From contig JAKAUN010000004.1 in the NCBI GenBank assembly GCA_021817605.1, positions 132,427 to 168,465 of the forward strand: 36,039 nt of DNA, in the 5' to 3' direction. Both the position numbers and the translations under genes were made by a program. Every line of letters begins with the position of its first letter. The stretch's first letter is position 1. The notes beneath the pieces are model-generated. The model was not told where the DNA came from. It ran no database searches and saw only the letters and a program-made list of their open reading frames with translations. This DNA is from Thermoplasmata archaeon (GTDB lineage: Archaea > Thermoplasmatota > Thermoplasmata > Lutacidiplasmatales > UBA184). Shown piece after piece: positions 1 through 36,039 of the stretch.

Positions 1-1270
1 GGTAGACCGAGATGACGAGGTAGACCATGAAGAACAGGTGCTGGCGACGGAAGCGGTGGTGCACGATGAGGTAGGCGAACAGCGCGAGACCGACGAACGC
101 GAGGAAGAACGTGACGACCCCGTAGGCGACGATGAGCTGGTCGATGGACGGAGCCTGTGCCTCGGCGACGGTGGTGTAGACCAGGGTCTTGACGAAGTAG
201 CCCTGGCCGGTGACGATCTTGGAGAAGAGCCCCGGGCTCGCGAGGCTTAGGCCCGCGACCCCCGCCGCGACCACTCCGACCAGGGTCGGGATCGAGAAGA
301 CCCAGGGAACGTCACGCAGCAGGAGGAACGGAAGCAGCAGCGCGAGGATCCCGAAGAACAGGAGGATCGGCACGACCAGGAAGATCTTGACCTCGTGCTG
401 GACGAGGTAGTAGGGCGCCGCCATCGGGAAGGCGACCAGTCCGACGATCCAGGTGGAGACGTAGAGGCCGAAGGAGTCGACGCGGCGGAGCCGCTCGATA
501 AGCATCGCGACGAGCAGGCCGATGCCGATGACGACGATCACGTAGGTGTAGCCCTGCCAGGAGAGCGCCAGGGCCCCGAGGGAGACGCCGGTGAAGACCG
601 CCCATTTCACCGCGGTGCGCTCGTTGCGGAAGAACGCTCGGAGGGCCGGGAGATACTGGCCGGGATGCCGATAGCTCTCGACGTAGCGCGTATGGCCGAC
701 GACCTTGACCATCCGCAGGGCCGCGTAGACCGCGACCAGCAGCATGAACGTGTAGAACGACAGATAGTTCGCGTAGCCGAACGTCGACGAGTCGATCGAC
801 GAGCTGAAGAACGGGAAGACGAGCGCAGCGATCAGACCGGTCCTGCGGCTCGAGACCTCGCGTCCGATGAGGTAGATCGGGAAGACCTCGAGCGCCGCCC
901 AGAGGGGCGCCTGGAGGTCGAGGAACCACGCGCTCGCCGTCACGGCGTTCCCGCCGAAGAACGGGGCGAAGAGGATCCCGAGGATGGCGTTCATCCAGTC
1001 GAAGAGCGGCTCGCGCGGGTTGATCGACCCGACCGGGAACCTGAGCATCGGGTCGTAGACCAGGTTGTGGCCGGTCTGGATGATGTAGGTCGTTACTCGC
1101 GAGTGGTAGTACGAGTCCGACCCTCCCGCATACGTGTAGAGGGCGCCCCACCGCTCGATGATCGGGTAGGCCCAGATCGTCCGCACCGCGAACGCCAGGC
1201 CGAACGCCGAGAGCAGGAGGGCGATCGTCCAGCCATGGCGTCGCCACCACCCCGTAGAATCGGTGTCCAT
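1..1270 (-). CDS. aglB: Oligosaccharyltransferase AglB/STT3 family, 3' part outside window
   Basis: This is the membrane enzyme that moves a lipid-linked glycan onto Asn residues of exported proteins. It starts at ATG 1270 and reads without a stop to the left edge, so about 423 residues are visible. After a short cytosolic N-terminus comes a membrane helix (about residues 15-33). The first external loop follows, with the acidic motif GGSDSYYHSR (D52) where STT3 proteins bind metal and glycan. Many further hydrophobic segments follow, including a second conserved stretch FGYANYLSFYTF. Late in the visible part, TVAEAQ matches the S/T-x-x-E motif of external loop 5. The C-terminal WWD acceptor-binding domain would lie beyond position 1. 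A Shine-Dalgarno-like GGAGG sits about 10 nt before the start, and a TATA element lies further upstream. Family is secure; the natural glycan is unknown. Confidence 0.9.
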   Translation of the reverse strand, partial: MDTDSTGWWRRHGWTIALLLSAFGLAFAVRTIWAYPIIERWGALYTYAGGSDSYYHSRVTTYIIQTGHNLVYDPMLRFPVGSINPREPLFDWMNAILGILFAPFFGGNAVTASAWFLDLQAPLWAALEVFPIYLIGREVSSRRTGLIAALVFPFFSSSIDSSTFGYANYLSFYTFMLLVAVYAALRMVKVVGHTRYVESYRHPGQYLPALRAFFRNERTAVKWAVFTGVSLGALALSWQGYTYVIVVIGIGLLVAMLIERLRRVDSFGLYVSTWIVGLVAFPMAAPYYLVQHEVKIFLVVPILLFFGILALLLPFLLLRDVPWVFSIPTLVGVVAAGVAGLSLASPGLFSKIVTGQGYFVKTLVYTTVAEAQAPSIDQLIVAYGVVTFFLAFVGLALFAYLIVHHRFRRQHLFFMVYLVISVY

Positions 1271-1318
1271 CCCCAGACGGCCTCCTACGGGCCGGCGGCG
1301 CGCGAGACCTGGGAGGCG

Positions 1319-1326
1319 TATAAATA
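1319..1326 (-). promoter_or_regulatory. TATA box for aglB
   Basis: TATAAATA on the plus strand reads TATTTATA towards aglB. It is centred about 52 nt before ATG 1270, so initiation about 26 nt downstream would leave a leader of roughly 25 nt. That leader contains GGAGG at a suitable spacing from the ATG. Confidence 0.6.
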
Positions 1327-1459
1327 GCCTCGGGAGGAACTCGCGGCCGGAGGGCCCCGACGGCGGCGCGGTCCGGGCGCCCAGGGTTCCCGGTCGGCAC
1401 GCTCGCGTCCCTGACGGGTCCGCCTCCCATGTCGATACGCGGGAGTGTTCACCGGTCTC

Positions 1460-1996
1460 CTACGGGCCCGTGGCGGAGGGGCCGCCGCCGACGCGGAAGC
1501 GGTAGAACACTCGGCCGTCGGGGACCTCGTACGGCTCGACCTCGATCGACTGGCCGATCGCGAGCTCGTTCCACGGACGGCCCTCGATCCGGCCGAAGAG
1601 CCGCAACGGCGCGCCGTCAAGGTCGACCAGGCCGACAGCATACGGCACGCTCCCCTCCATCCCCAGCGGGGCGCCGGCGAGCACGGCGCTGAACGCGTAG
1701 ATCGTCCCGGTCTCGGGGAGGTCGACCCAGACGAGCTCTTCGGTGTGACAGCGGGGGCAGACCGTCCGCGGCGGCCAGAGGAGGAGATCGTCCTTCGTGC
1801 ACCGGGTCGTGGAGAGCCGTCCCTCGCGAAGCCGGGCGAAGAACCGAGCGAGGCGCGTCTCGCCGTCCTTCTCGCGAGGGAGGAAGTCGAGAAGGTAGGG
1901 AAGCACGATCTTCGGCATCTCGGGCTCCCGGGCGGGGGCCTCGGCCGGGCTCTCCAGCGTGGGACGGAGGCGAGGACGGGGCTTCTCCTCGGTCAT
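1460..1996 (-). CDS. DUF35 OB-fold acyl-CoA-associated protein
   Basis: DUF35 proteins pair with thiolases and, in archaeal mevalonate operons, bridge thiolase and HMG-CoA synthase by binding the CoA pantetheine arm. This 178-residue protein has a proline-rich N-terminus (1-30), a rubredoxin-like zinc-ribbon segment with C66, C80 and C83, and an OB-fold (about 85-172). The first knuckle reads C-T-K-D instead of the usual C-x2-C, so the fourth ligand is an Asp or absent. The ATG overlaps the thiolase stop as ATGA, so the two are translationally coupled. Met27 is an alternative start, nearer to the conserved part. It ends the leu-like operon. It most likely serves the adjacent thiolase; the substrate is not shown by the sequence. 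Confidence 0.85.
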   Translation of the reverse strand: MTEEKPRPRLRPTLESPAEAPAREPEMPKIVLPYLLDFLPREKDGETRLARFFARLREGRLSTTRCTKDDLLLWPPRTVCPRCHTEELVWVDLPETGTIYAFSAVLAGAPLGMEGSVPYAVGLVDLDGAPLRLFGRIEGRPWNELAIGQSIEVEPYEVPDGRVFYRFRVGGGPSATGP

Positions 1997-3177
1997 GCGG
2001 CCCTCCCGTTCTGGTAGACCATCACCGAGTGGACGTTGGCGCTGCCCGAGAGGTTGTGCACGAGCGCCCAGGCCGGATCGCGCACCTGGCGCTTCTCGGG
2101 AAGGATCCCCGCGAACTGACGGTGGACCTCCACCGCCTGGGCAACCCCGGTGGCCCCGAGCGGGTGGCCGCAGCCGAGCAGGCCGCCGCGGGTGTTGACC
2201 GGCAGGCGGCCCCCGAGGTCTCCCTGCCCGTCAAGGGCGAAGGCGCCCCCCTTGCCTTTCGGACAGAGGCCGAGCGCCTCGTACTCGACGATCTCGGAGA
2301 TCGTGAAGCAGTCGTGGAGCTCCGCAAAATCGAGCTGGTCGACCGTGATGCCGGCCATGCCGAGCGCCTCGCGGGCAGCATGCCGAAGACCGACCCAGTC
2401 GGTGAGCGGCCCGGCGTTGGCGAGGTTGTGGAAGTCGGAGTACTGCGAGGTGCCGCGCACCCAGGCCTTCGCGCCCGAGAATCCGCGGGACGCCTCCTCC
2501 GAGGCGAGGACGACCGCGGCGGCTCCGTCCGTCATCGCCGAGCAGTCGCCGAGACGCAACGGCGGGGCGACGAGGGGAAGGCGCAGGAGACGATCGCGGG
2601 AGAACGTCTTCTCGTGGAACTGGGCGTCGGGGTTCGCGTTGGCGAACCGGTGGTTCTTCTCGGAGACCGCGGCGAGCTGCTCCTCCGTGGTCCCGTGCTC
2701 GAGCATGTGGCGCTGGGCGACCATCGCGAAGTACGGCGGCGCGGTCGCCCCGTGGACGCCGTCCCACGGACGGTCCATCACGGAGGCCATCGCGCTGTTC
2801 GCCTCGGCCATCGACGGGAGGTTCATCTTCTCCACGCCGACCGCCACGGCGACCTCGGAAAGGCCGGAGGCGATCGCCGCGAAGGCCGACCGGATCGCCG
2901 ACTGGCCCGAGGCGCAGGCGAGCTCGGTCCGCTGCAGGATCCGCGTCGGGCGAAGGCCCATCTGCTCGGCGGCGAGCGGGGCGACATGCGACTGGAAGGC
3001 GAACCGCTCGGGCATCGCGGCGCCGAGAAAGAGCGAGTCGACCGCCTCGGCCCTGAGCTCGGGGACGGCGCGGAAGAGCGCGGCGCCGACCTCTTGGGCG
3101 AGCTCGGACCAGGTGACAGGCCGCACGCCGAAGCGGGTCGTAGCCCCGCCGACCAGCGCGACCGCCCGCCCGCTCAC
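1993..3177 (-). CDS. Thiolase, SCP2/archaeal acetyl-CoA acetyltransferase type
   Basis: Condenses or cleaves 3-ketoacyl-CoA. The protein has 394 residues from GTG 3177. The start is chosen because it overlaps the dehydrogenase stop as GTGA and directly precedes the conserved N-terminal strand. Catalytic features are intact: nucleophilic C88 in ELACASGQSA, H288 in AELHDCFTIS, and the C-terminal GCGHPLGATG (H338). The length suits the SCP2-thiolase-like archaeal family. It is coupled downstream to a DUF35 protein (ATGA). This is the second thiolase/DUF35 pair in the window, and the only one with a full thiolase active site. Whether it supplies acetoacetyl-CoA for mevalonate synthesis or acts on acyl-CoAs derived from the leu-type pathway cannot be read from the sequence. 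Confidence 0.88.
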   Translation of the reverse strand: MSGRAVALVGGATTRFGVRPVTWSELAQEVGAALFRAVPELRAEAVDSLFLGAAMPERFAFQSHVAPLAAEQMGLRPTRILQRTELACASGQSAIRSAFAAIASGLSEVAVAVGVEKMNLPSMAEANSAMASVMDRPWDGVHGATAPPYFAMVAQRHMLEHGTTEEQLAAVSEKNHRFANANPDAQFHEKTFSRDRLLRLPLVAPPLRLGDCSAMTDGAAAVVLASEEASRGFSGAKAWVRGTSQYSDFHNLANAGPLTDWVGLRHAAREALGMAGITVDQLDFAELHDCFTISEIVEYEALGLCPKGKGGAFALDGQGDLGGRLPVNTRGGLLGCGHPLGATGVAQAVEVHRQFAGILPEKRQVRDPAWALVHNLSGSANVHSVMVYQNGRAA

Positions 3178-4307
3178 CGTCGCTCCCCCCGGAGGGCGTC
3201 GACGACGCGGTCGCCGGCCTCGCGGGTCGTCGTCGTGCCCCCCTGGTCGTAGGTGCGTGCCGAGCCGGCGGCGAGGACGCCCGCGATCGCCGCCTCCAGC
3301 CGGTCGGCCTGGCCGAGGAGCCCTCGGTCGGCCTTCGTGCGGCCGAGCCATCGGAGCATCTGCTCGACCGCGAAGAACGTCGCGAACGGGTTGACCTGGT
3401 TGCGGCCGGCGTGCTTCGGCGAGGAACCGTGGATTGGCTCGAACATCGCGTGGCCGTCGCCGATGTTGCCGCCGGCCGCGAAGCCCATCCCTCCCTGCAG
3501 GACCGCGGCGAGGTCCGTCACGATGTCGCCCATCATGTTCGGCGCGACGACGACGTTGTAGTGCTCGGGGTTGCGCACGAGCCACTGGGTGAAGGCGTCG
3601 ACGTAGGCGTAGTCGCGCTCGATCTCGGGGAAGTCGGCCCCGAAACGGTCGAACGTCTCGCGGAAGTAGCGGCATCCCTCGAGGACGTTCGACTTGTCCA
3701 CGCAGGTCACCCGCTTGACGCCGTCCTCGGGGGCGCCTCGAGGGCGCTCGCGGGCAAGCTCGTAGGCGAAGCGGACGATCCGCTCGGTCCCCTTGCGGGT
3801 GATCACGCGCGTGTCGATGACGACCTCGGTCTCCCCCGCGCGACGCAGGCGCCCTCGCGCCGGGGTGTAAAGGTCCTCGGTGTTCTCCCGGACGAATACC
3901 ATGTCGACGTGGGACGGCGTCCAGACCTCCTGATACGAACCGCTGATGCGGTGGGTCACCCCGGGATAGAGGCGGCACGGCCGCACGTTGGCAAAGAGGT
4001 CCAGCCGCTCGCGCAGGCCGAGCACGAGGGCCCGCCCGGCGATGTCGCCGTTGGGCAGCGTCGCCCCGGGCCAGCCGACCGCTCCGAGGAGGATCGCGTC
4101 GGCGGCCAGCGCGGCGGATTCGGCCTCGGGCTCCCACTCGCGGCCCCGGGCGAGGTAGTACTGCCCGCCGCCAGGGTACTCGGTCGCCTTCCACGGCGCC
4201 GGGCCGTTCTCGCCGAGCGTGGAGAGGACCTTGAGCCCCTCGCGGACGACCTCCGGGCCGGTGCCATCTCCGGGAAAAACGGCGATCTGGTAACGTGCCT
4301 CGGGCAT
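3174..4307 (-). CDS. leuB: 3-isopropylmalate/homoisocitrate dehydrogenase family
   Basis: NAD-dependent oxidative decarboxylase of a 2-hydroxyacid, the last step of 2-oxoacid chain elongation. It has 377 residues from ATG 4307. Seen: the N-terminal nucleotide-fold strand AVFPGDGTGPEV (9-20), the substrate helix with RLDLFANVRP (101-110), the catalytic Tyr region VRENTEDLY, the metal-binding segment NMMGDIVTDLAA, and the GSSPKHAGRN loop. The family includes LeuB, homoisocitrate, isocitrate and tartrate/malate dehydrogenases. The RPCRLYPGV stretch after the substrate helix also resembles tartrate/malate-type members, so the symbol rests on operon position. It lies 11 nt after the small-subunit stop and overlaps the thiolase start by GTGA. 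Confidence 0.8.
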   Translation of the reverse strand: MPEARYQIAVFPGDGTGPEVVREGLKVLSTLGENGPAPWKATEYPGGGQYYLARGREWEPEAESAALAADAILLGAVGWPGATLPNGDIAGRALVLGLRERLDLFANVRPCRLYPGVTHRISGSYQEVWTPSHVDMVFVRENTEDLYTPARGRLRRAGETEVVIDTRVITRKGTERIVRFAYELARERPRGAPEDGVKRVTCVDKSNVLEGCRYFRETFDRFGADFPEIERDYAYVDAFTQWLVRNPEHYNVVVAPNMMGDIVTDLAAVLQGGMGFAAGGNIGDGHAMFEPIHGSSPKHAGRNQVNPFATFFAVEQMLRWLGRTKADRGLLGQADRLEAAIAGVLAAGSARTYDQGGTTTTREAGDRVVDALRGERR

Positions 4308-4318
4308 CGGACCCCGTC

Positions 4319-4840
4319 CTACGGCGCGGGCGTCGCCCGGCGCTCGGCGAGCTCGCGACGGACCTTCTCGACGAGGCCGCCAGCCTCGAGCAGCTCGAGC
4401 AGGTGGTGGGGGAGCGGAGGGAAGCGGACGGAGGCGCCGCTCGAGAGGTTCTCCACTTTCCCCTCCCCGAGGTCGACGCGCGCGCGCTCGCCCTGGGAGA
4501 AGATCGCCCGAACTCCCGGAGCCTCGATCGCGGGGATGCCCAAGTTGATCGCGTTGCGGAAGAAGATGCGGGCGAACGAGTCGGCGACCACCGCTCCGAC
4601 GCCGATCGCGCGCATCGCTTGGGGAGCGTGCTCGCGGCTCGAGCCCGAGCCGAAGTTCTCCCCCGCGATCAGGAGGTCGCCCGGGCGAGCCTCGCGCGCG
4701 AACTCGGGCAGAGCGATCTCGAAGACGTGCTTCTTGAGCTCCTCCGGGTCGATGATCGTGAGATACTTGCCCGAGATGATCTGGTCGGTGTCGACGTCGC
4801 GCCCCAGCGTCCAGACACGTCCCTCGATCACGCGCTGCAT
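4319..4840 (-). CDS. leuD: 3-isopropylmalate dehydratase/homoaconitase small subunit
   Basis: Swivel-domain subunit of the aconitase-type isomerase, carrying part of the active site. The 173-residue length is usual for archaeal LeuD/HacB. Seen: an N-terminal DVDTDQIISGKYLT segment, GENFGSGSSREHAPQAM (60-76) with the conserved SxxREH, and NAINLGIPAIE. In methanogens the loop at residues 26-29 separates homoaconitase (YLRT) from isopropylmalate isomerase (YLVY). Here it reads YLTI, matching neither, so substrate is left open. A strong GGAGGG Shine-Dalgarno overlaps the large-subunit stop codon, 12 nt before the ATG, which supports this start and coupled translation. Confidence 0.88.
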   Translation of the reverse strand: MQRVIEGRVWTLGRDVDTDQIISGKYLTIIDPEELKKHVFEIALPEFAREARPGDLLIAGENFGSGSSREHAPQAMRAIGVGAVVADSFARIFFRNAINLGIPAIEAPGVRAIFSQGERARVDLGEGKVENLSSGASVRFPPLPHHLLELLEAGGLVEKVRRELAERRATPAP

Positions 4841-4852
4841 CGATCTTCCCTC

Positions 4853-6136
4853 CTAGGCGAGCTCGCGCGGGTCGGCGACCTCTCCCGCGACGGCGCTCGC
4901 GACGACGGCGGCCGGGCTCATGAGGTAGATGCGGGCCTCCTTCGCCCCCATCCGCCCGGGGAAGTTGCGGTTGGAAGAGGAGGCGCAGACCTCTTCCGGC
5001 GCGAGGATCCCCATGTTGCCTCCGAAGCACGCCGAGCAGCTCGAGTTGGTGAAGACCGCGCCGGCGTCGGTGAACACCTGCACGAGTCCCTCCTTGAGGC
5101 ACTGGTCGTAGATCTTGGTCGACGCCGGGGAGACGATGAATCGCACCCCCCTCGCCACCTTGCGCCCCCGCATCAGCCGGGCCCCCTCCCTCAGGTCCTC
5201 GATCCGAGCGTTGGTGCAGGAGCCGAGGAACGCCTGGTCGATGCGGACGTGCTCGCGCGCGACCTCGGGGAGAGGCCGGACGTTGTCGGGAGAGTACGGG
5301 CAGGCGACCATCGGCGGGAGGGCGTCTACGTCCACCTCGACCGTGCGCTCGTAGCTCGCGTCGGCGTCCGGCCGCAGCGGGTGCATCGCATGCTTGGCGA
5401 TCGGAGCCAGGTAGTCGAGCGTCGTCTGGTCGGGGGCGACCATGCCGGTCTTCGCTCCCATCTCGGTGGTCATATTGCAGAGAGTGAACCTTTCGGGCAT
5501 CGAGAGCCGCTCGATCGTCGGGCCGGAGAACTCGACGGCACGGTACTGCGCGCCGGTGGTGCGGATCTCGCCGAGGACACGGAGGACGAGGTCCTTGGCA
5601 GTGACCCCGGGGCCGAGGGTGCCCTTCACCCGCACCGAGAGGGTCGGCGGGACCTTGAGCCAGAGCCTGCCGAGAGCGAGGACCGCGGCCATCTCCGTCG
5701 GCCCGATGCCGGTGGCGACGGCGCCCATGGCGCCGAGCATGTTGGTGTGCGAGTCGGTCCCGACGGCGAGGTCGCCGGGGACGACCCAGCCGTTCTCGGC
5801 GAGGATCTGGTGGCAGATGCCGTGCTGGCCCACGTCGTAGAAGTGCGGCAGGTGCACCTCCTCGGCGAACTTCCTCAGGATACGGTGGAGCACCGCGGCC
5901 CCCTCGGTCGACGCCGGGACCCAGTGGTCGATGGCGATCACGACGCGGTCCGGGTCCCAGACGCTCTCGGCCCCCATCTGGTGGAACGGGCCGACGGTCT
6001 GCGCCCCCTGCTCGTGCATCATCGCAAGATCGACCCTGCCCTCGACGATCTGGCCGGGGACGAGCTCCTCGACCCCCGAGGCCCGAGAGAGGATCTTCTC
6101 GGCGAGGGTGCGCCCCCCGCCCCGCGCGTCGCTCAC
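4853..6136 (-). CDS. leuC: 3-isopropylmalate dehydratase/homoaconitase large subunit
   Basis: Fe-S subunit of the aconitase-type isomerase that moves the hydroxyl group during 2-oxoacid elongation. It has 427 residues and begins at GTG 6136, overlapping the synthase stop as GTGA. The three [4Fe-4S] ligands are visible as C307 in LGSCTNARI and C367/C370 in SCSACFGG. GTDSHTNMLGAMG and the C-terminal SSSNRNFPGRMG are typical of the archaeal LeuC/HacA group. It functions with the small subunit encoded 12 nt downstream. As with its partner, isopropylmalate versus homoaconitate specificity is not decided by these motifs. LeuC is used because it is the broadest family name. Confidence 0.88.
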   Translation of the reverse strand: MSDARGGGRTLAEKILSRASGVEELVPGQIVEGRVDLAMMHEQGAQTVGPFHQMGAESVWDPDRVVIAIDHWVPASTEGAAVLHRILRKFAEEVHLPHFYDVGQHGICHQILAENGWVVPGDLAVGTDSHTNMLGAMGAVATGIGPTEMAAVLALGRLWLKVPPTLSVRVKGTLGPGVTAKDLVLRVLGEIRTTGAQYRAVEFSGPTIERLSMPERFTLCNMTTEMGAKTGMVAPDQTTLDYLAPIAKHAMHPLRPDADASYERTVEVDVDALPPMVACPYSPDNVRPLPEVAREHVRIDQAFLGSCTNARIEDLREGARLMRGRKVARGVRFIVSPASTKIYDQCLKEGLVQVFTDAGAVFTNSSCSACFGGNMGILAPEEVCASSSNRNFPGRMGAKEARIYLMSPAAVVASAVAGEVADPRELA

Positions 6137-7380
6137 GGGGGCACCGCCTTGAGCCCGACCTGGTCGACCATCTCCCAGAACTCCGCGTCGGTGAGCCCGG
6201 GGTGGTCGAAGCGGTTGCGGTAGCTCCCCACGAACCGACCGACGTCCTCCTTGGACCTCCGCTCGGAGACCTCCTTCACGCGCCGCAGAAGCTCGGCGAG
6301 CGCCGGCTCGCGAGCCTGGATCCCGCGCTCCTTGAGCTTCTCGACCAGCGCCGCCTTGCCGGTGTGCTTACCGAGGATGAGCGCGCGGTGGCGGCCGAGG
6401 CGCTCGGGCTGGAGCGGCTCGTAGGTGAGCGTGTGGGCGAGCACGCCGTGGGTGTGGATGCCGGCCTCGTGCGAGAAGGCGTTGTAGCCGACCAAGGCCT
6501 TGTTCGGGGCGAGCGGGACCCCGGAGAGCTCCTCGACCAGCCGGGAGAGCTCGTAGAGCTTCTCGGTCCGTATCCCGGTCCGGTAGCCGTAGAGCTGCTC
6601 GAGGGCGACCGCGACCTCCTCGAGGGAGGCGTTGCCCGCCCGCTCGCCGAGGCCGTTCACGCAGACGTGGGGGGAGACGGCGCCGAGCTCGACGGCGGTC
6701 AGCGTGTTCGCCGTCGCGAGGCCGAAGTCGTTGTGGCAGTGCACGGAAAGCTCGCGCGGCCGCACCCGACGGACGAACTCGCCGAGGTACCACCGGAACG
6801 TGAGCGGGGTCATCACCCCGACCGTGTCGGCGACGACGAGCCGGTCGGCGCCGGCGTCCTGCACCGCGCGGTAGAGCCGCTCGACGAACGGGAACGGGGC
6901 GCGGACCGTGTCCTCCGTGACGAAGGCGACGTGGAGCCCGGCCTCCTTGGCCCGCGTGACCGAGGCGAGGGAGGCAGCGAGGACCTCCTCCTCGGTCATC
7001 TTGAGCTTGAACTTGAGATGGACCTGGCTCGCCGCGACGAAGATGGCGATGTGACGGACCCCGGAGTCGATCACCGCCTCCACATCCCGAGGGACGGTGC
7101 GGGCGGCGGCGAGGATCGTCGTCGGCAGCCCGGCTCCGGCGAGGAGTCGGACCGCCCGGGCCTCCTCGTCGGAAACGACCGGTATCCCGGCGTTGATGAG
7201 AGGCACCCCGGCCTCGGCGAGGAGCTCGGCGATGCGGAGCTTCTCCTCCGGGGTGAATCGCACCCCCGGGGTCTGCTCCCCGTCCCTCAGCGTCTCGTCC
7301 CAGAGGACGAGCTTCTCGGGGAGGTGGCGGTCACGGATCGTCTCGCGATGGTAGTCCTCGACGAGGGACGCCTCCCCCAT
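6133..7380 (-). CDS. 2-isopropylmalate/homocitrate synthase family, no regulatory domain
   Basis: Claisen condensation of acetyl-CoA with a 2-oxoacid; the first gene of the operon. It has 415 residues. A TIM barrel carries WDETLRDGEQTPG (27-39), the HLKFKLKMTEEE stretch, the metal-binding HCHNDFGLATAN, and GLGERAGNAS. After the barrel, FSHEAGIHTHGVL and LTYEPLQPERLG resemble AksA/homocitrate synthases at least as much as LeuA. The C-terminal LeuA allosteric domain that binds leucine is absent, so end-product inhibition of the LeuA kind is not expected. Homocitrate, isopropylmalate and citramalate synthases, and Re-citrate synthase, are all possible. A TATA-like element 26 nt before ATG 7380 supports this start and a leaderless mRNA. 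Confidence 0.82.
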   Translation of the reverse strand: MGEASLVEDYHRETIRDRHLPEKLVLWDETLRDGEQTPGVRFTPEEKLRIAELLAEAGVPLINAGIPVVSDEEARAVRLLAGAGLPTTILAAARTVPRDVEAVIDSGVRHIAIFVAASQVHLKFKLKMTEEEVLAASLASVTRAKEAGLHVAFVTEDTVRAPFPFVERLYRAVQDAGADRLVVADTVGVMTPLTFRWYLGEFVRRVRPRELSVHCHNDFGLATANTLTAVELGAVSPHVCVNGLGERAGNASLEEVAVALEQLYGYRTGIRTEKLYELSRLVEELSGVPLAPNKALVGYNAFSHEAGIHTHGVLAHTLTYEPLQPERLGRHRALILGKHTGKAALVEKLKERGIQAREPALAELLRRVKEVSERRSKEDVGRFVGSYRNRFDHPGLTDAEFWEMVDQVGLKAVPP

Positions 7381-7403
7381 GGCCGTTCGAGCGAGCCGGC
7401 GGA

Positions 7404-7411
7404 CTAAACGT
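7404..7411 (-). promoter_or_regulatory. TATA-like element of the leu-type operon
   Basis: On the minus strand the element reads AACGTTTAG and is centred about 26-27 nt before ATG 7380, the spacing expected for a leaderless archaeal transcript. No Shine-Dalgarno precedes the ATG. Confidence 0.5.
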
Positions 7412-7492
7412 TATCCGGCGCCGGACGGCCCGCGTGGCAGGGTAACGCGCCTCGCGGCTCACCGTACGAACGCGTCGGTCCGGGAACTTTCG

Positions 7493-7499
7493 TTAAATA
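7493..7499 (+). promoter_or_regulatory. TATA box of the 2-oxoacid oxidoreductase operon
   Basis: TTAAATA lies about 58 nt before ATG 7554. Initiation about 27 nt downstream (near 7523) would give a leader of about 30 nt that carries the palindrome at 7526-7541. It is divergent to the leu-type promoter about 85 bp away. Confidence 0.6.
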
Positions 7500-7525
7500 G
7501 ACACCACACCTCGAATCCTTTGCCC

Positions 7526-7541
7526 CGGGAGCTGGCTCCCG
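7526..7541. repeat. Perfect inverted repeat at predicted start of OFOR mRNA
   Basis: Arms CGGGAGC and GCTCCCG are separated by TG: a 16-bp near-palindrome with 7-bp perfect arms. It begins about 3 nt after the predicted transcription start, a position where a bound repressor would block initiation. It could instead fold as a short RNA hairpin in the leader. Confidence 0.6.
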
Positions 7542-7553
7542 TCCCTACCGCAC

Positions 7554-9344
7554 ATGACGACTCCTGCGACGCACACGGTCCCGATCCCCGCCGAAGCCGA
7601 AAAGAAAGCCGCCGCGAGCCCCCTCGAGCTCGCGGACCTGAGCGTGATGATCGGGGGCCAGGGGGGCGACGGGACGCTGACCGTCTCCGACCTTCTCGGG
7701 CGCTACTTCCTCAAGCGCGGCCTGTTCGTCTACACCTCGCGCAACGTGCTCTCGCGCATCCGCGGGGGACATGCCGACGCGACCGTTCGGGCGAGCCGCG
7801 ACCCCACGGCGGCGGTCAAGGCCCAGGTGGACGTGCTGCTCGCCTTCGACCGCGAGGCGATCGATATGGGACGCGAGGAGCTCGCTCCCCACGGCTTCGT
7901 CCTCTACGACTCGACCGGTTTCCGTTCCGAGCTGCCCAACGCGGCGGGCTTCCCCTTCGCGACGCTGGTCGGCGGCCCGCTCGGCCAACCGATCTTCAAG
8001 AACACGGCGGCCTACGGCGCCCTCTCCGTCCTCTTCGGCTTCGACCCGGCGATGACCCGGGCCGTCATCGAGGAGCGGTTCAAGCGACGGGGCGGAGAAG
8101 CTCTCGAGAAGAACCTGAGGGCCCTCGAGATCGGAAGGGCGACCGCCGCCTCGAACGGGATCGCGCACCGGTTCTCGGTCGTCGACGGCGACGGCCACGA
8201 CCTCATCCTGACGACCGGCAACCAGGCCGTGGCCCTCGGCTTCGTCGTCGGGGGCGGGCGGTTCTTCGCGGGCTATCCGATCACACCGGCGACCGAGATC
8301 ATGGAGTACCTCCAGCGCTACCTTCCCGCGTTCGACGGCGTCGTCCGCCAGGCCGAGGACGAGCTCGCCGCGATCAACATGGTGCTCGGAGCCGCCTACG
8401 CCGGCGCCCGCGCGATGACCAGCACGAGCGGGCCCGGCCTCTCGCTGATGACCGAGGGGATCGGCCAGGCAGGCACGGCCGAGCTACCGGTCCTGATCGC
8501 CGACTGCCAGCGGGCCGGGCCGTCGACCGGCCAGCCGACGCGTCACGAGCAGTCGGACCTCTCGCACCTCGCCAACCTGGGGCACGGGGAGTACCCGCGC
8601 TTCATCCTCGCGCCGTCCGACCCGGTCGACTGCTTCGGAATGACGATCGACGCGCTCAACCTCGCCGACCGCTGGCGTTTGCCGGTCATCCTCCTCCTCG
8701 ACCAGGCGCTCTGCCAGAACACCACGACCTCGAAGAGGTTCGACCTTTCCGGCGCGACGGTCGACCGCGGCAAGCGGCTCACCCCGGAGGCGGTCGCGAA
8801 CCTCGCGCAGTACAAGGTCTACCAGCTCACCGACGACGGCGTGAGCCCCGTCGCTCCTCCGGGGACCCCGGGGGTCTGGTCGGAGGTCACCGGCAACGAG
8901 CACGACGAGTGGGGTCACGTCTCGGTGAACCCGACCAACCGGCGCAACATGATGCGCAAGAGGATGGAGAAGATGGTCCGGGCCCGGGACGAACTCCCCG
9001 CGGGCCGCCTCTTCGGCCCCGCCAGCGCCCGTATCGGCCTGGTCGGCTTCGGCAGCACCTCCGGCCCGATCCTCGAGGCCCAGCAGCTGCTCGAGCGCAA
9101 GGGCGTCGCGACGCGCTACTACCAGGCGCGGACGGTCTACCCGGTCCCTGTCCACGAGCTCGACCCGTTCCTCAAGGGGGTCGACACCGCCTACGTCATC
9201 GAGCACAATTACACCGGTCAGTTCGGCCGGCTGCTGCGCGAGACGATGCCCTGGCACCACGCCAAGCTCGCCCCGGTCCTCCGCTACGACGGCTACTCCT
9301 TCCGCGCCCCCGAGATCGTCGCTCGGGTCACGGAGGGGAGGTAA
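7554..9344 (+). CDS. 2-oxoacid:ferredoxin oxidoreductase, fused gamma-alpha subunit
   Basis: Large subunit of the two-subunit archaeal OFOR that converts 2-oxoacids and CoA to acyl-CoA, CO2 and reduced ferredoxin. It has 596 residues. The gamma domain (about 28-195) begins with VMIGGQGGDGTLTVSDLL and includes SRIRGGHADATV. The alpha domain (about 210-440) carries the signature YPITP at 241-245, which contacts the 2-oxoacid, followed by EDELAAINMVLGAAYAGARA. The C-terminal part resembles the usual domain III. There is no delta ferredoxin domain, as in Sulfolobus-type OFORs with broad 2-oxoacid use. The beta subunit follows after 4 nt. The divergent leu-type operon suggests that branched 2-oxoacids may be among its substrates (inference). 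Confidence 0.93.
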   Translation: MTTPATHTVPIPAEAEKKAAASPLELADLSVMIGGQGGDGTLTVSDLLGRYFLKRGLFVYTSRNVLSRIRGGHADATVRASRDPTAAVKAQVDVLLAFDREAIDMGREELAPHGFVLYDSTGFRSELPNAAGFPFATLVGGPLGQPIFKNTAAYGALSVLFGFDPAMTRAVIEERFKRRGGEALEKNLRALEIGRATAASNGIAHRFSVVDGDGHDLILTTGNQAVALGFVVGGGRFFAGYPITPATEIMEYLQRYLPAFDGVVRQAEDELAAINMVLGAAYAGARAMTSTSGPGLSLMTEGIGQAGTAELPVLIADCQRAGPSTGQPTRHEQSDLSHLANLGHGEYPRFILAPSDPVDCFGMTIDALNLADRWRLPVILLLDQALCQNTTTSKRFDLSGATVDRGKRLTPEAVANLAQYKVYQLTDDGVSPVAPPGTPGVWSEVTGNEHDEWGHVSVNPTNRRNMMRKRMEKMVRARDELPAGRLFGPASARIGLVGFGSTSGPILEAQQLLERKGVATRYYQARTVYPVPVHELDPFLKGVDTAYVIEHNYTGQFGRLLRETMPWHHAKLAPVLRYDGYSFRAPEIVARVTEGR

Positions 9345-9348
9345 CCCG

Positions 9349-10218
9349 ATGACGACCCAATCGGCCAAGCCGGTCCAGCCGATCTGGTGCCCTGGCTGCG
9401 GGGACTTCGGCGTGCTCGCCGCGGTAAAGCGCGCCGCGGCGAACCTCAAGATCCCGGTCCACGACCTCGTCCTCGTCGGCGGGATCGGCTGCTCGGGGTC
9501 GATCCACAACTTCCTCGAGGTCAACGGCATCCATGCGCTCCACGGCCGCCTCCTCGCCCAGGCCGTCGGGATCAAGCTCGCCAACCCGAAGCTCACCGTC
9601 GTCGCCGCCGGCGGCGACGGGGACGGCTACGCCATCGGGATGGGACACTTCATGCACGCGTTCAAGAAGAACGCCTCGGTCCTTTACATCGTCATGAACA
9701 ACGAGACCTACGGGCTCACCAAGGGGCAGGCCTCGCCGACCAGCCAGGTCGGCTTCGAGGGCAACGTCGAGCCGCCGTTCCACTCGATCCTCACCGCGCT
9801 TTCCATCCCGGCCTCGAACTTCATCGCGCGGACGTTCTCCGGCGACCCCAAGGGAATGACGGCGATCCTCGAGGAGGCGCTTACGTTCAACCGCGACGGC
9901 CGCGGCTTCGCCTTCGTCGAGGACCTCTCTCCCTGCGTCACCTACAACGACACCTACAAGCTCTGGCGCGAGAAGACGGTCGATGTCTCCAAGCTCCCCG
10001 GCTACGACCCGACCGACCGCAAGGCGATGTTCCGCCTCTTCCTCGAGCAGATCGAGGCGGGCAAGATGCCGGTCGGCGTGATGCACCGGCCCGCCGAGGT
10101 GAGCCGCGAGGGACTCGAGACCAAGCTCCTCGGCGACCGGCCCGGCCCGGCCGCCACGAGCACCGACCTCGCCTCGAACCGCACGCGCTACGAGGAGCTC
10201 CTCGCCACCGTCGGCTGA
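9349..10218 (+). CDS. 2-oxoacid:ferredoxin oxidoreductase beta subunit
   Basis: TPP- and [4Fe-4S]-binding subunit of OFOR, 289 residues. Cluster ligands are visible as C14 and C17 (WCPGCGDFG), C48 (GGIGCSG) and C196 (DLSPCVTYND). The Mg-TPP motif is GDGDGYAIG (89-97) with NNETYGLTKGQ (117-127). A GGAGGT Shine-Dalgarno overlaps the end of the alpha gene, so both subunits are made from one message. Length and motif order are standard for two-subunit OFORs. Confidence 0.95.
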   Translation: MTTQSAKPVQPIWCPGCGDFGVLAAVKRAAANLKIPVHDLVLVGGIGCSGSIHNFLEVNGIHALHGRLLAQAVGIKLANPKLTVVAAGGDGDGYAIGMGHFMHAFKKNASVLYIVMNNETYGLTKGQASPTSQVGFEGNVEPPFHSILTALSIPASNFIARTFSGDPKGMTAILEEALTFNRDGRGFAFVEDLSPCVTYNDTYKLWREKTVDVSKLPGYDPTDRKAMFRLFLEQIEAGKMPVGVMHRPAEVSREGLETKLLGDRPGPAATSTDLASNRTRYEELLATVG

Positions 10219-10274
10219 CGGGGAGGGCCCTCGCGCGGGGGCTTTCTCCTCCGGCGCCCTTCCCGCGTGCGGAG

Positions 10275-11729
10275 GTGGGAACGATCTGGGTCGGCGTGGA
10301 CGACACGGACGCGAAGGGCTCGGGATGCACCACCTGGGTGCTCACCGAGCTTCTCGGGCTCGCCCGGGAGCAGCGGCTCGACCCGATCGGACCGCCGAGG
10401 CTCGTCCGGCTCAACCCGAACATCCCGTGGAAGACGCGGGGGAACGCCGCCCTCTCGGTGCGGCTCGGGCACGGCCGGGGTCGTCGCCGCTGGGTGGGAA
10501 CGCTCTCGGGCCGGCGACTCTTCGCCTACGCCTCCGGCGCCGAACCCACGACGGCCGAGCTCGAACGGTTCGCCCGCGCCGCCTGGCAGGTCGTGCTCGA
10601 CGCCTCTCCCGAGGCCGAGGGGACCGATCCGGCGCTCGTGGTCGCGTCGCGCCGTCCTTCGCCCGAGCTCTACTGGAAGGCGGTGCGCGAGGTGGTCGCC
10701 GTGGACGAGGCGCGTGCGGCCCTGGACGCGGTCGGGGCTCTCGTCCGCACCCGGGGCGACCCGCGCGGCCTGGTCGGCGCCGCGGCGGCGATCGCCTGGC
10801 CGGCACGCCGCGGGACGTGGGAGCTGCTCTCGTACCGCCAGCCGGAACGGGTCGGGAAGCCGCGAACGATCGACCCGGAGACCGTCCGTGCCGCGCAGCG
10901 GGCGGACCGACGCCTGTTCCTCTGCCATGACCCGGTGACGCGACGCCTTTTGGTCGCACCGCACACCGGCTGCCCGGTCCTCTTCGGGTTGCGGGCGACC
11001 GCTCCCGAGGCAGCCGTGCGCGCTCTGCGGACGGTCCGCTCGGAGCCGTGGGAGCGCTGGGTGCTCTTCCGGACGAACCAGGCGACGGGCGACCACCTCC
11101 TTCGCCGGAGCGCCGCCTCGATCGTCCCGTTCCTCTCGGCGATTCTCCCCGGGACGGTCTCGGCTCCGCCCCGGGCGCTCGCCGGGGGTCACGTGCTCTT
11201 CTCCGTCCGGGACGAGGAGGGCGACGAGGTCCGCTGCGTGGCGTTCGAGCCCACCAAGACCCTCCCGCGCGTCGCCCAGGCGCTCCTGCCGGGGGACCGG
11301 GTCGTAGTCTGGGGGAGCGCGAGCCGTCCCGCGACCCTCCGACTCGAGGGGATCCGCCTCGTCCGGCGGGTCCGGGTACGCCGCCTGAGCGCCCCCGCCT
11401 GTCCGCGCTGCGGCGGCCGCACCGGCTCTCTCGGCCGGGGACGCGGCTGGCGCTGCCGCAGCTGCCGGCTGCGTTTGCCTCCGGAGCACGCCACTACAAG
11501 CGTGATCCCCCGAGCCGTGCGCCCGGGGACCTACCATCCGACGCCTTCCGCCCGACGGCACCTTGCGCCGCGCGCCACGGAGCCAGCGGCAGCACGAGCC
11601 GACGATCCTCAGTCGATGCCTCGAGCTACGGACGGGGGTCCTGGCGCCCGCACGTCCTCGAGGGCCCCTGGTCTCGCCAGAGCTTTTGAGCGGTTCCCGG
11701 CTCCCCCGGAGCGGGAGGAGGACACGTGA
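10275..11729 (+). CDS. tiaS: tRNA(Ile2) 2-agmatinylcytidine synthetase TiaS
   Basis: Attaches agmatine to C34 of tRNA-Ile(CAU) so that it reads AUA. It has 484 residues from GTG 10275. The N-terminal motif VGVDDTDAKGSGCTTW (6-21) is the family kinase-like TCKD signature. The middle includes the FLD-type region RTNQATGDHLL. An OB-fold follows, then a zinc ribbon CPRC...CRSC (about residues 376-396). The conserved end is PGTYHPTPSARRHL. About 40 further residues look disordered and are not a usual part of TiaS. The GTG start is tentative: GGAGG lies too close to act as its Shine-Dalgarno, but no better start precedes the conserved strand. The stop overlaps the protease start by GTGA. Confidence 0.9.
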   Translation: MGTIWVGVDDTDAKGSGCTTWVLTELLGLAREQRLDPIGPPRLVRLNPNIPWKTRGNAALSVRLGHGRGRRRWVGTLSGRRLFAYASGAEPTTAELERFARAAWQVVLDASPEAEGTDPALVVASRRPSPELYWKAVREVVAVDEARAALDAVGALVRTRGDPRGLVGAAAAIAWPARRGTWELLSYRQPERVGKPRTIDPETVRAAQRADRRLFLCHDPVTRRLLVAPHTGCPVLFGLRATAPEAAVRALRTVRSEPWERWVLFRTNQATGDHLLRRSAASIVPFLSAILPGTVSAPPRALAGGHVLFSVRDEEGDEVRCVAFEPTKTLPRVAQALLPGDRVVVWGSASRPATLRLEGIRLVRRVRVRRLSAPACPRCGGRTGSLGRGRGWRCRSCRLRLPPEHATTSVIPRAVRPGTYHPTPSARRHLAPRATEPAAARADDPQSMPRATDGGPGARTSSRAPGLARAFERFPAPPEREEDT

Positions 11730-12652
11730 TTGGTCCGGGGGTGAAGACGGCGGCCCTGTTCGCCGTGATCATCGCCCTCTTCGTCGCCATCGGCGGGATC
11801 GTCGGGGAGTTTCTCTTCGGCTCCTGGCTCGCGGGGCTCCTCGTCGCTTTCGGCCTCTCGCTCGTGCTCAACCTGGTCGCCTACTTCGGGAGCGACCGCC
11901 TCGTCCTCTGGTCGACGCACGCCCGCATCGTCCGCCCGGAGGAGGCGCCGCGCCTCGCCCGCCTGGTCGACGAGCTCGCCCCGAAGTTCGGCCTGGTCGC
12001 GCCCCGGCTCGCCCTCGTCCCGAGCCCGACGCCCAACGCCTTCGCGACGGGGCGCAACGAGCGGCACGCCGTCGTCGCGGCGACGCAGGGGATCCTCAAC
12101 CTGCTGGACGACCGCCAGCTCCGCGGCGTCCTCGCCCACGAGCTCGCCCACGTCCGAGACCGCGACGTGCTCCTGATGACCTTCGCCGCCACCCTCGCGG
12201 GGGCGATCTCCTACGCCGCCCAGATCGTCTTCTTCTCCACGCTCACCGGCGGCTTCGGCCGTCGCAGCAACGTGAACCCGATCGTTCTCGTGGTCGCGCT
12301 CGTGACCGCGCCCATCGCGGCCCTCCTTCTCCGGCTCGCCATCTCGCGCTCGCGGGAGCTCAAGGCCGACGAGGTCGGCGCCACCACCATCCAGGACCCC
12401 GAGGCTCTTGCCTCGGCCCTCGAGAGGATCGACCCGGCCAACGTCCGCCGCCCGATGCAGCTCGGCTCCCCGTCGCAGGCGAGCCTCTTCATCGTGAACC
12501 CGTTCCGCGGTGGAGGCTTCGCCTCCCTGTTCTCGACGCATCCGCCCACCGCCGAACGCATCCGAAAGCTGCGGGCCCTCGGGATCGACCACCGCTACCG
12601 CGTGGACGTGCGGTCACCCTCCGCGGGGAGCCCGGCGGCGAGCCGGAGCTGA
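11726..12652 (+). CDS. htpX: M48 family membrane metalloprotease, HtpX-like
   Basis: Zinc endopeptidase of the membrane, with its active site on the cytosolic face. It has 308 residues from GTG 11726, which overlaps the tiaS stop. Two N-terminal membrane helices (about 8-28 and 35-54) are followed by the catalytic domain with HELAH at 138-142. Two further hydrophobic segments (about 153-172 and 185-207) come next, then RSRELKAD with E211 as the third zinc ligand (ExxAD). Length and topology match archaeal HtpX. Likely role: degradation of misfolded membrane proteins. Coupling with tiaS looks like chance operon packing rather than shared function. Confidence 0.92.
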   Translation: MIGPGVKTAALFAVIIALFVAIGGIVGEFLFGSWLAGLLVAFGLSLVLNLVAYFGSDRLVLWSTHARIVRPEEAPRLARLVDELAPKFGLVAPRLALVPSPTPNAFATGRNERHAVVAATQGILNLLDDRQLRGVLAHELAHVRDRDVLLMTFAATLAGAISYAAQIVFFSTLTGGFGRRSNVNPIVLVVALVTAPIAALLLRLAISRSRELKADEVGATTIQDPEALASALERIDPANVRRPMQLGSPSQASLFIVNPFRGGGFASLFSTHPPTAERIRKLRALGIDHRYRVDVRSPSAGSPAASRS

Positions 12653-12665
12653 TCGACCGAGGGCG

Positions 12666-13757
12666 ATGGCGGCCTGTCCGGTCTGCGGTGCTTCGGTCGA
12701 GCCTGCCTCGCCGGAGTGCCCGACCTGCCACCTGGACGTGGCCCTCTTCGTGGCGGTGCGGGACGCCGCCGCCATGACACGGGACACCGACCCGGTGTAC
12801 CTGAAGACGGTCGCCGAGCTCCTGCGCTCCGTCGACCTCTCCGCGCCTGCGTTCGAGGCTCCAAGCCCCCCCGCACCCGCCTCGCCCGCGCCGGCCGCCG
12901 AGCCGCCGGACCGCGCCCCACGACCGGTGCGCGCGGTCGCACCGCTGCCCCTTCCCGAGATCCCCTCCCTCCCCGAGCTCCCTCGCGGCGATGCGCTGCG
13001 CAGCCGCGCGCACGAGTACCATCTGCTCGCCGAGCAGCTGGGAGCCGACCTCGGCGATCCGAGCGCGAGAGCCTCCGTCGCGGAGGAGAGCGACGACGAG
13101 GAGGGCCTCGGCGTCGCCGTGCGGGAGATGTTCGTCCACCTCGCGAGCCTTCTGGTCGCGGCCTACGACGTCGAGGCGGCCCGCCGCAACGAGATCGCCT
13201 CCCACGGCCCGGTCGCCCCCGCCGACCTCGAACTGCACGCGATGCGTCGTGCGATCGTGGTCGGCGACCTCACCGGGGCGCGGCGCCACCTGCTGGCCGC
13301 CCGCGCCACGCTCGGGCGTCTTCAGGAGGGATGGGCGACCGGTCGGATCCTGCTCACGGAGTGCGAGCTCCTGGTCGAGACGTTGCGGGAGCTCGGCGGC
13401 GACCCTTCGCCGGCCGCCCGCCCGCTCGAGGAGGCCCGTCGCCTCCTCGACGGCCCCCGGCCGGAGCGCGCCGAGATGCTCCTCGCGCAGACCGCCCACG
13501 CTCTCTGGACCCGCCTCGAGCCGAGGTTCACGGAGGAGCTCAAGCGCCTGCGCGACCGCCTCGTCGAGCTGCGCGAGGGCGGCGCCGACCTCACCGTGCC
13601 GCTCGCCAAGCTGAGGACCATCGGCACGGAGCTTTCCCGTCGCAACTTCGCCGGAGCGATCGGTGCCCACCGACAGCTGAGGGAGCTGCTCGGCCCGGTC
13701 GAGCCGGCGCCGCTCGTCGCGACCGGCGCTCCCGAGCGGGCGACCCCGCCGGCATAG
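12666..13757 (+). CDS. Zinc-ribbon protein with long helical/coiled-coil region, unknown function
   Basis: I do not recognise a named family. The 363-residue protein starts with a four-cysteine ribbon: C4/C7 (CPVC) and C18/C21 (CPTC). A proline/alanine-rich linker follows (about 65-105). The rest is almost wholly helical, rich in Leu, Glu and Arg, with heptad-like runs such as EELKRLRDRLVELREGG. No membrane segment or signal peptide is visible. ATG 12666 lies 13 nt after the protease stop, with a weak GAGGG just upstream, so co-transcription with htpX is likely. The ribbon-plus-coil design suggests a scaffold or adaptor. An acidic patch (EESDDEEGL, about 139-147) interrupts the helices. Confidence 0.75.
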   Translation: MAACPVCGASVEPASPECPTCHLDVALFVAVRDAAAMTRDTDPVYLKTVAELLRSVDLSAPAFEAPSPPAPASPAPAAEPPDRAPRPVRAVAPLPLPEIPSLPELPRGDALRSRAHEYHLLAEQLGADLGDPSARASVAEESDDEEGLGVAVREMFVHLASLLVAAYDVEAARRNEIASHGPVAPADLELHAMRRAIVVGDLTGARRHLLAARATLGRLQEGWATGRILLTECELLVETLRELGGDPSPAARPLEEARRLLDGPRPERAEMLLAQTAHALWTRLEPRFTEELKRLRDRLVELREGGADLTVPLAKLRTIGTELSRRNFAGAIGAHRQLRELLGPVEPAPLVATGAPERATPPA

Positions 13758-13758
13758 G

Positions 13759-13763
13759 TTAAA
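13759..13763 (+). promoter_or_regulatory. TATA-like element of hisS
   Basis: GGTTAAAG begins immediately after the stop codon of the preceding gene and is centred 28 nt before ATG 13789. This is the spacing of a leaderless archaeal promoter and gives hisS its own transcription start. Confidence 0.55.
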
Positions 13764-13788
13764 GTCCGCGTCCACGGTCTGAGGCCGC

Positions 13789-15090
13789 ATGGCGCCCGGC
13801 CCGTTGCGCGGCTTTCGCGACTACCCGCCGCCGGACGCGGGCGCACGCTCCGAGCTTCGCCGCAGGATGCGCGCCGCGGCCCGACGTGCCGGCTTCACCG
13901 AGCTCGAGGTCCCCACGGTCGAGAGCTTCGAGCTGTTCCAGAAGAAGAGCGGCGAGGAGGTCGCCCAGCAGGCCTGGACGTTCACCGACAAGGGCGATCG
14001 CACGGTGGCCCTGATCCCGGAGCAGACCCCGTCGCTCGCCCGCATCTTCGTCGAGCGGGCCAAGGCCGAGCCGATGCCGGTGAAGTGGTTCACCGTCTCG
14101 AAGAGCTGGCGCTACGAGGAGCCGCAGGCCGGCCGCACGCGCGAGTTCGTCCAGTTCAACCTCGACATCCTCGGGGTGGCGGGGGTCGAGGCCGAGGCGG
14201 AGCTCCTCGGCGCCGCAGACCTCCTCCTCCAGGAGGTCGGGGCGTCGGGGCTCTACCTCTTCCGGCTCAACGACCGCGCCTTCGCCGAGGCTCTCGGGCG
14301 CCTCTGGGGCGCGGGCGACCGCCTCGCGTTCTTCCGGGCGGTCGACCGCTTCCGCAAGGTCTCTCCTGCCGAGTTCCTCGCCGACCTCTCCCGGGCGGGG
14401 GTGGCGGAAGGGCGCACCCAGGAGCTCGCCGACCTCTTGCGGGCCGCGGGCGACGGCCTGGCGCCTTCCGCCCTCGAGGGGTTCTTCGCGCGGCTTGTCG
14501 GCCTCGGCCTGGACGAGCCCGGCAAGGTCGGCCTCGAGCGGCTCCGAAAGCTCTTCGCGCTTCTCGAGCGCCTCGGTCTCTCCGACCGCATCGTCTTCGA
14601 CCCGACGATCGTCCGCGGCCTCGCCTACTACACGTCGAGCGTCTTCGAGGCGTTCGCGCGCAGCGGCGAGGGCCGCTCGATCCTGGGCGGAGGGCGCTAC
14701 GACCACCTCGTCGAGCTGTTCGACGGGCCCCCGACCCCCGCGATCGGGCTCGCGGTCGGGGACCAGACGCTCGAGCTCCTGCTCCGCGAGGGCGGGCGCT
14801 GGCCCGAGGGCGAGCCTCCGCTCGACACCTACGTCGTCGTCGCGAACCCGACGCTCGCGCCGGAGGCGTTCGAGCTGGTCGGCGTGCTGCGTCGCGCCGG
14901 GGTCTCGGCGGAGGCCGATCTGCTCGGCCGGTCGATGTCCCGCCAGCTCAGGGAGGCGGCTCGCCGCCGGGCCCGCCGTGCCTTGATCCTGGGCCTGCGT
15001 GAGGCGTCGCCGGGTGCGCTGATCGAGCGTGATCTGACGACGGGGACGCAGCGGCAGCTCGCGCGGGATGCGGCGGTACGACCGGGGTGA
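13789..15090 (+). CDS. hisS: Histidine--tRNA ligase
   Basis: Charges tRNA-His; class II synthetase of 433 residues. Seen: an N-terminal GFRDYPPPDAGARSELRRR motif-1 region, motif 2 (WRYEEPQAGRTREFVQFN, about 105-122), the HisA histidine-binding motif RGLAYYTSSVFEAF, motif 3 as GGGRYDHLVELF with AIGLAVGDQTL, and a C-terminal anticodon-binding alpha/beta domain. ATG 13789 is supported by the TATA-like element 28 nt upstream. The last 143 nt lie opposite the 3' end of the convergent TPD nuclease gene. The HisS C-terminus is conserved in type, so it is the partner gene that carries the unusual tail. Confidence 0.95.
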   Translation: MAPGPLRGFRDYPPPDAGARSELRRRMRAAARRAGFTELEVPTVESFELFQKKSGEEVAQQAWTFTDKGDRTVALIPEQTPSLARIFVERAKAEPMPVKWFTVSKSWRYEEPQAGRTREFVQFNLDILGVAGVEAEAELLGAADLLLQEVGASGLYLFRLNDRAFAEALGRLWGAGDRLAFFRAVDRFRKVSPAEFLADLSRAGVAEGRTQELADLLRAAGDGLAPSALEGFFARLVGLGLDEPGKVGLERLRKLFALLERLGLSDRIVFDPTIVRGLAYYTSSVFEAFARSGEGRSILGGGRYDHLVELFDGPPTPAIGLAVGDQTLELLLREGGRWPEGEPPLDTYVVVANPTLAPEAFELVGVLRRAGVSAEADLLGRSMSRQLREAARRRARRALILGLREASPGALIERDLTTGTQRQLARDAAVRPG

Positions 15091-15832
15091 TCGCCTCGAA
15101 CGTCTCGTCGTCCCAGAGGAGGATCCCGGGCGGCGACTCCGCCCCGTCGACGTAGCCGTACCAGTAGACGACCGCCCCCTCGCCGAAGATCTCGGTGTAG
15201 GGACCGAGCTGGCGACGCAGGTTCTTTCGGAGCTCGACGTCGTCGCCGAAGTTCGCCTTCGACTCGATCCAGGTGAGCTTCTGCCCGAGGTAGATGATCG
15301 GCTCGTCCAGGAGGGCGTCCGGGGTCTTCGCATACTTCCCCCGGAGGTCCTTCTCCGTGCGGTAGCCGATCCCGTGCTGTTCGAGCCAGCGGTGCATGCG
15401 CTCCTCGCCGTGTCGCCCGCGCTCGCGCTGGAGCTCCATTCCCCGGGGCGAGTAGATCATGTCGGCGGCCAGGAGCGCCTCGACCTCCTCCCTGAGACGG
15501 GGCGTCGGGGCGGTCGCCGGGTCGACGAACGTCTGCCAGATCTTCTTCCGCGGTATCTCGAGCCCCCCGAGCATCTGCTGGCCCATGAGGACGGGAGGGA
15601 ACCGCCACTCGCGGGCGATGTCGAGGATCGAGCGGCCGTGCTTCCACTGGCCGACCAGGCGGGGGATCTGGCGCTTGACGACGTAGAAGCGTCGCGTGGC
15701 GTCCCGGGTCACGCGGTGGGTGTGGATGACGAAGAGCAGCTCCTCGTCGCGCTGTTCCTCGTGCGCGATGCGGTGAACGTCCTCGTACGTCGCGAGCGCG
15801 TCGTAGAGGCGCTGGTAGGTGGCGCGGTCCAT
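14948..15832 (-). CDS. TPD-motif PD-(D/E)xK nuclease-like protein, CDIN1 homologue
   Basis: Resembles the archaeal members of the CDIN1 (C15orf41) family, predicted restriction-fold nucleases. It has 294 residues. An N-terminal helical part includes a possible helix-turn-helix (ILDIAREWRFPP, about 69-80). Then comes RTEKDLRGKYAKTPDALL with the family TPD motif (170-172), and WIESKANFGDD with the E190/K192 pair of the ExK core. YWYGYVDG closes the fold. Residues after about 250 are a low-complexity Ala/Pro/His/Gly tail encoded opposite hisS. No Shine-Dalgarno precedes ATG 15832; a possible TATA-like CTTTTAC lies about 50 nt upstream. Substrate is unknown. Confidence 0.82.
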   Translation of the reverse strand: MDRATYQRLYDALATYEDVHRIAHEEQRDEELLFVIHTHRVTRDATRRFYVVKRQIPRLVGQWKHGRSILDIAREWRFPPVLMGQQMLGGLEIPRKKIWQTFVDPATAPTPRLREEVEALLAADMIYSPRGMELQRERGRHGEERMHRWLEQHGIGYRTEKDLRGKYAKTPDALLDEPIIYLGQKLTWIESKANFGDDVELRKNLRRQLGPYTEIFGEGAVVYWYGYVDGAESPPGILLWDDETFEAITPVVPPHPARAAAASPSSDHARSAHPATPHAGPGSRHGGPGGEPPP

Positions 15833-15923
15833 CGAAAGGTCCCGGAAAGTCGTCGGTCACGAGCGACGCGCGGGTAAAAGGTCCACCACCGCGGGGTCCC
15901 GGCGAGGGACGCGGGCCGGCCGG

Positions 15924-16733
15924 CTAGTCCCGCCAGTCGAGCCCGACGGTGCGCAGCCCGAGCTTCGGCACCGGCGGCAGGCGTCTCTTGTGGCGGTTCG
16001 CCGCCACCCGTCCCACGATCGACCGGACGGTCGCCTCGGCGACGCCGGTGAGGGCAGGGATCTCATCCTCGGGACGGAGCTCCTCGACGGCGCGCAGGAC
16101 GCGGTCGACCACGACGTAGGAGGCGCCGATCTCCTCCTCGTCCGTCTGACCCGGCCAGAACCCCGCGGTCGGGGCCCGCTCGCGGACCGGGAGCGGAAGG
16201 CCGAGCTCCTCGGACAGCGCCCAGACGTCGGTCTTGTACAGGTCTCCGATAGGCAGGAGGTCGGCGCCGCCGTCGCCGTACTTGGTGAAGTAGCCGAGCA
16301 GAAGCTCGGACTTGTTGCCCGTCCCGGCGACCAAGAGATGCCTCTCCCGCGCGAGGGCGTAGAGCACGGTCATGCGGAGTCGGGCCGCGGTGTTGCCGAC
16401 CGTCATGCGGTCCGTGACCTCGGGAAGCGCGGTGCGAAAGCTCTCGAGAAGCGGAGAGATCGGCACCTTCCGCAGCGCGATCCCGAGCTCCCGCGCGTAG
16501 GCGACCGTCTCTTCCTCGATCGCCGCGTCCGGCCCGCCGTCCGGCAGCAGGACGCCGAGCACATGCTCCGCCCCGAGGGCGTCGCGGGCGAGCCGCGCCG
16601 TCAGGGCGCTGTCGATCCCTCCGGAGAGGCCGACCACCACGCCGCCAAGGCCCGGCGCGAGCGCATGCGCCCGCAGGAACGCGCCGATGATCCGGGCAGC
16701 CCCGTGCGGAACCCGTCCCTCGGCCGGGCTCAC
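15924..16733 (-). CDS. nadE: NH3-dependent NAD+ synthetase
   Basis: Amidates deamido-NAD to NAD with ATP. It has 269 residues from GTG 16733, which overlaps the RaSEA stop as GTGA. Seen: the PP-loop GLSGGIDSALTARLAR (35-50), and GTGNKSELLLGYFTKYGDGG with PIGDLYKTDVW, which are the deamido-NAD and magnesium contacts. The glutaminase (nitrilase) domain of bacterial and eukaryotic enzymes is absent, as usual in archaea, so free ammonia is the N donor. It is the last gene of LSm > ribK > RaSEA > nadE. The operon mixes flavin and NAD supply with tRNA modification. Confidence 0.94.
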   Translation of the reverse strand: MSPAEGRVPHGAARIIGAFLRAHALAPGLGGVVVGLSGGIDSALTARLARDALGAEHVLGVLLPDGGPDAAIEEETVAYARELGIALRKVPISPLLESFRTALPEVTDRMTVGNTAARLRMTVLYALARERHLLVAGTGNKSELLLGYFTKYGDGGADLLPIGDLYKTDVWALSEELGLPLPVRERAPTAGFWPGQTDEEEIGASYVVVDRVLRAVEELRPEDEIPALTGVAEATVRSIVGRVAANRHKRRLPPVPKLGLRTVGLDWRD

Positions 16734-17752
16734 GCCTCGGCCCCCAGCGGTTCGAGCTCGCGGACGCTCTCCCAGCGCGAGCGGCAGGAGCAGTCGAGGC
16801 TCTCGAGGGCCTCGAACTCCTGGGAGAGGGAGGCCTCCTCGATCGCCGCGAGGACGGTGCGGTCGCACCGGCCGCAGTTGTGCGGCCCGCGGGGGAGTCC
16901 GCCGGCGGTCGGGAACGAGACGAGGCGACGCGAGCCGCGCACGCGCGCGCCCTCGCGCAGCGCCTCGACCACCGACCAGAGCCACGGGAGCCGGTAGCGG
17001 TCGCGGCGGTAGAGCCACTCCACGACCGTCCCTTTCTGGATGTGGACCGGGTTCACCGAGAGCGTGTCGAAGTGCGGCGCGGCCTCGGCGATCGAACGGA
17101 CGGTGTCGGCGAGGGCCTCGGACTCGGTGAGGTACGGAGGCTTCAGCAGCAGGTAGGCCTTCGGCGAGGCGCCGAGGGCCCGCAGCCGGTCGGCCGCGTC
17201 GAGGTAGGCGCTCGGCGGGGCGTTCTTGTGGACGAACTTGCCGAGGACCGTGGGGTCGGTGCTCTCGAGCCCGAGGGCGACCTCGAGCTCGCCGCCGAAC
17301 GCCTCCTTGAGCGGGACCACCCGCTCGGCGGTGGCGAACTCGGGCAGCGTCTCGACGAGCAGACGGCGGGCCCGGCCGGCGAAGGCGCCGGCGAGCTTCG
17401 CCCGGGAGACCGGGTCGACCTCGCGGTCGTCCAGAAAGCTGCCGGAGGTGTAGACCTTGACGTAGGGCTGGCCGCCGTAGCGCTCGAGCGCACGGCCGAG
17501 CTGCTCGGCGAGCTCTTCGGGGGTCGCCGAGCGGCCGAGGGTGTCCTTGGAGTAGCCGCACATCGAGCAGCCCTTCGCGTCCGCCCAGTAGCAGCCGCGG
17601 GTCCTCAGGATAAGGACGAACGCCTCGACGCGCTCGCCCCCGAGCGCCTCGGGCTCGACCCAGGCGTTGACGTACCTGCGCGCCCCCTCCGTCGCGGCGG
17701 GGGGAAGGTGACGGTCGCGGGCGACCGCGCGGGCGAGCGACTCCTGCGTCAT
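16730..17752 (-). CDS. raSEA: Archaeosine biosynthesis radical SAM protein RaSEA
   Basis: Partner of ArcS in archaeosine (G+) formation at tRNA position 15: it cleaves the lysine adduct of preQ0 to leave the formamidine group. It has 340 residues. The radical-SAM cluster motif is C54-x7-C62-x2-C65 (RGCYW...GCSMCGY), with the wide first spacing typical of this family. VETLPEF, GLESTDP and SVNPVHIQKGT match the barrel. The C-terminus has a second Cys set (NCGRC, LDCSC). ATG 17752 overlaps the ribK stop as ATGA. The tRNA-Ala at 26755 has G15, a potential substrate. ArcS is not in the window. Confidence 0.92.
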   Translation of the reverse strand: MTQESLARAVARDRHLPPAATEGARRYVNAWVEPEALGGERVEAFVLILRTRGCYWADAKGCSMCGYSKDTLGRSATPEELAEQLGRALERYGGQPYVKVYTSGSFLDDREVDPVSRAKLAGAFAGRARRLLVETLPEFATAERVVPLKEAFGGELEVALGLESTDPTVLGKFVHKNAPPSAYLDAADRLRALGASPKAYLLLKPPYLTESEALADTVRSIAEAAPHFDTLSVNPVHIQKGTVVEWLYRRDRYRLPWLWSVVEALREGARVRGSRRLVSFPTAGGLPRGPHNCGRCDRTVLAAIEEASLSQEFEALESLDCSCRSRWESVRELEPLGAEA

Positions 17753-18450
17753 GCCTCTTCCAGGACGACCCGCACGGGGTCCGAGTCCTTGAGGCGAAGC
17801 GCCCGACGCAGATTCTCCTCGGCGACGAACTCCGCGACATCCGTGTGGTGCGTTCGGTCCGGCCGGATGAGGTGGCAGCGCCGCCCGTTGAGGAGCGCCG
17901 CGTAGCAGGTCGCCCCGCCGAAGGTCCGGCCGCTCGCGTGGAAGCCGTCGATACGGACGCCGTGCCAGTCGCCGACGGCGGCGAGGCGTCGCGCTTCGCT
18001 GGCGCGGAGCCTGACGTTGAGCGTTCCGGGGAACGGGGCGTAGCCGAGACGCTCGCTGAACTGCACCACGTAACCCGGCTGGCTGAGGTAGTAGCGGCCT
18101 TCGCCGAGACCCGAGGTCACCTCGCCGGAGAACGTGGCCCGGGCCGGCCCTTCGAAGATCCGGCGGTAACCGTGGTACTCCGCGCGCAGGAGCCTGAGCG
18201 CGTCGGCCGTCAGCTGGAGCCGCTGCCGACGCTGCGCGAGCGAGCGGGAGAGCAGTCCACGCTTCTCGAGGGCCACCAGGTAGCGGTCGGCGGCCTGCTG
18301 GCTGACGCCGAGGCGCTGGCCGACCTCGCGGGAGGTGAGGACCACCGGCGTGTGGTCGGCGCCCTCGAGGGCGAGCAGCTTGAGGACGGCGAGGCTCTCC
18401 CCGCGCTGTCGGGGCCGTAGGGGCCTCGGAGAGGGCGACGGATCGGGCAC
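17749..18450 (-). CDS. ribK: CTP-dependent riboflavin kinase with N-terminal winged helix
   Basis: Makes FMN from riboflavin using CTP (archaeal DUF120 family). It has 233 residues from GTG 18450, 7 nt after the LSm stop. A winged helix (about 35-95, with SREVGQRLGVSQQAADRYL) is fused to the kinase (about 98-233). The kinase carries FSGEVTSGLGEGRYYLS and GYAPFPGTLNVRL, the nucleotide and Mg site. Such fusions are proposed to act as flavin-responsive regulators as well as enzymes, so autoregulation of this operon is possible but not shown. No Shine-Dalgarno is visible at the GTG; the upstream reading frame inside the LSm gene is not conserved. Overlap with RaSEA is ATGA. Confidence 0.9.
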   Translation of the reverse strand: MPDPSPSPRPLRPRQRGESLAVLKLLALEGADHTPVVLTSREVGQRLGVSQQAADRYLVALEKRGLLSRSLAQRRQRLQLTADALRLLRAEYHGYRRIFEGPARATFSGEVTSGLGEGRYYLSQPGYVVQFSERLGYAPFPGTLNVRLRASEARRLAAVGDWHGVRIDGFHASGRTFGGATCYAALLNGRRCHLIRPDRTHHTDVAEFVAEENLRRALRLKDSDPVRVVLEEA

Positions 18451-18457
18451 GGTGAGG

Positions 18458-18700
18458 TCAGTGGGGCTTGGGGGGCGAAGCTTCGGGAAGATGGAGGGTG
18501 ACGATGTTAGAGCCGCGGAGCACGACGCGCCCAAGGCGTCGGGTGACCTCAGGGGTCGTCTCGCTCGTGTCGTCCAGGACGAGGTTCATGTGCTCGTCCA
18601 CTCCGAGGAGCCGGCCGGAGAGCTGCCGGGCGTCCTTGAGCAGCAACGTCACCCGGGCGTCGACCAGGCGCTCGAGCAGCTGAACGGGACCGTCCACCAT
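18458..18700 (-). CDS. Sm-like archaeal protein (LSm/SmAP)
   Basis: An 80-residue Sm fold that should form a ring and bind U-rich RNA. The Sm1 motif (about 14-46) contains the typical G-x-L-x-G-x-D-x-HMN pattern (SGRLLGVDEHMNLVLDD). The Sm2 motif is VLRGSNIVTL, matching the IRGxxV consensus with Leu for Ile. It is first in the operon with ribK, RaSEA and nadE. A TATA-like element centred about 26 nt upstream supports ATG 18700 and leaderless transcription. The ring likely works in RNA turnover or tRNA processing; specific RNAs cannot be predicted. Confidence 0.92.
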   Translation of the reverse strand: MVDGPVQLLERLVDARVTLLLKDARQLSGRLLGVDEHMNLVLDDTSETTPEVTRRLGRVVLRGSNIVTLHLPEASPPKPH

Positions 18701-18703
18701 CGG

Positions 18704-18720
18704 CGCACGACCGGCGTGCG
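18704..18720. repeat. Inverted repeat between LSm TATA box and start codon
   Basis: Arms CGCACG and CGTGCG flank ACCGG. The 17-bp element fills the gap between the TATA-like sequence and ATG 18700, where a repressor would mask the start site. It could also arise by chance in GC-rich DNA. Confidence 0.4.
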
Positions 18721-18721
18721 G

Positions 18722-18730
18722 CCTTTATCC
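18722..18730 (-). promoter_or_regulatory. TATA-like element of the LSm operon
   Basis: Reads GGATAAAGG on the minus strand and is centred about 26 nt before ATG 18700. Its divergent partner drives citrate synthase. Confidence 0.5.
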
Positions 18731-18796
18731 TTTGCCGGAGGCGCCTTCGGCCGCAGCCGCCGACGCAAGGCGAGGCGGTGCCGGGCCTTCGCGCGC

Positions 18797-18806
18797 TTAC
18801 ATTAAA
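18797..18806 (+). promoter_or_regulatory. TATA box of citrate synthase
   Basis: TTACATTAAA ends 26 nt before ATG 18832, fitting a leaderless transcript. This favours ATG 18832 over the in-frame ATG at 18778, which lies upstream of the element. Confidence 0.6.
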
Positions 18807-18831
18807 CCCGCGGGGCGTTGGGGAGCGGGCC

Positions 18832-19962
18832 ATGGCCGAGCTTGCGCGACTTTCTCCCGGACTGGACGACGCGGTGGTCGGACGCAGCGCGATCTCCTGG
18901 GTCGGAGGGGCGACCGGCGACCTGGTCTACCGGGGGTTCGACGTGCGCGAGATGGTCCCCGGCGTCCCGTACGAGTCGGTAGCCCATCTCCTCCTCTTCG
19001 GAGAGCCTCCGTCCGCCGATCCGTCGCCCGAGGTCGCGACCGCCCTGCGCGCGGCGCGCGCCGTTCCCGCCGAGCTCGACCGCGCGGTGGACGCGATCCC
19101 GACCTCGGCCCCCCCGCTCGACGCGATGCGGACGATCCTCTCGCTCCTTGGCGACGGGAGCGCCGGCTATCCGCCCCGCCTCGAGGACGGCTACCGGCTC
19201 ATCGCCCGGCTGCCCGTGCTCCTCGCGCGGTTCGTCCGCCGCACCCTGGGGAAAGCGCCCGTCCCCCCCCGGGAAGACCTCGGCCATGCGGCCAACTACC
19301 TGTGGATGCTCAAGGGGAGCGAGACGGACCCGGCCCGGGTGGCCGCGCTCGAAGGGTATCTCGACCTGCTCGCCGACCATGGGATGAACGCTTCGACCTT
19401 TGTCCTTAGGATCGCCATCTCGACCCAGAGCGACCTCCTGAGCGCCGCCACCGGGGCGCTCGGCACGCTCAAGGGGCCCCTCCACGGGGGGGCTCCGAGC
19501 CGGGTGTCGGAGATGCTGGACGCGATAGCGGCGCCGGAGAACGCCGCCGCCTGGATTTCGCAGCGGCTCTCCCGACGGGAGCTCCTCTTCGGCTTCGGCC
19601 ACCGCGCCTACAAGGCCGAGGACCCGCGTGGCCTCGTCCTCCACGACCTCGCCCGAAGGATCGCCGAGCCGAAGCGCCTTGCCCTCGCCGAGGCGGTCGA
19701 GCGCTCGGCGAAGGAGGCCCTCGCGAAGGCGCATCCGGGCGCCAAGCTCTACGCCAACGTCGAGTTCTACAGCGCCGTCGTCCTCGAGGCGGTCGGGCTC
19801 GACCGTGCCCTCTTCACCCCGACCTTCGCGGTGGCACGCACCGCCGGGTGGACCGCGCACGCCCTCGAACAGGCGGCCGATAACCGGCTCATCCGCCCGG
19901 ACGTCGAGTACGTCGGGCCCGAGAAGGGCCGGCGCTGGCCGAGACCCCGCGACGTTCGCTAG
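18832..19962 (+). CDS. gltA: Citrate synthase (Si type)
   Basis: Condenses acetyl-CoA and oxaloacetate. It has 376 residues from ATG 18832, set by the TATA box; an upstream in-frame ATG would put the promoter inside the gene. Active-site His residues are visible: H218 in GPLHGGAPS and H257 in GFGHRAYKAEDPR. At the position of the catalytic Asp (usual NVDFYSG) the protein has NVEFYSA, so E311 replaces Asp. The C-terminal FTPTFAVARTAGWTAHALEQ and the GP-rich end resemble a bacterial-type subgroup that also includes 2-methylcitrate synthases, in which I recall similar NVE sequences. Citrate versus methylcitrate activity is therefore not certain. It is convergent with dnaK, 29 bp apart. Confidence 0.88.
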   Translation: MAELARLSPGLDDAVVGRSAISWVGGATGDLVYRGFDVREMVPGVPYESVAHLLLFGEPPSADPSPEVATALRAARAVPAELDRAVDAIPTSAPPLDAMRTILSLLGDGSAGYPPRLEDGYRLIARLPVLLARFVRRTLGKAPVPPREDLGHAANYLWMLKGSETDPARVAALEGYLDLLADHGMNASTFVLRIAISTQSDLLSAATGALGTLKGPLHGGAPSRVSEMLDAIAAPENAAAWISQRLSRRELLFGFGHRAYKAEDPRGLVLHDLARRIAEPKRLALAEAVERSAKEALAKAHPGAKLYANVEFYSAVVLEAVGLDRALFTPTFAVARTAGWTAHALEQAADNRLIRPDVEYVGPEKGRRWPRPRDVR

Positions 19963-19991
19963 TGCCCCGGGCTGCCCGGGGCTGTCGAGCC

Positions 19992-21902
19992 CTACGAGGA
20001 GGAGCCCTTCTCGCCGCTGCCGTCGTCGACGACCTTGAAGTCAGCGTCCACCGCGCCGCTGCTGCCGCCGGCGCCGCCACCGGAGCCCGCGGCCGGCCCG
20101 GCGCCATCGGTCTCCGGGCCTGAAGCCGCCCCCGCCTCGGAGGCTGCGCTCGCCTGGTAGAGCTTCTGGGCGACGGCGTGCAGGCTCTTGGTAAGCCCGT
20201 CCGCCGTCTCGCGGATCCGCTCGACGGAAGCGTCCTTCTCTTCTACGGCGGCGCGGACGGCCTTGACCTTCTCGCGGATGTTCTCCGCCTCGGCGCTGTC
20301 GAGCTTGTCCTTGTGGTCGGCGAGCACGCGCTCGGCCTCGTAGACGAGGGACTCGGCCTTGTTGCGCTCCTCGATGAGCGCCGCGCGGGCCTTGTCCTTC
20401 TCGGCGAACTCCTCGGCCTGGTGGACCATCTTTTCCACCTGGTCGTGGGAGAGCTTGGTCGAGGCGGTGATCGTGATGCCCTGCTTGCGGCCGCTCGCGA
20501 GGTCCTTGGCCGAGACGTTGAGGATGCCGTTCGCGTCGATGTCGAAGGTCACTTCGATCTGGGGGACACCCCGCGGCGCGGGGGGGATGCCGGTCAGAAG
20601 GAAGCTGCCGAGCGAGACGTTGTCCGAGGCGATCGGCCGCTCTCCCTGGAAGACCTTGATCTCGACCGTCGACTGGCTGTCCGCGGCGGTCGTGAACGTC
20701 TGGCTCTTGCGGGTCGGGATGGTCGTGTTGCGGTCGATGAGGTGGGTGAACACCCCACCGAGGGTCTCGAGGCCGAGCGACAGCGGCGTCACATCGAGCA
20801 GAAGGACGTCCTTGACCTCCCCGGCGAGCACTCCACCCTGGATGGCGGCGCCCATCGCGACGCACTCCATCGGGTCGACCCCGCGCTCGATCGGGCGTCC
20901 GACCTGCTGCTCGAGGAACTTCTGGACGATCGGCATGCGGGTCGGGCCCCCGACCAGCACGACGCGGGTGATCTCCTCCTTGGGGATCTTGGCGTCCTGG
21001 ATCGCCTGCTCGACCGGGTGGCGGCAACGCTCGACGATCGGCCGCACCAGCTCCTCGAGCTTGGCGCGGGTGAGCTGAAGGGCGAGGTGCTTCGGTCCCT
21101 CCTGGGTCGCGGTGAGGAACGGGAGGTTGATCTGGGTGTCGACGGTCGACGAGAGCTCGATCTTCGCCTTCTCGGCGGCGTCGCGCACCCGCTGCATCGC
21201 CATGCGGTCGTTGCGCACGTTGACGCCGGACTCCTTCTGGAATTCGGCGGCGATCCACTCGGTGATGCTGTTGTCCATGTCGGTCCCCCCGAGCTGGGTG
21301 TCGCCGCTGGTCGAGAGGACCTCGAAGACACCGTCGCCGAACTCCATCGCCGTTACGTCGAGCGTTCCTCCTCCGAGGTCGAAGACGAGGATCTTCTGGT
21401 TCTTGCCGGCCTTGTCGAGCCCGTAGGCGAGCGACGCGGCGGTCGGCTCGTTGATGATCCGGACGACCTCGAGGCCGGCGATCGCGCCGGCGTCCTTGGT
21501 CGCCTGGCGCTGGTTGTCGTTGAAGTAGGCCGGGACGGTGATGACGGCCTTCTCGACCTTCTCGCCAAGGAACGCCTCGGCGTCACGCTTGATCTTCTGG
21601 AGAAGGAACGCGGAGAGCTGCTGGGGGGTGTACTGCTTTCCGTGGACCGTGTACTTGTGGTCGGTACCCATCTTGCGCTTGAAGGCCGTCACCGTGCCCT
21701 CTGGGTTGGAGACCGCCTGGCGGCGGGCCGGCTCGCCGACGATGAGCTGGCCGTCCTTGGTGAACGCGACGTAGGAGGGGAACGCCTTCCCGCCTCCGAC
21801 CGTCGTCCCCTCGGCGCTCGGGATGATCACGGGGCGTCCTCCTTCGAGGACCGCTGCCGCGGAGTTGCTGGTGCCCAAATCGATGCCCACGATCTTCGCC
21901 AT
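19992..21902 (-). CDS. dnaK: Molecular chaperone DnaK (Hsp70)
   Basis: ATP-driven chaperone of 636 residues. The ATPase domain has [43 protein letters not shown] and [13 protein letters not shown]. The linker [13 protein letters not shown] leads to the substrate-binding domain (IPTRKSQTF...), then a helical lid and a Gly/Ala/Ser-rich tail. ATG 21902 has GAGGAAG about 4 nt upstream and begins the conserved [13 protein letters not shown]; an in-frame ATG at 21920 is the less likely alternative. Hsp70 reached archaea from bacteria, and dnaJ and grpE are usual partners, but neither is in the window. A leader of about 54 nt contains a perfect 15-bp palindrome. Confidence 0.96.
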
Positions 21903-21928
21903 CTTGCTTCCTCGGTGCATCCGCCCGA

Positions 21929-21943
21929 GAGCCGTCACGGCTC
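21929..21943. repeat. Perfect 15-bp palindrome in the dnaK leader
   Basis: Arms GAGCCGT and ACGGCTC around a single C. It lies about 13-27 nt after the predicted transcription start and upstream of ATG 21902. It is placed like a heat-shock operator, though unlike bacterial CIRCE in sequence and spacing. It might also act as an RNA hairpin. Confidence 0.6.
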
Positions 21944-21979
21944 GAACGGTCCGATGCGACTTCAGTAAGAATGCACTGC

Positions 21980-21986
21980 TATAAAA
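21980..21986 (-). promoter_or_regulatory. TATA box of dnaK
   Basis: TATAAAA on the plus strand (TTTTATAG towards dnaK) is the most consensus-like TATA element in the window. It lies about 80 nt before ATG 21902 and predicts a start near 21956. Confidence 0.7.
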
Positions 21987-22063
21987 GCACCCCAGCCCAC
22001 GTGGTCCTCGCGGAGGGGATCCGGCGGCCGTCCCTTCGTCGGGAGCCGAGCGGGAGACCGACA

Positions 22064-22070
22064 CTAAAAG
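22064..22070 (+). promoter_or_regulatory. Possible TATA element of the HAD operon
   Basis: CTAAAAG is the only A/T-rich element upstream of the HAD gene. It would start transcription near 22094, leaving a leader of about 65 nt before GTG 22161. Confidence 0.35.
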
Positions 22071-22160
22071 CCGGAGTGAGGCGGGGTTGACGGTCCCGGG
22101 CCGAGCCTCGGAGCGTGCGGGCGGGCGACACCCTCATGGGCGCCACTCCGGTGAGGACCT

Positions 22161-22964
22161 GTGGCCCGCCGGTCCCGCTCCCCGCCCCGGGAGGTACGCG
22201 CCGTCCTGCTCGACATGGACGACACGCTCTTCGACCACTCGCTCACGTGCCGCGAGGCGGTCGACCTCGTCCGACGGCAGACTCCGTTCCTCGCGCGCCG
22301 GAGCCTCGAAGAGCTCTGGCGCGAGTACATGACGCTGCTCGACGGGCCGTCGTTCATCCCGTCCCTACGCGCGCTCGGCGCGGATGCGCTCCGCCAGCAG
22401 CGCTGGCATCTCCTCGCCGCGACGTGCGGGGCCGAGCTCTCTCCCTCCGAGGCGGCCGAGCTCTCCCGGACGTATCGCAGGTTCTACCAGAGCGTCCGAC
22501 GCGCGGTCCCGGGGGCCGTCGCGCTCGTCCGCCGCCTCCATCGCTCCGCGCGCGTGGGGATCGTCACGAACAACGAGCTCGCCGAACAGGAGAGCAAGCT
22601 CAGCTTCCTCGGCCTCGGCGACGCGGTCGACGCGCTCGTCGTCTCCGAGGAGGTCGGGCAGAGCAAGCCCGATCGCGAGATCTTCGAGGTCGCCCTTCGT
22701 GAGCTGGGGGTCGCCGCCGAGGACTCCGTGATGCTCGGGGATTCCTGGACGAACGACGTTCTCGGCGCCCGGGGAGCGGGGATCCGGCCGGTCTGGTTCA
22801 ACCGCTTCTCCCTTCCGCGACCTCGGGGGCCGGAGGCGCGGGAGCTCCGCTCCCTGCGCCCTCTCGGGCTCGCCGAGCGGCTCCTCCTGGGCGAGGACCG
22901 CCCCGCGGCGGCCGGGGCCGCCCGGTCGGTCCTAAGTGCGCCGCCGCCCTCGGAGCGACGATGA
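22161..22964 (+). CDS. HAD-superfamily hydrolase
   Basis: Predicted phosphatase of 267 residues with all four HAD motifs: DMDDTLFD (nucleophile D18, general acid D20), TNNELAEQ, the lysine in QSKPDREIF, and MLGDSWTNDVLGA. An inserted helical cap lies between motifs I and II (about 25-125), which places it in subclass I, near the YjjG/haloacid-dehalogenase group of small-metabolite phosphatases. GTG 22161 has GGTGAGG about 5 nt upstream. The stop overlaps the next start as ATGA. Substrate is unknown; the operon partners (amidohydrolase and PLP enzyme) suggest small-molecule salvage or repair. Confidence 0.88.
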   Translation: MARRSRSPPREVRAVLLDMDDTLFDHSLTCREAVDLVRRQTPFLARRSLEELWREYMTLLDGPSFIPSLRALGADALRQQRWHLLAATCGAELSPSEAAELSRTYRRFYQSVRRAVPGAVALVRRLHRSARVGIVTNNELAEQESKLSFLGLGDAVDALVVSEEVGQSKPDREIFEVALRELGVAAEDSVMLGDSWTNDVLGARGAGIRPVWFNRFSLPRPRGPEARELRSLRPLGLAERLLLGEDRPAAAGAARSVLSAPPPSERR

Positions 22965-24154
22965 ACCCGGCTCTGGAGTCGTGGACGCAGGCCGCACGCC
23001 GTGCTCTCCCCGCGATGCGCGCCTGGCGGGAGGTGTTCCACCGCGAGCCGGAGCTCTCCAACCAGGAGCACAAGACCCGCGAGAAGGTGCTTCGGGCCCT
23101 CTCCGAGCTCGGGATCCCCTACCGCACCTTCGACGACCTCGCGGGGGTGGTCGCTCTCCTCGGGGCAGACCGCACCGGGCCGGTGGTCGCGCTGCGTGCC
23201 GACATGGACGCCCTGCCGCTCGAGGAGGCGACGGGCCTCCCGTACCGTTCGACCGTGCCGGGGAAGATGCACGCCTGCGGCCACGACATCCACATGGCTG
23301 CGGTCCTCGGCGCGGCGATGCTGCTGGCCCGGGAGCGCCCGGACGGCGGGCCGGTGAAGCTCCTCTTCCAGCCGGCCGAGGAGGACGGCCTCCTCGGCGG
23401 AGCGGGCCCGCTCATCGAACACGGCTGCCTCGAGCGCCCGAGGGTCGACTACGTCCTCGGACTCCACGTCGACCCGGGACTTCCCCTCGGCCAGGTCGGC
23501 TGGGGGGTCGGCCCGTTCATGGCCGCCGCGGACTACTTCCGCATCGTCGTGCGGGGGAAGGGCGGGCACGCCTCCACACCCCAGCAGGGGCCGGACGCCG
23601 TCCTCGTGGCGAGCGAGGTGGTGGTCGGGCTGCAGGCGCTGGCGAGCCGGGTGCGCCACCCGGTCGATCCTGTCGTGGTGACGGTGGGATCGATCCACGG
23701 CGGCACGAGGCACAACATCCTGCCCGAGGAGGTCGTCCTCGAGGGAACCGTGCGGACGGTGCGCCCCGGCACGCGTGACCTCATCGAGTCGGCGCTCAAG
23801 CGACGCGTGCGGGCCCTCGCCGCGAGCCTCGGGGCCCGTGTCCTCATCAGCTACCGACGCGGCTATCCGGCGCTCATCAACCCCCCCGAGGCCACGGAAA
23901 GGGTCGCCCGTGCGGTCGAGGTGGAGCTGGGGAAGAAGAACGTTCTGCGGCTGGACGAGCCGATGATGGGTGCCGAGGACTTCGCACGCTACCTCGAGAA
24001 GGTTCCCGGGACGTTCCTTAGGCTCGGCGTGGGCCAGAGCACGCGGCCGGCCAGCCTGCACAGTGCCTCGTTCGCCCCGGACGAGCGGGCGATGGTCGTC
24101 GGGGCGGCGACGCTGGCCTCCGCGACCCTCGCCCTCCAGGGGCCCGGCCCGTGA
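22961..24154 (+). CDS. M20 family metallo-amidohydrolase/carboxypeptidase
   Basis: Di-metal hydrolase of N-acyl amino acids or C-terminal residues (M20D/CpsA-like). It has 397 residues. Metal-site motifs are visible: ALRADMDALPL (78-88), MHACGHDIHMA (103-113, with C106 and H108), QPAEE with E140/E141, and GLHVDPGLPLGQVG. A dimerisation lid is inserted after KGGHASTPQQGPDA. The C-terminal MGAEDFARYL supplies the last ligand region. It is coupled on both sides (ATGA with the HAD gene, GTGA with the PLP enzyme). The exact amide substrate cannot be told from sequence. Confidence 0.9.
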   Translation: MNPALESWTQAARRALPAMRAWREVFHREPELSNQEHKTREKVLRALSELGIPYRTFDDLAGVVALLGADRTGPVVALRADMDALPLEEATGLPYRSTVPGKMHACGHDIHMAAVLGAAMLLARERPDGGPVKLLFQPAEEDGLLGGAGPLIEHGCLERPRVDYVLGLHVDPGLPLGQVGWGVGPFMAAADYFRIVVRGKGGHASTPQQGPDAVLVASEVVVGLQALASRVRHPVDPVVVTVGSIHGGTRHNILPEEVVLEGTVRTVRPGTRDLIESALKRRVRALAASLGARVLISYRRGYPALINPPEATERVARAVEVELGKKNVLRLDEPMMGAEDFARYLEKVPGTFLRLGVGQSTRPASLHSASFAPDERAMVVGAATLASATLALQGPGP

Positions 24155-25449
24155 ACGTCCGCGAGGTCCGGGCCGATTTCCCGGCGCTCGACCCCGGGCG
24201 CGTCGGCGGACCGTGGGTCTACCTCGACTCGGCGTGCATGTCGCTGGTCCCGCGTCCCGTCCTCGAGGCGATGCAGCGCTACTACACCGACTTTCCCGGC
24301 TGCGCCGGGCGCAGCGTCCACCGCCTCTCCGAGGAGGTCGGCCGTCGCTACGAGGCGGCGCGCGAGCGGTTCGCGCGGTTCTTCGGCCGACGCGAGAGCG
24401 GCTCGGTCGTCTTCCTGCGCAACGCGACCGAGGCGATCAACCTGGTCGCCCAGGGAACGGACTGGAAGCGGGGCGAGCGCGTGCTCATCTCCGACCGCGA
24501 GCACAACTCGAACCTGGTCGTCTGGCAGAAGCTCTCCGAGGAGAGGGGCATCCACGTCGACATCCTGTCGCTCTCGGAGGACGGCGCGTTCGACAGCGAG
24601 CGGCTCGAGGAGGCGCTCGCCCGTGGCGTACGCCTCGTGAGCCTGTTCCACACCTCGAACCTGGACGGGAGGACCCTGCCTCTCGCCGAGATCACCGAGC
24701 GCGCCCACGACCGAGGCGCCAAGGTCCTCTTCGACGGCTGCCAGGCCGCGCCGCACCTCCGCCTCGAGCTCGACCGCCTCGGGGTCGACCACTACGCCGT
24801 CTCGGCGCACAAGCTGCTCGGACCCAACGGGGTCGGGACGCTCCTCTCCGCCCCGGGGGCGCTCGAGGAGCTGCGACCTCTGCTCTTCGGCGGCGAGACG
24901 GTCGAGCATACGACCCTCACCGGCCACCGCCTGCGGCCTCCCCCGCACCGCTTCGAGGCCGGGCTGCAGAACTACTCCGGCGTCCTCGGGGCCCACGCCG
25001 CGCTCGACTACCTCGAGCGCGTCGGCCTCGAGGAAATCGAGGAGCGCCAGCGGTCGGTGAACGCCCTCGTGAGCCGCGCCCTGCGCGACGAGCGGCGCGT
25101 GCGCCTTCTCGGGCCGAGCGATCCGGCCGAGCGACCGAGTATCTTCGCCTGCACTCTCGAAGGGATCGACGTCCACGACGCCGCGCTCTTCCTGGACGAA
25201 GCCCGCCAGGTCATGGTGCGTTCCGGTCGGCACTGCGTGCACTCCTTCTACGAGGCCCGTGGCCTCGCGGGCAGCCTGCGCGCCTCCTTCTACCTCTACA
25301 ACGACGACGCCGACGGGCAGGCGCTCGTCGATGGGCTGGTCGAACTGCTCGAGCGCGTGCCGCCCGGCGCGGCTAGCGGTACATCGGCGGCGAGGTCTGC
25401 GCCTGCGCCTCCGCGCGATGCCGCTCCGCGGTCCGGCGCTGGATCGTGA
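24151..25449 (+). CDS. Cysteine desulfurase-like class V aminotransferase (SufS/Csd type)
   Basis: PLP enzyme expected to take sulfur from cysteine. It has 432 residues from GTG 24151, overlapping the previous stop. PLP lysine K221 lies in SAHKLLGPNGVG, D195 in FDGCQAAPH contacts the cofactor, and C362 in RSGRHCVHSF is the sulfur-accepting cysteine in the SufS-type RxGxHC motif. About 45 residues beyond the fold form an Ala/Pro/Ser tail whose last codons lie opposite the PAC2 gene. No sufBCD or iscU is nearby. The partner hydrolases leave open a role in thio-metabolite breakdown rather than Fe-S assembly. Selenocysteine lyase or a related lyase is an alternative. Confidence 0.85.
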   Translation: MNVREVRADFPALDPGRVGGPWVYLDSACMSLVPRPVLEAMQRYYTDFPGCAGRSVHRLSEEVGRRYEAARERFARFFGRRESGSVVFLRNATEAINLVAQGTDWKRGERVLISDREHNSNLVVWQKLSEERGIHVDILSLSEDGAFDSERLEEALARGVRLVSLFHTSNLDGRTLPLAEITERAHDRGAKVLFDGCQAAPHLRLELDRLGVDHYAVSAHKLLGPNGVGTLLSAPGALEELRPLLFGGETVEHTTLTGHRLRPPPHRFEAGLQNYSGVLGAHAALDYLERVGLEEIEERQRSVNALVSRALRDERRVRLLGPSDPAERPSIFACTLEGIDVHDAALFLDEARQVMVRSGRHCVHSFYEARGLAGSLRASFYLYNDDADGQALVDGLVELLERVPPGAASGTSAARSAPAPPRDAAPRSGAGS

Positions 25450-26185
25450 GCAGCTGCTGCTCTATCCGCTCCGCCTCGGCGTAGAGCGGCACCGGGTCGA
25501 GCGGGGTCCTCAGCAGGATACGGTTGATCGTCTCGATCACCTTGGCCGCCGCGCGGGCGTCCGGGTAGTCCGCTTGCGCCTCGGCGAGGAACGTCAGCAC
25601 GTCGAACCCCCGGCGGCGCCCCTCGTTGAGCAGGACGCCGGCGATGCCGGTGATGACTCCCTCGAGGAACGGGACGGTGTTGGGTTCGATGTAGAGCTCC
25701 CGCGCCTTGCGCGTGCTCGCGACGCCGTAGACCTTCATCGCGTTGAGCGAGCGGGCCTTGCCTCCGCGCGACGGGGGAGACCCCTCCACCACCAAACCCT
25801 CGGGAGAGACGAGGAGCGAGCAGCGCTGCTCCTGCGCCCAATCGAGGATCGCCGTGGCCAGGGGCTGGATGATCGTCGGCGCCGGATGGAACTCGGAGAC
25901 GAACGCCACGATCTTGTCCGAGCCGTGATCGGCGCGGTCGGGGGAGGCCCGCCCGGCGTAGATGCGGACCGGGTGCTGCGGGAGACCGTTGCGGACGAGC
26001 GAGACGGTCGGGAACTGGGGGGAATCGACGATGCCGATCTGCTCCATCTGGAGCGTGTCGACCAGGTAGTTCGCGACGATCGAGCTCACGAGGCCGACCG
26101 ACGGGAAGCCGTCCAGGACGATCGCGCCCTCGACGTCGACGCGCTTCACCTCGAAGATGCGGACCGAGTCCGGCGGGACGGTCAT
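25373..26185 (-). CDS. PAC2 family proteasome-assembly chaperone homologue
   Basis: Archaeal PbaB-like protein of 270 residues. The N-terminal half has VLDGFPSVGLVSSIVANYLVD (a PAC2 hallmark) and DSPQFPTVSLV. The second half carries PNTVPFLEGVITGIAGVLLNEG and a C-terminal helix. The chain ends in Met-Tyr-Arg. This fits the HbYX rule (hydrophobic-Tyr-any) by which chaperones and ATPases dock on the 20S alpha ring. The 3' end overlaps the convergent PLP-enzyme gene by 77 nt, so the docking tail is encoded opposite that gene's low-complexity tail. It lies 3 nt downstream of a small helical protein and is probably co-transcribed with it. Confidence 0.87.
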   Translation of the reverse strand: MTVPPDSVRIFEVKRVDVEGAIVLDGFPSVGLVSSIVANYLVDTLQMEQIGIVDSPQFPTVSLVRNGLPQHPVRIYAGRASPDRADHGSDKIVAFVSEFHPAPTIIQPLATAILDWAQEQRCSLLVSPEGLVVEGSPPSRGGKARSLNAMKVYGVASTRKARELYIEPNTVPFLEGVITGIAGVLLNEGRRRGFDVLTFLAEAQADYPDARAAAKVIETINRILLRTPLDPVPLYAEAERIEQQLLTIQRRTAERHRAEAQAQTSPPMYR

Positions 26186-26188
26186 CGG

Positions 26189-26548
26189 TTAGAGCGACCT
26201 CTCCACGATCTGGCCGAGCTCGTCCGAGAAGAGGTCGACCAGCTCCTTGGTGACGCTGCGCCGGACCTCCGGAGGAAGGGCCGCGAGGCCGAGGCGGGCG
26301 CTCGCCGTCCCGACCCGGAGGAGCGCCGCATACTCGGTCGCCCGCGCGGCGAGAAGGTCGCGCACGGCGTCCCGGAGATCCTGGGCGAGCTTCGGGTCGT
26401 TCGCGAGGGTCTTCTCGAGGTGGCGACGGATCTCGTCCTTGACGATGTCCCGTGTCGCCTCCCGGACGAGCTCCTCGGGGCGCAGGAGGTCGCGGGAGCC
26501 CTTGACGAGCACGTCGATCGGCTCGCCGGAAGAGCCTTCTGCGGGCAT
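26189..26548 (-). CDS. Small helical protein upstream of PAC2, unknown function
   Basis: A 119-residue, highly charged, almost entirely helical protein (for example RDIVKDEIRRHLEKTL and LRDAVRDLLAARATEYAALL). There are no cysteines, signal peptide or membrane segment. I do not recognise the family. The stop is 3 nt from the PAC2 ATG, so the two proteins are likely made together and may interact. A TATA-like CCTTATC centred 28 nt before ATG 26548 supports this start and a leaderless message. Its size and helical make-up could suit a proteasome-chaperone cofactor, but this is context-based inference only. Confidence 0.72.
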   Translation of the reverse strand: MPAEGSSGEPIDVLVKGSRDLLRPEELVREATRDIVKDEIRRHLEKTLANDPKLAQDLRDAVRDLLAARATEYAALLRVGTASARLGLAALPPEVRRSVTKELVDLFSDELGQIVERSL

Positions 26549-26572
26549 CGGCCGAGCGAGCGGGGGGCCCCC

Positions 26573-26579
26573 GATAAGG
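26573..26579 (-). promoter_or_regulatory. TATA-like element of the PAC2 operon
   Basis: Reads CCTTATC towards the small helical gene, centred 28 nt before ATG 26548, the leaderless spacing. Confidence 0.5.
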
Positions 26580-26723
26580 GTTCGCCTCGGACGGCAGCCG
26601 GGCGGGCGCCCCGCTTGCCGGGGGACCCCCGGCTCCCGCGCTCTGCCCCGTCCCCCTGCGAGCCGACCGGACCGGCGGGCGCCTCGAGGGGCGAGCGACG
26701 GACCGCCGGTTCGGAAGTAAGCT

Positions 26724-26729
26724 CTTATT
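26724..26729 (+). promoter_or_regulatory. TATA-like element of tRNA-Ala
   Basis: CTTATT, preceded by AAGTAAGCT, ends 25 nt before the first base of tRNA-Ala. It is the only A/T-rich stretch in this GC-rich intergenic region. Confidence 0.5.
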
Positions 26730-26754
26730 CTGGGGCCGGTCTCGCCGGCTCGGT

Positions 26755-26858
26755 GGGCCGGTAGATCAGCGGAAGATCGCTACCTTGGCAAGGTAGAGGT
26801 CGCGAGTTCAAAGGACAGCGGAGCCCGCCTCCGATGTCGGAACTTCTCGCCCGGTCCA
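26755..26858 (+). tRNA. tRNA-Ala(GGC) with a T-loop intron
   Basis: Acceptor strands 26755-26761 and 26851-26857 pair over 7 bp and contain G3:U70, the alanine identity pair; the discriminator is A (26858). D-stem GATC/GATC encloses a 7-nt loop with G15 and GG. The anticodon stem CTACC/GGTAG encloses TTGGCAA, giving anticodon GGC at 26787-26789. The T-stem GCGAG (26802-26806) pairs with CTCGC (26846-26850), but 39 nt lie between the arms instead of 7. Removing 32 nt leaves the canonical loop TTCAAAT, so the mature tRNA is 72 nt. CCA is not encoded. Scanners that do not allow T-loop introns may miss this gene. Confidence 0.9.
26813..26844 (+). other. 32-nt bulge-helix-bulge intron, tRNA position 59/60
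   Basis: The T-stem is followed by a central helix TTCA/GGAA (3 Watson-Crick pairs plus A-G). The 3-nt bulge AAG is cut after AA (26812|26813) and the bulge CTT after CT (26844|26845). The intron itself forms GACA/TGTC and CGGAG/CTCCG around a CCCGC loop. This geometry follows the archaeal hBHBh' rule for the splicing endonuclease. Splicing one position upstream (giving TTCAATT) would fit the bulge pattern less well. Confidence 0.8.
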
Positions 26859-26922
26859 CTCCCCGGAACCCAGGGGTCCCTTCGGCAGGTGTCGATGCGA
26901 AGGACGACAGCAACCCTAGCGA

Positions 26923-26928
26923 TTTATA
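26923..26928 (+). promoter_or_regulatory. TATA box of the mevalonate operon
   Basis: TTTATA in GCGATTTATAGAGC is centred about 26 nt before GTG 26952. This marks GTG 26952 as a leaderless start; the in-frame ATG at 26889 would lie upstream of the promoter. Confidence 0.65.
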
Positions 26929-26951
26929 GAGCGGCCCTCTCCCCGCCTTCC

Positions 26952-27629
26952 GTGGAGGTAGAGCTCCGCGAGAAGATCGCCGGAGAGGTCGTTCTCTCCC
27001 CCCACCCGGGGCGGACGCTCCGCAAGTGGCGGGAGGACTTCAAGGTCACCCAGCGCGACCTCGCCCGGGAGCTCGCCACGACCCCGTCGGTCATCAGCGA
27101 CTACGAGTCCGAGCGACGGGTGAGCCCCGGCGCCGGGTTCATCCGACGCTACGTAGACGGGCTCTTGTCGCTCGACACGCGCCAGGGCGGCAGCAGCGGG
27201 CTGCGCTACGCTCTTCCCGCGCACACCGAGGGGATCCTCGGGTTGCGCGAGTTCGCGATCGCGATGCCGCTCAAATCGCTCGCCGACCGTCTCGAGGCGA
27301 AGCCGGTGAGCCGCGTCGACCTGCACCGCGACGTCCACGGCTTCACGGTCCTGGACGCTCCTAGAGCGATCCTGTCGATGGACGCGGTGCGCTTTGTCGA
27401 GGCGTACGGCTGGACGACCCAGCGTGCGCTCATCTTCGCCAACGTGAAGTACGGCCGCTCGCCGATGGTCGCGATCCGCGCCCATCCGCTCAAGCCGGCC
27501 GCCGTCTTCTTCGCCAGCCCCGGCCGGGTCGATACCCTCGCCATCCGGCTGAGCGAGGCGGAGAACATCCCGCTCCTCACGACAGCGCTGAGCGCGCCCG
27601 CCGTGCTCGAACGGCTTGAGGAGCTCTGA
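26952..27629 (+). CDS. HTH transcriptional regulator heading the mevalonate operon
   Basis: A 225-residue protein (GTG start set by the TATA box) with an XRE-type helix-turn-helix at about 21-72: TLRKWREDFKVTQRDLARE and TTPSVISDYESERR. The C-terminal domain (about 95-225) is alpha/beta, with segments such as VRFVEAYGWTTQRALIFANVK and PLLTTALSAPAVLERLEEL. Archaeal regulators of this two-domain type (COG1709-like) are commonly found directly upstream of HMG-CoA synthase, as here (15 nt gap). It probably controls its own operon, perhaps by sensing an isoprenoid precursor or CoA ester; the ligand is unknown. GAGGAGCTC near the 3' end may serve as Shine-Dalgarno for the next gene. Confidence 0.85.
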   Translation: MEVELREKIAGEVVLSPHPGRTLRKWREDFKVTQRDLARELATTPSVISDYESERRVSPGAGFIRRYVDGLLSLDTRQGGSSGLRYALPAHTEGILGLREFAIAMPLKSLADRLEAKPVSRVDLHRDVHGFTVLDAPRAILSMDAVRFVEAYGWTTQRALIFANVKYGRSPMVAIRAHPLKPAAVFFASPGRVDTLAIRLSEAENIPLLTTALSAPAVLERLEEL

Positions 27630-27644
27630 CAGGTACACCGAAAC

Positions 27645-28697
27645 ATGCAGGCAGGGATCGTGAGCTACGGGGCGTATGTGCCGAGGTACCGGATCACGCC
27701 GGCCGAGATCGGCCGCGTCTGGGGAACGGACGGCGAGGCGGTAGGCCAGGGGCTCGGGGTCCGTCGCAAGAGCGTGCCGGCCCCGGACGAGGATACGATC
27801 ACCATCTCGACCGAGGCGCTGCGCACCGCGCTCGTCCGTGGCGGGATCGACCCGCAGCAGATCGGCGCCGTCTACGTCGGCTCGGAGTCCCACCCCTACG
27901 CGGTCAAGCCCACGGCGACCGTCGTCGCCCAGGCCGTCGGCGCGACCCCGAACATGACGGCGGCGGACTTCGAGTTCGCCTGCAAGGCCGGCACGGCGGC
28001 GATCCAGGCCTGCCTCGGCCTGGTCGGCGCGGGGATGATCCGCTACGGCATCGCGATCGGGACCGACACCTCCCAGGGAGCTCCCGGCGACGCGCTCGAG
28101 TACTCGGCGAGCGCCGGCGGGGCGGCGTTCGTCATCGGCACCGAGCACGTCATCGCGCGGGTCGAGCGGACCCTCTCCTACACCACCGACACGCCGGATT
28201 TCTGGCGCCGCGAGGGCCAGCGCTATCCGAGCCACGGAGGACGCTTCACCGGCGAGCCCGCCTACTTCCGCCACGTGACCGAGTGCGCCCGTCGCCTGTT
28301 CGAGGCGTCGGGGACCTCGCCGAAGGACTACGCCCACGTCGTTTTCCACCAGCCGAACGGCAAGTTCCCCCAGCGCGTCGGCCGCCAGCTAGGTTTCTCC
28401 GAGGAGCAGATGCGCTACGGGCTCGTGACGCCCTCCATCGGCAACACCTACTCCGGAGCCGCTCTCATCGGGCTCGCCAACGTCCTCGATCATGCCGGTC
28501 CGGGCGAGCGCGTCCTGCTCATCGGCTACGGCTCGGGCGCCGGGTCGGACGCCTTCGACCTTGAGACGACCGAGGAGCTGGCGAGCTTCGACCGCAACCA
28601 CGGCCTTCCGGTCCAGCACTACCTCGATCACGGCGTTGAGATCCCCTACGCCGTCTACGCCAAGTTCCGCGGGAAGATCCACATGGGAGGGAGCTAG
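27645..28697 (+). CDS. Hydroxymethylglutaryl-CoA synthase
   Basis: Forms HMG-CoA from acetyl-CoA and acetoacetyl-CoA, the committed condensation towards mevalonate and archaeal lipids. It has 350 residues. The catalytic triad is intact: E81 in [14 protein letters not shown]113 in [10 protein letters not shown] and H235 in [27 protein letters not shown] and the C-terminal [15 protein letters not shown] match the archaeal enzymes. Established work on a methanogen shows a complex of HMG-CoA synthase, thiolase and DUF35 with a shared CoA-binding site; the next two genes encode those partners. The start is 4 nt after ACCGAA and lacks a close Shine-Dalgarno. Confidence 0.96.
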
Positions 28698-28700
28698 GCG

Positions 28701-29870
28701 ATGCGCGAGGTCGCCGTCCTGGGAGTGGGCCAGACGAAGTTCGGCGAGCTCTGGGACCGCTCGTTCCGGGAGATCGGCATCGAGGCCGGGCTCGGCGCCC
28801 TCGTGGACGCCAAGCTCTCCTCCGCCGACCTGGGCGCGCTCTACCTCGGCAACATGGCCTCCGGTTCGCTCATCGACCAGGAGCATATCGCCCCCCTCAT
28901 CCTCGACTACGCCGGCCTCGCCGGCCGCCACCTGCCGGGGGTCCGCGTCGAGGGCGGAGATGCTTCCGGCGGGCTCGCCCTCCACCAGGGCTACCTCGCC
29001 GTCGCGAGCGGCCTCTACGACTACGTCGTCGTCGGCGGGGCGGAGAAGCTCACGGACGTTTCGGATGAGGCCGCGACCCAGATCGCGGCCTCGACCGCCG
29101 ACCACGAGTGGGAGGTCGTCTTCGGGGCCACCCTACCGGCGCTCTGGGCGCTCGTCGCGCGCAGGCACATGCACCTGCACGGGACCCTGCGCGAGGAGCT
29201 CGCGGCGGTCTCGGTCCACGCGCACGAGATGGGTTCGAAGAACCCCAACGCGCACTACCGCAACCGCCTCAGCATCGAGCAGGTGCTCCACGCTCCGCCG
29301 ATCGCCGAGCCGCTCGGGATGCTCGACTGCGCCCCGTTCTCGGACGGCGCCGCGGCGGTCGTCCTCGGCCCACTCGAGGAGGCCAAGCGCCACACCGACA
29401 CGCCGATCCGCATCGCCGCGAGTCAGGTCGCCTGCGACACGATGGCCCTCCAGCACCGCGACGATCTCACCTCCGTGGCCTCGACCGTTCGGGCGGCCCG
29501 CGCCGCCTTCGCGCGCGCCCGGCGTGCGCCCAAGGACGTGCGCGTCGTCGAGGTGCACGACGCCTACTCGATCAGCGCCCTCGTGGCCCTCGAGGACCTG
29601 GGACTGTGCGAGAAGGGGGCTGCGGGCAAGGCGTACGCGAGCGGGTCGTTCGGCCTCGACGGGCCGCTCACGGTGAACCCGTCCGGCGGGCTCAAGGCGC
29701 AGGGCCGCCCGTTCGGTGCGGTCGGGGTCGCCCAGGTCGTCGAGATCGTCCGTCAGCTGCGCGGCGAGGCGAAGGACCGCCAGGTCCCGGACGCCTCGCT
29801 CGGACTCTGCCACGACCTCGGGGGCACCGGGGCGACGGCGGTGGTCCATCTGCTCGAGAGGGCGGGGTGA
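28701..29870 (+). CDS. Thiolase-family protein of the mevalonate operon, catalytic residues altered
   Basis: The position and fold are those of the archaeal acetoacetyl-CoA thiolase (389 residues, 3 nt after the synthase stop, GGAGGG upstream). The N-terminal VAVLGVGQTKFGEL, the DGAAAVVLG strand, H286 in VEVHDAYSISALVALEDLG and PSGGLKAQG are typical. However, the nucleophile motif A-C-A-S-G reads GGDASGG, with D87 at the Cys position (codon GAT). The GHP-x-GATG motif reads GRPFGAVG, with R336 for His (codon CGC). With two of the usual catalytic residues changed, normal acyl transfer is doubtful; a structural role in the synthase/DUF35 complex or different chemistry is possible. The other thiolase at 1993-3177 keeps all of them. 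Confidence 0.87.
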   Translation: MREVAVLGVGQTKFGELWDRSFREIGIEAGLGALVDAKLSSADLGALYLGNMASGSLIDQEHIAPLILDYAGLAGRHLPGVRVEGGDASGGLALHQGYLAVASGLYDYVVVGGAEKLTDVSDEAATQIAASTADHEWEVVFGATLPALWALVARRHMHLHGTLREELAAVSVHAHEMGSKNPNAHYRNRLSIEQVLHAPPIAEPLGMLDCAPFSDGAAAVVLGPLEEAKRHTDTPIRIAASQVACDTMALQHRDDLTSVASTVRAARAAFARARRAPKDVRVVEVHDAYSISALVALEDLGLCEKGAAGKAYASGSFGLDGPLTVNPSGGLKAQGRPFGAVGVAQVVEIVRQLRGEAKDRQVPDASLGLCHDLGGTGATAVVHLLERAG

Positions 29871-29880
29871 GGGAGGAGCG

Positions 29881-30369
29881 ATGTCGGTCGCAAGGTTCTG
29901 GCGCGAGACGCCCCGTCGCTACAATCTCGCCGGCAGCCGCTGCGCGGTCTGCGGCAACGTTTACTTCCCGCCGCGGGCGGTCTGCCCGTCCTGCCCCCAC
30001 CACCGCCAGTCGATCGAGAAGATGCTACCGTTCCAGCTGAGCGGAGCCGGGGAGGTCATCTCCTACACGATCGTCCACGAGGCGGCCGAGGGGTTCGAGA
30101 TGCAGGTCCCCTACGTCCTCGCCCTCGTGAAGACGGTCGAGGGGCCGGTGCTCACCGGCCAGGTCGTCGACATCGAACCGGCGGAGGTCGGGATCGGCCT
30201 CAAGGTGCGGGCGACCTTCCGCAAGCTCCGCGAGGAGGGCAAGGCGGGGGTCATCCACTACGGCTACAAGTTCTCCCCCGTGGTCGAGGAGGAGCTCGGA
30301 CGGCGACCGGCCGGCCCGCGGGCCTCCGTCCCGTCGCCCACGGGCGGCCACGAGCAGGCCCGGGCGTGA
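29881..30369 (+). CDS. DUF35 OB-fold protein of the mevalonate operon
   Basis: A 162-residue acyl-CoA-binding partner of the preceding thiolase and HMG-CoA synthase. The N-terminal helix (FWRETPRRYNLAGSR) leads to a complete zinc ribbon C21-x2-C24...C35-x2-C38. An OB-fold follows (about 48-140: GEVISYTIVHEA, VLALVKTVEGPVLTGQVV). A tail of about 20 residues looks disordered. ATG 29881 has GGGAGGAG immediately upstream, which rules out the longer in-frame start at 29716. The stop overlaps the DUF835 start as GTGA. Compared with the DUF35 at 1460-1996, all four zinc ligands are present here. Confidence 0.92.
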   Translation: MSVARFWRETPRRYNLAGSRCAVCGNVYFPPRAVCPSCPHHRQSIEKMLPFQLSGAGEVISYTIVHEAAEGFEMQVPYVLALVKTVEGPVLTGQVVDIEPAEVGIGLKVRATFRKLREEGKAGVIHYGYKFSPVVEEELGRRPAGPRASVPSPTGGHEQARA

Positions 30370-31139
30370 GCAGCCCTCCCCGCCGCGCGCAGGAGCCGAG
30401 CGCCTCGCCGGAGGAGGCTCCCGCCGACGAGGAGTACGCCCGCACCTACGCCGCCGGCTTTGAAGAGGGGCTGCGCAGCGCGCTCAAGGAGGTCCTCGCC
30501 CATGCCTCGCGCGGGCACACCAACCAGGAGCTGAGGGCGCTCATCCAGAGCCGGCTCGCGCGGCTCGCCGAGGAGGTCGACCTCAAGCGACGAAGCCTTC
30601 TCTCGCCGCCACGGCCGCGCCCGTGGGACGCACTGTCGCGACCGGCGAGCCCGCCTGCCGCCCCGGCGTTCCGGGTCGATTCCCTGCCGGCCGAGAGGCT
30701 CGGGGCGGGGGCCTCGCTGCTCGTCCGCGAGGAGCGGCCCAAGCACGCCCTCGAGGTGCTGCGCAACAACCTGGGCCGCTTCCCGCGGGTCGTCCTCGTC
30801 TCTCTGCGCTCCCCCGATCTCGGTCCGATGCCGCCGGGACGCCGTATCGATATCGCCGTGCGCAGCCCGGGAACCGCCTCCACGGACCACCTGACCCCGG
30901 GGGAGGTCGGCGGACGGATCAAGGACCCGACCGAAGCCGGCGGCGGGGCTCTCGTCTACGTCGACGCGCTCGAGTTCTTCGTCATGGAGGAGGGCTCGGA
31001 CCTCACGATCCGCTTCGTGCACTACCTGGTCGACCAGGTCCAGCGGACCGGCTCGGCACTCCTGGTCTCCTTCGACCCTCGCTCGCTCGACGTCAAGGAC
31101 CAGAGCCGGCTCGAGCGAGCTTTCGTCCAGGTCGTCTAG
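30366..31139 (+). CDS. DUF835 domain protein
   Basis: A 257-residue protein that begins with a disordered stretch, then a helical region (about 20-75, EEGLRSALKEVLAHASRGH...LARLAEEVDLKRRSL). A Pro-rich linker precedes the DUF835 domain (about 105-257), with GAGASLLVREERPKHALEVL, ALVYVDALEFFV and ALLVSFDPRSLDVKDQSRLER. In archaea DUF835 is often linked to sensor or signalling proteins, and its biochemical role is not established. It is coupled to the mevalonate operon by a GTGA overlap, but nothing in the sequence ties it to isoprenoid chemistry. No membrane segment is visible. Confidence 0.8.
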   Translation: MSSPPRRAQEPSASPEEAPADEEYARTYAAGFEEGLRSALKEVLAHASRGHTNQELRALIQSRLARLAEEVDLKRRSLLSPPRPRPWDALSRPASPPAAPAFRVDSLPAERLGAGASLLVREERPKHALEVLRNNLGRFPRVVLVSLRSPDLGPMPPGRRIDIAVRSPGTASTDHLTPGEVGGRIKDPTEAGGGALVYVDALEFFVMEEGSDLTIRFVHYLVDQVQRTGSALLVSFDPRSLDVKDQSRLERAFVQVV

Positions 31140-31232
31140 CCGCCCGCGAGCCGGCCGGGGCGCCCGCGGCGCCGCTCGCACCTCCACCGATAGGCTTGTT
31201 ACGGGCCGGCCTCCCCGGCCGTCCAAGCACCG

Positions 31233-32429
31233 ATGAAGATCGCGCTGGTCTCTGACTCGTTCGAGCCGATGCGGGACGGCGTCGCCCAGATCACGGGCGG
31301 CCTCGCCCGCTCGCTCGTGCGCAGCGGCCACGACGTGCGGGTCCTCGCCCCGCAGGCCGGTCAGGCGCTCCCGCGGGAGGTCACGGACGGAGTGGAAGTG
31401 CGGCGGGTCCGCTCGGTTCCCGTCCCGCTCTACGGCCAGTACCGCTGGCCCGTCTTCCCGTTCGGGCAGGCCCGCGCGCTCGGCCGCTGGGCCGACGTGA
31501 TCCACGCCCAGACCCCCGGGCTCCTAGGGACCACCGCGTTCCTCGCCGCGCGGGCCTACCACCGCCCTCTGCTCGGGACCTTCCACACCAATCTCCGCGA
31601 GATGGCCGGGAGCGTCCCGAACAAGCTGCTCGTACCCCTGTTCTTCCGCATCGCCTGGTGGTACAACCTCGGTACCTACCTGCGCTGCGACCTCACCACC
31701 GCGCCGACGGCCGCGGCGCGTGCGACGCTCCTCGCCCATACCTCGAAGCCGTTCCGCCGCGAGGTCCTCGTGGTGCCCAACGGCGTGGACGTCGGCCGCT
31801 TCCGGCCGGGAGCGGCCGTGCCGGACTGGAGGACCCGTTGCGGGCTGCCGGACGGGCCGCTGGTGACGTTCCTCGGCCGCCTCACCGTCGACAAAGGGGT
31901 CCATAGGTTCCTCGATGCCGTGGAAGCGGCGGCCGAACGCCACGCGCTCGTCGCGCTCGTCGGAGGGAGCGGCCCGGAAGAGCCCGCGGTGCGGGCGCGC
32001 CTTGCCGCCTCCGCCGTGCTCTCGCGCCGGGCCCGCTACGTGGGCCCGGTCGCCGAGGAGGAGAAGTCGGCCCTCCTCGGGCAGACGGACCTCTTCGTGC
32101 TGCCGTCGACCTCCGACACTTCTTCGGTCGCCCTGCTCGAGGCGATGGCCTGCGGCGCGGCGGTACTCGCCCCTTCGATCGGCGGCGCGGCGGAGGTCGT
32201 CCGCGACGGCCAGACCGGCCGCGTGGTCGACCCGCTGAGCCCGGGAGGCTTCTCCGACGCGATCGACGAGCTGCTCGCCGAGCCCGAGCGCCGACGTGCC
32301 CTCGCCGCCGCCGGAACGCGCTGGGTGCGCGAGAGCGCCTCGCTGGACGCGATGGCCCGTCGCTTTATCTCGCTGTATTCGATGCTCGCGCAGGAGAAGG
32401 GTCGGCGTGGCCACCGTCTCGGCGCCTGA
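31233..32429 (+). CDS. GT4 family glycosyltransferase
   Basis: Retaining glycosyltransferase with a GT-B fold, 398 residues. The N-terminal domain starts MKIALVSDSFEPMRDGVAQ (glycine-rich acceptor side) and has LLGTFHTNLREMAG. The C-terminal domain has VVPNGVDVGRFRPG, VTFLGRLTVDKGVHRFLDAV, VGGSGPEEP and the donor motif PSTSDTSSVALLEAMACG with its conserved Glu. It resembles the alpha-mannosyl or glucosyl-diacylglycerol transferases of the PimB/MgtA group. A weak A/T-rich GCTTGTTAC lies about 33 nt before ATG 31233. It could work in glycolipid or N-glycan assembly (aglB is in the window but distant); the sugar is unknown. Confidence 0.92.
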   Translation: MKIALVSDSFEPMRDGVAQITGGLARSLVRSGHDVRVLAPQAGQALPREVTDGVEVRRVRSVPVPLYGQYRWPVFPFGQARALGRWADVIHAQTPGLLGTTAFLAARAYHRPLLGTFHTNLREMAGSVPNKLLVPLFFRIAWWYNLGTYLRCDLTTAPTAAARATLLAHTSKPFRREVLVVPNGVDVGRFRPGAAVPDWRTRCGLPDGPLVTFLGRLTVDKGVHRFLDAVEAAAERHALVALVGGSGPEEPAVRARLAASAVLSRRARYVGPVAEEEKSALLGQTDLFVLPSTSDTSSVALLEAMACGAAVLAPSIGGAAEVVRDGQTGRVVDPLSPGGFSDAIDELLAEPERRRALAAAGTRWVRESASLDAMARRFISLYSMLAQEKGRRGHRLGA

Positions 32430-33456
32430 GCTCGAACAGTTCGCCGCAGCGCTGGCGAACGAGCGCTTCGGCCCGGAGGCCCGGCGGGGGCTGCCCCAGG
32501 CGCACGAGCAGTACGCCGCGCGGCGGCGTCTTCCGCTGGTCCCGTTCGCCCTGTGGATCGACGGGCGGGATTTCCCGTCGTTCTACGCCGCGCTCGCCGA
32601 GCGCAAGGTGCAGGGAGCGAGCGGGGAGATCCGCCTCGGCGGGCCGGTCGGACGCGGCCCGAGCTGGGAGTTCCTCTTCCCGTTCCGCCGATTGGTCCTG
32701 CGCGAGGACGGCACGGGCGACCTCATCCCCGCCGAGGGAGGGGCCTCTCGCCGTGCGGTCGTCCGTTGGCTCTTGCGCGAGCACGTCCGACTCGCGGGCG
32801 GGCCGTCCCAAGCGCCGGACGGGGCCCCCCTCACGCCGCTCCCCGAGACGTTCGGCACGCTCCTCGAACTGGTCGCTCTCTGCCGCTCGGTTCCTCTGGT
32901 TCCTCTCGGCCTCGCGCTGCTCGTCTACCTGCCGGAGGAGCGGGCCCGCTACGAGCTCGACCTCGTCCACAACCAGCTCCTCGCCGACCCGCGGGTCGGC
33001 CGCCTTGCCGTCGCCCGCCGGGTCGCCCGCACCGCGCGGTTCTCCTGGGGGCTCGACCGCCAGGTAGGCCGAGGCCGCACCAGCCTGCTGGCGGCACGCT
33101 GCCTCGAGCTGCTCGCCGAGACCCACGGCCTCACCGCCGTAGAGCTCGCCACCATCTTCGGCTGCTCGCGCGAGCTCATCGACACCGGCGTAGAGGGGCT
33201 CACGGGCCGCGGGCTCGTCACGCTCGACCGTCGGACCGCCCGCTACCACGTCGCTCTCGAGGCGTTCCTCCCGAGCTCGGCCGGGCCCACGGCACCCGAG
33301 CTGGCCGTCCACGACCCGGCGCTGCGCACGAGCGTCCAGGAGCTCCTCGCGGCCGCGGAGTCTCGGGCGACCTGCCCGCTCTGCGGCGCCCCGATCGTCC
33401 ACGGACGCGACAGGCTCGTCTGCGACGACTGCGCCCGAACGGTCGGCCTCGGCTAG
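32407..33456 (+). CDS. Winged-helix/zinc-ribbon protein, unknown function
   Basis: I do not recognise the family. It has 349 residues from GTG 32407, chosen for the GGAGAAGGG 7-8 nt upstream; the start lies inside the end of the glycosyltransferase gene. The N-terminal half (about 1-150) is a mixed fold with a repeated hydrophobic/charged pattern and no clear motif. A helical middle (LDLVHNQLLADPRVGRLAVAR) leads to a winged helix (about 235-285: LTAVELATIFGCSRELIDTG...GLVTLDRR). The C-terminus is a compact zinc ribbon CPLC...CDDC (about 316-336). This design suggests a nucleic-acid-binding regulator or repair factor. No membrane segments are visible. Confidence 0.72.
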   Translation: MATVSAPELEQFAAALANERFGPEARRGLPQAHEQYAARRRLPLVPFALWIDGRDFPSFYAALAERKVQGASGEIRLGGPVGRGPSWEFLFPFRRLVLREDGTGDLIPAEGGASRRAVVRWLLREHVRLAGGPSQAPDGAPLTPLPETFGTLLELVALCRSVPLVPLGLALLVYLPEERARYELDLVHNQLLADPRVGRLAVARRVARTARFSWGLDRQVGRGRTSLLAARCLELLAETHGLTAVELATIFGCSRELIDTGVEGLTGRGLVTLDRRTARYHVALEAFLPSSAGPTAPELAVHDPALRTSVQELLAAAESRATCPLCGAPIVHGRDRLVCDDCARTVGLG

Positions 33457-33481
33457 GGAGGCGGCGCACCGCGCCGGGGAG

Positions 33482-33499
33482 CGGCGGCTTATGCCGCCG
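33482..33499. repeat. Inverted repeat containing the NIPSNAP-gene TATA element
   Basis: Arms CGGCGGC and GCCGCCG flank TTAT, which is itself the only A/T-rich element before ATG 33516 (about 25 nt away, leaderless spacing). The palindrome may be an operator over the promoter, or a hairpin ending the upstream transcript. Confidence 0.45.
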
Positions 33500-33515
33500 G
33501 CGGGCCTCGCGGGTC

Positions 33516-33812
33516 ATGGCCGCGATCCTGCACGTGCGCGGGGAGATCCGACTCGGGGAATGGAGCCGTTACCAGGAGGCCGTCCGGCACTACATCGAGT
33601 ACCGCAAGAAGAACGGCTGCGTCGTCCCGACCGTCCTATTCGGGATGAGCGGGCCGATGAACTCGACGGTCCTCGTCTACCGCTACGGGAGCGCCCGGGA
33701 CCTCGAGGAGGAGGAGCGCCGCCTCGCCGAGGACCCGGAGTACGGTCGGGTCGCCTCGGAGATGCCGTTCCGCGACGGATCGATCACCTACGAGCTCTAC
33801 CGCGAGGGGTAG
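33516..33812 (+). CDS. NIPSNAP-like dimeric alpha/beta-barrel protein
   Basis: A 98-residue single-domain ferredoxin-like fold. The pattern IRLGEWSRYQEAVRHYIEY, then a strand with FGMSGPMNSTVLVYRYGS, then a helix RDLEEEERRLAEDPEYGRV and a last strand SITYELYR, is that of NIPSNAP/DABB proteins. No catalytic residue is evident; relatives include small-molecule-binding and monooxygenase-like proteins. ATG 33516 is supported by the TTAT element about 25 nt upstream and by the start of the first strand four residues later. It stands alone, with no operon partner in close coupling. Confidence 0.7.
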   Translation: MAAILHVRGEIRLGEWSRYQEAVRHYIEYRKKNGCVVPTVLFGMSGPMNSTVLVYRYGSARDLEEEERRLAEDPEYGRVASEMPFRDGSITYELYREG

Positions 33813-33972
33813 CGTACCACCGACCCCCTCCACCGAGGGGCCTCCGATCGCCACGGGAGCTCCTCGGGAAGAGGTCGGAGGAAGCCGGGCCTCCGCCGCG
33901 TAGCGGTCGTCCAACGGGCCCGCCGGCTCTCGGGCAGGACGGGAGGCGTCGAGCCGCGCGGCGCGGCCAAGG

Positions 33973-33980
33973 CTATTATT
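33973..33980 (+). promoter_or_regulatory. TATA box of the FkbM methyltransferase gene
   Basis: CTATTATT is centred 28 nt before ATG 34005 in otherwise GC-rich sequence, the leaderless spacing. Confidence 0.6.
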
Positions 33981-34004
33981 GTCCGGCCTGCCGTCCGAGC
34001 GCAC

Positions 34005-34844
34005 ATGGCCGGTGAACGGCTCCTTCCTCTCGTGGTCCGCGGCGTCCTGCGCCACCCCTCCCTTCTCACCAGGGCGCGCGCCAAGGGAACGGGCCCTACC
34101 GGCTGGTACGGGGCTCTCCGCGACCTCGCGATCGAGTCGATCCAGACCGACTACTTCCACGACCACCCCGACGGACGGATCGACGTCGGCGGCGTCACGC
34201 TCTTTCTCCACCCGCGCCGGCATCTCCTCAGCGCCCTCGTCATCGTACGCGGGGAGCACGAGCCCCGGACGACCCGGCTCATCCGCTCGCTCCTCGGCAA
34301 CGGCGGCACGCTGGTCGATGTCGGGGCGAACATCGGCTGGTTCACCCTGGTTCCCGCCACCGCCGCGACACGGGTCTTCGCCTACGAGCCCGACCCGGAG
34401 AACTTCGCGATCCTCCAGCGGGCCATCGCGGCGAACGGCCGCGCGAACGTCACCGCGCAGCAGCTCGCGATCTCGAACACCGACGGGGAGGCGACCCTCT
34501 CGATCTCCGAGGCGAGCGCCGGGTTCCACTCGATCGTGCGGCAGGTAGGGAGCCGGTCGCTCACCGTGCCGGTCCGCCGCCTCGACACGGCGCTCCCGGA
34601 TCTCGACATCGATGTCCTCAAGGTCGACGTCGAGGGAGCCGAGCCCCACGTCCTCGAGGGGGCGCTGGGACTCCTTCGCAAGGGGAAGATCCGCCACATC
34701 GTCCTCGAGTGGAACCCGGCCGCCTGGACCGGGAAGATGGAGATCCTGCGGCCGTTCCGGACCACCCTCATCGACGGGACGACACCGTTCGCGCCCGGAA
34801 CGGTCCCGCCGGAGGGCAACGTGCTCCTCACTCCTGCCCCGTAA
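34005..34844 (+). CDS. FkbM family methyltransferase
   Basis: SAM-dependent methyltransferase of 279 residues. Motif I is LVDVGANIGWFTL (103-115), the acidic loop at the end of strand 2 is YEPDPENFAIL (127-137), and the FkbM signature LKVDVEGAEPHVLEGA follows strand 4/5 (about 205-220). The N-terminal 90 residues are a typical FkbM lead-in. Members methylate sugars, lipids or secondary metabolites; with a glycosyltransferase upstream, glycan methylation is plausible (inference). ATG 34005 is set by the TATA element. It is the last ordinary, high-GC gene before the lower-GC accessory end of the window. Confidence 0.88.
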   Translation: MAGERLLPLVVRGVLRHPSLLTRARAKGTGPTGWYGALRDLAIESIQTDYFHDHPDGRIDVGGVTLFLHPRRHLLSALVIVRGEHEPRTTRLIRSLLGNGGTLVDVGANIGWFTLVPATAATRVFAYEPDPENFAILQRAIAANGRANVTAQQLAISNTDGEATLSISEASAGFHSIVRQVGSRSLTVPVRRLDTALPDLDIDVLKVDVEGAEPHVLEGALGLLRKGKIRHIVLEWNPAAWTGKMEILRPFRTTLIDGTTPFAPGTVPPEGNVLLTPAP

Positions 34845-34975
34845 CGCGCGCGGGGCGCGTTCTGGCTGCCGGCCACGGTGCCCTGCGGCTCCGTCCTCGT
34901 TCGGGGACCGGCGGAAGCGAGGAGCCGCTACGCCGGGCAGGGCGGGCCCGCGCCCCGTCAAAGGAGGTCGAGGGG

Positions 34976-35755
34976 GTGATCCATGATGTCTACAAGCTGG
35001 AAACGAGGGGGGGTTCTACTCTGTCCCCGAGCGAGTCGTCTTGGAGGATGGCCTACTCGCCCTCGAAGCAGGGGGCGAGGTCGCCCTCCTCGAATTCCGG
35101 CGGGATGATTGGAGCGTCCCGTCCCTCCGGGGGGTCTGGAATGCCGTATCAAGGTTCGTCCCTTACCTGGCAATTGCAATGGAATGCAGCCATTGCCGCG
35201 TACAATTTCGTTGCAAAAGTTGGAAACTGGATGCTTCATCACACGCCCCTTGGCAAGCTCGCAAACCAGGCTGCGATGACCCTGAAGATCGCAGGTGCGA
35301 TTCTTTGGGCACTGCAACAAGTCCTCAACTACCTCAAGGGCCTCGTCACGGCGTCCCTTTCCCCGGTTTTAGGCGCCGTCGATAATGCCATGCAGGGTTA
35401 CTACGACCCCTTGTGGGGCGACCTCAACGCAACCTACGTCAGGGTCGGTTCCGGTCTGCAGGTCCCCCCTTCCGAAGCAAGAGCGCTCTGGAAGGACGTC
35501 GGTAGTGAGCCCCTCGTAGTCACGCTTGGAATCGGAACTGCCATGGAGGTCGTGTAAACTGTTTTGCTTCCGTTCCATCTCGGTCCGAGCTTTGTCGTTT
35601 CTACGGCACTTGTTCTCGCCGGGGCTGCGGCCGCCCTTTCCCCCATCGCCGGTGCGGACTCCTTCAGCACTTCCTCGGTCTCCGCGGCTCAATCGTTGAT
35701 GTCCGGGCTACCCGCCCTTCCCGCCTCGGTCACCGACCCCACATCCGGGAGATGA
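34976..35755 (+). pseudogene. Remnant of a membrane/surface protein with in-frame stop
   Basis: A perfect AAGGAGGT (34961-34968) precedes GTG 34976 by 7 nt, and the frame runs 193 codons to TAA 35555-35557. It encodes a Ser/Gly-rich start and an amphipathic/hydrophobic region (IAAYNFVAKVGNWML, AILWALQQVLNYLKGL, LSPVLGAVDNAMQGYYDP). Beyond the TAA the same frame continues for 65 codons with a membrane-like segment (SFVVSTALVLAGAAAALSP) to TGA 35753. The GC content and codon ending choice differ from all upstream genes. A G7 run near 34996 joins this frame to another open frame that also looks coding (FYSVPERVVLEDGLLALEAG). Overall it resembles the C-terminal part of a large archaeal surface protein that has decayed. 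An intact 193-residue gene is the alternative. Confidence 0.5.
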
Positions 35756-35835
35756 TTGGCGGCCTCATCGCCGTGGGCGCGACTCCTGTGGACCTGCCGT
35801 TCGGCCTAGGACTTATGTTCAGCTGTGTCCCATAA
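35752..35835 (+). CDS. 27-codon hydrophobic ORF, probable remnant piece
   Basis: ATG 35752 overlaps the preceding TGA as ATGA. The peptide GGLIAVGATPVDLPFGLGLMF is hydrophobic and membrane-like. More likely this is a frameshifted continuation of the decayed upstream gene than a separate small protein. TAA ends it at 35835. Confidence 0.25.
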   Translation: MIGGLIAVGATPVDLPFGLGLMFSCVP

Positions 35836-35895
35836 TTCGATGAGCGGGTAGGCACTTCGAGGGAGAGGACCCTCTTCCACTGGAGCGGAGGGGGG

Positions 35896-35903
35896 TCTAA
35901 ATG
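35896..35903 (+). promoter_or_regulatory. TATA-like element before the right-edge ORF
   Basis: TCTAAATG is centred about 24 nt before ATG 35923. An inverted repeat GAGGG...CCCTC (about 35858-35873) lies just upstream. Confidence 0.35.
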
Positions 35904-35922
35904 ACCGGAATCTCTCCTCGAG

Positions 35923-36039
35923 ATGCCCGAAGACCGTCGCGCCGCCTACCGGGCCTACGATCGGGTCCGTCGGCATGAGCTGGAGATCGTCACCCGACTG
36001 CTCGAAGAGATCCTCCCCGAGATGCCCAAACCTCGGGGC
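35923..36039 (+). CDS. 5' part of a possible transposase, cut by window edge
   Basis: Thirty-nine residues are visible, and the frame is open to the edge. The start is a charged helix: RAAYRAYDRVRRHELEIVT, then RLLEEILPEMPKPRG. The opening resembles the N-termini of IS5/DUF772-type DDE transposases (Y-x-AY, a following E, then a Leu-rich helix), but the catalytic domain lies outside, so this is a weak call. The position next to a decayed, lower-GC gene fits an insertion-prone site. No terminal inverted repeat was recognised. An unrelated small helical protein is equally possible in principle. Confidence 0.35.
   Translation, partial: MPEDRRAAYRAYDRVRRHELEIVTRLLEEILPEMPKPRG

What the first reader, a model, noticed from the sequence alone, without database searches (positions are those of the whole stretch)
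26755..26858. tRNA-Ala(GGC) interrupted by a 32-nt intron inside the T-loop
All arms of a tRNA-Ala are present, including G3:U70 and A73, but 39 nt separate the T-stem strands. Excising 26813-26844 gives the canonical loop TTCAAAT. The flanks form a near-canonical bulge-helix-bulge: bulges AAG and CTT, a central TTCA/GGAA helix with one A-G mismatch, and an inner GACA/TGTC helix. The predicted cuts fall exactly where the endonuclease rule puts them. Introns at 59/60 are known mainly from Thermoproteales-type crenarchaea. One here would imply an endonuclease able to accept a relaxed motif, and would delay formation of T-loop modifications until after splicing.
Basis: partly seen in the sequence, partly recalled or inferred. 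Interest (0 to 1): 0.8.

Follow-up and report, generated by a model that had tools for sequence, protein, structure and literature searches.

The report
T-loop intron in archaeal tRNA-Ala
An alanine tRNA gene of an uncultured archaeon is interrupted by a 32-base intron in an unusual place, and the same genome and its whole family carry such introns in about a dozen other tRNA genes, far more than reviews allow for this branch of archaea.

Summary
Confirmed. Window 26755-26858 is a tRNA-Ala(GGC) with a 32-nt intron (26813-26844) between positions 59 and 60 of the T-loop, flanked by a bulge-helix-bulge (BHB). Excision leaves a standard tRNA; it is the genome's only Ala(GGC) gene found. In 37 distinct genus orthologues the exons are 98% identical, introns and flanks only about 60%. 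The BHB pairs in one register only and the upstream TATA box is conserved. All seven genera of the family examined keep the intron; sampled genomes outside the family have the gene intact.

It is not a lone oddity. The genome carries at least 14 T-loop introns, plus 5 D-loop and 4 anticodon-loop introns (23 in 21 of 45 tRNA genes found). Every listed genome of the family has 5-10 strong T-loop hits, against 0-4 elsewhere in the class. Other families of the phylum carry up to 8, some with near-identical introns in different tRNAs, indicating intron mobility. The endonuclease is the single-chain alpha'2 type without the loops tied to broad specificity, so a relaxed enzyme need not be invoked. 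This contradicts the published generalisation that euryarchaea with alpha4/alpha'2 enzymes have few introns, at the canonical site only. Splicing is inferred; no RNA data were available.

The parts
26714..26729 (+). BRE/TATA-like promoter (GAAGTAAGCTCTTATT), TATA core 26-31 nt upstream of the tRNA
   Evidence: In 38 distinct upstream regions of genus orthologues, A/T is 87-95% at -31 to -29 in otherwise very GC-rich flanks; consensus GAAG..TTTAT
26755..26812 (+). 5' exon of tRNA-Ala(GGC): positions 1-59 (anticodon GGC 26787-26789; 5' half of the G3:U70 identity pair)
   Evidence: Sequence; 97.8% mean identity among 37 distinct genus orthologues
26807..26810 (+). BHB central helix, exon strand (TTCA = positions 54-57)
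   Evidence: Pairs with 26839-26842; register test and position-57 covariation across isotypes
26811..26813 (+). 5' bulge AA|G; predicted 5' cut after 26812
   Evidence: 3-nt bulge rule; joining to T60 reproduces TTCAAAT
26813..26844 (+). 32-nt intron at position 59/60
   Evidence: Absent from tRNA-Ala(GGC) genes sampled outside family f1; present in all seven genera of the family examined; evolves like flanking DNA
26814..26838 (+). BHB inner helix and hairpin (GACA...TGTC and CGGAG...CTCCG)
   Evidence: MFE fold, z = -2.39; the inner helix shows changes on both sides across 12 isotypes
26839..26842 (+). BHB central helix, intron strand (GGAA)
26843..26845 (+). 3' bulge CT|T; predicted 3' cut after 26844
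   Evidence: N60 = T in 85 of 85 T-loop-intron tRNAs
26845..26858 (+). 3' exon: T60, T-stem 3' strand, acceptor 3' strand, discriminator A73
   Evidence: Sequence; 98.3% mean identity

Best explanation
A functional, essential tRNA-Ala(GGC) gene carries a non-canonical BHB intron at 59/60. The pre-tRNA folds so that the T-stem is the outer helix, the T-loop TTCA (54-57) pairs with GGAA near the intron's 3' end as the 4-bp central helix, and the rest of the intron forms the inner helix. The alpha'2-type splicing endonuclease encoded on contig C3 cuts in each 3-nt bulge (after 26812 and 26844), and a ligase (presumably RtcB, not checked) joins the exons. The same architecture serves at least 13 other tRNAs here and most of the same isotypes across the family. 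Because TTC(A/G)AA is nearly invariant, the T-loop offers a ready half-site for a strict BHB in any tRNA; that would let introns settle at 59/60 even when the enzyme demands a canonical motif. Shown: gene anatomy, conservation, covariation, distribution, enzyme type by sequence. Inferred: actual splicing, enzyme specificity, and the reason 59/60 is favoured.
For: Exons conserved against a freely drifting intron, and a conserved TATA box. BHB register specificity. 12 isotypes aligned: 93.5% of structure cells paired, 0 of 500 shuffles reach this, 35-51% when slid. Position 57 covaries with its intron partner: G57 faces C in 44 of 47, A57 faces G in 27 and T in 6 of 38, with coordinated switches within Asp, Asn, Arg(TCT) and Gly(TCC) between genomes. 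Splicing in silico restores the expected anticodon in 74 of 74 genes, against 24 of 74 unspliced. Only Ala(GGC) gene found in a genome rated 100% complete; GCC+GCT are 134 of 260 Ala codons in six neighbouring genes. Intact orthologues outside the family. Two-domain EndA with catalytic Tyr/His/Lys motifs in the C-terminal domain.
Against: No RNA evidence. The A57-G pair breaks a perfect 4-bp central helix in this tRNA, and alpha'2 enzymes are reported as strict (PMC6379350, PMC12397907). The central helix is not in the predicted MFE, although 4-bp helices between bulges are easily missed by such programs.
Confidence: 0.94

Rival explanations
1. A decayed or insertion-damaged tRNA pseudogene, with Ala(GGC) supplied by another gene.
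For: Standard tRNA finders miss it.
Against: Exons 98% identical across the genus, conserved promoter, BHB covariation, no second Ala(GGC) found in the genome.
Confidence: 0.01
2. The insert is not removed: the mature tRNA keeps an enlarged T-arm hairpin.
For: No RNA data; the hairpin is stable.
Against: An insert in the T-loop would disturb the D-loop/T-loop contact; insert sequence and length (22-47 nt) are unconstrained except for the BHB ends; the pairing of exon 54-57 with the intron end is exactly what EndA needs; the same tRNA lacks the insert outside the family.
Confidence: 0.03
3. A permuted or trans-spliced tRNA joined at 59/60, as in Thermofilum pendens.
For: 59/60 is the join of permuted archaeal tRNAs (PMC3218864).
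Against: Both exons lie in normal order on one strand 32 nt apart, behind one promoter.
Confidence: 0.01
4. The intron is real and spliced, but the endonuclease of this clade has broadened specificity by a new route, and that, not the T-loop sequence, explains the intron load (a rival on mechanism, not on the intron).
For: A57-G pair in many central helices; D-loop introns also present.
Against: EndA aligns with A. fulgidus alpha'2 without CSL/ASL-like insertions and matches relatives that have few such introns.
Confidence: 0.25

Closest known systems
Non-canonical archaeal BHB tRNA introns of Thermoproteales, including position 59/60
   Same: Same position, BHB motif, several introns per tRNA, near-identical introns in different tRNAs in some relatives (G332)
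   Different: Different phylum (Thermoplasmatota, not Crenarchaeota); near-strict 3-4-3 motif concentrated at one site; alpha'2-type endonuclease instead of (alpha beta)2 with a Crenarchaea-specific loop
Canonical 37/38 archaeal tRNA introns of Euryarchaeota
   Same: Strict BHB, homodimer-type EndA; this genome also has them in Tyr, Leu(TAA), Trp and one CAT tRNA
   Different: T-loop position, and roughly half of tRNA genes interrupted instead of under 10% (PMC4090602)
ARMAN-2 epsilon2 EndA system
   Same: A lineage outside Crenarchaeota with unusual tRNA introns
   Different: No three-unit enzyme or ARMAN-specific loop here
Permuted tRNAs of Thermofilum joined at 59/60
   Same: Same junction position
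   Different: Exons here are in normal order

Membership tests
Archaeal BHB tRNA intron | Two 3-nt bulges separated by a 4-bp helix, flanked by outer and inner helices | tested here: met
   AAG / TTCA:GGAA / CTT with T-stem and GACA:TGTC; one conserved A-G within the central helix
Archaeal BHB tRNA intron | Excision yields a normal tRNA | tested here: met
   ARAGORN finds 74/74 spliced genes, including this one
Archaeal BHB tRNA intron | Orthologous gene without the insert exists | tested here: met
   Intact Ala(GGC) in families outside f1
Archaeal BHB tRNA intron | Splicing endonuclease in the genome | tested here: met
   PF01974 twice in one 353-aa ORF
Archaeal BHB tRNA intron | RNA evidence of cleavage and ligation | not testable with these tools
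   No RNA data
alpha'2 EndA | Two EndA domains in one chain, catalytic Tyr/His/Lys in the C-terminal domain only | tested here: met
   Full-length alignment to A. fulgidus 1r0v/2gjw; GFKYG, HARYL, VRKE motifs in the C-terminal half only
alpha'2 EndA | No CSL or ASL | tested here: met
   By sequence alignment only: no insertion where A. pernix alpha has its K44 loop; no clade-specific insertion against relatives
alpha'2 EndA | Homodimer with strict specificity | not testable with these tools
   Biochemistry needed
Permuted or split tRNA | Exons in inverted order or at separate loci | tested here: not met
   Contiguous, normal order

The most novel reading that the evidence does not exclude
The T-loop is a preferred and spreading intron site across Thermoplasmatota. 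The invariant TTCRAA supplies half of a strict BHB, so short mobile introns carrying a matching 3' end can colonise many tRNAs (14 of 45 genes found in this genome) although the endonuclease remains the strict alpha'2 type. This would show that intron richness does not require a broad-specificity enzyme. Near-identical introns in Asp, Glu and Arg(CCT) tRNAs of G332 would be recent jumps.
Probability: 0.55. Interest if true: 0.75.

Novelty: new variant of a known kind. Interest (0 to 1): 0.64.

Why it matters
Reviews tie intron-rich, non-canonical archaeal tRNA genes to (alpha beta)2 or epsilon2 endonucleases and say euryarchaea with alpha4/alpha'2 enzymes have under 10% interrupted genes with a single canonical-site intron (PMC4090602, PMC6379350). 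A Thermoplasmata family with about half its tRNA genes interrupted (counted in one genome), mostly at 59/60, and an alpha'2-type enzyme is a direct counter-example, and it makes the enzyme-intron coevolution idea testable with one enzyme and a handful of RNAs. Practically, the tRNA finders used here miss or mislabel these genes, so these genomes look short of tRNAs.

Tried and rejected
Rfam scan at gathering threshold and ARAGORN on the window: nothing found, because the intron breaks the T-arm. The first MAFFT alignment of full genes across isotypes (A1) misaligned acceptor and intron, so loops were trimmed to equal length for the model; the model therefore rests on trimmed sequences. R1 also matches intact tRNAs (up to about 49 bits), so a threshold near 52 bits and direct inspection were used; three Ser genes of G000 with long variable arms score below that. 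Sequence similarity between introns of different isotypes within family f1 is no more than shuffled (0.516 vs 0.511), so no recent transposition is visible there; it is visible in G332 and G433. A regex scan of loci timed out and was replaced by BLAST. Marck and Grosjean 2003 is not in the library; Sugahara 2008 was not looked up and is known only through citations. Structure prediction of EndA was not run because sequence alignment to solved alpha'2 structures already covered the full length.

Full report
Observation. The window holds a tRNA-Ala(GGC) at 26755-26858 with a 32-nt insert at 26813-26844. The inserted gene is invisible to ARAGORN and to Rfam at gathering threshold; the spliced form is found as tRNA-Ala(GGC).

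Organism and context. The window is part of a 1.75-Mb, 16-contig genome rated 100% complete. Relatives of the adjacent HMG-CoA-synthase-like gene (27645-28697) are MAGs titled 'Thermoplasmata archaeon' or 'Euryarchaeota archaeon'. In the orthologous loci the tRNA sits in the same place, about 0.9 kb upstream of that gene.

Is it a gene? Among 37 distinct orthologues from the genus, the exons average 97.8% and 98.3% identity, the intron 61%, the upstream 40 nt 61% and the downstream 40 nt 56%. A GAAG..TTTAT promoter is kept at about -38 to -28. The genome has only one Ala(GGC) that could be found; the other two Ala tRNAs have anticodons CGC and TGC and are intact. In six neighbouring genes 134 of 260 Ala codons are GCC or GCT. 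Families outside f1 have the same tRNA with an uninterrupted TTCAAAT. So it is a needed gene with an intron gained in, or retained by, this family.

Is the motif real? With the predicted cuts, Ala introns pair 92% in the first five inner-helix positions; shifting the 3' site by 1-4 nt gives 22-58%. For Ala the central helix alone is weaker evidence (76% in register, 74% at -1), because of the A-G pair. For introns of other isotypes the central helix is 90% and the inner helix 87% paired in register, against at most 67% and 52% shifted. Twelve isotypes of this genome aligned together give 93.5% paired cells, 0 of 500 shuffles as high, and 35-51% when slid. The base opposite position 57 follows the exon: C in 44 of 47 G57 tRNAs; G in 27, T in 6, A in 4 and C in 1 of 38 A57 tRNAs. 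Asp, Asn, Arg(TCT) and Gly(TCC) switch both sides together between genomes. The A-G pair is thus a family habit, not a defect of this copy.

The larger pattern. Weak tRNA hits elsewhere in the genome proved to be tRNAs with the same T-loop intron: Arg(TCG), Arg(TCT), Asn, Asp, Gln(CTG), Glu(CTC), Gly(TCC), His, Lys(TTT), Leu(TAG), Ser(GCT), Ser(GGA), Ser(CGA), plus Ala(GGC): 14. D-loop introns occur in initiator Met, Arg(GCG), Pro(TGG), and in Lys(TTT) and Leu(TAG), which therefore have two introns. Anticodon-loop introns occur in Tyr, Leu(TAA), Trp and one CAT tRNA. Total 23 introns in 21 of 45 genes found; Ile(GAT) was not found. D-loop and anticodon-loop introns were assigned by eye and with ARAGORN, not tested for register.

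Distribution. A covariance model of the T-loop-intron tRNA (R1) was run over 300 genomes of the class: all 62 listed genomes of family f1, in seven genera, have 5-10 hits at E <= 1e-10 (at most 14 candidates scored per genome, so lower bounds); other families have 0-4, mostly one. Genomes without a match are only partly listed, so an f1 genome with none cannot be excluded. Of the hits in 12 genomes, most resolved automatically into T-loop introns and 8 did not. Ala(GGC) carries the intron in all seven genera of f1. Outside f1 the commonest carrier is Lys(TTT), with Arg(TCT) and Arg(CCG), and a perfect TTCG:CGAA central helix in most. In the wider phylum, families f35, f49 and f58 carry up to 8. 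In G332 (f49) introns of Asp, Glu and Arg(CCT) are 77-93% identical outside the constrained ends, above all 500 shuffles, which indicates intron movement between tRNAs. In f1 no such similarity remains.

Enzyme. The genome has one EndA, 353 aa with two PF01974 domains, aligning over most of its length with A. fulgidus alpha'2 (1r0v, 2gjw). The catalytic motifs (GFKYG, HARYL, VRKE) are in the C-terminal half. There is no insertion at the site of the A. pernix Crenarchaea-specific loop and no clade-specific insertion relative to relatives with few such introns. Published work assigns alpha'2 enzymes narrow, canonical-BHB specificity and links broad specificity to CSL/ASL loops (PMC6379350, PMC12397907), though one paper credits homodimeric enzymes with cutting bulge-helix-loop motifs too (PMC8707768). 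Because the T-loop introns offer a near-strict 3-4-3 motif, no relaxed enzyme is needed; the A57-G pair is the one feature that should be tested.

What is known. [quoted passage not shown] PMC3218864; PMC8450103). Euryarchaea with alpha4/alpha'2 enzymes are described as having under 10% interrupted tRNA genes with one canonical-site intron (PMC4090602). No paper held in the library that I found describes T-loop introns in Thermoplasmata; subscription papers and tRNA databases could not be searched.

Verdict. The intron is real and of a known kind; its setting (a euryarchaeal-type lineage, one dominant non-canonical site, about 30% of tRNA genes, alpha'2-type enzyme) is a new variant that runs against the accepted correlation. 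Splicing remains inferred.

Noticed in passing
L391-L393 (G332:C42, C41, C86): Near-identical 36-38-nt T-loop introns in tRNA-Asp(GTC), -Glu(CTC) and -Arg(CCT) of one genome from another class of the phylum: apparent recent intron transposition.
   Followed up: partly
L387, L388, L390, L395 (G433, G366): A shared CTGCAAC..GTTGC-like intron hairpin recurs in His, Lys(CTT), Arg(CCT) and Arg(TCT) tRNAs of families f35/f58.
   Followed up: partly
L239; L232/L376 (G000:C11:10134-10275; G000:C12 just downstream of 4814): tRNA-Lys(TTT) and tRNA-Leu(TAG) each carry two introns, one in the D-loop and one in the T-loop; a lengthened D-arm plus T-loop intron in Lys(TTT) recurs in several other families.
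   Followed up: partly
L002 (G000:C11:84080-84182): Initiator tRNA-Met has a D-loop intron; ARAGORN mislabels it Arg(CCT).
   Followed up: no
L234 (G000:C11:42305-42404): tRNA-Gly(TCC) has C instead of U at position 33.
   Followed up: no
L237 (G000:C8, about 105130-105330): tRNA-Trp(CCA) with a roughly 100-nt anticodon-loop intron, possibly holding a box C/D guide as in other euryarchaea.
   Followed up: no
window 26889-30366: HTH regulator, HMG-CoA-synthase-like, thiolase and ChsH2-type OB-fold genes in a row directly downstream of the tRNA, on the same strand.
   Followed up: partly
window 26189-26548 (-): 119-aa ORF next to the PAC2 gene with no Pfam match.
   Followed up: no
G366, G360: Two genomes with several T-loop introns gave no PF01974 match; assembly gaps or a divergent enzyme.
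   Followed up: no
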